Below are positions 1-64,000 of a DNA stretch of 64,000 nt, in pieces. This DNA comes from Aureimonas sp. AU20 (GTDB lineage: Bacteria; Pseudomonadota; Alphaproteobacteria; Rhizobiales; Rhizobiaceae): contig NZ_CP006368.1 in NCBI RefSeq assembly GCF_001442755.1, forward strand, positions 186,001-250,000, given 5' to 3'. How positions within the stretch are numbered: position 1 is the first letter of the stretch; each line of letters opens with the position of its first letter. The notes under the pieces were generated by a model. It searched no databases and was not told the origin of the DNA. It saw nothing but the letters and a program-made list of their open reading frames with translations. Position numbers and translations under genes: made by a program.

Positions 1-623
1 TCCAGACTGTCGGGCAGCGCGTTCCGGTGCTCGTTCTTGAAGTTCAGGATGCGGCTTTCCTGGCCGCTCAGCACCGCGTCGAGCCGCTTCACCTCGCCCT
101 GGAAGAAGGCCATCGTGTCCAAGGCGCGGTCGGTCCGGGTCCGGCTGTTCATGCGCAGGATGCGATCCACCAGCTCCTCGACGACCTGGAAGGCGATCTC
201 GGGGCGGGCGGCGTCGAACGAGACGGCGAAGCTGATGGCATTGGAACCGGCCGCGCCATCCAGTCCGACCGGCTCGATCCCGGCGCGCGAGCGCATGTCG
301 GCGACGATATCGAGCGCGGTCAGGTTGCCCCGATCGGGATAGATGTCGAAGCGATCGGCGAGGGCGAGGAGGCTCGGCCCGTTCAGAACTTGTTGCTGAA
401 TGATCTGCAACTGACCGGCCGTGTTGGGCGGGACGGTGGAGGGGGCGAGCGTTTCGGAAATCTGCGGCGGCTCCACCATCAGCGTCGCGGAGGAGCGGTA
501 GGTGCGCGGCAGGAGATGGGCGATCGTGACGCCCAGCGCCGTGACGAGGCAGACGATGGCGACGATCATCGGCAGGCGCCGAAGAAGGATCGACAGGTAG
601 AAACGAAGATCGAGATCGCCCAT
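1..623 (-). CDS. Wzz/GumC-type polysaccharide chain-length protein (C-terminal part outside window)
   Basis: Inner-membrane protein that sets chain length and drives export of an exopolysaccharide. The ATG is at 621-623 and the reading frame stays open to the left edge, giving the first 207 residues. Visible are a short cytoplasmic N-terminus, a membrane segment at about residues 18-38, the Wzz domain, and the family hallmark FKNEHRNALPDS near residue 200 that opens the periplasmic coiled coil. In alphaproteobacteria such proteins often carry a C-terminal BY-kinase domain, but that part lies outside. It is divergent from the ExoF-like gene at 1049, so the two probably share a control region. 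Confidence 0.9.
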   Translation of the reverse strand, partial: MGDLDLRFYLSILLRRLPMIVAIVCLVTALGVTIAHLLPRTYRSSATLMVEPPQISETLAPSTVPPNTAGQLQIIQQQVLNGPSLLALADRFDIYPDRGNLTALDIVADMRSRAGIEPVGLDGAAGSNAISFAVSFDAARPEIAFQVVEELVDRILRMNSRTRTDRALDTMAFFQGEVKRLDAVLSGQESRILNFKNEHRNALPDSL

Positions 624-1048
624 CGTCGCGTTCCAGCCTCGAACGCGGGGCCGCTCGCCCCGCTTGCCGCGGATCGGCAGACCGGGCTCGCCGTGTGGCG
701 CGTCCGGTCTGCCGGGAGAAGCGTAGTCGCGGCGCGGGGTGCTGTATATCGACCCGGCGGGTCATCAATAGGAGGTAGGGCAGATTACGCCGCTCCCTCT
801 TTTCGCGGGGGAGGCGACACGCCGGAGACGGGTCACGGGCTGGCGCGGCGCTGTTTTGAGGCGATCGCGCGGGCGCTAGAAGAGGGTGGCCGCGAGGCTG
901 GAGGGGAGGGGGTGGCCTTCGCCGAAAGGCTGAGGCCGTCGCTAAAAGGTGGACCCCGCAGCCGTTTTGGCAGGGGCCCGGTCGATTGCCACGCGGCGCC
1001 GCCCGTCGCCATACTTCGCGCGTCTTCCACTTGATCGGGCATGGGACG
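624..1048. promoter_or_regulatory. Divergent intergenic region between chain-length and export genes
   Basis: These 425 bases separate two oppositely transcribed polysaccharide genes and must hold both promoters. No coding frame with convincing protein character is seen. The only strong structure is the 10-base inverted repeat at 676-713. An AGGAGG at 770-775 has no start codon at a useful distance. A CTCCC/GGGAG stem lies near 794-812. Confidence 0.5.
676..713. repeat. Perfect 10-base inverted repeat
   Basis: GGCAGACCGG at 676-685 is exactly mirrored by CCGGTCTGCC at 704-713 with an 18-base gap. It lies 53 bases upstream of the chain-length gene start, inside the divergent promoter region. 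It could be an operator with two half-sites or a 5' leader hairpin; nothing in the sequence decides between them. Confidence 0.55.
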
Positions 1049-2500
1049 ATGCGTTCGACTTCGATGGCATCGGGCAGGCGATGGCCCCTTCTCGGCGGGT
1101 TACTCTGCATGGCGCTCCTGGCCGGCGCAGGAAGCGCTCCGGCCTATCCCCTGCCGCCCCAGACCAGGATTCGCCTCTCGGTGGTTCAGTGGAACCCGGC
1201 GCGGGGCGACTATGCCCGGTGGGACGCGGTCAGTGGCGACTATGTCGTCTCAGCGAACGAGACGATCCTGCTGCCCCTGATCGGCACGCTTGAGACCAAG
1301 GGTCTGGACGAAGCGGCGCTGGCCACCGAGATCGAGGCGCGGCTGAAGGACAAGGTCGGCCTCGTCGCCCTGCCGGATGCCCGCGTCGAGATCGCGGACT
1401 ATCCGCCGTTCTACGTTCTGGGCAGCGTCGCCCAGCCCGGCGCCTTTCCGTTTCGGCCTGGGATCGACGCTCTCCAGGCCGTGGCCGTCGCGGGCGGCCT
1501 GTATCGGGCACAAGGCGAGGCGGGCGCGAGCGACGAGATCGGGCGCCTCGGCGACCTGCGAACCATGAAGGACGACATCCTGCGCATGCGCGGGCGGCTC
1601 GCGCGGCTTCAGGCCGAACGGGCGGGCGCCAAGGACATCACCTTTCCGGCCGAGCTGACCGACGGGTCGGGCGGGCCGCTCGCCGACGAAATTCAGGCGC
1701 AGGAGCGGCTGATCTTCACGACGCGCGCCAGCGGGCTGGAGCGCCAGCTGACCACGCTCGACGAGTTGAAGACGCTGTTCGCGGCGGAGATCGACGTGCT
1801 CGGCCAGAAGGGCCGGGCGCTGGAGCGCGCGCTGGAGACGATGCGGCGGGACCTGACCAATGTCGAGCGCTTGGTGGAACAGGGCGTCGCGACCGCCGGG
1901 CGGCGCTCGGACCTGGAGCGGGCCGTTTCCAGCCTGGACGCCGAACGCCTCGACCAGGTGACCGCGACCATGCGCGCGCGCCAGAGCCTCAACCAGGCGA
2001 CGCGCGACGGGCTGAGCCTGCGCGACAAGCGCGCCACCGACATCGCCAGCGATCTCCAGAGCGTGCAGGCCGACATCCAAAGACTGCAGACGCGGCGCGA
2101 CGTCGTGGAACGGCTGCTGTTGGCAAGTGCGCTGGAGTCCAGGGTGGGGGAAGCCGAGGGTCAAGCTCCGACGCTGCGCTACATCGTGGTGAGGAAGTCG
2201 GCCGACGGGACGCGAGAGATCGCGGCAGACGAGGCCACCGCGCTTCAGCCGGGCGATGTTCTGAAGGTCGATCTGGTGCCGCCGGCACGCGGCAACGGGC
2301 GCGGGAGCGGGCCGGTGGCACAGCGAGCCGCCCCGCCTCGCGAAGCGCCGGGCGCACGCGTCGAGGCCGACCTGGGCGGCCCGACGCGCCCTGCGCCCGG
2401 TCGTGGGACTTCGGCCGTCGCGATGTCCGGAACTGGCGGGGAGGCCTCGTTCACGACTGGCTTGCCTGAAGCTCGAATGGCGGCCGGGCTCGCGCCGTAG
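1049..2500 (+). CDS. ExoF/Wza-type polysaccharide export protein
   Basis: Periplasmic/outer-membrane auxiliary protein for exopolysaccharide export, 483 residues from the ATG at 1049 (1064 is an alternative; neither has a strong ribosome site). It begins with a hydrophobic signal peptide ending near AGSAPAYP and has no lipobox cysteine, unlike E. coli Wza. A polysaccharide-export domain (about 35-105) is followed by an SLBB-like segment around YVLGSVAQPGAFPF (about 117-130), a long coiled-coil region (about 170-360), another beta-rich segment ending QPGDVLKVDL (near 400), and a low-complexity Pro/Ala/Gly tail. The long coiled coil after SLBB resembles rhizobial ExoF rather than Wza. Confidence 0.88.
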   Translation: MRSTSMASGRRWPLLGGLLCMALLAGAGSAPAYPLPPQTRIRLSVVQWNPARGDYARWDAVSGDYVVSANETILLPLIGTLETKGLDEAALATEIEARLKDKVGLVALPDARVEIADYPPFYVLGSVAQPGAFPFRPGIDALQAVAVAGGLYRAQGEAGASDEIGRLGDLRTMKDDILRMRGRLARLQAERAGAKDITFPAELTDGSGGPLADEIQAQERLIFTTRASGLERQLTTLDELKTLFAAEIDVLGQKGRALERALETMRRDLTNVERLVEQGVATAGRRSDLERAVSSLDAERLDQVTATMRARQSLNQATRDGLSLRDKRATDIASDLQSVQADIQRLQTRRDVVERLLLASALESRVGEAEGQAPTLRYIVVRKSADGTREIAADEATALQPGDVLKVDLVPPARGNGRGSGPVAQRAAPPREAPGARVEADLGGPTRPAPGRGTSAVAMSGTGGEASFTTGLPEARMAAGLAP

Positions 2501-2515
2501 AAACACCTCTACGGC
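2494..2515 (+). terminator. Hairpin overlapping the stop codon of the export gene
   Basis: GCCGTAGA (2494-2501) and TCTACGGC (2508-2515) form a perfect 8-base stem with a 6-base loop, and the first arm includes the TAG stop at 2498-2500. No T-run follows, so it is at best a weak terminator or an attenuating hairpin before the flippase gene 280 bases downstream. Confidence 0.4.
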
Positions 2516-2793
2516 CGGGGCATCGTTCCTCGCTCGTCGCCATGGCGGGTACCTGCGCCCTGATGCGAAAAGCTGGCGTGTCGGGGGTTGGGAGCGCTCG
2601 GCTACAGGTCTGGGGGCTGGGTTGGCCGGGTTCATCGCCGGACCTTGTCGACGGCCGATCCCTGCCACCGGCATTGGGAGGGCGTCGCTCCCTGACCAAG
2701 GCCCCTCCTCGCCCGGGTCTTGCCGGCCCTTCTCGATCGACGTGGGCCGGCCTCCCCCACACACAGCTCCGACCCGCAGAAAAGGTCCGATCG

Positions 2794-4341
2794 ATGAACC
2801 CGCAAGCGCCGCCGATCGATCGCCGGACCTATGGGCAGATCCTCAAGTCCACCGTGCTGATCGGCGGGTCGTCCCTCGTCAACATCCTGCTCGGCATGCT
2901 TCGGGCCAAACTCTTCGCCCTCCTCCTGGGGCCGGGCGGTGTCGGGCTGATGGGTCTCTACATGGCGGTGGTGGATCTCGCGCAGACCCTGGCCGGACTC
3001 GGCGTGCAGAGCAGCGGCGTTCGGCAAATCGCGGAAGCGGCCGGCTCGGGCGACCGGGCGCGGATCGCCCGCACGGCCCTCGTCCTCAAGCGCCTGTCCC
3101 TGGGGCTGGCCGTCGGCGGCGCCGGCCTGCTGGCGCTCTTCTCAGGGCCGGTGGCGCAGATCACCTTCGGTGATCAGACCCATGCGGGCGCCATTGCCTG
3201 TCTAAGCCTTGCAGTGTTCTTTCGTCTCGTGTCCGGGGCGCAGGCGGCGGTGATCCAGGGGCTTCGGCGCATTTCCGATCTGGCGCGGATCGGCGTTCTC
3301 GGCACGCTTCTCGGCACGCTCGCCACGATCCCGCTGATCTACGGCCTTGGCGAAAGGGGCATCGTTCCCTCGATCATCGCCATGGCGGCGGCCTCCGCCC
3401 TCGTGTCCTGGTGGTATTCGCGGCGGATCGATCTCGGCGCCTGCGAGCCCTCCGCCCTTCCAGTTCGCGGGGAAGTCGCAAGCCTCCTGAAGCTCGGCTT
3501 CGCCTTCATGGCCAGCGGATTCCTGACGATCGGCGCCGCCTATCTCGTGCGGATTCTAGTGGTGCAGCACGAAGGGGTCGCGCAAGCCGGCCTTTATCAG
3601 GCGGCCTGGACGCTCGGCGGGCTCTATGCCGGCTTCATCCTCCAGGCCATGGGCGCCGACTTCTACCCCCGGCTCACCGCCGCTGCGCAGAACAAGGACG
3701 AATGCAATCGTCTCGTCAACGAGCAGGCCGAGATCAGTATTCTCATGGCCGGCCCGGGCGTTCTGGCGACGCTCACCTTCGCGCCCCTCATCATGACCGT
3801 CTTCTATTCCGCCGAGTTCGGGCCGGCGGCCGGACTCCTGCGCTGGGTGTGCCTGGGCATGACCTTGCGGATCGTGGCTTGGCCGGTCGGTTTCATCTTT
3901 TTGGCGCGCAACGCGCAGGCGGTCTTCTTCTGCACCGAACTGGCGGCAGCCGTGGTTCACGTCGCGCTGGCCTGGCTCCTGATTTCACGGATCGGCCTCG
4001 ACGGGGCGGGGCAGGCCTTTTTCGGTCTCTATGTCTGGCACACCGCCGCCGTCTATCTCCTTGCCCACAGGATGACGGGGTTTCGCCTGTCGGCCACCAA
4101 CCGGCGGCTCGGCTTGCTGCTGATCCTCTCGATGGCGCTCGTCTTCGCCGCGTTCGAGCGCCTGCCGCTCTGGCCCGCCACATTCGTGGGAACGGCGGCC
4201 GTCCTCGCCAGCAGCCTCGTGTCCTTCCATGTCCTGATGCGGATCGTCTCGCCCGACGCCCTGCCGCCCATGCTGCGCGACCGCCTGCCCCGGCGCCTGT
4301 CGAACGCGCATCGGCGCATCCATTCAGGGCGGATCGGCTGA
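2794..4341 (+). CDS. Wzx-type polysaccharide flippase
   Basis: Polytopic inner-membrane protein of 515 residues that would flip lipid-linked repeat units to the periplasm. The start ATG at 2794 is preceded by AAAAGG at 2781-2786; the open frame extends to 2542 but the upstream part has no protein character. The N-terminus (LLGMLRAKLFALLLGPGGVG) and the later LYQAAWTLGGLYAGFILQAM are typical of the WzxE/O-antigen translocase branch, with about 12-14 hydrophobic segments. It follows the export gene on the same strand after about 290 bases in which I see only the hairpin at 2494-2515. Confidence 0.92.
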   Translation: MNPQAPPIDRRTYGQILKSTVLIGGSSLVNILLGMLRAKLFALLLGPGGVGLMGLYMAVVDLAQTLAGLGVQSSGVRQIAEAAGSGDRARIARTALVLKRLSLGLAVGGAGLLALFSGPVAQITFGDQTHAGAIACLSLAVFFRLVSGAQAAVIQGLRRISDLARIGVLGTLLGTLATIPLIYGLGERGIVPSIIAMAAASALVSWWYSRRIDLGACEPSALPVRGEVASLLKLGFAFMASGFLTIGAAYLVRILVVQHEGVAQAGLYQAAWTLGGLYAGFILQAMGADFYPRLTAAAQNKDECNRLVNEQAEISILMAGPGVLATLTFAPLIMTVFYSAEFGPAAGLLRWVCLGMTLRIVAWPVGFIFLARNAQAVFFCTELAAAVVHVALAWLLISRIGLDGAGQAFFGLYVWHTAAVYLLAHRMTGFRLSATNRRLGLLLILSMALVFAAFERLPLWPATFVGTAAVLASSLVSFHVLMRIVSPDALPPMLRDRLPRRLSNAHRRIHSGRIG

Positions 4342-4424
4342 CGGAAGGCGCGAGCAGAACACAAGGAAACGGCGCCGGCCGTTGCGACAGCCGACGCCCT
4401 CCAAGGCGATCTCTTCATCCCGCG

Positions 4425-5240
4425 TCAGTGCCCGCTCGAAAGCCGGGTCGGAGCTGAGACGACGAGGTCTTCGTCCGCGAACAGGGCGTTGGTGCGGAAG
4501 GCGACTTCCGTCCGGTTGCGGGCGTTGAGCTTGCGCATGATGTTGCGCACATGCACCTTCACCGTGCTCTCGCGCATGTTCAGTTCATAGGCGATGCGCT
4601 TGTTGGCCATGCCCTGCCGGAGCGCCCGGACGACCGCCGCCTGACGGTTGGTGAACAAGGCGTCGGCCTCGAAGCGCAGGTCCTTGGGCAGAACCGGCTC
4701 CGGCCGGTGATAGGACGAGATGCAGCTGGCCGGAATGAACATTCCCCCCGCCCTCACCATCTGCAGCGCCTCGACCGCCGCGCTGAGCGCCATATTCATG
4801 GCGATGTAGCCCTGCGCGCCGGCGTCGATGGCGAGCTTGATGCTGTCGATCCCGTCGCCTTCGGCAAGCACCACGAGGGGCACGGAAAGCCGGCTTTTCA
4901 GAAAAGCCATTTCCTCGCGCGTGGTGTCTTCTCCGCTGGCCCGGTTGCCCATGTAGAGCAGGATCAGCGCGTAGGGCGAAGAGGCGGTCAAGTCCGCGGC
5001 GAACTCGTCCACGCTCTCGAAGCATTGGATCTCGATATTGGGCGCCCTGACCCGAAGGGCCTGTTCGAGGCACTCCTGAAAGATCCTGCATCCATGGATC
5101 ATGGCGATCGGCAGGTTGGCATCGCGGGGACCGACGCTGCCGAAAGGGGGCACGCTCTGGGTGCGGCTACTCAGGCTTGCGGAGGCTGTCGTGCCTACGG
5201 TGCCGTTGCTGTAATGCAGGTTCGACTGATGACTATTCAC
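4425..5240 (-). CDS. LuxR-family regulator with degenerate receiver domain
   Basis: DNA-binding regulator of 271 residues. Translation starts at GTG 5238-5240, with GGGAGGA just upstream on the coding strand. Residues about 196-255 are a LuxR/FixJ helix-turn-helix (recognition segment RESTVKVHVRNIMRKLNARN). Residues about 43-165 fold like a receiver domain, but the phosphoacceptor position in LILLYMGN carries tyrosine (Y96) where Asp is expected, and the N-terminal acidic pair is missing (AMIHGC). It is therefore unlikely to be switched by phosphorylation and resembles CsgD/VpsT-like regulators of matrix genes. It is convergent with the flippase, with a low-GC upstream region. Confidence 0.85.
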   Translation of the reverse strand: MNSHQSNLHYSNGTVGTTASASLSSRTQSVPPFGSVGPRDANLPIAMIHGCRIFQECLEQALRVRAPNIEIQCFESVDEFAADLTASSPYALILLYMGNRASGEDTTREEMAFLKSRLSVPLVVLAEGDGIDSIKLAIDAGAQGYIAMNMALSAAVEALQMVRAGGMFIPASCISSYHRPEPVLPKDLRFEADALFTNRQAAVVRALRQGMANKRIAYELNMRESTVKVHVRNIMRKLNARNRTEVAFRTNALFADEDLVVSAPTRLSSGH

Positions 5241-5292
5241 GCTGTCCTCCCGAATTAGGTTCGATGCTTCAAGATGATCGCCGCCCTGTATG

Positions 5293-5308
5293 GTTAAACA
5301 TTTTTAAC
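5293..5308. promoter_or_regulatory. Inverted repeat GTTAAA-N4-TTTAAC
   Basis: A perfect 6-base inverted repeat (5293-5298 and 5303-5308) in the AT-rich stretch, centred 60 bases upstream of the GTG start of the LuxR regulator. Size and position suit a dimeric regulator, possibly the LuxR protein itself, but AT-rich DNA produces such repeats by chance more easily. Confidence 0.35.
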
Positions 5309-5530
5309 GATTTATCTATCCATATCGAAGGGTGTACCCCCATTTGCGTCGTCTTATGAAAATATCGTGTCGGGTGCTGTTGCTATTTAGCTGAGAATAT
5401 AAAATTCGTTTGACCGATATCAGGTAGTAAACTTCCGAGCATTTGAATTCGCGGCGTGTCGGACTTTTCCCTACTTGAGATTCATTTTTCTATCGTTAGG
5501 TAAGAAAATAGTGATGCAGAAGCTTTAATA

Positions 5531-5547
5531 CAATCATAGGTTGATTG
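5531..5547. promoter_or_regulatory. Inverted repeat CAATCA-N5-TGATTG
   Basis: Perfect 6-base arms at 5531-5536 and 5542-5547 at the right end of the AT-rich stretch. It is about 300 bases from the LuxR start, so it would be a distal site or belong to an unrecognised transcript. Function unknown. Confidence 0.3.
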
Positions 5548-5846
5548 CACAGAGCGGAAGGCCGCCGCATGTCGATGACGGTTTCTGCGGTGCGGAAAAT
5601 TTTGGAGTGATGGGCGAAGGGTGGGCCGCGTCGCTCGCCTTGGAACGACGAGACAGCGAAGCGAGCAGTCTCGATCGGCGTCGAACGCCTGTCTCCTGCT
5701 CGCGAAGCGCGGAAGCCGCCCTCTCGTCGGAACAGCTGCGAGCCATCCGCTCTCTTGCGACGGCGCTTGACCCTGCCCCTATCAGGGACGCGGCGAACGA
5801 TCGTGGCTGTCCGCCATGGAGAGGCCCGTGAAGCCTTGCGCGTTCG

Positions 5847-6107
5847 TCAATGCCGCTTGGCGTCGATGACGTCGGCGAGGTTGCCGAGCGTGTCGAAGGT
5901 CTCGGTGGTGAAGTCGTCGTCCTCGAGCTGGATGCCGAAACGCCGCTCGATGGCCCCGGCCAGTTCCACCACGCCGAAGGAGTCGAGCTCCGGCAAGCTG
6001 CCGAACAGGCGCGTGGAGGGGTTGGGGGGGCAGGCGTCCTGATCGATGCCCAGCGTGTCGACGACGACCGCGCGCACCTCCCACAAGATCTCTTCCGAAC
6101 GGCTCAT
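5847..6107 (-). CDS. Acyl carrier protein
   Basis: Small acidic carrier protein of 86 residues starting at ATG 6105-6107. The phosphopantetheine attachment motif is LDSFGVVEL with Ser43 as the modified residue, within the expected helix 2 region, and the C-terminus is FDTLGNLADVIDAK. It is not a fatty-acid-synthase ACP by context: it sits 10 bases downstream of a methyltransferase gene and opposite an AMP-forming ligase, a GNAT-like enzyme and a PLP decarboxylase. It probably carries an activated acyl or aminoacyl group for polysaccharide modification; that role is inferred. Confidence 0.88.
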   Translation of the reverse strand: MSRSEEILWEVRAVVVDTLGIDQDACPPNPSTRLFGSLPELDSFGVVELAGAIERRFGIQLEDDDFTTETFDTLGNLADVIDAKRH

Positions 6108-6117
6108 GGCGTGATCC

Positions 6118-6756
6118 TCAGCGCGAGTGGTGGAAGGCGACGCCATGCTCGGCGCCGCCGATCTGCTTTTCCCAGCGGTCGAAGGGTTGGAGCCAGGAAT
6201 GGCGGCGGAAGACGTCGTCCTGGGAGGCGTCGGGATTGGCGAAGGCGAGACGCAGCGGCTGGCCGTCCCGATCCGCCCGAAGCTTCTCGAGGACGCGGTC
6301 CAGCGTCGAAGCGCCGAACGGATTGAACAGGAAGACCACCGTCGCGCGGGAATAGTCGAAGCTCTCGGCCAGGCCGTTGTGGACGGCGATCGCGGTCCTG
6401 CGCCCGCGCAGGCTTTCGGCGTTGCGGCAGGCGTCGCGGCACAAGTCCGGCGCGTATTCGATGCCCACCACCGAGCGGCAGGTTCGCCTTGCCGCGCAAC
6501 ACAGGACGCGGCCGCGCCCGCTTCCGACATCCACAAAGACGTCGTCCGGCCCCAGCGACAGAGCATCGACGATGCGCCCCACGAACCGATAGCCCATCGT
6601 CGCGTAGTGATTGGCGTCCGGCTTGGTCGTGGCGACGACGCCCCGCGTGCGAATGCCGAGCTGCCAATCCCATCGCAGATTGTCGAGACGATCGAGAAGA
6701 TCTCGGGCCTTCGGGACGGTGGGCAGGATCGGGGCGGCTAGGAAATGGGACGGCAA
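6118..6756 (-). CDS. SAM-dependent methyltransferase
   Basis: Class I methyltransferase of 212 residues. The start is TTG at 6754-6756, chosen because GGGAGG lies about five bases upstream on the coding strand and no ATG fits. SAM-binding motif I is VFVDVGSGRGR (residues 73-83) and the acidic residue of motif II is in VVGIEY (Glu100). FLFNPFG near residue 135 is the post-motif. The ACP gene follows 10 bases downstream. Substrate is unknown; it may methylate a sugar or the carrier-bound group. The unusual start codon may keep its expression low. Confidence 0.82.
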   Translation of the reverse strand: MPSHFLAAPILPTVPKARDLLDRLDNLRWDWQLGIRTRGVVATTKPDANHYATMGYRFVGRIVDALSLGPDDVFVDVGSGRGRVLCCAARRTCRSVVGIEYAPDLCRDACRNAESLRGRRTAIAVHNGLAESFDYSRATVVFLFNPFGASTLDRVLEKLRADRDGQPLRLAFANPDASQDDVFRRHSWLQPFDRWEKQIGGAEHGVAFHHSR

Positions 6757-7067
6757 GGCGACCTCCCGGCGTCGTAGGCTGACGGGCGGCCCGGGGCCGC
6801 GTTCGAGACCGGCAAGGGCGCCGGCGGCACGCCGTCAGGCTAGCCGACGGCGCGCGAACGGGTCCATCGGCCCATTCCGGCATCCCCTCATGCTTTGGGT
6901 GGAACGCCTTACGCCCATCGTCGGACGGACAGGCTCCGCCTTCCTCTTCGGAGGGCCCGAAGCCGTCGTTTTCTCGTCTTTCACGTCGGTTTTCTCGTCC
7001 CTAGCATAGGGCTCGAGAGGCCGGATCGCCCATTCCATCCGCCCATTCCATCCGAGGAGCTTTCTCC
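6757..7067. promoter_or_regulatory. Divergent region between methyltransferase and GNAT operons
   Basis: These 311 bases separate the minus-strand methyltransferase/ACP pair from the plus-strand GNAT/ligase/decarboxylase operon, so they should contain two promoters. A moderately AT-rich patch (ttttctcgtctttcacg) lies near 6968. No coding frame is convincing. The ribosome site GAGGAG at 7054-7059 belongs to the plus-strand operon. Confidence 0.4.
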
Positions 7068-7937
7068 GTGCAGCCGAGCCGCGCCGCCCAGTTGCGCCCG
7101 ATCGGGGAATCCGACCTTCCCGAGGTCGGCCGCTTTCTCCACGAGCATATGAACGCGCGCATTCCGGCGGAAAGCTGGGCCAGGGCGGCGAGGCCCACCT
7201 GGGCGATCGAGGCGCCGAATCACGGCTTCATGCTGGTCTCGGACGGGCGCATCGTCGGGGCGCACCTCGCCTTCTATTCGGAACGGCGCTCGGGCGAGAG
7301 CGTCCGACGCATCTGCAATCTTGCGGCCTGGTGCGTCCTCCGGGAGTTTCGCTTCGAGGGGCTACGGCTTCTCAAGACGCTGCTGTCGCAGCCGAACTAC
7401 GAGTTCACCGATCTTTCGCCGAGCGGCTATGTCGTGCCGTTGAACGCGCGCCTTCAGTTCAAGCCGCTCGACACGGCCACCGCGCTGGTGCCGAACCTGC
7501 CCTGGCCGGCCCGGCCGGGGCGGGTGCGCATCGTGTCCGATCCCGCCGAGATCGAGCCGCTGCTGGAAGCGCGGGACCTCGACATCTTCCGCGACCATCG
7601 CCACGCCCAGGCCGCGCACCATCTGGCGATTCAGGCGCGCGGGCGAAGCTGCTACGTCATTTTCCGGCGGGATCGGCGCAAGAACCTGCCGCTCTTTGCC
7701 TCCATCCTCCATGTCGGCGAGCCCGCCCTGTTCGCGCAGGCCGGGCGGCATGTGTTCTCGCATATGCTCCTGCGCCACGGCATTCCAGCGACGCTGGCGG
7801 AACTGCGCGTAATCGGCGGCCGGCCCTGGCCCTCCGTCATGCTGCGCGCGCCCCGCCCCAAGATGTTCCGCAGCGAAGCGCTGGGGGCCGACCAGATCGA
7901 CTATCTCTATAGCGAGCTGACCTGCGTCGCCTGGTGA
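7068..7937 (+). CDS. GNAT-like acyltransferase of the carrier-protein island
   Basis: Protein of 289 residues starting at GTG 7068, preceded by an excellent GAGGAG at 7054-7059. The N-terminal half (LRPIGESDLPEVGRFL, then GFMLVSDGRIVGAHLAFYSE at 53-72) has the strand-helix pattern of a GNAT N-acyltransferase, and a second, diverged GNAT-like half follows, as in tandem-GNAT or FemX-like folds. No signal peptide. It begins a plus-strand operon ending 30 bases before the ligase. It may transfer the ACP- or CoA-bound group to a sugar amine. Family assignment is by pattern only. Confidence 0.65.
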   Translation: MQPSRAAQLRPIGESDLPEVGRFLHEHMNARIPAESWARAARPTWAIEAPNHGFMLVSDGRIVGAHLAFYSERRSGESVRRICNLAAWCVLREFRFEGLRLLKTLLSQPNYEFTDLSPSGYVVPLNARLQFKPLDTATALVPNLPWPARPGRVRIVSDPAEIEPLLEARDLDIFRDHRHAQAAHHLAIQARGRSCYVIFRRDRRKNLPLFASILHVGEPALFAQAGRHVFSHMLLRHGIPATLAELRVIGGRPWPSVMLRAPRPKMFRSEALGADQIDYLYSELTCVAW

Positions 7938-7967
7938 AACCGTTCTCGGCAGAAGGTGCGTTCGATC

Positions 7968-9545
7968 ATGCGGCTGTGTCTCCATCACCTGATCGAGGAA
8001 TCGGCGGCCCGGGACGGCGCGGCGCCGGCGCTCGTCTATAGGACCCGGACCCTGTCCTATGCCGAACTCTGGCAGCAGGCGCGGGGCTTCGGCGCTGCGC
8101 TCGGCGCGCTCGGTCTGGAGCGGAGCGAGCGCGTCGCGATCTATCTGGAGAAGCGGATCGAGACCGTCGTCGCGATTTTCGGCGCCTCGGTCGCCGGCGC
8201 CGTCTTCGTGCCGGTCAATCCGCTGCTGCGGCCGGCGCAGGTCGGCCACATCCTCGCCGATTGCGACGTGCGCGTTCTCGTCACCTCGCCTGACCGTCTC
8301 GCCCAGCTGCGCGAGGCGCTGGGTGACTGTCCCGCGTTGGACCATGTGATCCTCGTGGACGAGGAGGCGGGCGACGGCGCGGCCGCCCGGCATGTGCCCT
8401 ATGCGCTCCATGGCTGGGGCGAGTTCGGTCCCCGGGGAGACGCGGCGTTCCAGGCGCCCGCCCGCATCGATCTCGACATGGCGGCGATCCTCTACACCTC
8501 GGGCAGCACGGGAAAGCCCAAGGGCGTGGTTCTCAGCCACCGCAACCTTCTCGTCGGGGCCGAGAGCGTCAGCCATTATCTCGGCAACACGAAGGACGAC
8601 GTCATCCTGTCGGTGCTGCCTTTGAGCTTCGACGCGGGTCTCAGCCAGTTGACCACCGGTTTCAGCGCCGGGGCGCTCGTCGTTCTCGCCAATTATCTTC
8701 TGCCCGGCGACGTCGTGAAACTCTGCGCCCGGCACGGCGTCACGGGCCTGACCTGCGTGCCCCCGCTCTGGGCGCAACTGGCCGCGCAGCGCTGGCCGGA
8801 GGAGGCGAGCGGCCGCCTTCGCTACTTCGCCAACACGGGCGGGCGCATGCCGGGAGCCTTGCTCGCCCGGCTGCGAGGGCATTTTCCGAAGGCGCGGCCC
8901 TTTCTCATGTACGGGCTCACCGAAGCCTTCCGCTCGACCTATCTCGACCCGGCGGAGATCGACCGGCGGCCGGATTCGATCGGCAAGGCCATTCCCAATG
9001 CCGAGATCCTGGTGCTGCGCCCCGACGGCTCGCCCTGCGAGGCGGGCGAGGAGGGCGAGCTGGTCCATCGCGGCGCGCTGGTGACGCTGGGCTATTGGAA
9101 CGACCCCGTGCGCACCGACGAGCGCTTCCGGCCCTTGGGGGGCCAGCCTTCTGGGCTCCACGCCGAGCGGGCGGTGTTTTCCGGTGATGTCGTGCGCGCC
9201 GACGCGGATGGGTTCCTTTACTTCGTCGGCCGGCGCGACGAGATGATCAAGACCTCGGGCTACCGCGTCAGTCCGACCGAGATCGAGGAGGTGGCCTATG
9301 CCACCGGGCTGGTGCGCGAGGCCGCCGCCTTCGGCGTGGAGGACGAGGAGCGGGGCCAGCGCGTCGTGCTGGTGGCAAGCCCCACGGACGCGGGGCCGCT
9401 GGACGAGGCGGCGCTGCTGGTGGCGATGAGGCCGCATCTGCCCCATTACATGCTGCCCTCGCGGGTGATCGCGCGCGACGGGCTACCGATCTCGCCCAAC
9501 GGTAAGTTCGACCGCGCGCAGCTGCGCATGGAGCTGGCGCCATGA
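7968..9545 (+). CDS. AMP-forming acyl-CoA/acyl-ACP ligase, exosortase-A-associated type
   Basis: Adenylate-forming enzyme of 525 residues. The ATG at 7968 is preferred over the in-frame GTG at 7956 because AGAAGG (7951-7956) is correctly placed for it. The P-loop-like motif LYTSGSTGKPKG lies near residue 175, the hinge GRRDEMIKTSGYRVSPTEIE near 425, and the C-terminal catalytic lysine in PNGKFDR near 513. The sequence and its coupling (ATGA overlap) to a PLP decarboxylase match the ligase/decarboxylase pair known from exosortase-A loci. It would activate a carboxylic or amino acid and load it on the ACP at 5847 or on CoA. Confidence 0.88.
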   Translation: MRLCLHHLIEESAARDGAAPALVYRTRTLSYAELWQQARGFGAALGALGLERSERVAIYLEKRIETVVAIFGASVAGAVFVPVNPLLRPAQVGHILADCDVRVLVTSPDRLAQLREALGDCPALDHVILVDEEAGDGAAARHVPYALHGWGEFGPRGDAAFQAPARIDLDMAAILYTSGSTGKPKGVVLSHRNLLVGAESVSHYLGNTKDDVILSVLPLSFDAGLSQLTTGFSAGALVVLANYLLPGDVVKLCARHGVTGLTCVPPLWAQLAAQRWPEEASGRLRYFANTGGRMPGALLARLRGHFPKARPFLMYGLTEAFRSTYLDPAEIDRRPDSIGKAIPNAEILVLRPDGSPCEAGEEGELVHRGALVTLGYWNDPVRTDERFRPLGGQPSGLHAERAVFSGDVVRADADGFLYFVGRRDEMIKTSGYRVSPTEIEEVAYATGLVREAAAFGVEDEERGQRVVLVASPTDAGPLDEAALLVAMRPHLPHYMLPSRVIARDGLPISPNGKFDRAQLRMELAP

Positions 9546-10768
9546 CGCTCCGCCCCGACAGGACGGGTTTCGACGAGGCGGACGGGCGCCTCGCTATCAG
9601 CGGAATGACGATCGACCGATTGGCCGAGCGGGTCGGGAGCACGCCCTTCTTCGCCTATGACCGGCGGTTCCTGACGGCCCGCGTCGGCCTGCTCCGTTCG
9701 ATCCTGCCGAGGGGCATTCATCTCAACTACGCCGTGAAGGCCAATCCGATGCCGGCGATCGTGCAGCATCTGGCCGGCCTGGTGGACGGGTTCGACGTCG
9801 CCTCCGCGCAGGAAATGCGCACCGCGCTCGACACGCCGATCGACGCCGCGCATGTCGGCTTTGCCGGCCCCGGCAAGACGGATGCCGAACTCTCCCAGGC
9901 GGTGGCCTCCGGCGTGACGATCGAACTGGAGTCCCGAACGGAATCCCTGCGCGTCGCAGCAGCCGGGGAAAGGCTCGGCCTGCGCCCCCGGGTCGCGATC
10001 CGCGTCAATCCGGACTTTCGGATCAAGGGGTCGGGCATGCGGATGGGAGGCGGGCCGCAGCCTTTCGGGGTGGATGCGGAGGGCGTTCCCGCGCTGATGG
10101 CGGATCTCGCCGGTCTCGATCTCGATCTTCTCGGCTTCCATGTCTTTGCCGGATCGCAGAACCTCCATGCCGAGATCCTGTGCGAGGCGCAGCGTCGCAC
10201 GGTCGATCTTCTGTTGGCGCTCGGCCAGCGGGCGAGGGTGCCGATCCGGTATCTCAATCTCGGCGGCGGCTTTGGCATTCCTTATTTCGAAGGGGATGCG
10301 CCGCTTGATCTGGACCCGATCGGCGCCAATCTGGCCGAGCTGATGGAACGGTTCATCCGGCCCGGGATGCCGGACGCTCGGGTGGTGATCGAACTCGGCC
10401 GCTATCTCATCGGCGAGGCCGGGATCTACGTGACCCGCATTCTCGATCGCAAGGCGTCGCGCGGGCGAACCTATCTGGTGGTCGACGGGGGCCTGCACCA
10501 TCAGCTCGCCGCGTCCGGCAATTTCGGCCAGGTGATCCGCCGCAACTATCCCATCGCCCTGGCGAACCGGATGGGCGATCCGGCGGAGGAAACGCTGAGC
10601 GTCGTCGGGTGCCTCTGCACGCCGCTCGATCTCCTGGGCGATCACGTGCCGCTGCCGCGCGCCGAGATCGGGGATCTCGTCGTCATCTTCCAGGCCGGCG
10701 CCTATGGCCCGACCGCGAGCCCCACGGGGTTTCTCGGCCATCCGCCCGCCGTCGAAGTGCTTGTCTGA
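9542..10768 (+). CDS. PLP-dependent decarboxylase, exosortase-A-associated type
   Basis: Fold-type III decarboxylase (DapDC/LysA/ODC superfamily), 408 residues, whose ATG overlaps the ligase stop by four bases. The PLP lysine is Lys66 in YAVKANP, the phosphate-binding glycine loop is GGGFG at about 241-245, and the catalytic cysteine is in CTPLDLL (Cys359). It would decarboxylate an amino acid or an aminoacyl group made by the ligase. With the ACP, ligase and GNAT it forms a compact modification pathway. Substrate is unknown; lysine or diaminopimelate activity cannot be excluded, but the context argues against housekeeping lysine synthesis. Confidence 0.88.
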   Translation: MTLRPDRTGFDEADGRLAISGMTIDRLAERVGSTPFFAYDRRFLTARVGLLRSILPRGIHLNYAVKANPMPAIVQHLAGLVDGFDVASAQEMRTALDTPIDAAHVGFAGPGKTDAELSQAVASGVTIELESRTESLRVAAAGERLGLRPRVAIRVNPDFRIKGSGMRMGGGPQPFGVDAEGVPALMADLAGLDLDLLGFHVFAGSQNLHAEILCEAQRRTVDLLLALGQRARVPIRYLNLGGGFGIPYFEGDAPLDLDPIGANLAELMERFIRPGMPDARVVIELGRYLIGEAGIYVTRILDRKASRGRTYLVVDGGLHHQLAASGNFGQVIRRNYPIALANRMGDPAEETLSVVGCLCTPLDLLGDHVPLPRAEIGDLVVIFQAGAYGPTASPTGFLGHPPAVEVLV

Positions 10769-10792
10769 AACTCCATCGAGGAGGAAACACCG

Positions 10793-11713
10793 ATGCCAGG
10801 TTCGTCACCAATCAGCCAGAAGGCCGGCGGCTGTTTCACTGGTCGATGGATCGTCGCCCTCGCCGGCCTGTGCGCGGTCTGCGCGCCCGCGCAAGCGCAG
10901 GGAAACGGTCCAAAACCCTTCCCCAACGCCGCCACGGCGGGCGTGCCGCCGGGCTGGCAGCCCAGGGACATCCGCGAGGGCGACGTGGTCGTCAGCCAGC
11001 CGGGCGCGGTGGTGGAGGATCTTCGCATCGTGGACGGCAATCTCCTGGTCGACGCCGAAAATGTCACTGTGCGGCGGGTGGAGCTTCTGGGCGGGCGCAT
11101 CGTCAACGACCCCGCCAGCGCCTGCCGAAACGGGCTCACCATCGAGGACACGTCGATCCTTCCCTCGCCCGACAAGGGGAAGGCGAGCGAATATCCCGCG
11201 ATCACCACCGGCGGCTACACTTCGCGCCGGGTGAGGATCGACGGTGTGGCGGAAGGGTTTCGCGTTGGGGGCGTCAGCCATGGCTGCGGGCCGGTGACGA
11301 TCGAGGACAGTTTCGTGCGCGTCGTCTCGCCCGAGCCCTGCGGCGATTGGCACGGCGACGGCATCCAGGGCTATGACGGCCCGCCCCTGACGGTGCGCAA
11401 CGTGACGCTGCACCTCGACGAGCGCCCCGGCTGCGGCGGCACCGCGCCCTTCTTCTATCCCGACAAACAGGGCAACACGTCCGCCCGGATCGACGGCCTG
11501 CTCGTCCAAGGCGGCGGCTACCTGTTTCGCCTCGGCGTGCCCGCATCGGTGCGGGGCCTCAGCATCGTGGCGCAGTCCTGGGGCTATGGGCCGATCGACG
11601 TCAAATGCTCGGCGGTCGGGACCTGGGAGGCTGAGATCGTGACGGCCGATGCCGACTACCAGCCCAAGGCCATCCTGCGCTGGCAGCGCTGCGACACGGA
11701 AGCGGGCAATTGA
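10793..11713 (+). CDS. Secreted right-handed beta-helix protein
   Basis: Protein of 306 residues with a strong ribosome site (GAGGAGGAAA, 10778-10787) and a signal peptide of about 36 residues cleaved near APAQA-QG. The mature part has repeating short strands (VVEDLRIVDGNLLVDAENVT, VTVRRVELLGGRI, VTIEDSFVRVV, LTVRNVTLHL), typical of parallel beta-helix lyases and polysaccharide-binding proteins. Conserved HGDGIQGYDG suggests a sugar-binding or catalytic groove. It ends the decarboxylase operon and may process or bind the exported polymer in the periplasm. No specific lyase family is recognised. Confidence 0.7.
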   Translation: MPGSSPISQKAGGCFTGRWIVALAGLCAVCAPAQAQGNGPKPFPNAATAGVPPGWQPRDIREGDVVVSQPGAVVEDLRIVDGNLLVDAENVTVRRVELLGGRIVNDPASACRNGLTIEDTSILPSPDKGKASEYPAITTGGYTSRRVRIDGVAEGFRVGGVSHGCGPVTIEDSFVRVVSPEPCGDWHGDGIQGYDGPPLTVRNVTLHLDERPGCGGTAPFFYPDKQGNTSARIDGLLVQGGGYLFRLGVPASVRGLSIVAQSWGYGPIDVKCSAVGTWEAEIVTADADYQPKAILRWQRCDTEAGN

Positions 11714-12772
11714 TCAGGCCGGATGGGTCCCGGCCGCAGCCTTTCCCCGCGCGGAGGGCTTGCCCCGTGCGGAGGAAAGCGCGCCCTGCAACAGGCGCCA
11801 GCCGCGCGGGCCCGCCAGCCGCTTGGCCCCGAGCTTCAGCCAGGGCAGCGAGGTCCGCAGGCGCGGGTCGAGCGTGGCGGCGAAGCTCGACAGGGCCCAC
11901 GAGGCGGAAAGATCGCCCGTGTTGAAGACCGAGCTCGCCCTTGTGACGGCGACCCTGGCGAGGTCGCGGTAGAGATGGGCGCGCCAGCCTTCCGGGTTCG
12001 CCAGAGCGTCGGCCTGCCGTTCCACGAACAGGTCGATCGCGAGCTTTCGCTGCTGGAGATCGGGCAGTCCGCCCGCCGTGTCGTAGCCCTGCGACATGTT
12101 GCGGTCGTGGCGGCGATAGACGCCTTGCGTCTCGTCCGTGAAGCCCACCGACCCATGGACGGCCAGTCGAAACCACATTTCCATGTCGCCGCTATGCGGC
12201 AGTTCGGGGAGATAGCCGCCGAGCCGCTTCTGCAGCGTGGTGCGGACCACGGCCGTCGGCGTCGGAACGATATTGGTCGCCCCGCAGCGCCGGATGAAGG
12301 TCTCTCCGCCGAACACCTGAGGCCCGCTGGGCGCTCCGCCGCCGAGCGGGCGCACCAGCTTGAGCGAGCCGTCCTCGAACAGCGAAAGGCAATTGCCGAA
12401 GCTGAAGCCGACCTCGGGACGGCGATCCATAAGCTGTGTGGAAAAGCGAAGCGTGTCCGGCACCAGCGCGTCGTCGGCCGACAGAAGCAGGAGGTAATCC
12501 GCCTCTGCCCATTCGATCCCTTCGTTGTAGGTCGCGATCGCGCCCTTGTTGGTGGCGTGGCGCACAAAGGTGACCGCCGCGTGCCGGCGCGCCAGCTCGG
12601 CGCCGACCTCCGCCGAACCGTCGGGCGAGGCATCGTCGATCACGATCGCGCGCGTCGCGACGCCCGCCTGCGCCAGGATGCTGCCCACGCACTCCTCCAG
12701 AAAGTGGCCGTAGCGGTAGCAGGGCACGATCACGTCGACCGATGCCGTCCTAGCGGGGTCAAGGAATGCCAT
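11714..12772 (-). CDS. Family 2 glycosyltransferase
   Basis: GT-A fold glycosyltransferase of 352 residues, start ATG 12770-12772; the open frame continues upstream to 12880 but the catalytic domain begins right after this methionine (VDVIVPCYRYGHFLEE). Nucleotide-binding acidic residues are in VIDDASPDGS (about 40-50) and the DXD-like SADD follows LLLL. The distal ELPHSGDMEMWFRLA is the acceptor-site region, and YRRHDRNMSQGY is typical of the family. It converges with the beta-helix gene (stop codons adjacent) and is divergent from the GT gene at 12988. Sugar specificity cannot be read. Confidence 0.9.
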   Translation of the reverse strand: MAFLDPARTASVDVIVPCYRYGHFLEECVGSILAQAGVATRAIVIDDASPDGSAEVGAELARRHAAVTFVRHATNKGAIATYNEGIEWAEADYLLLLSADDALVPDTLRFSTQLMDRRPEVGFSFGNCLSLFEDGSLKLVRPLGGGAPSGPQVFGGETFIRRCGATNIVPTPTAVVRTTLQKRLGGYLPELPHSGDMEMWFRLAVHGSVGFTDETQGVYRRHDRNMSQGYDTAGGLPDLQQRKLAIDLFVERQADALANPEGWRAHLYRDLARVAVTRASSVFNTGDLSASWALSSFAATLDPRLRTSLPWLKLGAKRLAGPRGWRLLQGALSSARGKPSARGKAAAGTHPA

Positions 12773-12987
12773 GGCGAAAATCCCACGCGTGTTGAGCCTG
12801 TCGCGGGTCTGGCGCTTGCAGGTCGTGCCGGCGACAGGTTGTTTTATAGTAACCGTTGGTTGCGCGAGGGCGAGTGGCAAATAGGGGGATGCAGGATGCA
12901 GCCTGATACTGAAGACTTAAGGCCCGTCTCCCTCTTTCGTCGGACTGGGCAGACACGAAAGTGGGCCGCGAAAGGCGGTGGCGAGCC

Positions 12988-13767
12988 ATGAGTTACTGCG
13001 CGCTCATCCGCACCTTCAATTCGGCCGGGACGCTTCCCGAGACCTTGGCCTCGCTGAGCCGGCAGAGCGTGCCGCCCCTGCGGCACGTCTTCGTGGATTC
13101 GGGCTCGAGCGACGGCACCCCGGCGCTCTTCCCGCCGGGGTCGGTGTCGCATCGCTATATCGGCGCGGCGTTCAACTATTCCGAGGCGCTGAACCAGGGG
13201 ATCGGTTTCGTCGACACGCCCTATGTCCTCGTCGTCAGTTCGCACACCTCGCTCGCCAACGAGCAGGCGATCGGCTTCGCGCTCGATCTCCTGGCGCGGG
13301 ACGATCGGCTCGGAGCGGCCTATTTCCTGCTTGGCCCCCCCGGTCCCTTCTCGTACGAGCGCGTGGACGGCGAGAGTTTCCATGGTTTCAACGGCGTCTG
13401 GAACACCTGCGCCCTCTATCGCACGGCGCTCTTGAAGCGGCGCGGATTTCGCCCCGAGGTCTTTTCGGCCGAGGATCAGGAATGGTCGCGCTGGCTGTTC
13501 GAGACGGAAGGACTGGGCATCGCGCGCATATCCGGAGGCGGCATGATCTATGACAGCCCCTTGCGCTATCCCTTAAGCAAATGGCTGCGCGAATATCTCG
13601 CCGTGGCAATGTACGCCAAGCCGTCGCTCCTCGGCTGGCGCGCGATCGCGCGGGTTGCGGGCCGGGTGGTCAAGCCGCGCACGACCGTGAGGGCGCGATG
13701 GTTCAACGCCGTCCTGTTCGCCTATTTCGTGCTTCACCGTCTTCGCGGGTCACGCCGTCGGGCTTGA
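12988..13767 (+). CDS. Family 2 glycosyltransferase
   Basis: Short GT-A enzyme of 259 residues; ATG 12988 is preferred to the in-frame GTG at 12961. It starts CALIRTFNSAGTLPETLASL, with the nucleotide-binding segment HVFVDSGSSDGT and an acceptor-site SAEDQEWSRWL near residue 165. The C-terminal third carries a moderately hydrophobic segment (WFNAVLFAYFVLH). Its 3' end overlaps the convergent WsaF-like gene by 18 bases. It resembles rhamnosyltransferase-type GT2 enzymes but specificity is not evident. Confidence 0.87.
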   Translation: MSYCALIRTFNSAGTLPETLASLSRQSVPPLRHVFVDSGSSDGTPALFPPGSVSHRYIGAAFNYSEALNQGIGFVDTPYVLVVSSHTSLANEQAIGFALDLLARDDRLGAAYFLLGPPGPFSYERVDGESFHGFNGVWNTCALYRTALLKRRGFRPEVFSAEDQEWSRWLFETEGLGIARISGGGMIYDSPLRYPLSKWLREYLAVAMYAKPSLLGWRAIARVAGRVVKPRTTVRARWFNAVLFAYFVLHRLRGSRRRA

Positions 13768-14994
13768 GACCTGGGAGGCGGCAAGCGAGCGGCGGATGAT
13801 CGCGTCCACCCTCGCGCCGGCATCGCTCCAGGTCAGACCCTCGACGCTCGCCGCCGCCTGCCGGGAAAGAGACGCGAAGTCGGGCGCAGAGACCACGGCC
13901 TCAAGTTCCGCCGCCAGTTCGTGCGGCGAAGGGGGCGCATAGCGAATATGCGGATTGCCCAGCACCATCCGGTTGTGGAGCGCGTCGTTCATCACGGGAA
14001 TGCAGCCCGCCGCGAGCATTTCGAGCGGAACCAGCGAGACATTGGTCAGGGATAGGCTGAGTCCGGCGAAACACTGGTTGTAGATCGCGTTCAGCGCGTC
14101 TGGCGTGACCAGCCCGTGGTCCACGAACGGGAAGGGAAGGCGGCCGATCGTATCGCCATAGAGGTGGATGGTGATGTCGGGCCGGCGCCGGGCGAAGAGT
14201 TCCAGTGCCATGAGGCCGAGTTCGAAGCCCCGGCGCGTCGCGTTCGGCCGGGCATAGAAGGCGATGCCGGAGCGCGCCCTGTCGCCGATCCGCCTGTAGC
14301 GGGCGGTGTCGCAACTGAAGTCGAAATGATCGGCCTCCATCCCGTAGTCGCCGCGCAGCCGCTCCGCCAGCCAGCGCCCGGCCGTGATGGCGTGGAAGGG
14401 CATGCGATAGGTGTTCTCCGCCAGGATGCTGTCGCTGCTGGTCGCGTGGAACATCGGCTCGAAATCCTGGACGAGATAGAACCGCTTGCCGGCCGAGCGC
14501 GCGTTGAAGACGGGATAGGCGGTGGACCAGGTCGTGGCGACGATCCCGTGCGCATCCGCCATGCCCTCTTCCACCGGCGCGACGAGGCCGGCAAACCCAT
14601 AGGCGTCGTGAACGATCTCCTCGTAGTATCGATGGTCGCCGCGATAGGGATCGTAGAAATAGACCCGGTTCCGGTAGCCGTTGGCCTCGAGATGGCGGAT
14701 CAGGCGAAACAGCGTCGTGTGGCCGCCCGACCCCCTGGAGGGCGGCGACATCACCCAGTTGAGAGCGACGGGTTCGCCCTCCCGTAGCGGAGGCATGGAG
14801 ACCCGTCGCGGATGGTGAAGATCGGCGGCCACGACATCGGCGGGGCGCACGGGCGACACGGCGATCTTCGGCCGGATGCGGTCGGCCAGCGTCGTGCGGA
14901 CCCGGTCCGCGACCCAATAGGGCCCCTCCTGCCGCCAAGTGGAACGGACCTGCCGCGCCCGGCGCATGATCTCCCCCTGCCAATGGCTGTTCAT
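13750..14994 (-). CDS. WsaF-like glycosyltransferase
   Basis: Retaining GT-B-type enzyme of 414 residues starting at ATG 14992-14994, with GAAAGG upstream on the coding strand. The open frame runs on to 15627 but that extension has low-complexity shadow character. Sequence features include NWVMSPPSRGSGGHTTLFRL, the long FYLVQDFEPMFH segment and the C-terminal nucleotide-binding region NQCFAGLSLSLTNVSLVPLE plus MLAAGCIPVMND. This pattern is that of the rhamnan-synthesising WsaF family. It is divergent from the polymerase gene at 15221. Confidence 0.85.
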   Translation of the reverse strand: MNSHWQGEIMRRARQVRSTWRQEGPYWVADRVRTTLADRIRPKIAVSPVRPADVVAADLHHPRRVSMPPLREGEPVALNWVMSPPSRGSGGHTTLFRLIRHLEANGYRNRVYFYDPYRGDHRYYEEIVHDAYGFAGLVAPVEEGMADAHGIVATTWSTAYPVFNARSAGKRFYLVQDFEPMFHATSSDSILAENTYRMPFHAITAGRWLAERLRGDYGMEADHFDFSCDTARYRRIGDRARSGIAFYARPNATRRGFELGLMALELFARRRPDITIHLYGDTIGRLPFPFVDHGLVTPDALNAIYNQCFAGLSLSLTNVSLVPLEMLAAGCIPVMNDALHNRMVLGNPHIRYAPPSPHELAAELEAVVSAPDFASLSRQAAASVEGLTWSDAGARVDAIIRRSLAASQVSSPTA

Positions 14995-15220
14995 CTTACG
15001 CCTTTCGAATAGAGGGACCTTGGTAACGGTGCGAAACCTCCGTCTTTGAGCGAAGCTTTCGTGGAGATGATCAGTCGAAGTAACGCTTAATGCTGGCCGG
15101 CCTGCCGTGTTGTTGCATTGATTTGGGCCCCGCGAACGCGGACTCTGCTGCCCGAGCAGTGTGGATGCTTTGGCAGGCCGCGCAAGTTCTCCCAAAGGCG
15201 AGGGGGCTGCGAGATCGCGA

Positions 15221-16672
15221 ATGTCGGTGGACGCGCCAACGTATGAAGACCTCGATCGCGCCCGACTTCGACGTCGGCGCCCGCCGGGCCACGGCGCCCG
15301 CGCGCCCGAGCGCGCCGTCCGGCCGCCGCGCGGGCGCGGGCGGGTCGCGCCCCAGCCTCTGGAAGCGCGGCGCTCGCTCGCCTGGCCGGTGGTTCTTTTC
15401 CTCGTTTCGCTGACGATCCCTTGGATGATTCTGATCGGGCCGCTGGCCATGTCGATCCCGAGGGCGATCCTCGTCGTCCTCGTCGGGCCCTGCTTCCTGC
15501 GCTGGGTCCGAGGCCGGGCCGGGCCGATCCGGGCCGCCGATCTCTGCCTTCTCGCCTTCTGGGCCTGGTGCGCGCTGAGCCTTGCCGTGGTCCACGGGCC
15601 GGGCTTCGCCGTCCAGCCCAGCGGCATCCTCTTCGTGGAGACGATGGGCGCCTTTCTTCTGGCGCGCTGTTACATTCGCGATGCCGACGACTTCCTCGCG
15701 CTGGCGCGGCTTCTGTTTCGGATCGTCGCCTTTCTCATGCCCTTCGCGCTTTTCGAGGCGTTGACGGACCGCGACATTCTCCTCCAGTTCTTCGCCTCAA
15801 TCCTCCCCTCCTACGCCGATGCGGGGGGCGACATGCGAGCCGGGCTCTACCGCGTTCAGACGGTCTTCGAGCACCCGATCCTGTTCGGTATCTGCACCGG
15901 CAGCGCGCTGGCGCTGACGCATCTCGTGCTGGGGCGGGGCCTCTCCGGCGTCTCGCGCTGGTGGCGCTCGATCGTGGTAGGGGGGACGGCATTCCTGTCG
16001 CTTTCCTCCGCGCCGATGGCGGCGCTTCTGGCGCAGGTCTTCCTGATGGTCTGGGGCTGGAGCCTGCGACGAAACCCGGCGCGCTGGAAGCTCCTCTGGG
16101 CTTTGGTCGCCGCGTCCTATCTCGTGGTCGCGGTCGGCTCCAACCAGACCCCGGTCCAGTTCTACATCTCGCGCTTCACCTTCGACCCGCACACGGGCTG
16201 GCACCGCCTCCTGATCTGGCAGTACGGCTCGGCCTCGGTTCTCCGGCATCCGCTCTTCGGGATCGGGTTCGGCGAATGGGTTCGCGAAAGCTGGATGTCA
16301 TCGAGCGTCGACATGTTCTGGCTGCTCAACGCGATGCGGCACGGGCTTCCCGCCGGGCTGCTGATGCTCGGCGCGTTCCTTTCGGCGGTGCTGAGGGTCG
16401 GCTGGCGCAAGGGCCTGGACGATCGGCTGGCTGCCTATCGCACGGCCTATGTCATCGTGATGACCGGCTTCTTTTTGGTGGGATGGACCGTCCATTTTTG
16501 GGGCGTGTCCTACCTCTGGTTCATGTTCCTCCTGGGCAGCGGCCTGTGGCTTCTGGATGCGTCGGCCGAGGCCTCGCAAGCCCCCTCGCCCCGCCGGAGG
16601 GCGCGGGGCGAAGCTTCGCCGGACCGGTCTCGCCTGCGGCGCGGATTTGAGGAAACGAGGCCGAACGGGTGA
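15221..16672 (+). CDS. Wzy-type O-antigen polymerase/ligase
   Basis: Polytopic inner-membrane protein of about 483 residues with roughly ten hydrophobic segments from residue 52 onward. The large periplasmic loop contains RFTFDPHTGWHRLLIWQYG and HPLFGIGFGEW, the Wzy_C/O-antigen-ligase signature (HP-GIGFG). It would polymerise undecaprenyl-linked repeats delivered by the Wzx flippase. Start ATG 15221 is the first methionine before the basic N-terminus; ribosome site is weak (GAGGGGG 14 bases upstream), so a later start is possible. The C-terminal tail is Arg/Ala-rich. Confidence 0.87.
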   Translation: MSVDAPTYEDLDRARLRRRRPPGHGARAPERAVRPPRGRGRVAPQPLEARRSLAWPVVLFLVSLTIPWMILIGPLAMSIPRAILVVLVGPCFLRWVRGRAGPIRAADLCLLAFWAWCALSLAVVHGPGFAVQPSGILFVETMGAFLLARCYIRDADDFLALARLLFRIVAFLMPFALFEALTDRDILLQFFASILPSYADAGGDMRAGLYRVQTVFEHPILFGICTGSALALTHLVLGRGLSGVSRWWRSIVVGGTAFLSLSSAPMAALLAQVFLMVWGWSLRRNPARWKLLWALVAASYLVVAVGSNQTPVQFYISRFTFDPHTGWHRLLIWQYGSASVLRHPLFGIGFGEWVRESWMSSSVDMFWLLNAMRHGLPAGLLMLGAFLSAVLRVGWRKGLDDRLAAYRTAYVIVMTGFFLVGWTVHFWGVSYLWFMFLLGSGLWLLDASAEASQAPSPRRRARGEASPDRSRLRRGFEETRPNG

Positions 16673-16715
16673 GGACACGACGAAATTTCGCGCCTCCATG
16701 CTTTCATAACTGCCT

Positions 16716-17573
16716 CTAGCGCGACGCCCAGATCAGCTTGGCCCGGGTCAGGCCTTCGCGGCCGAGAACGCCCAGCGCCGCGCGCTTGACGGCGTGTCGG
16801 CCGGCCTCCCGAAGGGCGCGGATCGGCAGCGCCAGGAAAAGATCGAAGACGCGCTCGCGTGCCGTCGGCTCGGCGAGGTCGTCGACCAAGCCGGGAAAGC
16901 GGCACCTGTAGCACGAGGGTCGGGTGCGGGTGCCGCGAACCCTGTTGCTGACATTGCGGCCATGGATGACCTGGAGCCATCCCGGCGCACCGCCGAGCTC
17001 GATCACCGGCATGGATTGCCCCAGCATCGTGTGCCAGTCCGACCAGCAGGTGACGGGCGCGTCCCAGGGCTCGCGCACCGAGCAGAAAGCGTTGTGCGGA
17101 TCGCGAAAGCGGTAGAGGCGCCGGCCCTGCCTGACGAGGCCCTGCGTGAGATAGATCGCCGTTCTCTCGCCCGCACGCCCCGACGCCTGGATGCGGGCCA
17201 GGGCATCGGCGGCGAGGCCGTCGTCATTGTCGAGATTGGTGGTGACGAGCTCGTCGCAGCCTGGCCCCACGACGTCGCGTATGTCGCCGCGCAGCTCCTC
17301 CCGGCTGACGGAGGCGCGAAAGATCGGCTGATAAAGGCCGAGCGCGCGATGCTCCTCGATCCGCGTCTTCAGCCAGTCCGGGCTTTCCGGGTCGAAATAG
17401 ATGATCCAATGGACACCCGTCGCCGTCTGCGCGCGGACCGAGGGCAGGCAGTAGCGCTCGAACAGGGCCACGCGCTCCTGCAGCCAACCATCCCGGGCGC
17501 GAATGATCCGCTCGACGCTGACCGAGGGCAGGTTGAACCGCGTCAGCAGCACATGGGCGATGCGCGAAGTCAT
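16716..17573 (-). CDS. Putative rhamnosyltransferase-family protein
   Basis: Protein of 285 residues of the family annotated as putative rhamnosyl transferase, a GT-A-like group. It starts HVLLTRFNLP, has WIIYFDPESPDWL, and carries the metal/nucleotide site TNLDNDDGLA (DXDD). The ATG at 17571-17573 has AAAGGGGG about five bases upstream, and the preceding deacetylase gene ends 12 bases away. It closes a five-gene minus-strand operon. Cytoplasmic; donor sugar unknown. Confidence 0.82.
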   Translation of the reverse strand: MTSRIAHVLLTRFNLPSVSVERIIRARDGWLQERVALFERYCLPSVRAQTATGVHWIIYFDPESPDWLKTRIEEHRALGLYQPIFRASVSREELRGDIRDVVGPGCDELVTTNLDNDDGLAADALARIQASGRAGERTAIYLTQGLVRQGRRLYRFRDPHNAFCSVREPWDAPVTCWSDWHTMLGQSMPVIELGGAPGWLQVIHGRNVSNRVRGTRTRPSCYRCRFPGLVDDLAEPTARERVFDLFLALPIRALREAGRHAVKRAALGVLGREGLTRAKLIWASR

Positions 17574-17585
17574 GTCCGCCCCCTT

Positions 17586-18323
17586 TCACATCCGCCGCTT
17601 GATCTGCATGGACACCATCCGGCGAAGCCGCCGGGCTAGCGGCAGGGCGCCGGTCAGAAGCGCCTCGCCCGCCCGCGCGGACATGTCGGCACGGATCGAC
17701 GTGCGCGGCCGGGGAAAGTCCGCACGGCGGGCCGTGCCGCCGTCGCTGGAATAGGCGGCCTCGAAGCCAGCTTCGCGCAGGGCTTCGAGCACCCGGCGAT
17801 CGTAGCGCCCGAAGGGGATCGCGGCGGCCGGGACCCGCCGGTCGCAGATCCGCTCCAGGACAGCCTTCGAGGCGGAAAGGTCGCGGGCAAGATTCGCCGC
17901 ACCGAGCGTCGTCCAGTCCCGATGGTCGACGCCGTGGCTGCCGATGCCCATCCCCATCCGCGCGAGCTCTCCGACGTGATCCTCGCCCAGCGAGCCGCGC
18001 CGGCCCAAGCGTCCGGTCAGAACGAAGAACGTCGCCCGGAGCCCGCGCCGTTCGAGCTCGGGCGCGGCGATCGCCCAGTCGGAAAGATTGCCGTCGTCGA
18101 AGGTGAGGGGGGGACGATGCAAGGTCGGCAGGGCCGCGACCCGGTCGAGAAGCGCGCGGAAGCGTTCGACGCCGATCCAGAACGGCGCTTCGCCGGGGTC
18201 GAGCTCGCGCTGTGGCTCGCCGATCCCATGGAAGGTCAGGATCGGAGCGCGTTCGAGGACGTCCAGCCCTTGGATCTTAGCGGCGTCGGTGGAGAGCGTT
18301 TCCATTGCGGCGTGAGAGTCCAT
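17586..18323 (-). CDS. Polysaccharide deacetylase (NodB-type)
   Basis: Carbohydrate esterase 4-like protein of 245 residues with no signal peptide. Motif 1 is TFDDG (74-78) and the zinc-binding motif 2 is SHGVDH (His130 and His134). It would remove N- or O-acetyl groups from sugar intermediates, probably on the cytoplasmic side given the lack of an export signal. ATG 18321-18323 follows GAGGACAG, and the upstream GT gene ends 10 bases before. The C-terminal MSMQIKRRM tail is basic. Confidence 0.88.
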   Translation of the reverse strand: MDSHAAMETLSTDAAKIQGLDVLERAPILTFHGIGEPQRELDPGEAPFWIGVERFRALLDRVAALPTLHRPPLTFDDGNLSDWAIAAPELERRGLRATFFVLTGRLGRRGSLGEDHVGELARMGMGIGSHGVDHRDWTTLGAANLARDLSASKAVLERICDRRVPAAAIPFGRYDRRVLEALREAGFEAAYSSDGGTARRADFPRPRTSIRADMSARAGEALLTGALPLARRLRRMVSMQIKRRM

Positions 18324-18333
18324 GAGCCTGTCC

Positions 18334-19290
18334 TCAACCCGAGTTCTCGGCGCGATAGGAAAGAGGAGGGCGCAACGGGTGCAGGGCGGTGCGAAGGGCC
18401 GTCCGATGGGTTCCCCCCTGAAAGGCGCGCACCGCCTCCCCGGCAGCAAGACCGAGGCGGAACAGCGCCGTGGAGAGCGCGCCATGGTGGCGGCGGAAAT
18501 AGCGGATGCGATTGGAGACGAGCAGCGCTGTCAACTGGGGGTCGCTTCGGCAGGGGCCGCCGATATGCCGGAAGCGCGATCTGGCAACATAGGCGATCTG
18601 CAATCCGCCCTCTCGCACCCGCCGCTGATATTCGACCTCCTCGCTATAGAGGAAGAAGGATTCATCCCATTCCGGCGCGAGCCGGCGCGCCCGCGCCGCG
18701 ATCAGAAGCGCGCAGCCCGAGGCCCAGTCGACGGTTCGCTCGTGTTCGTAGCTGCTGGCTTCCATCAGGACTTCACCGAAGCCGAGGCGCCCGGCGAGCC
18801 GGCCGCCCAGAAGGCTTTCCGCCCAGATCGAGGCGAGGGAAGGCTCGCGGCGAAGCGTCGGGTCGATCGCGCCGTCCACCATCAGATTGCGAGGTACGGC
18901 GATGCCGATCTCGGGCGCCTCGATCCGATCGAGAAGCGGCCGCACCGAACCCGGCGTCAGACGCACGTCGGGATTGAGAATCAGAACGTGCCGGCCGGGC
19001 GCGATGGTTCGCAAGGCGTGGTTGATACCGGCGGCGTAGCCGCCGTTCTCCCCGGTGCGGATGACCTTTGGAGCCACGGCATGGGCCTCTGCGATCTCGG
19101 CCGATCCGTCGCGGGAATCGTTGTCGACGACGACGATCTCGGGGGAAGCGATCCCTTCGAGCCCGGCCGAGAACGAGTCGAGAAGGCCGGGCAGCGTCGC
19201 GGCGCTGTTGTAGGCGACGGTCACGACGCTGAGGCCCGCGTCCCGCGCCGGCGCGCGGACGCGGCTTTTTGGGTGGAGGGGCGCGATCAT
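18334..19290 (-). CDS. Family 2 glycosyltransferase, WbbL/rhamnosyltransferase-like
   Basis: GT-A enzyme of 318 residues. Its ATG (19288-19290) overlaps the stop of the upstream GT gene in an ATGA arrangement. Motifs are LSVVTVAYNSAATLPGLL, VVVDNDSRDGS, NPDVRL (DXD-like) and the acceptor segment FFLYSEEVEYQRRVREGG, which is the pattern of WbbL-like dTDP-rhamnose transferases. Inferred to add one residue of the repeat unit. Confidence 0.88.
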   Translation of the reverse strand: MIAPLHPKSRVRAPARDAGLSVVTVAYNSAATLPGLLDSFSAGLEGIASPEIVVVDNDSRDGSAEIAEAHAVAPKVIRTGENGGYAAGINHALRTIAPGRHVLILNPDVRLTPGSVRPLLDRIEAPEIGIAVPRNLMVDGAIDPTLRREPSLASIWAESLLGGRLAGRLGFGEVLMEASSYEHERTVDWASGCALLIAARARRLAPEWDESFFLYSEEVEYQRRVREGGLQIAYVARSRFRHIGGPCRSDPQLTALLVSNRIRYFRRHHGALSTALFRLGLAAGEAVRAFQGGTHRTALRTALHPLRPPLSYRAENSG

Positions 19291-20189
19291 GGCCGGTTCC
19301 ACCGGGCGCTGAGGTCGGAGACATCGGCCCCGCCGGCGAGGGCAAGCATGACGCGCACGCGGTAGAAGCGGATCTGCACCACGCCCAGAAAGGCCAGCAG
19401 CCGCGCGCGGGCCCCGGTCAGCCGGTCGGAAACGAGGATGCGCCGGCACTCGGCCACGGGCGAAAGGGCCACGGCCGCACTGCGCAGGACCCAGCGAGGC
19501 CACCAGAACTGTTCGCCGCGCATTTCCGCGAAATCATGGGCGATATGCCGGTCCCACTTGCGGCTGAGCTCGGTGAAGGTCTTGCGCGCGGGGTGGTAGA
19601 CGATCATCTCGGACGCGTAGCGGATGCGGAAGCCGAGCCGGCTCGCCCGCTGCCCCCATTCCGTGTCCTCGGCGATCGTGATGCCGCCGAAGGGGCCGAC
19701 CGCGCGAAACACCTCGGCGCGCATCGCGAGATTGCCCCCGCCGGTGAAGCCGCGCTTCTCGATATATTCCTTCATCCGATAGGCGAAGACGCTCTCATAG
19801 GCTTCCAGAAGCGTGATCTGACCGGGGTCGTCGTAGAGAATGCGGACATTGCCGCCGAGGATCGTCGTTTGCGGCGATCCCTCGAAGCGCCGCTCGATCG
19901 TCGACAGCCAGGTCTCCTCGGCCACGCAGTCGGCGTCGATAAAGGCCAGGATGTCGCCTCGGGCGGTGCTCACGCCGAGATTGCGGGCGGGGCCCGGGCC
20001 GGGCTCGGGCTGGTGGAGCAGGACCACGCTGGGAAAGTCGGCGCAGACCTTGTCGGGTAGGACGAGCGAGCCGTTGTCGACGACGATGATCTCGGCGGGC
20101 TCGCGAAGGCCGCCCTGCTCGCACAGCGAGGCGAGGCACCTGCGAAGCGCCTTCTCCTGGTTAAGATGCGGGATGATAACGCTGATCAT
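19287..20189 (-). CDS. Family 2 glycosyltransferase
   Basis: GT-A enzyme of 300 residues; ATG 20187-20189 lies inside the end of the upstream GT4 gene (29-base overlap), so translation is coupled. It begins ISVIIPHLNQEKALRRCL, with IIVVDNGS, the DXD-like AFIDADC and the acceptor segment GGITIAEDTEWGQRAS. A C-terminal membrane-associated stretch (LLAFLGVVQIRFYRVRVMLALAGG) is present. Part of the minus-strand five-gene operon. Confidence 0.88.
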   Translation of the reverse strand: MISVIIPHLNQEKALRRCLASLCEQGGLREPAEIIVVDNGSLVLPDKVCADFPSVVLLHQPEPGPGPARNLGVSTARGDILAFIDADCVAEETWLSTIERRFEGSPQTTILGGNVRILYDDPGQITLLEAYESVFAYRMKEYIEKRGFTGGGNLAMRAEVFRAVGPFGGITIAEDTEWGQRASRLGFRIRYASEMIVYHPARKTFTELSRKWDRHIAHDFAEMRGEQFWWPRWVLRSAAVALSPVAECRRILVSDRLTGARARLLAFLGVVQIRFYRVRVMLALAGGADVSDLSARWNRP

Positions 20190-21609
20190 GGACGTGTCGT
20201 CCTTGCGAGAAGACCGCCTCGTAGGCGGCGAGATAGCGTGTGCGCTCGGTGGACCAGCGAAAGTCGCGGGCGGCCCGGGCAAGCCCGACCTTCGCCATGC
20301 GCTGGCGCAGGGCGGCGTTGTCGGCAAGGGCGAGGATGGCGTCGGCCAGCGCCTCCGGCGAATGGCGGCGCGCCACCAGCGCCGCCGCGCCCGCCTCGCG
20401 CCGCGCCTGGTCGAGGTCGAACTGCACGAAGGGCAGGCCGAGCATCATGTACTCGAAGACCTTGTTCATCGAGAGCTTGCGGTTGAACTCGTTCGGCGGG
20501 TCGGGGATGACGCCGATCTCCAGCGCCGATAGATGCGCCATTAAGGCCGGCCCCGAGAGATAGCCGGTGAAGCGGACCACGCCGTCGACTCCCAGCTCGC
20601 GCGACAACGCGCCGAGCCGTTGGAACTGCGGCCCGTCGCCGATGACGACGCAGGCGAAGTCGCCGCGCCCGCGCCCGTGCACGATCTCGGCCATGGCGCG
20701 CAGCAGGATATCCACTCCGTCCTGCTCGCCCATGATGCCGAGATAGCCGACGACATGGTGTCCGAGCCCGGCGAGCGCGGGGTCCGGGTCGGTCCGTTGG
20801 AAGCGGGCAAGCTCGGGATAGCTTTTCACGACGAAGACCTCGCGCGGGTCCATGCCGCCGCGTTTCACGGCGATCTCCCGGAACACCTCGTTGGTCGCGA
20901 TGCTGGCATCGGCGAGGCGGAAGGTCCGGCGCTCGAGGAAGCAAAGGATTCGATAGAGGACGTCCTTGCGCCCGAACTTCGTCGCGTAGAGTTCGGGACT
21001 GAGATCATGGTGGTCGAAGACGAAGCGCGTTCCAAACAGCGTCTTGTGAACCAGCGCGACCAGAAACAGGAGATCGGGCGGGTTGCAGGCCTGGATGATG
21101 TCGATCGGCTGCCGGCGATGGACGCGGATCGAGAGGCGCAGCTGATGGGCGAGCGCGCCGAGATATTCGCGGGGGTAGTCGCGGGCGCGGCAGGCTTCCG
21201 CCAGGGGATGGCGATGGATCTCGATGCCGGTTCGGATCTCGAACGGCGCGTCGAACCCCTTGCCCGTCGGGCAGATCACCGAGACGGCATAGCCGGCGTC
21301 CGTCAGGGCGTTCGCCTCCTGCCAGACGCGCCGGTCGAAGGGAACGGGCAGGTTCTCGACGAGAATGAGAACATGGCGCCGGCCGCGCCTGTCGCCCTGC
21401 GCGCCCGCCTCTCCGCCCAAGGGAGCGACGGCGGCGCCGCTGCGATCCGGCACGACGCGAGGCGCGGCAAGCCTCGAAAGAGTGTGGAACGGCAGCCAGG
21501 TGCGAAGCGACGTGCCGGCCGCGCCCAGAGCCTGAGCCACACGAAGGGGCCGGCCGTTCCTGGTGGGGCTCGTTCTGTCGGTGCGGGGCGGAAGGGCCTG
21601 ATCGACCAT
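20161..21609 (-). CDS. Family 4 (GT-B) glycosyltransferase
   Basis: GT-B enzyme of 482 residues, first gene of the minus-strand glycosyltransferase operon. ATG 21607-21609 is preceded by GGAGGA. An unusual N-terminal extension of about 75 residues rich in Arg/Pro/Ala precedes the first Rossmann half (HVLILVENLPVPFDRRVWQE). The C-terminal half has VVGYLGIMGEQDGVD and the donor-binding NKVFEYMMLGLPFVQFD. The DRRVWQEA segment is typical of EpsF/WbuB-like transferases. Specificity unknown. Confidence 0.88.
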   Translation of the reverse strand: MVDQALPPRTDRTSPTRNGRPLRVAQALGAAGTSLRTWLPFHTLSRLAAPRVVPDRSGAAVAPLGGEAGAQGDRRGRRHVLILVENLPVPFDRRVWQEANALTDAGYAVSVICPTGKGFDAPFEIRTGIEIHRHPLAEACRARDYPREYLGALAHQLRLSIRVHRRQPIDIIQACNPPDLLFLVALVHKTLFGTRFVFDHHDLSPELYATKFGRKDVLYRILCFLERRTFRLADASIATNEVFREIAVKRGGMDPREVFVVKSYPELARFQRTDPDPALAGLGHHVVGYLGIMGEQDGVDILLRAMAEIVHGRGRGDFACVVIGDGPQFQRLGALSRELGVDGVVRFTGYLSGPALMAHLSALEIGVIPDPPNEFNRKLSMNKVFEYMMLGLPFVQFDLDQARREAGAAALVARRHSPEALADAILALADNAALRQRMAKVGLARAARDFRWSTERTRYLAAYEAVFSQGRHVHDQRYHPAS

Positions 21610-22011
21610 GGTATCCTCCGGCGCCCGGAATGCCGGGCTCTGGACCTGTCCGCCCGATCATCCGCGCCGGGAATCCACGGATCAATCTTGCACTTCGACC
21701 ATCATCCCATGGGTCAGGGGGAGGCTTCCCACGCGCGGCCGAGGGCTCGCGGGAGGTAGCTCCTCGCCGTTCGGACGACCGCCTCCGCCCTTTTGCGGCC
21801 TGCGCGGGGCGCGGGGCGCCGGGCCTACCTCGCCCGAGGATCGGCCTCTTTCAGCGCTTTGCCGCGCGGCCTCGCCGCGTACTGTCGGGAGGACGTGTCG
21901 GGGCCGGCGGCTCGGCCTGGCGGCTCCGGCGCGGGCTTTGCAGATGGAGGGACGCGCGGCGGGCGCGGGGCGGAACGGCCCTCGGGCGCCGGCGAGACGG
22001 AGGGATGTCGA
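21610..22011. promoter_or_regulatory. Divergent region between GT operon and aminosugar operon
   Basis: About 400 bases between the minus-strand glycosyltransferase operon and the plus-strand aminosugar operon. A moderately AT-rich patch at about 21680-21715 is the best place for promoters. The open frames here (for example the 5' extension of the dehydrogenase frame from 21793) are Gly/Arg-rich and look non-coding. No strong repeat was found. Confidence 0.35.
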
Positions 22012-23043
22012 ATGCTCGGTATCGGCCTGATCGGTTACGGCTATTGGGGGCCGAACCTCGCCCGCGTCGCCGCCCAGAACCCGCGAGCCCGGCTCCTGGC
22101 CATCGCCGATCGCGACGAGGCCGCTCTGGAGCGGGCGCGGCGGCAGCTTCCCGGCACGCGCCGGACCCGCGAATGGCAGGAGATCGTGGACAACCCGGAG
22201 ATATCAGCCGTCCTGATCTCGACGCCCGTCAACAGCCATTTCGAGATGGCCCTCGCGGCGCTGTCGGCGGGCAAGCACGTGCTGGTCGAAAAGCCCATGG
22301 CCCGTTCCTCGGCCCAGTGCGCCTTCCTGGTCGGCGAGGCGGCGCAGCGCTCGCTGACGCTGATGGTCGACCACACGTTCCTCTACACGCCGGCGGTTCG
22401 GCGCATCAAGGAGATGACCGACGCGGGCGAGCTCGGGCGCATCCTCTACTACGATTCCACACGCATCAATCTGGGCCTCGTGCAGCGGGATGTGAACGTC
22501 GTCTGGGATCTCGCGGTCCATGACCTCGCGATCCTCGACCATCTGTTCGAGGCCGCGCCCCAGGCGATCTCGGCCAACGGGGGCGACATGCTGGGCGCCG
22601 CGCACGAGACGCTGGCCCATGTCACGCTCTACTACGGCGACGGCGCCATGGCCCATATCAACACCAACTGGCTGTCGCCGGTGAAGATGCGGCGCACGCT
22701 GATCGGCGGCACGCGCAAGATGGTCGTCTACGACGATCTGGAGCCCGACGAGAAGTTGAAGGTCTATGATCGCGGCGCCGCGCTCAACGCCTGCGAAACC
22801 GAGGATCGCCGCGCCCGGCTGGTGTCCTATCGGACGGGCGACATGTGGGCACCCCATCTGCCGCTCGGCGAGGCGTTGGCGATCGAGTTCGAGCATTTCG
22901 CCGACTGTATCGAGACCGGCGCCCGGCCGCTGACATCGGGCTCCATGGGCCTGCGGATCGTCGAGATGCTGGAGGCGGCATCCTGCTCACTCGCCCAGCG
23001 CGGGCAGCCCGTCGAGCTGCCCCGGTTTAGGATGGCGTCATGA
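22012..23043 (+). CDS. Gfo/Idh/MocA dehydrogenase, WbpB/WlbA-like
   Basis: NAD(P)-dependent oxidoreductase of 343 residues; ATG 22012 follows GGAGGG. The dinucleotide fold is GLIGYGYWG (GxGxxG from Gly8) and the family lysine is Lys94 in VEKPMA. HDLAILDHL and the C-terminal FADCIETG complete the family pattern. Followed by an aminotransferase with a 4-base overlap, it best fits the C3 dehydrogenase step on a UDP-N-acetylhexosaminuronic acid (WbpB/WlbA). The UDP-GlcNAc 6-dehydrogenase that would supply it is not in this window. Confidence 0.85.
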   Translation: MLGIGLIGYGYWGPNLARVAAQNPRARLLAIADRDEAALERARRQLPGTRRTREWQEIVDNPEISAVLISTPVNSHFEMALAALSAGKHVLVEKPMARSSAQCAFLVGEAAQRSLTLMVDHTFLYTPAVRRIKEMTDAGELGRILYYDSTRINLGLVQRDVNVVWDLAVHDLAILDHLFEAAPQAISANGGDMLGAAHETLAHVTLYYGDGAMAHINTNWLSPVKMRRTLIGGTRKMVVYDDLEPDEKLKVYDRGAALNACETEDRRARLVSYRTGDMWAPHLPLGEALAIEFEHFADCIETGARPLTSGSMGLRIVEMLEAASCSLAQRGQPVELPRFRMAS

Positions 23044-24161
23044 TCCCGTTTCTCGACCTCGCGCCGCAATATGGCGCCGTCGGCGCGGCGGTCGAAGCGG
23101 CGGCGCTCGCAGTCCTGCGCTCGGGCCATTATGTCGGCGGGCCGGACGTCGCCGAATTCGAGGAGGCCTTTGCCGCCTTCTGCGGCGTGCGCCACGCGGT
23201 CGGCGTCTCGTCCGGCACGGCGGCGCTGCATCTGGCGCTGCGCGCGGCCGATATCGGGGCGGGCGACGAGGTCGTCACCGTCTCCTCCACCTTCGTGGCT
23301 ACCGTGGCGGCCATCGGCATGAGCGGGGCGAAGCCGGTTTTCGTCGACATCGACTCGACGAACTGGACCCTCGACCCCGATCGGCTGGAGGACGTGATAA
23401 CGGGCAAGACCCGCGCTATCGTGCCGGTGCACCTGCATGGGCGGCTCGCCGAGATGGATCGCATCCGCGCCATCGCCGACCGGCACAAGCTCTTGGTAAT
23501 CGAGGACGCGGCCCAGGCGCATGGTGCCGAGCGCGGCGGACGGCGGGCCGGGGCCTTCGGCGAGATGGGATGCTTCAGCTTCTATCCCGGCAAGAATCTC
23601 GGCGCCTGCGGCGAGGGCGGCCTGATCACGACCGACGACGCGGCCCTCGCCGCGCGTCTGCGCCGGCTGCGCGACTGGGGCCAGAGCGCCAAATATTGCC
23701 ACGACGAGCCGGGCTTCAACGAGCGCCTCGACGCGCTGCAGGCGGCGATCCTCAGCGCCAAGCTGCCCTTTCTCGAAGATTGGACCCGCCAGCGCCGGGC
23801 GCGGGCCGCCCATTATCGTGAGCGGCTGTCGCGCTTCGCCGCGATTGGCCGCCCGGCGCCGGACGAAGGCGGAGACCATGCCTGGCATGTCTTCGCCGTG
23901 CGGGTGGCCGAGCGCGACCGCGTCCGCCAGCGGATGGGCGAGGCCGGCATCGCGACGTCGGTGCACTACCCCATGCCCGTTCATCTTCAGCCGGGCAGGG
24001 GCGCCGCCGGCTTCGCGCGCGGCAGCCTTCCTGTCACGGAACAACTGGCGGCCGAGACGCTCTCGCTGCCGCTCTGGCCCGAACTGCCCTTGGCCGACAT
24101 CGACCGGATCGTCGAGCGGCTCGGATCGATCTGCGAGGTAAGCCATGAACGCGCCGCATGA
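23040..24161 (+). CDS. DegT/DnrJ/EryC1 aminotransferase, WbpE/WlbC-like
   Basis: PLP-dependent sugar aminotransferase of 373 residues. The PLP lysine is Lys185 in FYPGKNLGACGEGG; the start FLDLAPQYGAV and GVSSGTAALHLALRA are hallmarks. It overlaps the dehydrogenase by 4 bases and the next gene by 17. It would transaminate the 3-keto intermediate made by the dehydrogenase. The glutamine/histidine environment was not analysed further. Confidence 0.9.
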   Translation: MIPFLDLAPQYGAVGAAVEAAALAVLRSGHYVGGPDVAEFEEAFAAFCGVRHAVGVSSGTAALHLALRAADIGAGDEVVTVSSTFVATVAAIGMSGAKPVFVDIDSTNWTLDPDRLEDVITGKTRAIVPVHLHGRLAEMDRIRAIADRHKLLVIEDAAQAHGAERGGRRAGAFGEMGCFSFYPGKNLGACGEGGLITTDDAALAARLRRLRDWGQSAKYCHDEPGFNERLDALQAAILSAKLPFLEDWTRQRRARAAHYRERLSRFAAIGRPAPDEGGDHAWHVFAVRVAERDRVRQRMGEAGIATSVHYPMPVHLQPGRGAAGFARGSLPVTEQLAAETLSLPLWPELPLADIDRIVERLGSICEVSHERAA

Positions 24162-25173
24162 GACCGCTATCGGACCCGCGCCCGGCGCCCTCGCGGCGCT
24201 GCGGGGGCGGCGGGTTCTCGTCACCGGCGGGGCCGGGTTCATCGGCTCGCATGTGGTGGACTTGCTGGTCGAGGCGGGCGCCCGCGTCACGATCATCGAC
24301 GATCTCGTGCGGGGCTCCGTCGCCAATCTCGGCCGGGCGCTGCCGTCGGGCCGCGTGCGCTTCGTGGAAGGCGACATTCGCGACCGGCCGCTGATGGCCG
24401 AGCTGGTGGGCGAGGCCGAGATCGTCTTCCATATGGCGGCGCTGCGTATCACCCAATGCGCGGCCGAACCGCGCCGCGCGCTGGAGGTCATGGTGGATGC
24501 GAGCTTCGACCTGTTCGAGGCCTGTGCCGCGCGCGGGGTGTCGCGGGTCGTCTATTCCTCCTCGGCCTCCGTCTATGGCCTTGCCGATCGGTTTCCGACC
24601 CCGGAGGCGGCGGGCGGCTGGGACAATCGCACGCTCTACGGCGCGGCCAAGGCCTTCGGCGAGGGGATGCTGCGCGCCTGCCAGGATCTCCACGATCTCA
24701 AGCATGTGAGCCTGCGCTATTTCAATGTCTACGGTCCGCGCATGGACGTTCATGGCCGCTACACCGAAGTGCTGATCCGCTGGATGGAACGGATCGACGC
24801 CGGATTGCCGCCGGTGATCTTCGGCGACGGGCGGCAGACCATGGATTTCGTCCATGTCGAGGATGTCGCGCGGGCCAATATCCTGGCCGCCGTCGCGCCC
24901 GTGACCGACCGGGCCTTCAACATCGGGAGCGGGCGCGAGACCTCGCTCCTCGATCTCGCCCGCAGCCTCTGCGCCGTCATGGGGCGGCCCGATCTCACAC
25001 CTCTTCACGAGGCCGAGCGCGGCGTAAACCCCGTGCCTCGGCGCCTCGCCGATGTCGCGATGGCGCGCGAGCATCTCCGCTTCGAGGCCCGTATCCCGCT
25101 CGAAGCGGGGCTCGCCGGCCTCGTCGCCTGGTGGCGCGAGCAAGAGGTTCTCCTGCAGGGAGCGGCGCAATGA
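24145..25173 (+). CDS. NAD-dependent sugar epimerase/dehydratase
   Basis: Extended short-chain dehydrogenase of 342 residues; the start has GAGGTAAG upstream within the preceding gene. The nucleotide fold is VTGGAGFIGSH (26-36) and the catalytic pair is Tyr165/Lys169 in YGAAK, with the serine in SSSASVYG. MDFVHVEDVARA and FNIGSGRETSL are typical of UDP-glucose/UDP-GlcNAc 4-epimerases. It is coupled to a second aminotransferase by a 4-base overlap, so it may instead prepare a keto-sugar for that enzyme. Confidence 0.87.
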   Translation: MNAPHETAIGPAPGALAALRGRRVLVTGGAGFIGSHVVDLLVEAGARVTIIDDLVRGSVANLGRALPSGRVRFVEGDIRDRPLMAELVGEAEIVFHMAALRITQCAAEPRRALEVMVDASFDLFEACAARGVSRVVYSSSASVYGLADRFPTPEAAGGWDNRTLYGAAKAFGEGMLRACQDLHDLKHVSLRYFNVYGPRMDVHGRYTEVLIRWMERIDAGLPPVIFGDGRQTMDFVHVEDVARANILAAVAPVTDRAFNIGSGRETSLLDLARSLCAVMGRPDLTPLHEAERGVNPVPRRLADVAMAREHLRFEARIPLEAGLAGLVAWWREQEVLLQGAAQ

Positions 25174-26396
25174 TCCCGATCGGCCAACCCCTAGTCGGCA
25201 CCGCCGAAGCGGAAGCGGCGGCGGAAACCGTCCTGTCCGGCTGGCTGACGCAGGGGCCGCAGGTCGCCGCCTTCGAGGCGGAATTTGCCGCCTTCGTCGG
25301 CGCGCCCTTCGCCTGCGCGGTCAGCAATTGCACCACGGCGCTGCATCTTGCCCTCCAGGCGTGCGGCGTCGAGGCCGAGCGGGAGGTGATCGTTCCCAGC
25401 CACACATTCGTGGCGACGGCCAACGCGATCCGTCAATGCGGGGGGACGCCGGTCTTCGTGGACATCGATCCCGCGACCTTCAACCTCGACCCGAACCATG
25501 TGGCAAGGGCGCTGAGCGACAAGACGGCGGCCATCGTGTGCGTCCACCAGATGGGCATGCCCTGCGATCTCTCGCAGCTCGTTACGCTGGCGCGCAACCA
25601 TGGCGTCCCGCTGATTGAGGACGCCGCCTGCGCGGCGGGCTCGCAGATCCGCATGGACGGCGAATGGCAGCGGATCGGCCGCCCGCATGGCGACGTCGCC
25701 TGCTTCTCCTTCCACCCGCGAAAGGTCATCACGACCGGCGATGGCGGCATGCTGACGACACGCCATCCCGAATGGGACCGGCTGTTCCGGCTTTGGCGCC
25801 AGCATGGGATGAGCGTGTCCGATACGGTGCGGCACGGCTCGGCCACGGTCGTGTTCGAGACCTATCCCGTCCGGGGATACAATTACCGGATGACGGATCT
25901 GCAGGCGGCCGTGGGGCGTGAGCAGTTGAAGCGCCTGCCCGAGATCGTTGCGGCCCGGCGCAGGCACGCCGAACATTACGCCGCGCTGCTCGAGGGCGTC
26001 ACCGGCACGCTTAAGCCTCGCGAGCCGGACTGGGCGCGCAGCAACTGGCAGAGCTATTGCGTGCGCCTGCCGCCGCGCGTTTCGCAGCGCCGCGTCATGC
26101 AATCCCTGCTCGACCGGGGCATCGCGACCCGGCGCGGCATCATGTGCTGCCACCGCGAGGCGGCGCATGCCGACCTGCCGAAAGGCGATTTCGCCCATTC
26201 CGAAGCGGCGCAGGACCGGTGCATTCTCTTGCCCCTCTACGCGCAGATGAGCCGGTCGACCCAGGCCGAGATCGTCGAGGCGCTGGCCCTCGCGCTGATG
26301 CGGGAGGACCGGGTTCCGAGAACGCGCGCCGTGCCGGCATCCCCGCCGGGATCACCCCTGCCGGCCGACGATGAGACCGCCCCGCTTCACTCCTGA
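25170..26396 (+). CDS. Second DegT/DnrJ/EryC1 aminotransferase
   Basis: Sugar aminotransferase of 408 residues, 4-base overlap with the epimerase. The PLP lysine is Lys185 in FHPRKVITTGDGG. The N-terminus MIPIGQPLVG and VLSGWLTQGPQV are typical of 4-aminosugar enzymes. Unlike the first aminotransferase it has a proline/alanine-rich C-terminal tail of about 35 residues. With the preceding epimerase/dehydratase it may make a second amino sugar. Confidence 0.89.
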   Translation: MIPIGQPLVGTAEAEAAAETVLSGWLTQGPQVAAFEAEFAAFVGAPFACAVSNCTTALHLALQACGVEAEREVIVPSHTFVATANAIRQCGGTPVFVDIDPATFNLDPNHVARALSDKTAAIVCVHQMGMPCDLSQLVTLARNHGVPLIEDAACAAGSQIRMDGEWQRIGRPHGDVACFSFHPRKVITTGDGGMLTTRHPEWDRLFRLWRQHGMSVSDTVRHGSATVVFETYPVRGYNYRMTDLQAAVGREQLKRLPEIVAARRRHAEHYAALLEGVTGTLKPREPDWARSNWQSYCVRLPPRVSQRRVMQSLLDRGIATRRGIMCCHREAAHADLPKGDFAHSEAAQDRCILLPLYAQMSRSTQAEIVEALALALMREDRVPRTRAVPASPPGSPLPADDETAPLHS

Positions 26397-26428
26397 CATT
26401 CCGGTATCTGCTATCGAGGGTTACGCCC

Positions 26429-28045
26429 GTGCCTCTCATCCCGCTTTCCGCCCATCCCCAAGACGCCGAGGAGACCGCCGAGATCTGCGTGATCGGCGCC
26501 GGGATCGCGGGTCTCCTGCTCGCCCGCCGCCTCGCCGGCAGGGGAAGACGGGTCGTCGTTCTGGAAAGCGGCGGCGCGACGCTGGAGCCGACGGCGCAGG
26601 CGCTCAACGAAATCGACAATCCCTCCGGCGCCTATACCCGCGCCCTGACGGGGCGCTATCGCGCGCTCGGCGGCTCCTCCGTCAAGTGGGGCGGGCGGAT
26701 GCTCCCGATCAGCCGGCACGAGGTTTCTGCGCGGGACTATCTGTCCCTTCCCGGCTGGCCGTTGGACCGGAGCGAGCTCGACGCCTATCTGCCCGAGATC
26801 GAGAAGCTCTTCGGCATCGGCCCGAGTTCCTACGAGGCCGACCTTCTCGACACGGTGGACCGCGACGGCCGTTTGCCCCGCGACGACGGGAACCTGACGA
26901 GCCGTTTCGCCAAATGCCCCTCGTTCCGGCGCTCCAACGTGGCGACGCTTCTGGCGCGCGATATCGGCGCCCTTTCGTCCCTTCGCATCTGGCTCGACGC
27001 CACGGTCTGCGGGTTCCAGCTCGACCGTGTGGCCGGGCGCGTTCTATCCGTCGAGGCGCGCAGCCGCGCGGGGCGGACGCTGACGGTGCGGGCCGATCGC
27101 TTCGTCTTCGCGGCGGGCACGATTGAGACCACTCGCCTCCTGCTCTGGCTGGACGCCTTGTCCGAACACCGTGCCTTCGCGGATTGCCGCGTGCTGGGGC
27201 GCTATTTTCAGGATCATCTCAAAGTGAAGGTGGCCGAGATCTCGCGCGGCGACTGGCTCGGCACCAACCGGCTCTTCGCCTATCGCTTTCTGGAATCCGC
27301 GCGGCGGGACCTGCATCTTGAAACCACGGCTGCGGCGCAGCGCGAGGATGGCGCAGCCAGCGCCTTCGCCTATGTCACGATGGCGCTCAGCCAAAGCCCG
27401 CTCGGCATCGTCAAGAAGATCGTGCAGGACGTGCAGAAGCGCGACATGGACCCGCGCGACTGGGCCTCCCTCGGCCGGCACGTCCCCTTTCTCGCCCGGT
27501 CTGCCTATTGGCGCTGGGTGCGGCAGCAGCTTCTCGTGCCGCGCCATGTCGGGTTCGATCTTCAGGTCTGGATCGAGCAATTGCCTGACTGGAGCAACCA
27601 GATCCGCCTGTCGGAGAGCCGGGACAGCCTCGCCATGCCGAAGGTTCTCCTCGACTGGCGGCCGAGAGAGGCCGACGAGCGAACCTTCCGCTTCGCCATC
27701 GCCCGGATCGAGGCCTATTGGGCCCGTGCCGGGTTCGACCGAACCTGTCCCCTGTCTTGGACGCCCGCCGCATGCGACGCCTCCCGCCCGATCGCGCCAC
27801 TGGCGGAAGCCTGCGCACATCCGTCGGGCACGACGCGCATGGGGACGGACCCGTGCGAGTCCGTGGTCGCCCCGGACCTCGCCTGCCACGCCATCCCCAA
27901 TCTCAGCATCGCTAGCGCATCGACCTTCCCGACCGCCGGCAGCGCCAATCCGACCCTGACGATCATGGCCCTCGCCCTGCGGCTCGCCGATCATCTGATG
28001 GCCCGGCACCCCGAAGCCACGCAAAGGGCCACGATATCGGCTTGA
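26429..28045 (+). CDS. GMC-family FAD oxidoreductase in the polysaccharide cluster
   Basis: Flavoprotein of 538 residues starting at GTG 26429, with GAGGG upstream. The FAD fold is ICVIGAGIAGLLLARRLAG near the N-terminus; the C-terminal domain has AHPSGTTRMG and ASTFPTAGSANPTLT, where GMC enzymes keep their catalytic His/Asn. No signal peptide. It ends the aminosugar operon 32 bases after the second aminotransferase, suggesting oxidation of a sugar hydroxyl or sugar-lipid intermediate. Cholesterol/choline-type substrates are unlikely from context. Confidence 0.85.
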   Translation: MPLIPLSAHPQDAEETAEICVIGAGIAGLLLARRLAGRGRRVVVLESGGATLEPTAQALNEIDNPSGAYTRALTGRYRALGGSSVKWGGRMLPISRHEVSARDYLSLPGWPLDRSELDAYLPEIEKLFGIGPSSYEADLLDTVDRDGRLPRDDGNLTSRFAKCPSFRRSNVATLLARDIGALSSLRIWLDATVCGFQLDRVAGRVLSVEARSRAGRTLTVRADRFVFAAGTIETTRLLLWLDALSEHRAFADCRVLGRYFQDHLKVKVAEISRGDWLGTNRLFAYRFLESARRDLHLETTAAAQREDGAASAFAYVTMALSQSPLGIVKKIVQDVQKRDMDPRDWASLGRHVPFLARSAYWRWVRQQLLVPRHVGFDLQVWIEQLPDWSNQIRLSESRDSLAMPKVLLDWRPREADERTFRFAIARIEAYWARAGFDRTCPLSWTPAACDASRPIAPLAEACAHPSGTTRMGTDPCESVVAPDLACHAIPNLSIASASTFPTAGSANPTLTIMALALRLADHLMARHPEATQRATISA

Positions 28046-28051
28046 CCTTCG

Positions 28052-28792
28052 TTAGAGACGAGGTGGAGCGATCCTCTCGGCTTCCTGCGCGGTTGCCGGG
28101 TGATCGCCCGTCTCGTCGGCTCGCCAGCGGATGAAGCGGGCCGGCACGCCGGCCACGATCGAGAAGGGGGCGACATCGCCCGCCACCACGGCTCCCGCAC
28201 CCACGATCGCCCCCTTGCCGACCGTGACGCCGGGAAGCAGGACCGCGTTCGTGCCGATATCGGCCCAGGGCTCGACCCGAACCGGCCCGATCCGAAGGTC
28301 TGTCTGCACGACCGGGATGGTGACGGGCAGCCCCGTATGAGCCGATCCCAGGACCTTGGCGCCTGGGCCCCAGCCCACGAACTCGCCGAGTTCGAGATCA
28401 CGCGCGTCGAAATAGGCCTGCGGCCCGATCCAGACATGGTCGCCGATCACGCAGCGGCCGTCGAACCGCCCCTGCACGTAGACATCGGCGCCTATGAAGA
28501 CGCCCTTGCCGAACTCGAAGGTCTCGGGATGCTTGAAGCCGGCGCCGCTCGAGACCTGCAGCCCGTCCGCGCAGCGGCGTGACAGGGCGCGCCAGATCAA
28601 GCGGCGCATCAGGGCGTCGACGAAGCCCTCGCCCGAAACGAAGCGGGCATAGAGATCGACCAGCCCGGCCGAGCCATAGGTGGCGGCCAGGGCTTCGCAC
28701 AGGTCGCTCTCGTAGGCGGGGTCGGCCTCGACGGCTCGGCGTGCGTGAACCGCGCTGACGATCCGGCCGAGCCTGTTCCTCCCGAGCGACAT
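28052..28792 (-). CDS. Left-handed beta-helix acyltransferase
   Basis: Hexapeptide-repeat acyltransferase of 246 residues. Repeats occur as [24 protein letters not shown] and [19 protein letters not shown], ending with [12 protein letters not shown], typical of serine acetyltransferase/WecH-like O-acetyltransferases. An N-terminal helical part of about 90 residues precedes the helix. It follows the WbpD-like gene by only 4 bases and is convergent with the GMC gene. Likely O-acetylates a sugar of the repeat unit. Confidence 0.86.
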
Positions 28793-28796
28793 GGGT

Positions 28797-29312
28797 CTAC
28801 TCGGCCAAGGCCGCAGCCTGGCTGGCCTCGGCCGGCGCCGGTTTGTGGCGCGTGCTTCCGATGATCCGCGCCGGGACGCCTGCCACGATGGCGAAGTCGG
28901 GCACGTCGCGCGTTACGACGGCCCCGGCGCCGATGAGGGCGCCTTCGCCGATCGTGACCCCAGCCAGGATGGTGGCGTTGCTGCCGATCGAGGCGCGCTG
29001 TCCCACGCGGATGGGATGGACCTGCCAGTCGCTGTCGCCCTGCACCGTGCCGTCCTCGGTCACTGCGCTGGGATAGAGATCGTTGGTGAACATGACGCCA
29101 TGGCCGATGAAGACGCCATCCTCGATCGTCACGCCCTCGCAAAGGAAGCTATGGCTGGAAATCTTGCAGTTGCGTCCGACGAAGGCGTTCCGCTGGATCT
29201 CTACGAAGGTTCCGATCCGAGAGCCGGCGCCGACATGGCAGCCATAGAGATTGACGAGATGCGGATGGTGGATCGTCACTCCATCCTCGAGGATCGGCGC
29301 CAGCGTTGTCAT
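28797..29312 (-). CDS. WbpD/WlbB-like sugar N-acetyltransferase
   Basis: Left-handed beta-helix enzyme of 171 residues starting at ATG 29310-29312. The sequence [55 protein letters not shown] and [13 protein letters not shown] matches UDP-2-acetamido-3-amino-2,3-dideoxyglucuronate N-acetyltransferases (WbpD/WlbB). With the dehydrogenase (22012) and aminotransferase (23040) it completes three consecutive steps to a 2,3-diacetamido-uronic acid nucleotide sugar, although it is transcribed separately. Confidence 0.86.
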
Positions 29313-29365
29313 GATCTCACGAGTCCCCTCTGTGCTCGGTCGAAGTCGATCATGGGACGGGGATA

Positions 29366-29386
29366 TCCGTAAAGTCGCCTTACGGA
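29366..29386. promoter_or_regulatory. Inverted repeat TCCGTAA-N7-TTACGGA
   Basis: Perfect 7-base arms at 29366-29372 and 29380-29386, centred about 64 bases upstream of the WbpD-like start. Position suits an operator or leader hairpin for the acyltransferase operon. No regulator is obvious beyond the LuxR-type protein at 4425. Confidence 0.4.
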
Positions 29387-29637
29387 ACGGAAGCGTACCG
29401 CTTTGGGCGAAGGGGGCGCCGCCTTGCTCCCAAGCGCTCCGGCAGGAGACGGGACCCTCTCGCGACCTGCCGCCTCCGGGGTCCGACGGAAGGCGAAGAT
29501 CTGACCGGCGGGCGCGACGGACGCCGCCGAATGCGCACGCGCCTTGGCCTGCCTGTCCGCCGCCTTGGGAATAGCCCCGGCCGCCCTACGCCTTTTCGGC
29601 CGGGCAGGCGGGGAGCCATGACCGCCGAAGAGGGAAA

Positions 29638-29666
29638 TTGACCGCGTTAACCAATATTTTACCAAT
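29638..29666 (+). promoter_or_regulatory. Candidate housekeeping promoter of the sugar transferase gene
   Basis: TTGACC at 29638-29643 is followed after about 16-17 bases of AT-rich sequence by TACCAA, a plausible though weak -35/-10 pair, 40-odd bases upstream of the coding start at 29708 (AGGAG at 29695-29699). The AT content contrasts with the flanks. Confidence 0.35.
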
Positions 29667-29707
29667 GCTCCGACGGTTCAGACGAACCCGGATCAGGAGC
29701 GCCTGCG

Positions 29708-30475
29708 ATGCTGACCGGACTTCCCACCCGCAACCTGGGTTCACGGTCGAACCCCGAACGGCTTACGGGAGAGCCGGCCATCGGCTGGAGCCGCTTCGGA
29801 CTGTCGGTGCCCGGTCCAGACTCTCTCCTCCGGGTCCCGAGCGGCCGGTCTCTCCGGCGGGAGGAGGTCAGTCCCTATCTCCTTTCGAGGCGCAAGCGCG
29901 TTCTGGACCTGATGCTGGCCGTCGTGATCCTCGTCATCGTCCTGCCCCTGATGCTGCACATCGCGCTTCTCATCAAGCTCACCAGCCGGGGACCCGTCAT
30001 CTACACACAGGAGCGCGGCGGGCTTCATCATCAGCCCTTCCAGGTCCTGAAATTTCGAACGATGATCGTCGCGCCGGAGAGGCCCGGCGGCTTTCTCCCG
30101 CAGGCCTGCCGGGGAGACCGGCGGGTGACGGCGGTCGGGCGCTGGCTGCGGCAGCTCAGCTTCGACGAACTTCCTCAACTCATCAACGTCATCCGGGGTG
30201 AGATGTCGCTGGTCGGCCCGCGTCCGCATGCGCTGAGCCACGATCTCTACTATCTCGGCCATGTCGCGGGCTACGCCAGACGCTATGCCTGCACCCCCGG
30301 CCTGACCGGACTGGCGCAGATCTCCGGCGCGCGGGGCGAGACCCTCCGCCCTTCCGACATGCAGCGCCGCGTCGCGCTGGATCTCCACTACATCCGGCAC
30401 GCATCGGTCCTTTACGACCTGATGATCCTGTCCAAGACGATCGCGCTGACGTTCCACTGCCCGAACGCTTACTAG
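29708..30475 (+). CDS. Initiating phosphoglycosyl transferase (WcaJ/PglC-type sugar transferase)
   Basis: Membrane enzyme of 255 residues that would transfer a sugar-phosphate from a UDP-sugar to undecaprenyl phosphate to start repeat-unit synthesis. It has one hydrophobic segment (about 63-85) and the catalytic domain with KFRTM, FDELPQLINVIRGEMSLVGP and PGLTGLAQISG, so it is the short monotopic type rather than the five-helix WbaP/WcaJ form. Start ATG 29708 has AGGAG eight bases upstream. The DELPQL acidic residues are intact. It marks the right end of the polysaccharide locus. Confidence 0.92.
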   Translation: MLTGLPTRNLGSRSNPERLTGEPAIGWSRFGLSVPGPDSLLRVPSGRSLRREEVSPYLLSRRKRVLDLMLAVVILVIVLPLMLHIALLIKLTSRGPVIYTQERGGLHHQPFQVLKFRTMIVAPERPGGFLPQACRGDRRVTAVGRWLRQLSFDELPQLINVIRGEMSLVGPRPHALSHDLYYLGHVAGYARRYACTPGLTGLAQISGARGETLRPSDMQRRVALDLHYIRHASVLYDLMILSKTIALTFHCPNAY

Positions 30476-30546
30476 GCTGGGTCCTCGACAGGGCTCGGAG
30501 GGCAAGCCGCACGAAGCTTTCCACGAAATCTCGCCGTGCTCGGACG

Positions 30547-31665
30547 TCAGGTCGTCTCGCGCTGGATCAGGCGCAGCGGCAGGCATTCGCGACAGGGCGT
30601 GTCGCCGTTCGCCAGGAGGCGCCTGGACAAGAGCGCGCCCGCGCGCGCGCCGATCGCGCGACCATCTATGGCGATGGTGGAGAGGGAGGGGGACATCTCG
30701 GCGGCGAACTCGCTGTCGCCCATTCCCAGAATGGCGAGATCGTCGGGAAGCGCCAGCCCCTGCCGCCGGCTTTCCAGAACGGCGCCGATGGCAAGGAGAT
30801 CGTTGGCGAAAAAGACGGCGTCGATCCTTTCGGCCGAGGCGATCAACTCGCGCAGGACGACATGGCCTTCCGACATGGAACGGACATGCTCGACCTCGCG
30901 AACGAGGGCGATCTCGGCGCCGAGTTCGCGCGCGCGCGTTTCGAAACCATGCAGCCGCAACCGCCCCCGGCCACCGCTGCGGCCGACGAAGGCGAGGCGC
31001 CTTCGCCCGCGCGCGACGAGATGCTCGGCCGCCATACGCCCGCCATCGGTGTTGGAAATGCCGACCAGCATGTCGATGGGATCGCGCGGATAGGCCCAAC
31101 TTTCGACGATGGGAACGCCGAGCTCGCGCAAGGCCCGGCGATTGTCCTCCAGTTCCACCACCCCGGTAAAGAACACGGCGGCGGGCTTGAGCGCGCGCAG
31201 CGACTGAACCGCCGCCGTCTCGCGCGCATAGGAATAGGAGGTCTGGCCGATCATCAGCTGGTAGCCCGCCGCTTCCACAATCTCGGAGCAGGCGTCGGCG
31301 GCCTCGTTGTACTGCTGGCTGACGAGATTCGAGACGAAGGCGGCGACCACGGTAGACCGCCCCGATCGCAGCGCCGAGGCATGCGGATTGGAGACGTAGC
31401 CGGTGGTCTCAACCACGGCGCGCACCCGCTCCAGCGTCGCGGGCGAGACGAGGCCGGGCGAGCGCAGCGCGCGCGACACGGTGATGGGCGAAACGCCGGC
31501 CTCGCGCGCCACGTCCTCGATCCTCGGCGGACGGGCGAGGAGAGCGGCGTCATGGCCCCGCGCGGGCGCGGCGCGGCTGGCGGGCTGAACGCGAACCACC
31601 TCGTCGAATGTGGGGAGCGGCGTGGGCGCGCCCTGCGATGCCGGTTCGTTTCTCGCCTCCGTCAT
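30547..31665 (-). CDS. LacI-family transcriptional regulator
   Basis: Repressor-type regulator of 372 residues. The helix-turn-helix is at about 49-69 (RIEDVAREAGVSPITVSRAL), preceded by an unusual 48-residue Ala/Pro/Arg-rich extension; a downstream in-frame GTG could be the true start. The rest is a periplasmic-binding-protein-like effector domain (GISNTDGGRMAAEHLVARG, VFFANDLLAIGAV). It ends the amino-acid-ABC/deacylase operon and is the obvious candidate to bind the two palindromes at 35798-35840. Confidence 0.9.
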   Translation of the reverse strand: MTEARNEPASQGAPTPLPTFDEVVRVQPASRAAPARGHDAALLARPPRIEDVAREAGVSPITVSRALRSPGLVSPATLERVRAVVETTGYVSNPHASALRSGRSTVVAAFVSNLVSQQYNEAADACSEIVEAAGYQLMIGQTSYSYARETAAVQSLRALKPAAVFFTGVVELEDNRRALRELGVPIVESWAYPRDPIDMLVGISNTDGGRMAAEHLVARGRRRLAFVGRSGGRGRLRLHGFETRARELGAEIALVREVEHVRSMSEGHVVLRELIASAERIDAVFFANDLLAIGAVLESRRQGLALPDDLAILGMGDSEFAAEMSPSLSTIAIDGRAIGARAGALLSRRLLANGDTPCRECLPLRLIQRETT

Positions 31666-31686
31666 GCCGGGTCGCGTATCCTTTCG

Positions 31687-32703
31687 CTATTCGGCCGGGC
31701 CGACGATCCGCGCCACTTGGACCAGACAATCGCCGGATCGGCAATCGGTATGAAGACGGCGCGACAGGACGATGCCGCCGCGCTCGAAACGCAGCTCCGC
31801 CTCCGGCAGGTCGAGCCGTTCGAAATCGTGATACCAGCCGGCGAGATCGCCCGCCTCGACGCGGTCCCCCAGCGTCACCGCCGGCTCGAACCAGCCGCGC
31901 CGTGTCGCGAAGATCGCCTGTTCGTGGCTTTCCAGGGCGAGGATCGTCATCTCCTCGAAAGTGCCGGGATCGGTGCCGAAAGGCGGCGTCTCGACGAGGC
32001 CGAGCTTGACGAGGAGATTGTCGAGCGCGCGCTCGGTGCCCCTGACGCTGGCGCGGGTCGCCGTGCCGCCGCCGCCGAACTCGCCGGACAGGCCGATCGC
32101 CCCCGCGCGCGCCGCCGCCGCCATGGAGGTCGGCGCGTCGGCGCCGTTCTCGGCGATGAAACCGTAGGCGAGGCCCATGGCCTTCATGAGTCCCAGCGCG
32201 CGGGCGAAGCGCTCCGGCGGCCCCTGCCGCTCGATCAGCGCGCAGGGCAGATGCTCCATCGAGGTGCCGCCGGAATGGAGGTCCACCACCACATCATGGC
32301 GCGGGAAAAGCGTATGCTCCAGGAAATGCGCCATGCGGAAGGTCGGCGTGCCCGATGGGTCGCCCGGAAAGGCGCGGTTGAGATTGCCTTCGTCCAGCGG
32401 CGAGCGGCGGCGCGCCGCCATGACGGCGGGATGGTTGGCGAAGGGTAGGATCGTCAGCTCGCCTCGGATCATTTCCGGCTCGATGCGACGGATGAGGCGG
32501 GTCAGGCAAATCTCGCCCTCGTACTCGTCGCCGTGATTGCCGGCCATGAGCAGGACGCGCGGCCCGGCGCCGTTGCGAATGCGGCAGATCGGGACCTTGA
32601 CCTGATAATAGGGCGAGCGATCGACCGAGAAGGGAATGCCGAGATAGGACAAGACCTTGCCGTTCCGCTCGAAGTCGATCGAATGAAAGAGACCGGTGTG
32701 CAT
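31687..32703 (-). CDS. DoeB-like N-acyl-amino-acid deacylase (succinylglutamate desuccinylase/aspartoacylase family)
   Basis: Zinc-dependent deacylase of 338 residues. ATG 32701-32703 is chosen over 32727 because GGAGG lies five bases upstream. Zinc ligands are His57 and Glu60 in GNHGDEYEG and His143 in DLHSGG, and the family Arg is in LNRAFPG. The sequence layout resembles DoeB, which deacetylates N-acetyl-diaminobutyrate in ectoine breakdown. Here it follows a polar-amino-acid transporter, so it probably frees an amino acid from an imported N-acyl derivative. Confidence 0.82.
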   Translation of the reverse strand: MHTGLFHSIDFERNGKVLSYLGIPFSVDRSPYYQVKVPICRIRNGAGPRVLLMAGNHGDEYEGEICLTRLIRRIEPEMIRGELTILPFANHPAVMAARRRSPLDEGNLNRAFPGDPSGTPTFRMAHFLEHTLFPRHDVVVDLHSGGTSMEHLPCALIERQGPPERFARALGLMKAMGLAYGFIAENGADAPTSMAAAARAGAIGLSGEFGGGGTATRASVRGTERALDNLLVKLGLVETPPFGTDPGTFEEMTILALESHEQAIFATRRGWFEPAVTLGDRVEAGDLAGWYHDFERLDLPEAELRFERGGIVLSRRLHTDCRSGDCLVQVARIVGPAE

Positions 32704-32755
32704 GAAAGCCTCCGCCGGGGAGCGCATGCGCTCGCCCGGCCGTCAGGGGGAATCG

Positions 32756-32777
32756 GACGGCGGCGGTCGCCGCCGTC
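32756..32777 (-). terminator. GC-rich hairpin after the amino-acid binding-protein gene
   Basis: GACGGCGGCG (32756-32765) pairs perfectly with CGCCGCCGTC (32768-32777). It lies between the binding-protein stop (32796) and the deacylase start (32703), in transcript orientation directly after the binding-protein gene. No T-run follows, so it more likely slows 3' decay or lowers downstream expression than ends transcription. Confidence 0.55.
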
Positions 32778-32795
32778 AAGGCACGAAGGCCGGGG

Positions 32796-33578
32796 TCACA
32801 GGGTCGGAAGCGGAGCGGCTTCCTTGAACCACTTCATCTGCAGCGCCTGCAGCTTGCCGTTCATGCGGTTGGTGAAGAGGTCGGTGTTCAGCCAGTTCAG
32901 AAGGTTCTGCTCTCCCTGCGCCACCGCCGCATGGGCTGGCGATTGGCGAATGGCGAATTTCAGCGCGACGCTGGCGTCCGCACCCGAAACGTTGAGCGCG
33001 ATGGCGCTGTTCTCGGCGAACATCTCGACCTGGCCGGCGCGGAAGGCGGCGATGGCGCTCGGCGCATCCTCGAAGCGGACGATCTGCGCGCCCTTGGCGT
33101 TGTCGGTCAGCCAGACGTCGAGCGTCGAGCCCTTGGCGACCGCGATCGAATGACCGGCGAGGTCGTCGGGCTTCTCGAAGCTCGGCGTGTCCGCCTTGCC
33201 GTAGACGCCGAGCTGCACCGCGACATAGGGCTGCGAGAACATGACCTGCTGGGCGCGCTCGGGCGTGGCGCCGGCGGCGGCCACCAGCACGTCGATCTTG
33301 TCGGACAGGAGGCTGGGGATGCGGCTTGGGCCCGTCACTTCCACGATCTCGAGCGTCACGCCCATGTCGGCGGCCATCAGCTTGGCGAGTTCGACGTCGA
33401 AGCCCGTCAACTCGCCCGAGCCGTCCTTGAAGCCCCAAGGCGCGGAATCGGCGAGAACGCCGATGCGCAGCGTTCCGGCGGACAGGACGTCCTGCAACTT
33501 GTCGGCGAAGGCCGCGCCCGCCGGCAGGATGGCGAGGGTGAAGGCGGTGGCGGCGAGAAGGGTGCGGAAGGCGCGCAT
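32796..33578 (-). CDS. Polar-amino-acid ABC transporter, periplasmic binding protein
   Basis: Family 3 solute-binding protein of 260 residues with a signal peptide of about 25 residues (cleavage near GAAFA-DK). The mature part starts LRIGVLADSAPWGF, and GFDVELAKLMAADMG plus AGQVEMFAENSAIAL are characteristic. It delivers its ligand to the permeases at 34337-35667. It comes after the ATPase gene, 37 bases downstream, and before the deacylase. Confidence 0.88.
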   Translation of the reverse strand: MRAFRTLLAATAFTLAILPAGAAFADKLQDVLSAGTLRIGVLADSAPWGFKDGSGELTGFDVELAKLMAADMGVTLEIVEVTGPSRIPSLLSDKIDVLVAAAGATPERAQQVMFSQPYVAVQLGVYGKADTPSFEKPDDLAGHSIAVAKGSTLDVWLTDNAKGAQIVRFEDAPSAIAAFRAGQVEMFAENSAIALNVSGADASVALKFAIRQSPAHAAVAQGEQNLLNWLNTDLFTNRMNGKLQALQMKWFKEAAPLPTL

Positions 33579-33615
33579 GGGCTGGGGTCCTGATGTGGGG
33601 GAAGGGAAGGGGAAA

Positions 33616-34350
33616 TCAGTGCTGCGAGGCGCCGATGAAGCTTCTGAGCTCCGGCGTCTTCGGCCCGGCGAAGATCTCGGCCGGCGGCCCGTGCTCCCAG
33701 ACGCGGCCTTCGTGCATGAAGACGATCTGGGAGGCGACGTTGCGGGCGAAGTTCATCTCGTGGGTGACGAGGATCATGGTCATGCCCTGGCGGGCCAAGT
33801 CCTCCATCACTTTAAGAACCTCGCCGACGAGCTCGGGGTCGAGCGCCGAGGTGACCTCGTCGAACAGCATGAGGTGCGGCTCCATGGCCAGGCACCGGGC
33901 GATCGCCACGCGCTGCTGCTGGCCGCCCGAAAGCTCGGCGGGATAGCTGTCGATCTTGGCTTCCAGCCCGACCTGGGCGAGCACGCGCCGCGCCAGCTCG
34001 CGCGCGGCCCCGCCCTTCGCCACGCGGCCGCGAAGGCCAGGGGCGAGCGTGATGTTCTTCTCGACGCTGAGATGGGGGAAGAGATTGAACTGCTGGAACA
34101 CGATGCCGACGCGCTGACGCAGCTTCCGCAGGTCCGTCGTGCGGGCATGGACGATCTCGTTCTCGATGCGGATCTCGCCGCCGTCGATCGCATCCAGCCC
34201 GTTGATGCAGCGAAGCAGAGTGGATTTGCCCGAGCCGGAGCGGCCGATGATCGTGACGATTTCGCCCTTCTCGATCGGCAGGGTGACGCCCTTCAGAACC
34301 TCGAGCTTGCCGAAGGTCTTGCGGACGTCTCTGATGTCAACGAGCGCCAT
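33616..34350 (-). CDS. Polar-amino-acid ABC transporter, ATPase
   Basis: ABC ATPase of 244 residues. Walker A is GRSGSGKST (36-44), the signature is LSGGQQQR and Walker B is LMLFDEVTSALD. Its start overlaps the end of the upstream permease by 14 bases. The typical GluD/HisP/EhuA pattern supports polar-amino-acid import; it energises the two permeases encoded just upstream. Confidence 0.92.
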   Translation of the reverse strand: MALVDIRDVRKTFGKLEVLKGVTLPIEKGEIVTIIGRSGSGKSTLLRCINGLDAIDGGEIRIENEIVHARTTDLRKLRQRVGIVFQQFNLFPHLSVEKNITLAPGLRGRVAKGGAARELARRVLAQVGLEAKIDSYPAELSGGQQQRVAIARCLAMEPHLMLFDEVTSALDPELVGEVLKVMEDLARQGMTMILVTHEMNFARNVASQIVFMHEGRVWEHGPPAEIFAGPKTPELRSFIGASQH

Positions 34351-34987
34351 TGAGGCGATCCTCCAGGGAACGCGACCAGAGGGTCAGCGGGAAACAGATG
34401 GCGAAATAGACGGCGGCGACGCAGGCATAGGCGGCAAGCGGCTGGAAGGTCGCCGCCGAGGCGATCTGCCCGGCGCGCGCCAGTTCCACGAAGCCGACGA
34501 TCGAGGCGAGCGAGGTGTTCTTCACGAGCTGGACGAGGAAGCCGACCGTCGCTGGCAGGGCGAGGCGGAAGGCCTGCGGTCCGATCACGTGGCGGAACTG
34601 CTCCCAGCCGGTGAGGCCCAAGCAGGCCCCGGCCTCCCACTGCGCGGCGGGAATGGCCTGGATCGCGCCGCGCCAGATCTCGCCCAGAAACGCCGCCGTG
34701 TAGAGCGCGAAGGCGACGGTGACCGAGGCCAGCGCCGAGACCTGCACGCCGGTCAGAACCGGCAGACCGAAATAGAAGAACATGATGAGGCCGAGAACCG
34801 GCACGCCCTGGACGATCTGGAGAAAGCCCGTGGCGATCCAGCGCGAGGCACCGGCCCGCGCGGTGCGCGCCAGCGCCAGCAGAAGCGCGAAGGGCGCACC
34901 GAGAGCGAGGCTGAGCGCGACGAGAACCAGCGTCCAGCGCAGGGCCGCGAGAATGGTGAGAACGTCCTGTGGGGTGAAGCCGCGCAT
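34337..34987 (-). CDS. Polar-amino-acid ABC transporter, permease
   Basis: HisMQ-type permease of 216 residues, ATG 34985-34987, about five membrane segments. The EAA loop is visible as IPAAQWEAGACLGLTGWEQF. The gene follows the first permease by 11 bases and overlaps the ATPase gene. The two permeases would form a heterodimer. Confidence 0.9.
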   Translation of the reverse strand: MRGFTPQDVLTILAALRWTLVLVALSLALGAPFALLLALARTARAGASRWIATGFLQIVQGVPVLGLIMFFYFGLPVLTGVQVSALASVTVAFALYTAAFLGEIWRGAIQAIPAAQWEAGACLGLTGWEQFRHVIGPQAFRLALPATVGFLVQLVKNTSLASIVGFVELARAGQIASAATFQPLAAYACVAAVYFAICFPLTLWSRSLEDRLNGAR

Positions 34988-34998
34988 GACCTGTTTCC

Positions 34999-35667
34999 TC
35001 AGCGCCCGGTCGGCCAGCGGAAGGCGAGGCGCTCCACCGCGAAGAAGGCGCCCCTCATGAGAAGAACGAGCGCCAGATAGATCGCGCAGACGACGGCATA
35101 GACTTCGAAGGAGCGATAGGTGCGGCTTTCCACGAAGCCGGCGGCATGGAACAGCTCCTCGGCCGAGACCTGCGATGCGAGCGATGTGCCCAGAAACAGG
35201 AGCACGATCTGGCTGGTCAGCGACGGGAAGACGTTGCGCAGAGCCGGCGGCAGGATGACGTGGCGAAACACCTCCCAGCGCGTCATTCCCAGACACTGGC
35301 CGGCTTCGAGCTGGCTGCGCGGAATGGAGGCCAGCCCGGATCGCAGGATCTCGGTGGCATGGGCGCCGAAATAGATCGAGAGCGCGGTCGCCGCCGCATA
35401 GACCGGCGGCAACCGCAGCCCGGCGAAGGGCAGCACGAAGAAGATCAGGAAGATCTGGATCAGCGTCGGCGTGTTGCGGATGATCTCGACATAGGCCCGC
35501 ACGGCGAGGCGCAGGGACGCGAAACGGCTCTGGGCGGCGCTGGCGCACAGCGCGCCGATCGCAAGGCCCGCCACGGTCGCGATCAGGGTGAGGAGGAGCG
35601 TGACGAGGACGCCGTGCAGGAGCACGTCGTCATAGCGCCAGAGCTGGGAGAAGTTCAGTCGGTTCAT
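34999..35667 (-). CDS. Polar-amino-acid ABC transporter, permease
   Basis: HisMQ-type permease, 222 residues from ATG 35665-35667. An in-frame GTG at 35727 would add 20 Arg/Pro-rich residues, but the family pattern (NFSQLWRYDDVLLHGVLVTL) begins at the chosen start; neither start has a good ribosome site. EAA loop IPRSQLEAGQCLGMTRWEVF. First gene of the minus-strand arm facing the LacI-type operators. Confidence 0.87.
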   Translation of the reverse strand: MNRLNFSQLWRYDDVLLHGVLVTLLLTLIATVAGLAIGALCASAAQSRFASLRLAVRAYVEIIRNTPTLIQIFLIFFVLPFAGLRLPPVYAAATALSIYFGAHATEILRSGLASIPRSQLEAGQCLGMTRWEVFRHVILPPALRNVFPSLTSQIVLLFLGTSLASQVSAEELFHAAGFVESRTYRSFEVYAVVCAIYLALVLLMRGAFFAVERLAFRWPTGR

Positions 35668-35797
35668 CAGCCATCGGGTCAAGCGAGGGGGCAGGAGGCG
35701 GGGCGCTCTCGGAGGAGCGACCGGCACCGTGCGATGGACAAAAGGGCGACCCGTCCGACCAAATGGACAGATATTAGGCGGGCCACATTTTTCATCG

Positions 35798-35811
35798 TGA
35801 CAACGTTGTCA
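35798..35811. promoter_or_regulatory. LacI-type operator 1
   Basis: TGACAACGTTGTCA is a perfect 14-base palindrome with the central AACGTT typical of LacI/PurR-family operators. It lies between two divergent transport operons, one of which ends with a LacI gene (30547-31665). Binding by that protein is inferred. Confidence 0.75.
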
Positions 35812-35826
35812 TAGCTGGCAGCACGA

Positions 35827-35840
35827 TGATAACGTTGTCA
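35827..35840. promoter_or_regulatory. LacI-type operator 2
   Basis: TGATAACGTTGTCA differs from operator 1 at one base. The centres are 29 bases apart, close to three helical turns, placing both sites on roughly the same DNA face. It lies 46 bases upstream of the sugar-binding-protein start, over or near its promoter. Confidence 0.72.
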
Positions 35841-35886
35841 AGCAGCCTCTCGTCCGAAACTTCATCACAAGCCTGTGGAGACGTTC

Positions 35887-36954
35887 ATGACAGTGCAGTC
35901 CCCGACCTCACGCCGCATCGCCCTCCTGACAGCGAGCGCCGCCTGTCTGGCCTTCTCAGCAGGGCTTCTTGGAGCAAGCGGGGCCGAGGCCGCCGCCAAC
36001 TGCGTCAAGGGCGACCGCAAGGCGCCCTATACCGTGGGCTGGGCCAACATCTATTCGGTGCCGACCTGGATGAAGCAGACCGAAGGCACGATCACCGCCG
36101 AGGTCGAGGAATTGAAGAAGGACGGTCGCGTCAAGGACTTGATGGTGACCGACGCGCAGGGCAACGCTCAGACGCAGATCCAGCAGATCCAGTCGATGAT
36201 CGACGCCAATGTGGACGCGATCATCGTCATCGCCGGTTCCTCCACCGCGCTCGACCGCGTCATCTCGGACGCCTGCGACAAGGGGATCGCGGTGGTGAAC
36301 TTCGACAGTTTGGTCGATACCGACAAGGTGACCGCGAAGATCAACACCGATTCCAACGAGTGGGGCTCCAAGGCTGCTCAATGGATGGTGGACCAGCTTG
36401 GCGGCAAGGGCCGGATCATCGTCATGAACGGTCCGGCCGGCGTTTCGGTCAGCGACGACCGGCGCAAGGGCGCCCAGCCCGTGCTCGACGCCAACAAGGG
36501 CCTCGAAATCATCACCGAGACCAACACCGAATACAACGTCGCCCCGGCGCAGGAGGCGATGACCAGCCTTCTCTTCGCCAATCCCGAGATCGACGGCGTC
36601 CTCTCGCTCGGCGGCGCGCTTTCGGCCGGCGCTCTGCTCGCCTTCGACCGGCAGGGCCGCGATCCCGTGCCGACCACGGGCGAGAACGCCCGCCAGTTTT
36701 TGGAGCTCTGGAAGGAAAAGGGCATCAAGGGCTGGGCGACGATGCAGCCCAACTGGCTGGGCGCGCTCGCCGTCTACACGGCGGTTCAGGCGCTGGACGG
36801 CAAGCCGGTGCCCGCCTTCGTCAAGGTTCCTCTGCCGGTGATCGACGATTCCACGATCGACACCTATCTCGCCCGCGCCAGCGAGTTCCCCGCCGACGGC
36901 TACATCTATTCCAGCTACGATAAGGCGCTCTTCGACAAGCTCCTGGCGCAGTAA
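35887..36954 (+). CDS. Ribose-type sugar ABC transporter, periplasmic binding protein
   Basis: Solute-binding protein of 355 residues. ATG 35887 is supported by GGAG at 35876-35879; an in-frame GTG at 35875 is less likely. Signal peptide of about 36 residues ends SGAEAA-AN. The type I binding fold is seen in IIVIAGSSTALDRVISDACDK and INTDSNEWGSKAAQWM. First gene of the plus-strand arm behind the twin LacI-type operators, followed after 25 bases by its ATPase. Confidence 0.88.
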   Translation: MTVQSPTSRRIALLTASAACLAFSAGLLGASGAEAAANCVKGDRKAPYTVGWANIYSVPTWMKQTEGTITAEVEELKKDGRVKDLMVTDAQGNAQTQIQQIQSMIDANVDAIIVIAGSSTALDRVISDACDKGIAVVNFDSLVDTDKVTAKINTDSNEWGSKAAQWMVDQLGGKGRIIVMNGPAGVSVSDDRRKGAQPVLDANKGLEIITETNTEYNVAPAQEAMTSLLFANPEIDGVLSLGGALSAGALLAFDRQGRDPVPTTGENARQFLELWKEKGIKGWATMQPNWLGALAVYTAVQALDGKPVPAFVKVPLPVIDDSTIDTYLARASEFPADGYIYSSYDKALFDKLLAQ

Positions 36955-36979
36955 GGCCGGCGGCTCGGGAGGGGTGGCC

Positions 36980-38502
<1,523 letters not shown>

Positions 38503-38506
<4 letters not shown>

Positions 38507-39456
38507 GCCGCTCGCCTCGCTCCCTTTACGGCGCGGTCCAGCGCGGCCGAAACCGAGGTCTCGGCGGGCTCTATCTCCTCGTCGCCGCGCTGCTCCTCGT
38601 CTATGTCTGGCTCTTCCCCGGCGTGCTCGGCCTGTCCGGCTTTTCCAAGTTCACGCAGAACTGGCTGCCGCTGGCGCTCGTCACCATGGCGCAGGCGCTC
38701 CTGATGCTGAACGGCGGCATCTCGCTCGCCATCGGCCCCATGGTCAGCCTCGGCGCCGTGATCGCCGCCACCAGCATGGCGGGGCCGCTCGGCGTGCCCG
38801 GCGCGATCCTCCTCGTCGTTCTGGCGGGGCTCGGCATCGGCGCCGTGTTCGGCGCCATCGTCGCCCTGTTCCGCCTGCCGGCGATCATCGTCACGCTCGC
38901 CGGCTCCTTCATCGTCGGCGGGGGCGCGCTTCTCGTCCTGCCGCGCCCTGGCGGCTTCATTCCGGCCTGGTTCTCCGACGCGCTGGCCGGCCACCAGCCG
39001 ACCGCCTTCGCCGTCCTGCTTCTCGTCGTCGCCGGCTGGAAGCTGTTTCTGGCGACGCCGCTCGGCCTCGGCCTCTATGCCGCCGGCGACAATCCGCTCG
39101 GCGCCTTCCGCTCCGGCGTGCCGGTAGAGCGCGTGCGCATCATGGCCTTCGCCCTGTCGGGGCTCCTCACCGCGCTCGCCGGGCTCTTCGTCGCGGCGCA
39201 GACCGGCTCGGGCGATCCGGTGATCGGCACACCCATGACGCTGAACTCGATTGCCGGCGCGGTGCTCGGCGGCGTCGGCTTTCTCGGCGGGCACGGCACG
39301 ATGCGCGGGGCGCTTGCCGGCAGCCTGCTTCTCACGGTGATGATCAACGTCATGTTCTTTCTCGGCTTCCCGCCCGTCGCGCAATATGTGGCGCAGGGGC
39401 TCATCATCGTCGGCGCCGTGGCCGTTCCCGAACTCCTCGCCCGGTATGGCGCATGA
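38503..39456 (+). CDS. Ribose-type sugar ABC transporter, permease 1
   Basis: RbsC-like membrane protein of 317 residues with eight to ten hydrophobic segments and the family signature GAVLGGVGFLGGHGTMRGAL. ATGA overlaps join it to the ATPase before and the second permease after. GGISLAIGPMVSLGAVIA near residue 75 corresponds to the conserved GGIDLSVG motif, here with Ser-Leu-Ala replacing Asp-Leu-Ser, which may reflect a changed interface. Confidence 0.9.
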
Positions 39457-40400
39457 GGCCCGCCCCGCTCGCTCGCCTTGCCGGGCGCCCCTGGCTCCTC
39501 ACCTTCGCTCTCGTCGCCCTGGTCTGGCTCGTTGCCGGCCTGACCCTGCGGGGCTTCGGCAGCGGGGGCCATCTGCGCTATCTCCTCGAACTCAGCGCCG
39601 TGATCGGCATCGCCGCCGCCGGGCAGACGCTGGTGGTGATCGCCGGTGGCATCGACCTGTCGGTCGGTGCGGTCATCACGGTCTCGGCCATCCTCCTGCC
39701 GCTGCTTTCGCCGGCGGCCGATCCGACCGGCCTCCTTGGCGTCGTCCTGACGCTGGCGCTCGCCACGGGGATCGGCTGTCTCAACGGCGCGGGGGCGGCC
39801 TATCTGCGCGTGCCGCCCATCATCATGACGCTGGCCATGGCGACCTTTCTGCAAGGGCTGCTCATCATCGTGGCGGGCGGCAGCGCCGTTTCGGTGGGCA
39901 ATCCGGCGGTGATCTGGCTGGGGTCGGCGCGGCCCTTCGGCCTGCCGGCGGGTGTCATCCTCTGGGCGCTCGTCTCGTTGGGGGTGCTTCTCGTCATCCA
40001 TCGCGCACCCTTCGGCGCGCGGCTGATGGCGATCGGCGCCAATCCGCTGGCCTCGCGCCTGTCGGGCCTTGGCGTCGAGCGCGCGAGCCTTCGCCTCTAC
40101 GCCGCCTCCGGCTTCTGTTCGGGCCTTGCCGGCATCCTGGTGCTCGGCATGAACCGGCAGGGCTACGCCGGCATCGGCGAGCCCTATCTGCTCACCTCGA
40201 TCGCGGCGGTCGTTCTCGGCGGCACCTCGATCCTCGGCGGGCGCGGCACCTATGCCGGCACCATTCCCGGCGCGATCCTGCTCGTCACCACTTCGGCGCT
40301 GATCACCGTGGTGAACGCCTCGCCCGGCTGGCGCGCCATCATGTTCGGCTCGTTGATTCTGGCCTTGCTTCTGATCTCCGGCCGCGAGGCGCGCCGATGA
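39453..40400 (+). CDS. Ribose-type sugar ABC transporter, permease 2
   Basis: RbsC-like membrane protein of 315 residues with the canonical GGIDLSVGAVIT motif and AVVLGGTSILGGRGTYAGT. Two different permeases imply a heterodimeric channel, unlike the homodimeric ribose system. ATGA overlaps link it to permease 1 and to the amidohydrolase. Confidence 0.9.
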   Translation: MRPAPLARLAGRPWLLTFALVALVWLVAGLTLRGFGSGGHLRYLLELSAVIGIAAAGQTLVVIAGGIDLSVGAVITVSAILLPLLSPAADPTGLLGVVLTLALATGIGCLNGAGAAYLRVPPIIMTLAMATFLQGLLIIVAGGSAVSVGNPAVIWLGSARPFGLPAGVILWALVSLGVLLVIHRAPFGARLMAIGANPLASRLSGLGVERASLRLYAASGFCSGLAGILVLGMNRQGYAGIGEPYLLTSIAAVVLGGTSILGGRGTYAGTIPGAILLVTTSALITVVNASPGWRAIMFGSLILALLLISGREARR

Positions 40401-41353
40401 GCGCCTATGCCGGGCCGGTGATCGACCCGCATCACCATCTCTGGGATCTCGCGCTCGACTGCCATCCCTGGCTCCGCAAGCGCCCGGAGGGCGGGGACAT
40501 GGTCTTCGGCTCGATCGAGCCGATCCGCCGGACCTATCGCCGCGAACATTACGCCCGAGACGCCGCACGGCAGACCATCGTCGCCACCGTGCATGTGGAA
40601 GCCGGCTGGCGCGAGGACGATCCCTTGAGTGAAACGCGCTGGCTGGAGAGCCAAGCGGACGATCGGATCGCCCGCCGCCTCGTCGCCCGTGTTCCACTTG
40701 CCCACCCCCGAGCCGAAGCCTTTCTGGAAGCGGAGGCCGCGCGCCCGCGCGTCGTCGGCATTCGCGACATCGTGAGTTGGGACCTCGATCCCGCCAAGTG
40801 TTTCGCGCACCGCCCCGGCCTTATGAGCGATCCCGCCTGGCGAAACGGCCTGCGAGCGGCGACGCGGCTCGGCCTCGTCTTCGACCTCATGCTCTATCCC
40901 CCGCAGATGGCAGAGGCGCAGCGCCTCGTGGCCGACTTTCCCGATACGCTTTTTGTCCTGAACCATTGCGGGAGCCCGGCCGACCGGAGCCCGGAGGGGA
41001 TGCGTCTTTGGGCGGAGGGTCTACGCGCGCTCGCGCAGGCGCCGAACCTGCGCCTCAAGCTCTCCGATCCCGTCGCCTACGATCCGCACTGGACGGAGGA
41101 GAGCCTGCGCCGGGTCATCGCGCATGGGATCGACTGTTTCGGGCCGGACCGCGCCATGTTCGCCAGCGACTTCCCCGTCACCGGCCTCCATGCCTCCTTC
41201 GACGCGATCTATGGCGTCTTCCGCGCTATAGCCGCCGACCTCTCGCCGAGCGAGCAGGCCGCGCTCTTCTTCGACACCGCCAACCGTACCTACCGGCTGG
41301 GCCTCCATCGCTCGGCCTTTCCCTCCAGAGATATCGCTAGAGACCCCGTATGA
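40397..41353 (+). CDS. Amidohydrolase family 2 (lactonase-like)
   Basis: TIM-barrel metal hydrolase of 318 residues. The N-terminal metal site is DPHHHLWD (His12, His14), later ligands are in VLNHCGSP and FASDFPV, and the C-terminus FFDTANRTYRL is typical of L-fuconolactonase/2-pyrone-4,6-dicarboxylate hydrolase relatives. It probably opens a sugar lactone or cleaves a C-N bond in the imported compound. Four-base overlaps on both sides put it firmly in the transporter operon. Confidence 0.85.
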   Translation: MSAYAGPVIDPHHHLWDLALDCHPWLRKRPEGGDMVFGSIEPIRRTYRREHYARDAARQTIVATVHVEAGWREDDPLSETRWLESQADDRIARRLVARVPLAHPRAEAFLEAEAARPRVVGIRDIVSWDLDPAKCFAHRPGLMSDPAWRNGLRAATRLGLVFDLMLYPPQMAEAQRLVADFPDTLFVLNHCGSPADRSPEGMRLWAEGLRALAQAPNLRLKLSDPVAYDPHWTEESLRRVIAHGIDCFGPDRAMFASDFPVTGLHASFDAIYGVFRAIAADLSPSEQAALFFDTANRTYRLGLHRSAFPSRDIARDPV

Positions 41354-42660
41354 GCCAGTTGCTGCCCTTCGACACCGATCCGCTGATCGACGATCGCATT
41401 CGGGGCTTCCCGCCCGGCCACGCGCCGCTGCCACTGTCCGCGATCGGGGGCAGGGGCTGGCGCCCCGAGGGCGGAACCATGGCGCTGCCGCTCCTGTCGC
41501 TGGATCGCACAGCCTTCGACGGCAATGTCGCGCTCATGATGCGCGCCGTGCGCGAGGCGGGGGCCGCCATCGCCCCGCATGCCAAGACGCCCATGTCGCC
41601 CGAGCTGGCCCGCCGCCTTGTTGAGGCTGGTGCCTGGGGCACGACGGTCGCCGATATCCGGCAGGCCTCGGTGATGCTGAAGGCCGGCCTTAAGCGGCTG
41701 ATCCTCGCCAACGAGATCGGCGGCGCGGCCGCCGCCCGTCGCCTCGCCGCGCTTTTGGCCGGCCATCCCGACGCGGAACTCCATATTTTCGTCGATTCGG
41801 TGGAACTCGTCCGGCATCTCGCGGAGGTCTGGGCCGCTCGGGACGATCTGCCGTCGCTCGGCCTCCTGGTGGAACTCGGGCTCGGACGCGCCGGCCTGCG
41901 CACGCCCGAGGCGGCGGAAAAGGTGCTGGCGGCGGCCTTGGCCGCCGAGACGCCGCGCCTGCGCGTTTCCGGCACGGGCGCCTATGAGGGTGCGGCGGCG
42001 ACCGCCGATGCGGCTCAGACGCGCGCCCGCATCGACGCGCTGATGGCGGCGACGGCGGCGTTCCACCAAAGCTTGCGCGCGCGTGTCGGGCTGGAGCGCC
42101 CGCTGATCCTGACGGCGGGCGGCTCGGTCTTCTTCGATCTCGTCCTGTCCGGCCTGCGCGAGGTGTTGGCGGGCGACCCCGCGACAAGGCTCGTCCTTCG
42201 CAGCGGCGCCATCTTCTTCCACGATCACGGCATCTACGAGCGCGGCATGGTGGCTTTGGATGCGCGCGCCGGTCTGGTCGTGGACGGCAAGCCGGTGTCG
42301 GTCGCGCAAGGCTTCCGCCCGGCGCTACGTGTCTGGGCCGAAATCCTGTCGGTGCCCGAGCCGGGGCTCGCCATCGCGGGCATGGGTCTGCGCGACGTCG
42401 CGATCGACCAAGGCCTGCCCACGCCCCTCCGGAGCTTTCGCGACGGGGCTCTGACGCCGGGCGCGGAGGGCGCGAGCGTCCTTCGCCTCAACGATCAGCA
42501 TGCGTTCCTGGCGATCGGGGAGGGCCGCGACATCCGGCCGGGCGATGTGGTCGAATTCGGCCTGTCGCATCCCTGCACCTGTCTCGACCGGCATGCCATC
42601 CTCTACGAACTGGGGGAGGACGGCACGGTCGCCGGGGCCTTGGCCCTGCGCTTCGGCTGA
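41350..42660 (+). CDS. D-threonine aldolase/D-serine dehydratase-like PLP enzyme
   Basis: Fold-type III PLP enzyme of 436 residues. The PLP lysine is Lys79 in PHAKTPMSP. The C-terminal metal site of the family (HPC...) is present as HPCTCLDRH (407-415), where relatives usually have HPCTTFDKW, so the metal ligands His407 and Cys409 are kept but the following residues differ. It would cleave or dehydrate a D-beta-hydroxy-amino acid. Coupled to the amidohydrolase by ATGA; the unknown-family gene follows 17 bases later. Confidence 0.83.
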   Translation: MSQLLPFDTDPLIDDRIRGFPPGHAPLPLSAIGGRGWRPEGGTMALPLLSLDRTAFDGNVALMMRAVREAGAAIAPHAKTPMSPELARRLVEAGAWGTTVADIRQASVMLKAGLKRLILANEIGGAAAARRLAALLAGHPDAELHIFVDSVELVRHLAEVWAARDDLPSLGLLVELGLGRAGLRTPEAAEKVLAAALAAETPRLRVSGTGAYEGAAATADAAQTRARIDALMAATAAFHQSLRARVGLERPLILTAGGSVFFDLVLSGLREVLAGDPATRLVLRSGAIFFHDHGIYERGMVALDARAGLVVDGKPVSVAQGFRPALRVWAEILSVPEPGLAIAGMGLRDVAIDQGLPTPLRSFRDGALTPGAEGASVLRLNDQHAFLAIGEGRDIRPGDVVEFGLSHPCTCLDRHAILYELGEDGTVAGALALRFG

Positions 42661-42677
42661 GAGGAGGGGACGCGGCA

Positions 42678-43859
42678 ATGCAGAAATCGATCTGGACCTA
42701 TGCCTGGGACATTCAGGATGTCGGCCTGCCTGCCTTTTTGCGCGACGTGACGGAGCGGGCCGGGTTGAACATGGTGAGCCTCGCCACGTCCTATCACGCC
42801 GGTCGTTTCCTTCAGCCGCGCAGCCCCGTCCGAAAAGCCTATTTTCCCGAGGACGGGACGGTCTACTACCGGCCCGACCCCACCCTCTGGTCCGACGCCT
42901 CGATCCAGCCGCTCGTCGCCCGCAATCTCGAAGAGGGCGGCGACATGCTGGCCGCGCTCTGCCGGGCGCGCGAGGCGGGCGGACCGGCCGTTTCGGCCTG
43001 GACCGTGTGCCTGCACAATACGCGGCTCGGGATGCTGCATCCCGGCGAGGTGACGCGCACGGCCTTCGACGATCCCAATTATTACGCGCTCTGCCCGTCG
43101 AGCCCGGCCGCCCGCCGCTATGTCACGACCTTGGTGCGCGACATCACGACCGGCTACCGGCCCGACCGGCTGGAACTGGAAAGCCCGAACTTTATGGGCT
43201 TCGCCCATGGCTACCACCACGAAAAGGACGGGCTCGGGCTCCTGGCGGAGGACGAGTTCCTACTGTCGCTCTGCTTCTGCCGGCATTGCGAGGCGAGGGC
43301 CGGGCGCGCCGGCGTCGATATGCCCGCTGCGCGCGCCGCCGTGCGCGGCTTCATCGCGGAGGCCTGCGAGCGCGAGATCCCGCAGGCGCGATGGCCTGAC
43401 TTTTCCGAGCGCGGGATCGACGCTTTCGAGGGCTGGCCCGCGCTCCACGAATTGCTCCTTTGGCGGAGCGAGCCCGTCACGAGCCTCCTCGCCGACATCA
43501 GGGAGGCCGCCGATCCCGCCACTCGGATCGTGCTGGTCGACCTGCCCGAAGCCTGGGCCGGCGGCGTCGATCTCGCGGCGGCCGCGCGCATTCTCGATGG
43601 GCTTCTGCTGTGCGCCTACGACCGGACCCCGGTCGCCGTTTCGCAACTGGCGCGGCAAGGCCGGGCGCTGGTCGGGCCGGACGGCTTCCTTGGGCTCGGC
43701 TATCGCCTGTTCTATCCAGAAATGACAGGGGCATCGGACCTCGCCACGCGGGTCGAGGCCGCTTTCGAGGTCGGTGTCGATGGGCTCAACTTCTACAATT
43801 ACGGCCTCGTGCCCGCCCGCCGGCTCGACTGGATCGCGTCGGCGCTGAGGAGTGTATGA
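42678..43859 (+). CDS. Protein of unrecognised family in the sugar-uptake operon
   Basis: Soluble protein of 393 residues, strong ribosome site (GAGGAGGGGA), no signal peptide. I do not recognise the family. The strand-helix rhythm and segments such as GLNMVSLATSYHAG, RLELESPNFMGFAHGYHHEK and VGVDGLNFYNYGL suggest a TIM-barrel, glycoside-hydrolase-like fold. A cysteine cluster CFCRHC (Cys199, 201, 204) and HGYHHEK could bind metal. It is the last gene of the LacI-controlled arm, so a role in breaking down the imported sugar compound is likely but unproven. Confidence 0.75.
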   Translation: MQKSIWTYAWDIQDVGLPAFLRDVTERAGLNMVSLATSYHAGRFLQPRSPVRKAYFPEDGTVYYRPDPTLWSDASIQPLVARNLEEGGDMLAALCRAREAGGPAVSAWTVCLHNTRLGMLHPGEVTRTAFDDPNYYALCPSSPAARRYVTTLVRDITTGYRPDRLELESPNFMGFAHGYHHEKDGLGLLAEDEFLLSLCFCRHCEARAGRAGVDMPAARAAVRGFIAEACEREIPQARWPDFSERGIDAFEGWPALHELLLWRSEPVTSLLADIREAADPATRIVLVDLPEAWAGGVDLAAAARILDGLLLCAYDRTPVAVSQLARQGRALVGPDGFLGLGYRLFYPEMTGASDLATRVEAAFEVGVDGLNFYNYGLVPARRLDWIASALRSV

Positions 43860-44222
43860 GCCAGCTTCGTCCTTTTCGGGAAGGGCTGACCCTTGTCCAT
43901 CCGATGTCTTGAGGCCAAGCGCTCCTGAACCGATGGCTCTGGCTCAGGAAGCCTGCATGGCGATCGTCGTGTCGTTCTGGCGATAGGGGAATTTGACGTC
44001 GATCGGGCCCGCCGTGTTCAACAGGGTGGCGGCAAGACGCTGGGGCGCGAAGATGTCGGCCAAACTCTGCAGGATGCCGCTCTCGAAGCGTCCATGAGAC
44101 TCCTGAGTGTCATGGACGCTGATTGCGAGCCGAAGGTTCGCACCCTCGTGGTTGTTCAGGACGAAGCCTTCTCAAAGTCGGCCCTGGGTCCTAGATTGGC
44201 TCAGCCAGCAGATTTTGAGTCC
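43860..44222. other. Gap with a gene remnant, upstream of the MarR gene
   Basis: About 360 bases between the unknown-family gene and the MarR start. The middle is occupied by the minus-strand coding-like frame at 43944-44171. Promoter elements for the MarR gene must lie near 44150-44210; none is obvious. No terminator with a T-run was seen after 43859. Confidence 0.45.
43944..44171 (-). pseudogene. Possible 3' remnant of a gene on the minus strand
   Basis: An open frame of 75 codons with no usable start codon at its 5' end (the upstream in-frame triplet at 44172-44174 is TGA). Its translation has genuine protein character: LNNHEGANLRLAISVHD, then GILQSLADIFAPQRLAATLL and AGPIDVKFPYRQND, ending at a TGA. 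This looks like the C-terminal end of a gene whose 5' part was lost or replaced when the MarR gene arrived. I do not recognise the family. It also argues against the longer N-terminus of the MarR frame (44094), which overlaps it. Confidence 0.4.
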
Positions 44223-44639
44223 ATGTCGAAGCGTCTCCTGAACGACCACCTGTCGCATCTTCTTTCCCAAGCCAATCGACAGATGATGCGTCGGCTGGCA
44301 GCCGAAGGCGTTCCCGTCGATCAGTGGCGCGTGATGAAAGCCTTGTCGGAGCGGCAGGGCCTGACGATGGGCGCGATCGCGGAAGAGTTGGGGTTGAACG
44401 CGCCGACGGCAACGAAGCTGATCGATCGCATGGTGCAGGATGCGCTGGTCTATCGCGCGCCCGATCCGGCGGATCGGCGCCGCATCCTCGTCTTCCTGTC
44501 CGCCAAGGGCACGAGCCTTCTCGACACGCAAAGCCGACAGGTCAGCGAGCACGAGACCTGGGTCGAGGAGACCTATGGCAACGACGACGCGAAGCGACTG
44601 AAGGAAATGCTGGAAAGCTTCCTTCAAAGGCTGTCCTGA
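44223..44639 (+). CDS. MarR-family transcriptional regulator
   Basis: Winged-helix regulator of 138 residues from ATG 44223; the frame is open from 44094 but the family domain (LLNDHLSHLLSQANRQMMRR) starts at the chosen ATG. The recognition region is LTMGAIAEELGLNAPTATKLIDRM and the wing is DPADRRRILVFLSAKG. It is convergent with the GMC/amidase operon and is the nearest regulator to it, so it may sense an aromatic or amide compound. Target sites are not visible. Confidence 0.88.
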   Translation: MSKRLLNDHLSHLLSQANRQMMRRLAAEGVPVDQWRVMKALSERQGLTMGAIAEELGLNAPTATKLIDRMVQDALVYRAPDPADRRRILVFLSAKGTSLLDTQSRQVSEHETWVEETYGNDDAKRLKEMLESFLQRLS

Positions 44640-44664
44640 CGGCTCCGTCGTTCGATCGACAAAA

Positions 44665-46269
44665 TCAGCCCGCTTCGCCGCCGTTCCGCCCTGAACCCAG
44701 GACCTCCGCCGCCCGCTCGGCGACGAGGATCACCGTGGCGTTGAGATTGGCGGAAATCATTCGGGGAAATACGGAAGCGTCGGCGACGTGAAGCCCATCC
44801 AGCCCTCGCACGGCGAAGGTTCGGGGATCGACCACGGCCTCTTCGTCCGTTCCCATCCGGCACGTGCTCGACGGGTGGTAGAGCGAGGTGCAATGGCCGC
44901 GCACATGCCAGGCGATCTCCGCGTCCGTGCGGCATTCGGCGGACGGGGTAAGTTCGCGATCGATCACATCTTTCAGCGGGGACGTGGCGGCGATCTCGCG
45001 GTTGATCTTCACGCCCTCGACAAGGGTGCTGAGGTCCCGGCCCGTCGGATCGGACGAGAAGTAGCGCGGGTCGATCGCGGGGGCCTCCAGCGGATCGGCC
45101 GAGCGAAGGCGGATCTCGCCCCGGCTTTCCGGGCGCTGCAGCGTCGCATAGAGCGAAAACCCCGATCCGTGGTGGAGAAAGCGGGAATAGTCGCGGTGCG
45201 CGCTGGCCACGCCATAGAGCTGGATGTCCGGTTCGACCTCTGGACGCGATCGGACATGCCCGCCCGCCGACACCCAGTTCGATGTGCGCGGTCCCGTCCG
45301 GCTTCGGGTCCATTCCTCCATCGTTTGGTCGAGATCGGCCTCGTTCATCTTGCCCCATCCGATCGGTCGGTTGGCCGCGAAGGAGATCACGACGTTCGGA
45401 TGATCCTGAAGGCTCTTGCCGACGCCGGGGAGATCGTGAACGGGCGCGACCCCGACCGCCCGAAGCTCGTCGGCAGGCCCGATCCCGGAGAGCATGAGGA
45501 GGTGCGGCGAGGCGATGGCGCCGGCAGACAGGATGACCTCCGAGGCGGCATAGGCCACCTGGGGGCGCCCTCCTCGAAGGTACTCGACGCCGACCGCGCG
45601 GCCGTTCTCGACGAGAATTCGGGTCGTCAGAACACCCGTCGCGACCGTCAGCCCCGGCCGGGCGAGGGCCGGCTCCAGATAGGCCTTGCCCGTGCCGAAG
45701 CGCTCGCCATGGCGGGTCGTCGTCTGGAAGAAGCCGACGCCGGCCTGGGAAGCGCCGTTGAAGTCGGGATTGCGGGCGTGGCCGGCGGCCATGGCGGCGG
45801 CGAGCCAGAGATGTTCTCCCTCGTCCGTATGCGAGGGGTCCTCGACGTCGAGCGGTCCGTCGGCGCCGTGCAGCGGGTCGTTGCCGAGACGGCGATTGCG
45901 CTCGAAACCGACGAAGCCCGGCAACACGTCGCGCCATCCCCATCCCGGGCAGCCCATGGCCTCCCAACCGTCATAGTCGGATGGAAGCCCCCGCATGTAG
46001 ATCATGGCGTTGAGCGCGCCGGAGCCGCCGACCATCCGGCCGCGCGGCCAGAAGATGCGCCGGCCTCGACAGCCCGGCTGGCGCTCGGTGTGGTAGCCCC
46101 AGTCGACGGACGTGTCGAACATCGTCGTCCAGTCGGACGGGATGCGGGAGGCAAGCGGCGGCGGGCCGCCGGCTTCGAGGAGGAGAATGCGCCGATCGGG
46201 ATCTTCCGAAAGGCGCCCGGCGAGCACGCAGCCCGCCGAGCCCGCGCCGACAATGATCGTGTCGTACAT
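44665..46269 (-). CDS. GMC-family FAD oxidoreductase (choline-dehydrogenase-like)
   Basis: Flavoprotein of 534 residues, ATG 46267-46269. The FAD motif is IIVGAGSAGCVLAGRLSE (5-22); FWPRGRMVGGSGALNAMIYM is the family's first GMC signature; the C-terminus has LYHPSSTCRMG and SANLNATVILVAERAAEV with the catalytic His and Asn. The open frame continues upstream through the next gene but that part is the ABM gene read in another frame. Last gene of the amidase/transporter operon; likely oxidises an alcohol released from the amide substrate. Confidence 0.88.
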   Translation of the reverse strand: MYDTIIVGAGSAGCVLAGRLSEDPDRRILLLEAGGPPPLASRIPSDWTTMFDTSVDWGYHTERQPGCRGRRIFWPRGRMVGGSGALNAMIYMRGLPSDYDGWEAMGCPGWGWRDVLPGFVGFERNRRLGNDPLHGADGPLDVEDPSHTDEGEHLWLAAAMAAGHARNPDFNGASQAGVGFFQTTTRHGERFGTGKAYLEPALARPGLTVATGVLTTRILVENGRAVGVEYLRGGRPQVAYAASEVILSAGAIASPHLLMLSGIGPADELRAVGVAPVHDLPGVGKSLQDHPNVVISFAANRPIGWGKMNEADLDQTMEEWTRSRTGPRTSNWVSAGGHVRSRPEVEPDIQLYGVASAHRDYSRFLHHGSGFSLYATLQRPESRGEIRLRSADPLEAPAIDPRYFSSDPTGRDLSTLVEGVKINREIAATSPLKDVIDRELTPSAECRTDAEIAWHVRGHCTSLYHPSSTCRMGTDEEAVVDPRTFAVRGLDGLHVADASVFPRMISANLNATVILVAERAAEVLGSGRNGGEAG

Positions 46270-46283
46270 CGCTGCGTCCGGTC

Positions 46284-46580
46284 CTATTTGGCGAAGAGCT
46301 CGTCTGCGGTGACCAAGACGACCTCCGCCGCCAGGATGGGCTTGGCGATGGAGAAGAAGCGCGCGACGGTGGGCGAGGCATTGTGCCTCGCCATCGCCGC
46401 CTCGTCCGCGAACCGCTCGTAGGTGGTGAAAAGAGCGGGATCGGCGGGGTCCTGCGAGACGAAGAACCCGACCGTGTCGGGTTCGCTCGCTCGGACATGC
46501 GCGGCGACCTCGAGCAGGGCGCTGCGCATCGTCTCCTCCTGGCCCGGCTTGACCCGGATCACGGCGCTGATCGACTTCAT
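46284..46580 (-). CDS. Antibiotic-biosynthesis-monooxygenase-domain protein
   Basis: Small ABM/ferredoxin-like alpha-beta protein of 98 residues (AVIRVKPGQEETMRSALLEV, then GFFVSQDPADPALFTTYERF, and a central ARHNAS). Such proteins are usually dimeric and are found as quinol or small-molecule monooxygenases or as stress proteins. It lies 9 bases after the amidase and 14 before the GMC gene, so it belongs to this pathway, but its reaction is unknown. Confidence 0.8.
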   Translation of the reverse strand: MKSISAVIRVKPGQEETMRSALLEVAAHVRASEPDTVGFFVSQDPADPALFTTYERFADEAAMARHNASPTVARFFSIAKPILAAEVVLVTADELFAK

Positions 46581-46589
46581 CGCCCCGCC

Positions 46590-48104
46590 TCAGAAGCTCT
46601 TCCAGTCGCCTTCGGCCTCGAAGGCCGCCGCCGCCTGATAGATCGTCGCCTCGGAATAGTCCTTGCCTGTCAGCATCAGCCCGACGGGCAGCCCGTCCAC
46701 GAGGCCGCAGGGGATCGACATGGAAGGGTGCCCGGTCACGTCCATCGGCGAGGTTGCCGACACCATCTCGAAGGCCCGCACGACCACCTCCTCCAACGGG
46801 GCGTCCTTGCCGGGGATCGGCGTGGCGACGCAGGGAAGCGTCGGGCACAGAAGAAGATCGTAGGAGGCGAAGACCGCCTCGTAGGCCGCCTTCATCTGGC
46901 GCGCCAGATTCTGGGCCTTGCCGTAGTACCGGCCGCGATAATGGGTCAGGCCCCATTGCCCCACCAGCATCGAGAGCTTCAGCGTCTTGGAGAGCTCGTC
47001 GGCCCGGTCGCGCCAGGCAGCGTGCGCGTCCATGAGACCGACATCGTAATAGCCTTTCCAGTTGAACCCCATGCCGTTGCCGAACATCATCTGCATGGTC
47101 AGGCCTTCCAGACCGATCGGGTTCCAGACGGCGGCCGTCAGCCTGTGTTCGGGGATAGAGACCTCCTCGACGATCGCCCCCATGGCCTCGAAGCGCGCGG
47201 CCCCGGCCCTGACCTTATCGGCCACGGCCGACTGCATACCGGGTATTTCGAAGCCTTCCTTCAGGATGCCGATCCTCAGGCCCTTGGCGCCCTTGCCGAG
47301 CGCCTCGGTGTAGGACGAGACCTCGGGGGCGTATTGGCGGGGGTCCATGCCGTCGGGGCCGGCCAGGACTTCGAGCAGCAGGGCGTTGTCGGCGACGTTG
47401 GCCGTCATCGGACCCGTATGGTCGATCGTGGATTCGATCGGCATGACGCCGGTATAGGGCACGAGCCCGTGCGTGCCCTTCATTCCGTAGACGCCGCAAT
47501 AGGAGGCGGGGATGCGGATCGAGCCGCCCTGGTCGCCTCCGATGGCCATGTCCACCTCGCCCGCCGCCACCAGCGCACCCGACCCCGAGGAGGAGCCGCC
47601 GGCCGAATAGCCATGCTTGTGCGGATTGTGGACGGGGCCGGGGTCGGACGTGTGGCTGCCGCCCGAAAGGCAGAAATGCTCGCAGACCGCCTTGCCCATG
47701 ATCGTGGCCCCGGCGTCCAGCATGCGGGTGACGATCGTGGCGTCGGCAAGGGGGATGAAGCCTTCCAGCGTTGCCGCGCCGTTCATCATCGGCACGCCCG
47801 CGAGGGAGACATTGTCCTTCAAGGCGACGGTCTTGCCCGCGAGCTTGCCCTCGGGCGCTCCTTTCACCTCGCTCTTGTAGTACCAGGCGCCAAGCTTGTT
47901 CTCCTCGCCCACCGGCCGGTAGCCCGGCGTGCGGGGATAGCGCACCGGCGGCACGAAGTCGGGCAGGGCGTCGACCGTGTCGTACGCGTCGAAATTGGCC
48001 TGCATCAGCTTGAGATAGGAGCCGGCCTCCTCCGGCGTCATGGTCATGCCGAGGCTGTCGGCGAGCGCCAGGACCTGGTCGGCATTCGGGCGGGTGATGG
48101 GCAT
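46590..48104 (-). CDS. Amidase, nitrile-pathway (RhAmidase-like) type
   Basis: Amidase-signature hydrolase of 504 residues; ATG 48102-48104 follows GGAGG. The Ser-cisSer-Lys triad is Lys96 (TVALKDN), Ser171 ([10 protein letters not shown]) and Ser195 (QGGSIRIPA); these numbers coincide with those known for Rhodococcus RhAmidase, and the length is nearly the same. It hydrolyses an aliphatic or aromatic amide to acid and ammonia. It lies directly downstream of a Urt/Fmd-type transporter, supporting uptake and hydrolysis of an amide. No nitrile hydratase gene is in the window. Confidence 0.93.
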
Positions 48105-48187
48105 ACGGCCTCCTTCTCGCGGTGTGCGAGCTTGACGGGATGGGGTTGGGACGGGCGCCGGGCTAGCGGAGCGCGGCGGTGACGGGA

Positions 48188-48889
48188 TCAGGCGGCGGCC
48201 ATGCCGACGCGCCCGGCCAGGAGATCCTGGCGGCTGACCTCGCCCGTGATGCGGCCCTTGGTGATGCCGAGGACCCGGTCGGAGAGCGAGGTGATGAATT
48301 CGAGGTTCTGCTCGACGATGATCATCGAGAGGCTCCAGCGCTGCTTGAGACCGAGCAGCGTCTCGATGATCTCCTCGATGATCGAGGGCTGGATGCCCTC
48401 GGTCGGCTCGTCCAGGAGGATCAGCTTCGGCTTGGTGCAGAGGCAGCGGGCAAGCGCCAGAAGCTGCTGCTCCCCGCCGGACAGCGCGCCGCCGCGCCGG
48501 TCGAGGAGACGCACGAGACGCGGGAAATCCGTCAGCACGTCTTCGATGATCGCCGGGTCCTCCCGCTTCGAACTCGCCAGCCCCATGCGCAGGTTTTCGC
48601 GCACCGTGAGCGTGGGGAAGATCTCGCGCCCCTGCGGCACGAGGCCGAGGCCGAGGCGCGAGCGGCTGTGGGTCGATCGCTTCGTGATGTCCTCGCTGTT
48701 GAAGCGGACCGAGCCGCCGGTGGCGGCGAGTTGCCCCATCAGCGTCTTCATCAGGGTCGTCTTGCCCATGCCGTTGTGACCGAGAATGCCGAGGAACTCG
48801 CCCTGCGCCATGTGAAAATCGATGCCGGTCAGGATCGGGACGCGCCCGTAGCTGGCCTTGAGGCCGGAAACGTCGAGAAGCGCTTGCAT
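48188..48889 (-). CDS. Amide/urea/branched-chain-type ABC transporter ATPase (LivF/UrtE-like)
   Basis: ABC ATPase of 233 residues with Walker [16 protein letters not shown] and Walker [31 protein letters not shown] and [15 protein letters not shown] are the UrtE/FmdF flavour rather than typical LivF. Its start shares one base with the stop of the upstream ATPase (TGATG). Energises the UrtB/C-like permeases. Confidence 0.9.
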
Positions 48890-49617
48890 CAGGCGGCCAC
48901 CTTCTTGCCGAGATAGACGTCGCGAACGCGGGTGTCGGCCAGGACCTTGTCGATCGTGTCCTCCATCATGATCCGGCCCTGATGGAAGACCGTGACCGTC
49001 CGGGCGATCATCTTGATGAAAGCCATGTCGTGCTCGACCACGACGATGGCCCGCGTGAGATTGATCTCGTGGATGATCTCCGCCGTACGATGGGTTTCCT
49101 CGTCGGTCATGCCGGCGGCGGGCTCGTCGAGGAGAATGAGCTCGGGATCGCCGGCGAGCACGGTGCCGATCTCGACCCATTGGCGCTGGCCGTGCGACAA
49201 CTGGCCGACGATGGCGTTCGCGTGAGGGCCGAGGCGGATCTTCTCCAGAATCTCGTCCACGATCGGGTTGATCCTGCGCGGCGTCGCCTTGCGGCGGGCG
49301 GCCAGCCAGATGTTCTCGCGCACCGTGAGGCCGTTGAAGACGTTGGGCACCTGCGTCTTGATGCCGATGCCCATGCGGGCGATTTCGTGCGAGGCCCTTC
49401 CCGCGACCGGCTGCCCGCGAAAGGCGATGGTGCCGGCGCTGGGGACGAGCTGCCCGGTAAGCATCTTGAAGAAGGTGCTCTTTCCCGCCCCGTTCGGGCC
49501 GATCAGGCAGCGAAGCTCCATTTCGCCGAGCGTGAAGTCGACCCCGTCATTGGCGACGACGCCGCCGAAGCGCATCGTCAGGCCTTGCGTCTGCAGAAGT
49601 GGAACGAGGGTGCTCAT
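48889..49617 (-). CDS. Amide/urea/branched-chain-type ABC transporter ATPase (LivG/UrtD-like)
   Basis: ABC ATPase of 242 residues from ATG 49615-49617, one base downstream of the permease stop; a second ATG 21 bases upstream (49638) is in frame but less well placed. Walker A GPNGAGKS, signature LSHGQRQW and Walker [25 protein letters not shown] is diagnostic of the UrtD subgroup. [13 protein letters not shown] is near the C-terminus. Confidence 0.9.
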
Positions 49618-49618
49618 C

Positions 49619-50668
49619 TCACTTGGCTCCAGCTGCATGGGGTTCGCTCGCCAGCGACTTGGCGTCCCGGCGCGGCCGGCCCAAGCGCGCGAGGCGCAGG
49701 AGCCCGTCGCGGATCGTCGGCACGATGCCTTGCGGCAGGAGCAGGACGAAGGCCACGAGAATGACGCCGAGCACCAGATTGGCGTTGAAGGCCTGCTGCG
49801 AGCCGATCTGGCTGACGAGATACTGGATGAGGAAGCAGCCGACGATCGGCCCCAGCAGCGTGCCGAGCCCGCCGATCGTGATCCAGATGATGATCTCCGC
49901 CGAGATCGAGAGGGAGAAGATCGTGGGTCCGACGAAGGCGCCCCAATTGACGTAGAGCGCGCCCGCGAGCCCCGCGACCGCCCCGCCGACGACGAAGACG
50001 CCGAGCTTGATGATCCGCGGATCGTAGCCGAGCAGGGCGGCGCGCGTCTCGTTCTCCCGCACAGCGACGGCGACGCGGCCGAAGGAACTGGCCAGAAGAA
50101 GCCGCAGGAGAAGATAAACGCCGATCAGCGCGCCCGCCGTCACCCACCAGGAGGCTTCCGGCGAAAGGATGTCGCTGGGGCTATAGGGCATGTTGAAGGT
50201 CGGCACGGCCGGGATTCCGTTGAAACCGCCGAGCCGCGCGGTGCCGATCGTGTAGCTGTCGCCGGCGGTGGAGTTGACGACGTTGAACAGGATCAGGGTG
50301 ACGGTCAGCGTGATGACGCCGAGATAGACTTCGCTGATGCGCCCGTAGAAGACGAAGTATCCCAGAGCCGCCGCGAAGAGGCCGGGTACCAGCACGGCCA
50401 GGAGAATGGCGTTGGTGCTGTCGCCGAAATTGATCGCGGCGATCGCGTAGGCATAGGCGCCGAGGCCGAAGAACGCGGTCTGCCCGAAGGAAAGAATGCC
50501 GCCGAAGCCCCAGATGAAAGCGAGGCTGAGCGACAGGACGCCCATCGCGGCGAACAGCGTCACCTGCATGAGGGTGAAGAGATCCATGTAGCTCGGCAGC
50601 GCGACGACGAGGAGGATCGCGGCCAGGAGGGCGAGCGACTGGAGGGCGAGCGAGGTCTGGCGCGTCAT
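49619..50668 (-). CDS. Amide/urea-type ABC transporter permease (LivM/UrtC-like)
   Basis: Polytopic permease of 349 residues, start ATG 50666-50668 overlapping the upstream stop (TGATG). FGQTAFFGLGAYAYAIAAIN and VGGAVAGLAGALYVNWGAFV are characteristic, and the C-terminus ends with a basic/Ala-rich tail. FIWGFGGILSFGQ places it near UrtC/FmdE. The open frame extends to 51574 but that part is antisense/shadow of the UrtB-like gene. Confidence 0.9.
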   Translation of the reverse strand: MTRQTSLALQSLALLAAILLVVALPSYMDLFTLMQVTLFAAMGVLSLSLAFIWGFGGILSFGQTAFFGLGAYAYAIAAINFGDSTNAILLAVLVPGLFAAALGYFVFYGRISEVYLGVITLTVTLILFNVVNSTAGDSYTIGTARLGGFNGIPAVPTFNMPYSPSDILSPEASWWVTAGALIGVYLLLRLLLASSFGRVAVAVRENETRAALLGYDPRIIKLGVFVVGGAVAGLAGALYVNWGAFVGPTIFSLSISAEIIIWITIGGLGTLLGPIVGCFLIQYLVSQIGSQQAFNANLVLGVILVAFVLLLPQGIVPTIRDGLLRLARLGRPRRDAKSLASEPHAAGAK

Positions 50669-51534
50669 CACAGCGTGCCCTTGAAGAAGCGGCCGGAAAT
50701 GCCCTGCGGCAGGAGCCGGATGAGCAGGATCGCGGACAGGAACAGGATGACCTCGCCATAGACCGGCGTGGTGAGATAGGCGCCCATCTGGTTGACGAGG
50801 CCGAAAAGCCCGGCCGCCGAAGCGGTGCCGGAGATGATCGCCGCGCCGCCGCCGACGACGGTGATGAAGCTCTTGGCGACGAAGGCCGAGCCCATGACCG
50901 GGGTGATGCCCGAGACGGGCGCCAGAAGCCCGCCGGCAAGGCCCGTGACGGCCGCGCCGAGGGCGAAGGTGGCCATGTAGATGTGGGCGGTGTTGACCCC
51001 CAGCGTGGCGGCCATGCCGGGGTTCTGCATCACGGCGCGAGCGACGAGGCCGAACCGCGTGAAGCGCATGACGCCGTAGACGAGGGCCATCATCGCCAGG
51101 GCCATCGCGACCAGGAAGATCGTGTACCAGGACGAGCGATAGGCGCCGATCTCGAAGCCGCCGAGCGGGGTGGGCACGCCGTTGATCGTGTTGCCGAAGA
51201 GAGTGGTCACCAGCCCGATCAGGAACAGGCTGAGGCCCCAGGTCGCCAGCATGGAATCCACGAGCCGCCCGTAGAGGAAGCGGATCAGGCAGCGCTCGAT
51301 GACGAGTCCGACGAGGCCGACGAAGACCGGGGCGACCACCAGCATCGCGATCCAGATGTTGAGGCCGGCATTGGTGGACAGGACCGTGGCATAGGCGCCG
51401 AGCATCACGAACTCGCCATGCGCCAGATTGATGATCTTCATCATGCCGAAGATGATCGCGAGACCGAGGCAGAGGAGGAAAAGCGAGGCCGCGCCGTTCA
51501 GAACGTCGAGCGCGAGAATGACGGAAAGATCCAT
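50668..51534 (-). CDS. Amide/urea-type ABC transporter permease (LivH/UrtB-like)
   Basis: Polytopic permease of 288 residues, ATG 51532-51534. LGLAIIFGMMKIINLAHGEF is the LivH/UrtB hallmark, followed by VMLGAYATV and a C-terminal LIRLLPQGISGRFFKGTL. It is the short form (LivH size); the long N-terminal extension of cyanobacterial UrtB is missing. It lies 58 bases after the binding-protein gene, across a hairpin. Confidence 0.9.
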   Translation of the reverse strand: MDLSVILALDVLNGAASLFLLCLGLAIIFGMMKIINLAHGEFVMLGAYATVLSTNAGLNIWIAMLVVAPVFVGLVGLVIERCLIRFLYGRLVDSMLATWGLSLFLIGLVTTLFGNTINGVPTPLGGFEIGAYRSSWYTIFLVAMALAMMALVYGVMRFTRFGLVARAVMQNPGMAATLGVNTAHIYMATFALGAAVTGLAGGLLAPVSGITPVMGSAFVAKSFITVVGGGAAIISGTASAAGLFGLVNQMGAYLTTPVYGEVILFLSAILLIRLLPQGISGRFFKGTL

Positions 51535-51562
51535 GGACAGAACCGCGTCGGGAGTGGGAGAC

Positions 51563-51582
51563 GCGGGGGGCCATGCCCCCGC
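51563..51582 (-). terminator. GC-rich hairpin after the amide binding-protein gene
   Basis: GCGGGGG (51563-51569) and CCCCCGC (51576-51582) form a perfect 7-base stem with a 6-base loop in the 58-base gap between the binding protein and the first permease. No T-run. Its position resembles the hairpins at 32756 and 59727. Confidence 0.5.
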
Positions 51583-51592
51583 ATGGCGAAGC

Positions 51593-52831
51593 TCAGATCG
51601 AAATCTCGTACTGCTTGTTGTCGCCGGGGTTCTTCACGAGGTCGCAGACGGCGGCGGTGTCGAGCGGCTTGGCGTCGGTGTAGGTCTCGAGGACGTTCCA
51701 CTTCCGCTCTTTCACATCCGCCAGATAGGCGTTGCGCGTGGTGTGGTGGGTCGGATGATCGATCGTGACCTTGCCGCTCGGACCGTCGAAGGACAGGCCC
51801 GTCTCCAGGGCCTCGATCACCGCCATGCGCTCGATCGTGCCCGCCTTCTTCACGGCCTCGGCCCAGAGGTGGAAGCCCTCATAGGTGCCGCAGGCGAGCT
51901 CGCTGATATAGGGAATGGAGGGCGACGCCTTCTTCAGCGCGCCGACATAGGCCGTGCTGGCCGGCGTCGTCAGTTCCTCGAAATAGCCGTAGGCGCCGAT
52001 GATGCCGTCGCTTTCGGCCGCGTCCAGCGTCGAGGGTTCGTTGACGAGGCCGAAGGTGGTGGAGGCGATCGGGATCTGGCTCTTCATCCCCGCCGACGCC
52101 CATTGGCGATAGAAGGCGGTGTGATTGCCGCCGACCAGCGCCGACAGGATGAGATCGGGCTTGGCGGCCTGAATCTTGGAGATGGTCGGCCCGAAATTGG
52201 TCACGTCCAGAGGAAAGAAGTCGACCGACAGGGTCTCCCCGCCATGGTCCTTGACGTATTTCTGCATCCACTTGGCGGTGATCTGGCCGTAATTGTAGTC
52301 GGCCGCGATGATGTAGACGCGCTTGCCGCTCTTTCCCATAGCGTAGGGCACGAGCTTCTCGACCGTCTGCGCCGGCGTCGTGCCGGTGCAGAACGTGTTG
52401 CGGTCGCACACGCCGCCTTCATAGAGCGTGTTGTAGAAGTAGAGCGTGCGAAAGCGCGAGAAGGTCGGCCGCACGGCCTCGCGGGAGGCGGAGGTGATGC
52501 CGCCGTGGACCACGGCCACCTTGTCGCGCACGGCGAGTTGCTGGGCATATTGCGAATACATCTGGATGTTCGATTGCGTGTCGTAATGCACCAGCTTGAG
52601 CGGGCGTCCCAGGAGCCCGCCGGCCGCGTTGACCTCCGAGATTCCGAGATTGAGGCTCTCCACCATCGGCACGCCGGATGCGGCGATCGGGCCGGACTGG
52701 TCGTGGAGGGAGCCGACGAGGATCGGATCCTCCTGGCCGAAGGCGCCGCGCGTGAAGATCGCCGGCGAAGCGAGCGTCGCAGCGGCGAAGGTCGCGGACG
52801 AGCGCAGGAAGTGACGACGGGAAATGACCAT
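51593..52831 (-). CDS. Amide/urea-type ABC transporter binding protein (UrtA/FmdD-like), Tat-exported
   Basis: Type I binding protein of 412 residues. ATG 52829-52831 is followed by ISRRHFLRSSATFAAATLAS, a twin-arginine signal (SRRHFL), so it is exported folded. The mature part starts PILVGSLHDQSGPIAASG, typical of the UrtA/AmiC/FmdD group. IPIASTTFGLVNE and ELACGTYEGFHLW follow. The ligand is probably a short amide or urea derivative, because an amidase closes the operon. Confidence 0.9.
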   Translation of the reverse strand: MVISRRHFLRSSATFAAATLASPAIFTRGAFGQEDPILVGSLHDQSGPIAASGVPMVESLNLGISEVNAAGGLLGRPLKLVHYDTQSNIQMYSQYAQQLAVRDKVAVVHGGITSASREAVRPTFSRFRTLYFYNTLYEGGVCDRNTFCTGTTPAQTVEKLVPYAMGKSGKRVYIIAADYNYGQITAKWMQKYVKDHGGETLSVDFFPLDVTNFGPTISKIQAAKPDLILSALVGGNHTAFYRQWASAGMKSQIPIASTTFGLVNEPSTLDAAESDGIIGAYGYFEELTTPASTAYVGALKKASPSIPYISELACGTYEGFHLWAEAVKKAGTIERMAVIEALETGLSFDGPSGKVTIDHPTHHTTRNAYLADVKERKWNVLETYTDAKPLDTAAVCDLVKNPGDNKQYEISI

Positions 52832-52953
52832 GTGAGCGTCCCGGAAAACGGAGCCGGACATCGGCGAACAAGGCCAGTTCAGTCAAAATTATTTCACTTG
52901 GCAAGTAATTATTGCGGTGCGGCTCCTAATTTTTTGGCGACGTATGAAAATGA
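52832..52953. promoter_or_regulatory. AT-rich leader upstream of the amide transporter operon
   Basis: Between the two binding-protein genes lies a short AT-rich region (about 52885-52950) that contrasts with its surroundings. It includes ACTTG-G-CAAGT at 52896-52906, flanked by two copies of AATTAT, and a TTGCCA on the minus strand. This is a likely promoter/operator for the transporter operon, so the upstream AmiC-like gene may be transcribed separately or read through. Confidence 0.45.
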
Positions 52954-53997
52954 TTAACTTGTGGGCAGTACGGTGAAATCGTAACCGTCCACCCGCGCGA
53001 AATGGATCGGCTGCCGGGCGCCGGCGATGGGATCGCGATCCTCTCCGCGCGCCGTCCTATGCTGGCGCGTGCGGCCGAGTTCTCGCGAAACCGCACCCGC
53101 GTTGAGCGTGTTTGCCGCTTCGATCAGCGAGCCCAGGCAGTGGACGCCCTCGTAGCAGGACTGGCCGAAAGCGTTGGCGGGCGGTGGGGATTCGCCGTGC
53201 AGGCGGTGGTAGCGTTCCAGAAAGGCGCCGTTGTTGCGAGAGGCGACGGCGCCGAAATAGGCCGACGAGGCATAGAGATTGTCGGTCGCCCGCTCGCCGA
53301 TCCCGTAGAGGATCGTCTCGTCCAAGGCGGGCGTGAACCGCAGGGCACGGGATGTAAGGCCCGCGTCCGAGAAGGCTCTGTGGAAGGCGATGGCTTCCGA
53401 GCCGAGAAAGAAAGGCAGAACCACGTCGGCCCGGCTGGCGGCGATGCAGGCCAGCAGCTCGTGGTAGCTCTGGTCGCCGAGCGGCAGGTAGCGCTCGCCG
53501 ACGACGGAGCCGACCGAGGAGTGACCGATCATGGCGCGGGCGACGGCGAGGCTTGCGCGCGGCCAGATATAGTCGTTGCCGCAGAGGAAAAAGCGTTTGG
53601 GCGCGCCATGGCCTTTGAACCACTCGATGGCCGGCCCCAACAGTTCGCGCGCGGTTTCGCCGGTGGTCACGATCCCCTTGTCGCGCTCGAACCCCTCGAA
53701 TTGCGGCGTATAGACGAAGGGGACGCGGCGACCGATCGCCCGCGCGACGGGCGTGCGCGCATAGCTTGGAAACATCCCGACGATCGCTTCAACGCCGCGC
53801 TCGCCGATGGCCTCTTCGGCGGCGGAGGCCGCGCTCGCGCCGCTCGCCCCCGCATCGATCGAGACGAGTTCGACCGGCTGGCCGAGGACGCCGCCCCGCT
53901 CGTTCAATTCGAGAACCGCCAGCTCCGCGCAGCAGATGGCCGACGCGGCCCAAAGACCGCTGGGGCCTTGTTGTGGAACGAGCAAGCCCAGTTTCAT
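52954..53997 (-). CDS. Leaderless AmiC-like amide-binding protein
   Basis: Type I periplasmic-binding-protein fold of 347 residues starting at ATG 53995-53997 (GGAAGGA upstream), but with no signal peptide: the fold begins at once, MKLGLLVPQQGPSGLW. Residues such as FLCGNDYIWPRAS and VLPFFLGSEAIAFHRAF are typical of the AmiC/UrtA group. A cytoplasmic binding protein next to an amidase and amide transporter recalls Pseudomonas AmiC, the amide sensor that silences AmiR. No AmiR-like antiterminator is in the window, so its partner is unknown. The C-terminal 40 residues are divergent. Confidence 0.8.
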   Translation of the reverse strand: MKLGLLVPQQGPSGLWAASAICCAELAVLELNERGGVLGQPVELVSIDAGASGASAASAAEEAIGERGVEAIVGMFPSYARTPVARAIGRRVPFVYTPQFEGFERDKGIVTTGETARELLGPAIEWFKGHGAPKRFFLCGNDYIWPRASLAVARAMIGHSSVGSVVGERYLPLGDQSYHELLACIAASRADVVLPFFLGSEAIAFHRAFSDAGLTSRALRFTPALDETILYGIGERATDNLYASSAYFGAVASRNNGAFLERYHRLHGESPPPANAFGQSCYEGVHCLGSLIEAANTLNAGAVSRELGRTRQHRTARGEDRDPIAGARQPIHFARVDGYDFTVLPTS

Positions 53998-54357
53998 CGC
54001 CGAAGTTTCCTTCCCATGCCTGCGGGCGGAAGGCCATGTCTGACCCACGTCGCGGCATGCTGGTTCGCTGGCATGCAGATGTCGTGCCAACACCAAGGCG
54101 GGTCCGTTGCGACCGAACCCGGCCGAATGGCGACGTGCCAGATCGCTCGACTGTCTAGGGAGAACCGTCACGGCCGTTTTCGCGACAGCGGTCTCCTTCG
54201 CCGCCTGTTCGAAACGGTGCCGGTGCGCTGCATCGCGGAGGGGCGGACATTGGCTAAGAAGCGTTCGGTTCGGCCCGTCGCGACACTATAGTCGCCTTGT
54301 GGAAATTGATCCGCTTGCCGAGCGCCGACCGGCTTGTCCTGTGATAAGCACTCCGCC
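53998..54357. promoter_or_regulatory. Divergent region between AmiC-like and SorC genes
   Basis: About 360 bases without a gene. Two GCATGC boxes lie at 54055-54060 and 54071-54076 near the AmiC-like start, and the inverted repeat at 54280-54295 precedes the SorC gene. The rest is GC-rich without clear promoter motifs; frames on both strands look like shadows. Confidence 0.4.
54280..54295. promoter_or_regulatory. Inverted repeat GCGAC-N6-GTCGC
   Basis: Perfect 5-base arms at 54280-54284 and 54291-54295 around ACTATA, centred about 70 bases upstream of the SorC regulator start. The ACTATA core also resembles a -10 box. Possible autoregulatory site; weak evidence. Confidence 0.35.
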
Positions 54358-55314
54358 ATGCGAGCGGATATCGAAGGATTGAACGACGAACTGGAACGCG
54401 CCCGGGTGGCCTGGTTCTACTTCGTCGGTGGATTGACCCAGCAGGAGATCGCCTCCCAGCTGAACCTCACGCGGCTGAAGGTGAACAAGATCATCGGCCA
54501 GGTTCGCGCCGACGGGATGGTTCATGTCGATGTGAAGCTCCCCTTGAGCGACTGCATCGCCCTAGGCGAAGCGGTGGGGGAGCGCTACGGGCTGGTGGAG
54601 GTGGTCGTGGTGCCCGACGTCTCCGACTATATCGAGCAGAAGAGGGTGATCGGCGAAGCGGCGGGAACCCTGACCGCCGCTCTGATCGAGGGCAAGGATC
54701 TCGGGATCGGCATCGCCAGCGGGCGAACCTTGAGCTTTGCCGTGCGCAAGATTCCGGCCAAGCCGCATCCGCGATCCTGGGTGGTCGGGCTGACGGGCGG
54801 CGTCACGCGCTCGTCGGGCACCAACACGTTCGAGGTCGCCACCAGCTTCGCCCGGCTGATGAGCGTCGAATGCCATTATCTGACCGCGCCGATCTACTGC
54901 GCGACCGCCGAAAGCCGGGAAGCCCTGCTCCTCAACGACGAGTTGACCGACGTTCTGGCCCGCACGGAAATCGCCGATTTCGGCATGACCTCCTGCGGAG
55001 CGCTGACGCAGGACACGACGCTGACCCAGATCCGCGTGGTCAAGGACCATCTCGACGACATCCTTCGCCTCGGCGCGGTGGGCGAGCTCATGGGATGCTT
55101 TCTCGACATGCAGGGAAGGCCGATCGACCATTTCCTGAACGAGTCGGTCATGGCGCTCAGTCCCGACAAGCTGAAGCTCAAGCCCTATTCGGTCCTGGTG
55201 TCGGGCGGGATCGACAAGATCCAGATCATCCGTGCGATCCTGCGAGGCGGCTACGTCAACCGCCTCGTCACCAACGAAGGCGTGGCGCGCGCCCTATTGG
55301 CCGGCCCGCGCTGA
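54358..55314 (+). CDS. SorC/DeoR-type sugar-responsive regulator
   Basis: Regulator of 318 residues from ATG 54358 (an in-frame TTG at 54334 is the alternative; neither has a clear ribosome site). The helix-turn-helix is LTQQEIASQLNLTRLKVNKI (about 28-47), followed by the SorC effector domain: GIGIASGRTLSFAVRKIP, VGLTGGVTRSSG and LVSGGIDKIQIIRAILRGGY. The family includes EryD of erythritol catabolism. It is convergent with the kinase/ABC operon and probably controls it, with a sugar phosphate as effector. Confidence 0.88.
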   Translation: MRADIEGLNDELERARVAWFYFVGGLTQQEIASQLNLTRLKVNKIIGQVRADGMVHVDVKLPLSDCIALGEAVGERYGLVEVVVVPDVSDYIEQKRVIGEAAGTLTAALIEGKDLGIGIASGRTLSFAVRKIPAKPHPRSWVVGLTGGVTRSSGTNTFEVATSFARLMSVECHYLTAPIYCATAESREALLLNDELTDVLARTEIADFGMTSCGALTQDTTLTQIRVVKDHLDDILRLGAVGELMGCFLDMQGRPIDHFLNESVMALSPDKLKLKPYSVLVSGGIDKIQIIRAILRGGYVNRLVTNEGVARALLAGPR

Positions 55315-55326
55315 ACGATCGAGGAC

Positions 55327-55358
55327 CGGGGCGCCCACCCGCGAAAGGGGGCGCCCCG
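55327..55358. terminator. Hairpin between convergent SorC and kinase genes
   Basis: CGGGGCGCCC (55327-55336) pairs perfectly with GGGCGCCCCG (55349-55358) across a 12-base loop. It sits in the 51-base gap between two converging genes, so it can serve as a two-way terminator. A T-run is missing on both sides, as often in GC-rich genomes. Confidence 0.6.
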
Positions 55359-55365
55359 TCCGGGA

Positions 55366-57144
55366 TCAGGCCGGCTGCGGCTCTGGCGTCGCGCCTTCGA
55401 GAGCCGCCGTCATGGCGCGCAGGATGACGAAGGACGAGGCTGCGCCCGGATCGATATGCCCCTTGGAGCGGACGCCCAGCTTGGAGGAGCGCCCGCGCCG
55501 CGACTCGAGGTCGGCGGTCGCCTTCATGCCGGCCTCGGCGCCGTCGCGCGCCGCCTGCAGAACGGAAAGCTCCGACGCGCCGCCCCCCGCCTGCTCCCTG
55601 GCGGCGGCGACAGCCGGCACCCAGGCGTCGATCATCGTTTTGTCGCCGGGTTCCGCCCGGCCGCGATCCTGAATGCCCTGCAAGGCGGCGGCGAGCCATG
55701 TGGCAATGCCTGCCCCGTCGAGGTTCAGCCGATCGCCGACCGCCGCCCCGGCGCGCAGAAACGCGGTGGCGTAGAGAGGCCCGGACGAAGCGCCGACCGC
55801 GTCCAGAAACGCCTTGGCCATGCGCTTGCAGAGGCCTTCGATCGTTTCTTCCTCGCGAACGTCTGCGAGCGCCGTCTGGACCGCCTTCCAGCCGATTTCC
55901 ATGGTGACGCCATGATCGCCGTCGCCGATCACGCCGTCGAGCTCCGACAGCCAGTCCTTCTCGGCGATGATCTCGTCGCCCACGCGCAGCATCATGTGGC
56001 GGAAGAGGGCCGGCGTGACCGCGCCTTCGCGGCGCAGCGGCCGCTGGCTGGCGTCTTCTGTCGGGGTCTGCGCCGCGCTTTTCCTCGGGGAGGCGAGCGC
56101 CGTGCGAACCGAGGCGGTCGAGCCTGTTTCCGCCGATCCGACGGTGAGCGCGACCGACCGGCAGGGATGGTCGAGCAAGCCCGTCAATTCGTCGTCGAGC
56201 TTCAGGAGGGTGATCGAGGCGCCCGCCATCTCCAGAGAGGTCGCGTATTCGCCGACCCAGGAGCGATGGATCGCGATGCCGCGCGCGTCGAGCAGCTGCT
56301 TGACCCGGTTGAAGATGATGTAGAGTTCGACATAGGAGGTCGAGCCGAGGCCGTTCACCAGCACCGCGACGCGCGAGCCCTCAGGCGGCGCGAGCTCGTT
56401 CAGGATCGTTTCCATCAGCTCGTCGGTGACGGTATCGGCGGAGGCCAGGGTCTGGCGCCGCACGCCCGGCTCGCCGTGCAGGCCCATCCCGATTTCCATC
56501 TCGTCGTCGCCGATCTCGAAGTTCGGCTTGCCGGTCTGGGGCAGCGAGCAGGGGCCGAGCGCGACGCCCATCGACAGCGTCGCGTCGTTGGCCTTGCACG
56601 CCAGCGCCTCGACCCGCGCCAGGGGTTCGCCCTGGTCGGCGGCCGCGCCCGCGATCTTGAAGACGAAGAAATCGCCCGCGATGCCGCGCCGCTCGCCCCG
56701 TCGATCGAACGGCGCGGAGGCGACGTCGTCCGCCACGGCCACATGGCGGACCGGGACGCCCGAGGCTTCCAACTCCTCCGCCGCCATGGTGAAGTTCAGG
56801 ACGTCGCCGGTGTAGTTGCCGTAGAGCAGGACCACGCCCGCTCCGCCGTCGGCCGCGCGCGCGGCGTCGAGGATGTGCTCGGGCGAGGGCGAGGCGAAGA
56901 TGTTGCCGATCGCGGCGGCGTCCGCCAGACCCCGCCCGACATAGCCGGCGAAGGCGGGCTCATGCCCCGAGCCGCCGCCGACGACGACGCCGACCTTGCC
57001 GTCGCGCGGCCCGTCCACCGCGACGATGGCCCGGCCCGTCTGCCCTTCGACGCGCAGCAGATCGGAATGGGCGGCGGTCATTCCGCCGATCAGCTCGGCG
57101 ATGATCGTCTCGGGGGCGTTGATGAGTTTCTTGGTCTTGGTCAC
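55366..57144 (-). CDS. Fused DhaK-DhaL ketose kinase (dihydroxyacetone/erythrulose kinase type)
   Basis: ATP-dependent kinase of 592 residues starting at GTG 57142-57144. Residues 1-335 are the DhaK domain with GGGSGHEP (55-63) and the substrate-binding His223 in GLHGEPG. A Pro/Ser/Thr linker (about 345-372) joins the DhaL domain, whose nucleotide/metal motif is DGVIGDGDHG (403-412). It phosphorylates dihydroxyacetone or a related short ketose such as erythrulose. Being downstream of a sugar ABC transporter and opposite a SorC/EryD-type regulator, a C3/C4 ketose or polyol is the likely substrate. Confidence 0.92.
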   Translation of the reverse strand: MTKTKKLINAPETIIAELIGGMTAAHSDLLRVEGQTGRAIVAVDGPRDGKVGVVVGGGSGHEPAFAGYVGRGLADAAAIGNIFASPSPEHILDAARAADGGAGVVLLYGNYTGDVLNFTMAAEELEASGVPVRHVAVADDVASAPFDRRGERRGIAGDFFVFKIAGAAADQGEPLARVEALACKANDATLSMGVALGPCSLPQTGKPNFEIGDDEMEIGMGLHGEPGVRRQTLASADTVTDELMETILNELAPPEGSRVAVLVNGLGSTSYVELYIIFNRVKQLLDARGIAIHRSWVGEYATSLEMAGASITLLKLDDELTGLLDHPCRSVALTVGSAETGSTASVRTALASPRKSAAQTPTEDASQRPLRREGAVTPALFRHMMLRVGDEIIAEKDWLSELDGVIGDGDHGVTMEIGWKAVQTALADVREEETIEGLCKRMAKAFLDAVGASSGPLYATAFLRAGAAVGDRLNLDGAGIATWLAAALQGIQDRGRAEPGDKTMIDAWVPAVAAAREQAGGGASELSVLQAARDGAEAGMKATADLESRRGRSSKLGVRSKGHIDPGAASSFVILRAMTAALEGATPEPQPA

Positions 57145-57165
57145 GAGCTTGGTCTTTCGAGACTG

Positions 57166-58170
57166 TCAGGCCGCGTCGCGGCGGAGATAGCGGCGCGAGA
57201 GCGCGTCGAAGGAGATCGCGAGAACCACGATCGCGCCGGACACGATGCCCTGCCAGTAGGGGGACACGCCGAAGAGCACGATGATGTTCTCGATGATGGC
57301 GATGATGCCCGCGCCGAAGATCGCGCCGAGCGGCGAGCCGACGCCGCCCGTGGTCGCGACGCCGCCGATGACGGCCGCCGCGATGGGCGCGAGAACCCAG
57401 GTCTGTCCGATGGACGGCTGGGCCGTGCCGAGGCGCGCGACCATCAGTAGGCCCGCGAGCGCCGACAGAAGTCCCGCCAGGGTGAAGACCAGAAGCCGGA
57501 TGCGATCCACCCGGATGCCGAGCATGCGCGCGGCGGCCGGATTGTTGCCGATCGCATACATGTAGCGGCCCATCGGCGTCTTCAGGATGAGAAAGAGCGC
57601 GATCGCCAGGACGACCAGCATGATGACGAACGGAACCGGTAGGAGGAGCACGTCGCCCCGCCCCAGGAACTGGATGTCGGCCGGGATGCCGGTGATGGCG
57701 ACGCCTTTGGTGAGAACGAGGATCGCGCCCCCGTAGATGCCGGCGGTGCCGATCGTGAGCACCAGCGAATGGAGCCCGAGCCGGGTGACGAGGAGCCCGT
57801 TGAGAAAGCCGAGCGCCATGCCGAGAAACAGCGCCAGGGGAAGCGCGGCCAGCGGCGAAAGCCCGGCCTGGACCATCAGCATGCCCGACACGACGCCGCA
57901 CAGGCCGCCGATGACGCCGAGCGACAGGTCGAGCTCGCCCAGGATCATCAGCGAGGACTGCGCGATCGTGATCAGCCCGACGAAGGCGAGCCCACGCGCG
58001 ATCACCGACATGTTGTAGCCCGATAGGAAGTAGGGCGAAATCACAGCCGAGATCACGAAGATCGCCAGCAGCGCGGCGAAGACGCCGGCGAGCGGATTGC
58101 GCAGGAGGAGCGATAGCGCGCCGGCGCGCTCGGTCCTGGCGTCCTTGGTCGATGCGGCATCAGTTGACAT
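57166..58170 (-). CDS. Ribose-type sugar ABC transporter, permease
   Basis: RbsC-like permease of 334 residues, ATG 58168-58170 inside the end of the ATPase gene (11-base overlap). GELDLSLGVIGGL is the family's GGIDLSVG-like motif, and AAVIGGVATTGGVGSPLGAI the second signature. Only one permease gene is present, so the channel is probably a homodimer, unlike the system at 38503-40400. Confidence 0.9.
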   Translation of the reverse strand: MSTDAASTKDARTERAGALSLLLRNPLAGVFAALLAIFVISAVISPYFLSGYNMSVIARGLAFVGLITIAQSSLMILGELDLSLGVIGGLCGVVSGMLMVQAGLSPLAALPLALFLGMALGFLNGLLVTRLGLHSLVLTIGTAGIYGGAILVLTKGVAITGIPADIQFLGRGDVLLLPVPFVIMLVVLAIALFLILKTPMGRYMYAIGNNPAAARMLGIRVDRIRLLVFTLAGLLSALAGLLMVARLGTAQPSIGQTWVLAPIAAAVIGGVATTGGVGSPLGAIFGAGIIAIIENIIVLFGVSPYWQGIVSGAIVVLAISFDALSRRYLRRDAA

Positions 58171-59689
58171 GGGGAGCCTCCGACGGGACGTGTCCTGGAA
58201 GGATGGGGGAAGGGCCGGTGGCGAAGATCGCGCCGACAAGGGTTTCGGCGTCGGTGGTCGCGGCGTCGAAGCTGCCGGTGAGGCGGCCCGAATGCATGGT
58301 GACGATGCGGCTCGCGCAGCGGCGCAGCTCGGTCATCTCCGACGAGATCAGGATGATGCCGACGCCCTCCTCGGCGAGCGACTTCATGATCTTGTAGATC
58401 TCGGCCTTGGTGCGGATGTCGATGCCCTTGGTGGGTTCGTCGAAGATCAGGATGCGCGGCGTGGTCGCCATGGCCCGGCCGATGATGGCCTTCTGCTGGT
58501 TGCCGCCCGAAAGCTGCGAGATGCGCTTGCCCATGCCCGACGTGCGGATGCCGTAGTCGTCGATGATCCGCTGGACGATGCCGTGTTCCTTGCGCCTGTC
58601 GATCCCGGCGGCGCCGGTGGTCAGCGAGAGAACGGAGATGCCGATGTTCTCGCGGAGCGACAGGAGCGGGAAGATGCCGTGGTGCTTGCGCTCCTCCGAG
58701 AGGTAGAGCATGCCGCCCCGCACCGACGAGGCGGTGTCGTCGAGACGCCAGGGCTGGCCCTCGACGCGCACGGTGCCCCCGCCAGCCTTGCGGAAGCCGA
58801 AGATCGTCTGCATCAGCTCCGAGCGCCCCGCGCCCACGAGACCGGCGAAACCGAGAATCTCGCCGCGCCGCAAGGTGAAGCTGACATCCTGGAACATGGG
58901 GCCGGAAAGCCCTTCCACCTCCAAGATCGGCTCACCGAGGGGGCACTGGGGCCGGAAATGGTCGTCCATCGTGATCGCGCGGCCGGACATGGCCCGGATC
59001 AGTGCCGGCTCGTCGATGTCGGCGATGCGCCCGGCCTCGACCTTCTCGCCATTGCGCAGGACGGTGTAGTCGTCGCCGATGGCGAAGACCTCCTCCATCT
59101 TGTGCGAGATGAAGACGATCGCATGGTCGCTGTCGAGGAAGCCCCGGATGACCTTGAACACGCGCTCCACCTCGCGCGCCGTCAGCGCCGAGGTCGGCTC
59201 GTCGAGGATCAGGACCTTCATTTCCCGGTTGGTGGAGGCGCGCGCGATCTGCAGGAGCTGCTGGTCGGGTACGGAGATGTGGCGCACGAGATCGCCCGGC
59301 CGCGCCTCGATGCCGAACCGGTCGAGATAAGTCTGCGCCTCGGCCTCGAGGCGCCGCCGGTTCACAAGGCCGCCATGCCCCGTCCGATCGAAGGGCATGA
59401 ACAGATTTTCCGCTACGCTGACGTCCGGGAACAGGGACAGTTCCTGCGGCACGTAGGCAATCTTGCGGAAGAGGTCGGGGCGCTCGGTCGGGTCCGCGCC
59501 GTCGATGCGGATCGCTCCCGCGCTCGCCCGGTCGGAGCCGGTGAGGATCTTGACCAGCGTCGACTTGCCCGCGCCGTTCTCGCCGGCCAGAATGTGGGTG
59601 CGCCCGAGCTCGATCGAGAGATCGACGTCGGTAAGCGCCTTTACGCCGGGGAATTCGCGGCTGAGCCCCCGTGTTTCGAGATAGGCCAT
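58160..59689 (-). CDS. Ribose-type sugar ABC transporter, double ATPase
   Basis: RbsA/MglA-like protein of 509 residues. ATG 59687-59689 follows a strong GGGAGGAAG. First domain Walker A GENGAGKST (36-44), VPDQQLLQIARA in place of LSGGQ, and LILDEPTSALT; second domain GLVGAGRSELMQ, LSGGNQQK and LIFDEPTKGID. The frame extends upstream to 60769, but that part is the binding-protein gene read in another frame. Confidence 0.93.
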   Translation of the reverse strand: MAYLETRGLSREFPGVKALTDVDLSIELGRTHILAGENGAGKSTLVKILTGSDRASAGAIRIDGADPTERPDLFRKIAYVPQELSLFPDVSVAENLFMPFDRTGHGGLVNRRRLEAEAQTYLDRFGIEARPGDLVRHISVPDQQLLQIARASTNREMKVLILDEPTSALTAREVERVFKVIRGFLDSDHAIVFISHKMEEVFAIGDDYTVLRNGEKVEAGRIADIDEPALIRAMSGRAITMDDHFRPQCPLGEPILEVEGLSGPMFQDVSFTLRRGEILGFAGLVGAGRSELMQTIFGFRKAGGGTVRVEGQPWRLDDTASSVRGGMLYLSEERKHHGIFPLLSLRENIGISVLSLTTGAAGIDRRKEHGIVQRIIDDYGIRTSGMGKRISQLSGGNQQKAIIGRAMATTPRILIFDEPTKGIDIRTKAEIYKIMKSLAEEGVGIILISSEMTELRRCASRIVTMHSGRLTGSFDAATTDAETLVGAIFATGPSPILPGHVPSEAPHVN

Positions 59690-59726
59690 GCTTCCTCCCG
59701 AGGTTGGCCGGTCGTTCGACGGAGCG

Positions 59727-59758
59727 GCGCGAGGGGCGGCGTCAGCCACCCCCCGCGC
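59727..59758 (-). terminator. GC-rich hairpin after the sugar binding-protein gene
   Basis: GCGCGAGGGG (59727-59736) pairs with the segment 59749-59758 through nine of ten positions (one A-C mismatch) around a 12-base loop. It lies in the 77-base gap between the binding-protein stop and the ATPase start. No T-run; an mRNA-stabilising or expression-tuning hairpin is likely. Confidence 0.5.
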
Positions 59759-59766
59759 GCGATGGC

Positions 59767-60714
59767 TCAGCCGCCGACATTCGCCTTCGTCAGGAACGCG
59801 CTGCCGGTGTCGACATAGTCCGGCACGGGCGCGCCGGTGACCTGGGCCCACAGCAGCATGACGGACCAGTAGCCCTGCATCTCGGGGAGCGAGGCGGACG
59901 AGCTGTCGGCGACGCCCGAGCGGATCAGGTCCAGCATCTCGTTGAGATTGTCGAGGCCGACCATCTTCACCTTGTCCTGCTTGCCCGATTCCACGATCGC
60001 CTGACCGATGCCGATCGGGCCGGCCGCGTCCGACGCCACCCAGCCCTTGAGGTTCGGGTGGGCCTGCATGATCGCGGCCGCCTGGCTCTGTGCGGTCTCG
60101 ATGCTGTCGTTGTCGATGCCCTCGGCCACGACCTTGATGCCGGGATGCGCGGCGAAGACGTCGCGGTGGCACTGGGCGCGGATCGAGTGGTTGGGGGCGG
60201 TCGGAACGCCCATCATGATCGCGACCTCGCCTTCGCCGCCCAGCATCTCGACCAGACGGTTCGAGGCGATCTTGGCCTGCTTGCAGAAGTCCATCCCGAT
60301 CGTCGGGATCTTCATGCCCTCGGGCGCGACGGAATCGAAGACCACCAAGGGAATCTTCTGGCCCTGCGCCGCTTCCAGCGAGGCGCGGTTGCCCGAGGGG
60401 TCCAAGAGGTCGATCGCGATGCCATCGGGGCGGGTGGAGATCGCGCTTTCCACGATCTGAACCTGCTGCACGACGTCGGCCGTCTGCGGCGCGGAATAGA
60501 CGATCTCGATATCGGACCCGGTCTGCGCCTTGAGGGCGGCCGCGGCCATCTGTGCGCCTTCGTTGACCTTGTCGAACCAAGGATGGACGACCTTCGGCAC
60601 GATCAGGAAGCGGTAGCTGGCCTTCTTCATCGTGCCCGGCGCGTCCTGCGCGCTCGCGGTCAAAGGAAGCATCAGGGCCGCCGCGCCAGCCAGGGCGAGT
60701 GCCAGTTTCTTCAT
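59767..60714 (-). CDS. Ribose-type sugar ABC transporter, periplasmic binding protein
   Basis: Type I binding protein of 315 residues; ATG 60712-60714 follows GGGAGACG. Signal peptide of about 22 residues ends LTASA-QD. The mature part (YRFLIVPKVVHPWFDKVNEG, VVFDSVAPEG, VGLDNLNEML) is of the RbsB group. First gene of the ABC/kinase operon. PKVVHPWFDKV is typical of polyol/rhamnose-type binders. Confidence 0.88.
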   Translation of the reverse strand: MKKLALALAGAAALMLPLTASAQDAPGTMKKASYRFLIVPKVVHPWFDKVNEGAQMAAAALKAQTGSDIEIVYSAPQTADVVQQVQIVESAISTRPDGIAIDLLDPSGNRASLEAAQGQKIPLVVFDSVAPEGMKIPTIGMDFCKQAKIASNRLVEMLGGEGEVAIMMGVPTAPNHSIRAQCHRDVFAAHPGIKVVAEGIDNDSIETAQSQAAAIMQAHPNLKGWVASDAAGPIGIGQAIVESGKQDKVKMVGLDNLNEMLDLIRSGVADSSSASLPEMQGYWSVMLLWAQVTGAPVPDYVDTGSAFLTKANVGG

Positions 60715-60803
60715 CGTTCGTCTCCCGTTCGTCCAGCGCGTCAACGCGCCCTCCACCATCGACACCCACCTCTCCAAACGGGCGCCGTCCCTATTCATAC
60801 AGA

Positions 60804-60821
60804 TGTAAAATAAAATTTACA
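60804..60821. promoter_or_regulatory. Inverted repeat TGTAAA-N6-TTTACA
   Basis: Perfect 6-base arms at 60804-60809 and 60816-60821 in an AT-rich patch centred about 98 bases upstream of the sugar-binding-protein start. Candidate operator for the SorC regulator, or part of the promoter; the sequence differs from the repeat upstream of the SorC gene itself. Confidence 0.45.
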
Positions 60822-61050
60822 ATCGTATCTCAGCGTGTGTTTTGGGGAGTTCAGGAGGCGTTCCGCGCCGAAGAGAACCGCGGTCTTCGGAGGGTTCTTC
60901 GTCCGCGTTCTTGGAGTGTGAGCTGGGAAAAGCGGGCCGCGCGGTGATCGCGTACGCCGACATGGTGGGGAACGGGCGCGGCTTTCGGCTTGGCGCCGGG
61001 GCCATGAGGTCGGCCATCGGCTCAGTTTGCCTGGAGGGGTTCCGCGCTTG

Positions 61051-61229
61051 TCCATCGCCGTTGGCTGCGAGGAGGACAGCAACGGTGAGGCGGATGATGG
61101 AGCTCTCGTTGGAGAAAAGGCCGACGACGTCGGCCCGCCGCTTCCCCTCCTTGCTCAATCGCTCGGCGAGTCTGTCGAACGATTCCGGGCCAGGCGCTGA
61201 CCGGGAAGGGCCAGATGCGCCAGCATGTC
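61051..61229 (-). pseudogene. IS256-family transposase fragment, frameshifted
   Basis: Decayed C-terminal piece of a Mutator/IS256-type transposase. One frame reads DMLAHLALPGQRLARNRSTD, corresponding to the usual DVLAYM-FP...STNPLE; after a small deletion near 61165 a second frame reads ERLSKEGKRRADVVGLFSNE then SSIIRLTVAVLLAANGD, matching the conserved ERLN-EIKRRT-VVGIFPNE and IIRLVGA segments. No intact ends or terminal repeats remain. It marks an old insertion between two catabolic loci. Confidence 0.7.
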
Positions 61230-61311
61230 GGTTTTGCTATCGATGATGAAGGTGCCCATGCGTTGGGACACTATCCCCGGAGTCGGTCGGCTACGCGGCG
61301 CAACGCCCGAG

Positions 61312-61325
61312 CCGCGCTAGCGCGG
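61312..61325. repeat. Perfect 14-base palindrome
   Basis: CCGCGCTAGCGCGG is fully self-complementary, with the rare CTAG at its centre. It lies about 180 bases downstream of the monooxygenase stop codon at 61509 and could be an intergenic hairpin or a protein site. No T-run is next to it. Confidence 0.4.
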
Positions 61326-61508
61326 CCGGGCTGGACGAAGGCGTGCCGCCAGTGCTCCGCCGGGCGCTCGGGACATAGGACAGGGCATTGCGCATCTGAA
61401 CGTGGCAGCCCCACTGCCGCGATGCTGACCGGCGCCCGCACATGGGGGTTAGCAAGCCGCGAGCGGGGCCGGATCAGCCGTGCCCGCGCCCTTTGCTTAA
61501 GCCTTACG

Positions 61509-62870
61509 CTATGCCCTGGCCTGCCGACGGATCTCGCGGCCGCGATGGCGCTCCGTCAAGCCGTTTCCCCGTCCGAAAAGGCGTTGGCGCAGCGTGCCCT
61601 CGCTGTAGCCGGTCTTATAGAGGCCGCGCTCCTGAAGCGCGGGCACCACGAAGCGGACGAAGTCCTCGAAGCTTTCGGGGACGACGGTGCGTGTCAGGTT
61701 GAACCCGTCGATCTCGCCTTCCTCGATCCAGCGTCCCATCTCATCAGCCACCGTCTCGCCGCTGCCGACGATCAGAGGATAGCGCCCGCCGAGCGAGAGA
61801 CCGTCCAGAAGCTGGCGTTTGGTCAGCCCGCGCTCGCGGGCAAGCGCTGTGGTGGATTGGATGGCGTTGGTCGGGCCGTAGGCGATCTCCTCGTCCAGAT
61901 CGAAGCGCGAGAAGTCGATGCCGCTGCCGGCGGCGAAATGCGCAAGGCCCGCTTCGGGGTTGGCGTGACGGACATAGTCTTCGTGCCGCTCGCGCGCGGC
62001 CGCGTCGCTTTCGCCGGTGACGACGCTGAGGCCGACGAGGATGCGGATGTCGTCCGCCCGCCGCCCCGCCGCGACCACCGCCTCGCGAAGCTGGCGCGAC
62101 AGGCGCCGGGCGGTCTGCGGATCGGGCGCGGAGATGAAGACGCATTCGGCATGGGTCGCGGCGAAGCGCTGGCCCCGGCCCGACGTTCCGGCCTGGAACA
62201 GGACGGGCGTGCGCTGCGGCGAGGGTTCGGAGAGATGCGTGCCGCGCGAGCGGTAGAACGGGCCGTCGTGATGGATCTCGTGGATGCGGGCCGGGTCGGC
62301 ATAGACGCGGCCCCCCTTGTCGCGCCGCACGGCCCCGTCCTCCCAGCTCGTTTCCCAGAGCTTGTAGAGAAGATCGAGATAGTCGTCGGCCCGGTCGTAT
62401 CGCGTGTCGTGCTCGGCCATGGCGTCGCGGCCCACGGCGCGCGCGGCGCTGTCGAGATAGCCGGTTACGATGTTCCAGCCGACGCGCCCGTCCGTCAGAT
62501 GGTCGAGCGTCGAGAAGCGCCGGGCGAACGTATAGGGATGCTCGACGCCCGTGTTGACCGTGACGCCGAAGCCGAGCCCGCGCGTCACCGCCGCCATGGC
62601 CGGCACGAGAAGGGTCGGGTCGTTGACGGGAAGCTGGATGCTTTCGCGCGCCGTGAGGTCGATCGAATCCTGGTAGACGTCGTAGACGCCCACGATGTCG
62701 GCAATGAAGACCGCGTCGAACAGGCCCGCCTCCAGCGTGCGGGCGAGGTCGGTCCAGTAGGACAGTTTGGTGTAGTCGGCCGACCGGTCGCGCGGATGGG
62801 TCCAGAGGCCGTGATTGATATGGCCGACGCAGTTCATCGTGAAGGCGTTGAGGACGATCTCTTTCGGCAT
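61509..62870 (-). CDS. FMN-dependent monooxygenase of the NtaA/SnaA/DszA family
   Basis: Luciferase-like (class C) monooxygenase of 453 residues, using reduced FMN from a separate reductase not seen here. Segments LNAFTMNCVGHINHGLWTHP, GFGVTVNTGVEHPY, WNIVTGYLDSAARAVG and VLFQAGTSGRGQRFAA are characteristic of NtaA/SoxA/DszA enzymes acting on organosulfur or aminopolycarboxylate compounds. It starts 12 bases after the SfnB-like gene. Substrate not readable. Confidence 0.92.
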   Translation of the reverse strand: MPKEIVLNAFTMNCVGHINHGLWTHPRDRSADYTKLSYWTDLARTLEAGLFDAVFIADIVGVYDVYQDSIDLTARESIQLPVNDPTLLVPAMAAVTRGLGFGVTVNTGVEHPYTFARRFSTLDHLTDGRVGWNIVTGYLDSAARAVGRDAMAEHDTRYDRADDYLDLLYKLWETSWEDGAVRRDKGGRVYADPARIHEIHHDGPFYRSRGTHLSEPSPQRTPVLFQAGTSGRGQRFAATHAECVFISAPDPQTARRLSRQLREAVVAAGRRADDIRILVGLSVVTGESDAAARERHEDYVRHANPEAGLAHFAAGSGIDFSRFDLDEEIAYGPTNAIQSTTALARERGLTKRQLLDGLSLGGRYPLIVGSGETVADEMGRWIEEGEIDGFNLTRTVVPESFEDFVRFVVPALQERGLYKTGYSEGTLRQRLFGRGNGLTERHRGREIRRQARA

Positions 62871-62882
62871 TCGCGGCTTTCT

Positions 62883-64000
62883 CTACAGGGCGCCGTGGCG
62901 TGGCGGGCGCTCGCCGGTCAGATGGTAGCGGCCGACGGCCTGGTATTTCCAGCGCACGGGATCGTGCAGCGTGTGGGTGCGCACGTTGCGCCAGTGGCGA
63001 TCGTGATTGTCCTCGGCCAGCGTCGAGGAGGTGCCGGAGAGTTCGAACAGCTTGGTCGCCGCCAGAAGGCCGGCCTTTGTGGTGGCGATGCGCGCCTCGG
63101 CCACGGCGATCGAAGCCTCGGCCACGCTGTCTTCGGTCATCTCGCCCTGCGCCCGGTCGACGATCCGCCCGGCGCGGCGCAGTAGGGCCTCCGCGGCGCG
63201 AAGCCGGACATGGACCTCGCCCACTTCGCGGATCGTCAGCGGATCGTCCACCGCGCGCTCGACGCCGGAATCGATCCAGGGCCGGGCGCGGGCTTTGACG
63301 AAGGCGAGCATGTCGGCGAAGGCCTCGCGGCCGATGCCGAGATCGATCGCGGCATGCATGATCTGCGCGACGGGGCCGATCGTCGTGGCGCGCTCGAACG
63401 AGGCGCCGAAGGGCACGACCCAGTCCGGCTCCACCCGCACGCGGCGAAAGCGCACTGTCCCTGAGCCCGTTGTGCGCTGGCCGAACCCGTCCCAGTCGTC
63501 CACCACCTCGACACCCTCGGCCTCGCGCGGCACGAAGACGAGATGGGAAACGAGCCCGCCCTCCTCCTCGGCCATCGCAAGGGTCGGAATCCAATGGGCG
63601 TAGAGCGCGCCGGTGCAGTAGAACTTGTCGCCTTCGAGGAACCAGCCTTCGGCCTCGCGCAGCAGCCGGGTGCGGCGTTGGAAGTCGCGCGCGCCGATCT
63701 CGGCCAGGGCATTGCCGAAGCGCTCCCCGGCGAGCGCACGGGCGAAGAAGGCCTGTTGCTGCTCCCGCGAGCCGCCGACGCGCAGCACTTCCAGCGCGTA
63801 GAAATGGTTCTGCGGGATCTGCCCGAGCGAGCCGTCCGCCGCCGAGATCGTCGCGATCACCTCGGCCAGCACCGCGTTGGAGACGCCCGCGCCGCCATAG
63901 GTGCGCGGCACGGTGATGCCCCAGAGGCCGCTTTGGGAAAAGCGGTCGAGCTCGGGCCAGGGCAAGCGGCGCTCGCGGTCGCGCTCGCTCGCCCCGGCGC
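62883..64000 (-). CDS. SfnB/DszC-like acyl-CoA-dehydrogenase-fold flavin monooxygenase (5' end outside window)
   Basis: At least 372 residues are visible; the frame is open through the right edge (ERDRERRLPWPELDRFSQSG), so the true start is outside. The acyl-CoA dehydrogenase fold is seen in GLWGITVPRTYGGAGVSN, FYCTGALYAHWIPTLAM and the C-terminal FELSGTSSTLAEDNHDRHWR, typical of SfnB/DszC enzymes rather than fatty-acid oxidation. It is the upstream partner of the FMN monooxygenase, a pairing typical of sulfur-scavenging loci. Confidence 0.88.
   Translation of the reverse strand, partial: AGASERDRERRLPWPELDRFSQSGLWGITVPRTYGGAGVSNAVLAEVIATISAADGSLGQIPQNHFYALEVLRVGGSREQQQAFFARALAGERFGNALAEIGARDFQRRTRLLREAEGWFLEGDKFYCTGALYAHWIPTLAMAEEEGGLVSHLVFVPREAEGVEVVDDWDGFGQRTTGSGTVRFRRVRVEPDWVVPFGASFERATTIGPVAQIMHAAIDLGIGREAFADMLAFVKARARPWIDSGVERAVDDPLTIREVGEVHVRLRAAEALLRRAGRIVDRAQGEMTEDSVAEASIAVAEARIATTKAGLLAATKLFELSGTSSTLAEDNHDRHWRNVRTHTLHDPVRWKYQAVGRYHLTGERPPRHGAL

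Follow-up and report, generated by a model that had tools for sequence, protein, structure and literature searches.

A conserved GNAT-ligase-decarboxylase-ACP cassette, a candidate aminoacyl-carrier-protein pathway in exosortase-free polysaccharide loci

The locus considered here raises the question of what a ligase and a decarboxylase of families named for exosortase-A (PEP-CTERM) loci could be doing where no exosortase is found. The window, meaning the whole 64,000 nt stretch of DNA analyzed, contains all five genes listed in the initial annotation, arranged as two divergent operons. On the minus strand are a carrier protein of the ACP/PCP type (86 aa; 5847..6107; PF00550, 40.2 bits), with its phosphopantetheine serine, Ser43, in an LDSF motif (5979-5981), and an accessory, DOT1-like SAM methyltransferase (6118..6756; PF08123 (DOT1), 34.9 bits, cut-off 23). 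On the plus strand are a two-half protein of predicted GNAT fold, the putative transferase of the last step (7068..7937); a predicted AMP-forming amino-acid:ACP ligase (7956..9545, possibly starting from the ATG at 7968); and a PLP fold-III decarboxylase, predicted to be of the aminoacyl-ACP type (9542..10768; Lys66 at 9737-9739). The reading favored here, to which we give a probability of about 0.6, is that GNAT, ligase, decarboxylase, and ACP make up a four-gene cassette encoding an aminoacyl-carrier-protein pathway that decorates surface polysaccharide.

The relationship of the two enzymes to the exosortase-associated models, which the initial annotation had proposed to check by profile search, is clear: the ligase scores 741.8 bits against TIGR03098 (ligase_PEP_1; curated cut-off 592.35) and the decarboxylase 578.4 bits against TIGR03099 (dCO2ase_PEP1; curated cut-off 478.45), making each a member. 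Both are hypothetical-equivalog models, named after gene company rather than reaction. No exosortase (PF09721) was found in the whole source genome (5.21 Mb, 99.99% complete), and no PEP-CTERM (PF07589) match at E <= 0.5; six exosortase genomes used as positive controls for PF07589 gave 4-41 matches each. What had been noted for the window, that it holds neither, thus extends to the genome, and the possibility raised at the time, that they lie elsewhere on it, found no support in these genome-wide searches. NCBIfam scans of seven window proteins likewise gave no match to the associated hydrolases TIGR03100/TIGR03101.

TIGR03099 is above cut-off in 26 Pseudomonadota genomes (of 299), and 24 of these also have an exosortase; the two without are the source genome and G320, which has one weak PF07589 match, below cut-off. 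This association, and a tree in which the cassette decarboxylases branch next to or within the exosortase-genome lineage (with the LysA of the source genome as a very long outgroup branch), would suit a cassette left over or displaced from an exosortase-A (PEP-CTERM) system whose sortase was lost. Such a history seems very improbable, however. The cassette and its own GNAT are conserved in dozens of genomes, many of them actinobacterial; none of the 77 cassette genomes searched has an exosortase above cut-off; and the cassette decarboxylases form a single clade (support 100/100) with motifs intact.

A search with the GNAT as sole query gave 80 loci, in Rhizobiales and Actinobacteria. In 57 of them GNAT, ligase, decarboxylase, and ACP directly follow one another in this order on a single strand (the gaps between matched stretches being <400 bp), which for loci found through the GNAT is more than chance. 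Six more loci and the window have all four genes in another arrangement, two have GNAT, ligase, and ACP without the decarboxylase, and six have the GNAT alone. The ligase is missing in nine loci, eight of which have a different family (c25) in the same stretch, AMP-binding by Pfam in the two members tested; in the ninth, the contig stops just past the ACP. The neighborhood of ligase and decarboxylase is strongly conserved, and the survey of co-occurrence without exosortase suggested at the outset has turned up a conserved four-gene order. The ACP cluster is present in 74/80 loci. Of 75 clustered ACPs, 71 (that of the window included) have the serine in the motif [LFMI][DN]S, and the remaining four retain it in VDS or HS. 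The methyltransferase has no match across the 80 loci, so it is not core and the conserved unit is one of four genes; a five-gene unit was rejected for this reason. Two pSymB-type loci of Sinorhizobium meliloti do have a 38-40% identical methyltransferase, ~1.8 kb past the ACP. The original proposal of five genes as a self-contained carrier-protein pathway is thus supported as to a pathway without exosortase, but with the methyltransferase left out.

The setting is one of polysaccharide genes. Neighbors tested in the window include a polysaccharide deacetylase (17586..18305, minus strand; PF01522, 75.4 bits), glycosyltransferases of family 2 (18334..19302, minus strand; PF00535, 68.6 bits) and group 1 (20161..21453, minus strand; PF13692, 70.1 bits), and a Wzy_C-like protein just below cut-off (31.0 vs. 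31.7 bits). The first three are frequent neighbors, with clusters in 50, 46, and 35 of the 80 loci, respectively. Another is a beta-helix-like protein (10793..11713, plus strand), whose loose single-linkage cluster occurs in 51/80 loci; at a level of at least 100 bits by tblastn it is found in 22/81. The window copy has no Pfam match, and one cluster member (from L040) matches PF13229 weakly (20.6 bits, below the cut-off of 25.9). Each gene cluster takes its name from a scan of one member or a handful. At least two of seven polysaccharide clusters lie nearby in 59/80 loci (a raw count, for cassette loci only), one in 17/80, and none in four.

The polysaccharide genes could still be mere neighbors of a cassette whose product is a diffusible small molecule or a lipid, such as an amino-acylated sugar or an N-acyl amine formed by the GNAT in the manner of the FeeM-like N-acyl amino acid synthases. 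Antibiotic biosynthesis offers the best-known carrier-protein amino-acid pathways (PMC11284099 and PMC7857480, both in excerpt), ACP-dependent N-acyl amino acid synthases exist, a subset of them exosortase-linked (PMC4897644, in excerpt), and to the four loci with none of the seven clusters can be added that some loci are on truncated contigs. This appears unlikely, however, given the 59 loci across both Rhizobiales and Actinobacteria with their polysaccharide clusters, and given that the homologous pair can adjoin polysaccharide genes in exosortase genomes too (from a scan of one such locus, L168, and from gene orders). Decoration of a surface polysaccharide remains the preferred reading.

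Since both enzymes are members of large superfamilies whose models they match as well, they might instead be an acyl-CoA ligase and a decarboxylase of the diaminopimelate/ornithine type, working on free substrates in lysine, polyamine, or fatty-acid metabolism. The decarboxylase does score 216 bits against TIGR01048 (lysA), below the cut-off of 298. Its best PDB match is BtrK, at 249 bits, with the next other protein at 151. The two have LCTP..D and GAYG...S...FL.HP stretches in common, and the BtrK motif stands in place of the Glu motif of DapDC, making the decarboxylase BtrK-type by sequence; BtrK converts BtrI-S-glutamate to BtrI-S-GABA (PMC7857480, in excerpt). The threonine of the CTP motif (Thr360, 10619-10621) is found in 73/73 cassette sequences, 20/20 from exosortase genomes, 4/4 f20 sequences, and 15/17 others, and the separate LysA of the source genome (G000:C1:3585390-3586502) has CESGD at this point. 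For the pocket half of the ligase the best match is VinN (3wv4/3wvn, 52 and 51 bits; next other protein, 33). VinN Asp230, which is the amino-group Asp, and the pocket residue Arg331 (roles from PMC11253843, in excerpt) correspond to Asp226 (8631-8633) and Arg326 (8931-8933), kept in 100/100 aligned ligases, the window one among them. In place of VinN Phe231 and Lys330 the window ligase has Ala227 and Phe325, which leaves room for another mode of binding or for a different acid as substrate. Ala occupies position 227 in 66/66 cassette ligases, while in exosortase-genome loci the residue is Tyr in 16/19 and Ala in three; over the region of the VinN beta13-beta14 loop the window ligase aligns without a gap. 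With the Asp-Arg pair invariant, a BtrK-type CTP motif, a LysA encoded elsewhere, and an ACP adjoining the pair in most loci, action on free substrates is quite improbable. The initial caveat, that these might be ordinary fatty-acid and lysine enzymes with no conserved neighborhood, does not describe them: the solved structures closest to theirs belong to amino-acid enzymes of carrier-protein pathways.

The GNAT-like protein has no Pfam or NCBIfam match at E <= 0.001. Its fold was found by structure prediction, and the model resembles transferases acting on sugar and peptide amines. By profile comparison it is homologous to the GNAT-like genes of L157-L160 (99.5% probability) and shows no homology to PF13480 proteins from the loci of exosortase genomes, though these may share its fold. 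Eleven fetched loci of remote relatives (28-35% identity) have no decarboxylase nearby, and just one a ligase-like match, so the GNAT family by itself does not imply the pathway. FeeM-like enzymes have a GNAT fold. As N-acyl amino acid synthases, they are described as able to use ACPs as acyl donors (PMC4897644, in excerpt).

In the favored carrier-protein pathway, the AMP-forming ligase would activate an acidic amino acid of the Asp/Glu type at its side-chain carboxyl and load it onto the ACP. The PLP enzyme would then strip the alpha-carboxyl from the ACP-bound amino acid, to leave an ACP thioester of an omega-amino acid, beta-alanyl-ACP in the case of Asp and 4-aminobutyryl-ACP in that of Glu, and the GNAT-fold enzyme would transfer the group from the ACP to a sugar amine or hydroxyl, perhaps of an amino sugar exposed by the neighboring deacetylase. 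No exosortase would be required. We infer the substrate, the order of reactions, the use of the ACP thioester as donor by the GNAT, and the acceptor; transfer to a sugar is suggested by the gene neighborhood and the transferase fold.

ACP, ligase, and decarboxylase also occur together in exosortase-bearing genomes, in some cases with other GNAT-domain proteins. An ACP match was found by tblastn in 18/20 fetched loci; tblastn counts are used for these three genes because poor gene calling makes cluster counts too low in six of the 20 (L169, L176-L178, L180, and L182). GNAT-domain clusters (PF13480 or FemAB) occur in 9/20, and up to 12/20 have hydrolase clusters next to ligase and decarboxylase; these hydrolase clusters have no members in the 80 cassette loci. 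L168, which also carries a TIGR03006 deacetylase and a TIGR03019 FemAB protein, has a PF13480 GNAT-domain protein and an ACP in one reading frame. This fusion may reflect a lost stop codon and was set aside, since none of 120 relatives among the matches listed (2060 in all) carries PF00550. Sortase uses peptidoglycan amines. For exosortase-A loci, it is conceivable, if rather doubtful, that ACP, ligase, and decarboxylase put an omega-amino acyl group on exopolysaccharide, and that exosortase A uses its free primary amine as the nucleophile that joins cut PEP-CTERM proteins to it. If so, the GNAT cassette would be a stand-alone decorating form without protein attachment.

A conserved exosortase-free cassette uncouples TIGR03098 and TIGR03099 from protein sorting and connects the pair with a carrier protein and a transferase. 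The proposed reading would assign a function to two enzymes named only for their association with sorting, suggests what the pair may contribute in exosortase-A bacteria, and predicts a concrete reaction that the mass spectrum of a single small protein can reveal. If it is correct, carrier-bound decarboxylated amino acids would extend the repertoire with which bacteria modify their surface polysaccharides.

The initial annotation compared the logic to D-alanylation by Dlt, where an amino-acid ligase and a carrier protein supply a cell-envelope polymer. The order of loading, decarboxylation, and transfer fits BtrI/BtrK and VinL/VinN/VinO, and the Dlt likeness is weaker than these, because the window ACP scores just 20 bits against the DltC model (cut-off 52.35), and so is not DltC-type, and because Dlt has, to our knowledge, no decarboxylation step. 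Transfer there is by DltB/DltD, where the cassette has its GNAT. The butirosin pathway (BtrI ACP, BtrJ ligase, BtrK decarboxylase, BtrH transferase) is like the cassette in its dedicated ACP and homologous PLP decarboxylase; its amino acyl group is then moved onto an aminoglycoside, whereas the cassette sits among polysaccharide genes. BtrJ is ADP-forming and is not known to belong to the family of the cassette ligase, and BtrH is not known to be a GNAT. The cassette shares with the vicenistatin and fluvirucin systems (VinN-VinL-VinO; FlvN) an AMP-forming ligase with the same pocket Asp and Arg, although VinN differs in Phe231 and Lys330; we know of no GNAT in the vicenistatin system. VinN loads 3-MeAsp onto the ACP VinL, on which VinO then decarboxylates it, while FlvN recognizes Asp (PMC11284099, in excerpt). 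As proposed for the cassette, an Asp-type acid is decarboxylated on a lone ACP by a PLP enzyme; in contrast, the acceptor, in the excerpted account, is a polyketide synthase, reached via VinM/VinK.

Exosortase-A loci have the same curated families, TIGR03098 and TIGR03099, but a different GNAT family. N-acyl amino acid synthases were reportedly linked to exosortase by Craig in 2011. A subset of the ACP-dependent ones is so linked in PMC4897644 (in excerpt); these FeeM-like synthases are, like the cassette GNAT, ACP-dependent transferases, there in an exosortase setting, but their cargo is a fatty acyl group and their acceptor an amino acid, and the available part of that paper describes no ligase-decarboxylase pair. 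The available parts of PMC8776678, PMC2907700, PMC4897644, PMC11631085, and PMC2848241 have exosortase or related terms in other connections only, and in that of Haft 2006 (PMC1569441) there is no mention of decarboxylase, ligase, or acyl carrier. A limited search of open-access literature, by titles and abstract starts, gave no description of the cassette. The carrier-protein logic is known from butirosin and vicenistatin; within that search, its use in polysaccharide loci appears to be new.

All five genes of the initial annotation (ACP, methyltransferase, GNAT-like protein, ligase, and decarboxylase) were verified in position in the window. Profile checks also upheld its assignment of two of them to exosortase-A-associated families: the ligase matches TIGR03098 with 741.8 bits against a curated cut-off of 592.35, and the decarboxylase matches TIGR03099 with 578.4 bits against 478.45. 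In a Pfam scan the ACP is a PF00550 protein and the methyltransferase is DOT1-like, and the GNAT-like protein had no match in a scan of profile models at E ≤ 0.001. A 694-aa open frame antisense to the GNAT and ligase genes (7362–9446, minus strand) is probably a GC-rich by-product. Just past the ACP end of the group lies a gene for a LuxR-family (GerE) regulator (4425–5240, minus strand), a candidate regulator of the cassette.

The lack of an exosortase and of PEP-CTERM proteins, noticed originally in the window, extends to the whole Aureimonas sp. AU20 genome (5.21 Mb in nine contigs, 99.99% complete), which has no match to the exosortase model PF09721 and none to the PEP-CTERM model PF07589 at E ≤ 0.5. 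An identical PEP-CTERM search of six exosortase genomes, as a positive control, gave 4 to 41 matches in each.

At E ≤ 1e-3, a search with the window GNAT-like protein gave 2325 relatives, of which the best 120 are all unnamed or “hypothetical”. A contig scan with an alignment of 24 GNAT relatives yielded 85 confirmed matches, 80 of which were taken as loci (L063 and L065, and likewise L083 and L085, are from one assembly by accession). Judging by the genera in the record titles, all 80 are from Rhizobiales or Actinobacteria. Because the scan used the GNAT alone, the partner genes serve as a test of the cassette hypothesis. With tblastn thresholds of 100 bits for the GNAT, 300 for the ligase, 200 for the decarboxylase, and 40 for the ACP, these four genes are adjacent, in this order, and on one strand in 57 of the 80 loci. 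Six more have all four in another arrangement, the window being a seventh such case; the ligase is missing in nine, the decarboxylase in two, and the GNAT is without partners in six. None of the 77 searchable genomes behind these loci has PF09721 over cut-off, the single weak match being 20.9 bits against 25.7. The cassette is real, conserved, and exosortase-free.

Some of the incomplete loci suggest variants. In eight of the nine without a TIGR03098 ligase (L059, L076, L084, L088, L094, L099, L113, and L118), a protein of about 475 aa, cluster c25, is encoded in the same stretch, near the decarboxylase and ACP; in the ninth, the contig ends directly after the ACP. The two c25 members tested match the AMP-binding model PF00501 (77 and 74 bits), and c25 is possibly a replacement for the loading enzyme; it occurs together with the ligase in three loci (L106, L109, and L112). 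Mycobacterium sp. L089 and Trebonia kvetii L103 have GNAT, ligase, and ACP with no decarboxylase nearby, perhaps a version that skips decarboxylation. Three Nocardioides loci (L058, L063, and L069) have the GNAT, no match to its three partners at the tblastn thresholds, and a different ACP-like protein with a VDS site. Mycolicibacterium iranicum (L101) has a second GNAT gene downstream of the cassette, on the opposite strand.

Among 299 sampled Pseudomonadota genomes, 26 have TIGR03099 over cut-off and 66 have PF09721; 24 of the 26 have both, the exceptions being AU20 and G320. Weaker TIGR03099 matches (E ≤ 1e-90) were found in 15 further genomes, six with an exosortase and nine without. Across 296 Actinomycetota genomes, TIGR03099 is over cut-off in two, including the chosen centre G151, and ten others match at E ≤ 1e-90. 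The GNAT profile also matches 26 of the 299 Pseudomonadota genomes, strongly only in AU20 and G320 (498 and 438 bits; next 214). Weaker GNAT relatives occur partly in exosortase genomes (e.g., G316); in the 11 such loci that were fetched, no decarboxylase lies nearby, and a single locus contains a ligase-like match.

The TIGR03099 loci from genomes with an exosortase (any PF09721 match) number 24, and 20 were fetched. Ten of these 20 have the exosortase no more than 12 kb from the decarboxylase and 14 have it within 50 kb; in the remaining six it is farther away or on another contig. An ACP match is present in 18 and a ligase in 19; the cassette GNAT was found by tblastn in none. By clusters, which rest on gene calls that are nil or nearly nil in six of the 20 loci, a PF13480 GNAT-domain protein adjoins or is fused to the ACP in six (five Pfam-tested), FemAB occurs in eight, one or the other in nine, and a TIGR03006-type deacetylase in nine. 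In one of these loci (L168:6468–7763), PF13480 protein and ACP share a single open reading frame; the ACP part is absent from the best 120 relatives. Genomes G132, G065, G101, and G019, which belong to a different family within the same order, carry a remoter version with GNAT-like protein, ACP, ligase, and decarboxylase (L157–L160); profile comparison relates its GNAT to that of the cassette.

The surroundings of the 80 GNAT loci, up to 10 kb per side, were clustered by sequence, a single member supplying the name of each cluster. A polysaccharide deacetylase cluster occurs in 50 loci, two GT2 clusters in 46 and 24, Wzy_C in 42, GT1 in 35, Wzx in 25, a sugar transferase in 19, and a beta-helix protein in 51. 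As raw counts for GNAT loci only, 59 have two or more of the seven polysaccharide clusters, 17 have one, and four have none. Sinorhizobium meliloti Rm41 pSYMB and RCAM1750 p_2 have the order GT2, GT1, GNAT, ligase, decarboxylase, ACP, GT2, deacetylase, methyltransferase, a gene content close to that of the window. In RCAM1750 the decarboxylase match is broken into two parts in different reading frames (L232:15471–16665), and the upstream GT1 match is also split in two; both matches are unbroken in Rm41 (L231). The GNAT was found in 30 of 72,556 plasmid records (27 Sinorhizobium, three Rhizobium). Its presence in one of 21 genomes of the window's own genus speaks for horizontal spread.

The best solved relatives of the decarboxylase are BtrK (249 bits), 6knh, labelled “probable diaminopimelate decarboxylase” (151), and a DapDC (149), followed by others. 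LCTP..D and AYG..S...FL.HP stretches are common to the window protein, BtrK, and also 6knh; AU20's own LysA has CESGD at the LCTP..D position. All 73 cassette, all 20 exosortase-genome, and all four group f20 sequences have Thr360, as do 15 of 17 others. BtrK decarboxylates glutamyl-BtrI (PMC7857480). The decarboxylase tree has 67 rows, 25 of which are cassette sequences (out of 73 in all), the window's included. These 25 form one clade (100/100), joined with the 20 exosortase-genome sequences in a clade of 45 (100/99); the branches deciding whether the cassette lies inside or beside the exosortase-genome lineage have 84–88% support.

Full-length, the ligase best matches multi-domain peptide synthetases. 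Among chains of single-domain size VinN is best (202 bits), and it is also first for the pocket half (52 bits; next other protein 33). Asp226 is the counterpart of VinN Asp230 (amino group) and Arg326 that of Arg331, which binds the second carboxylate. Both are kept in 66/66 cassette, 19/19 exosortase-genome, 4/4 f20, and 11/11 other ligases. At the VinN Ser299 position, all 66 cassettes have Thr, as do four exosortase-genome loci, the other 15 having Ser; that of Phe231 is Ala in cassettes and, in exosortase-genome loci, Tyr in 16 of 19 and Ala in L164, L165, and L167; that of Lys330 is Phe. Other than the carboxylate binding by Arg331, the roles given to the VinN residues follow PMC11253843. 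From the residues kept and changed, the ligase substrate is likely an acidic amino acid, and the exact one may differ between cassette and exosortase-genome ligases.

The cassette likely loads an acidic amino acid onto the ACP and decarboxylates it there. The self-contained carrier-protein pathway proposed originally is supported in part, as a conserved exosortase-free cassette with likely loading and decarboxylation; transfer to a sugar, with the GNAT moving the ACP-bound group to the polysaccharide, is plausible. The load-and-decarboxylate logic is already known from natural-product pathways, with biochemical precedents in VinN/VinL/VinO (vicenistatin) and FlvN (fluvirucin; PMC11284099), while the place, in polysaccharide loci, and the partner, the GNAT, appear to be new within a limited search of the open-access literature.
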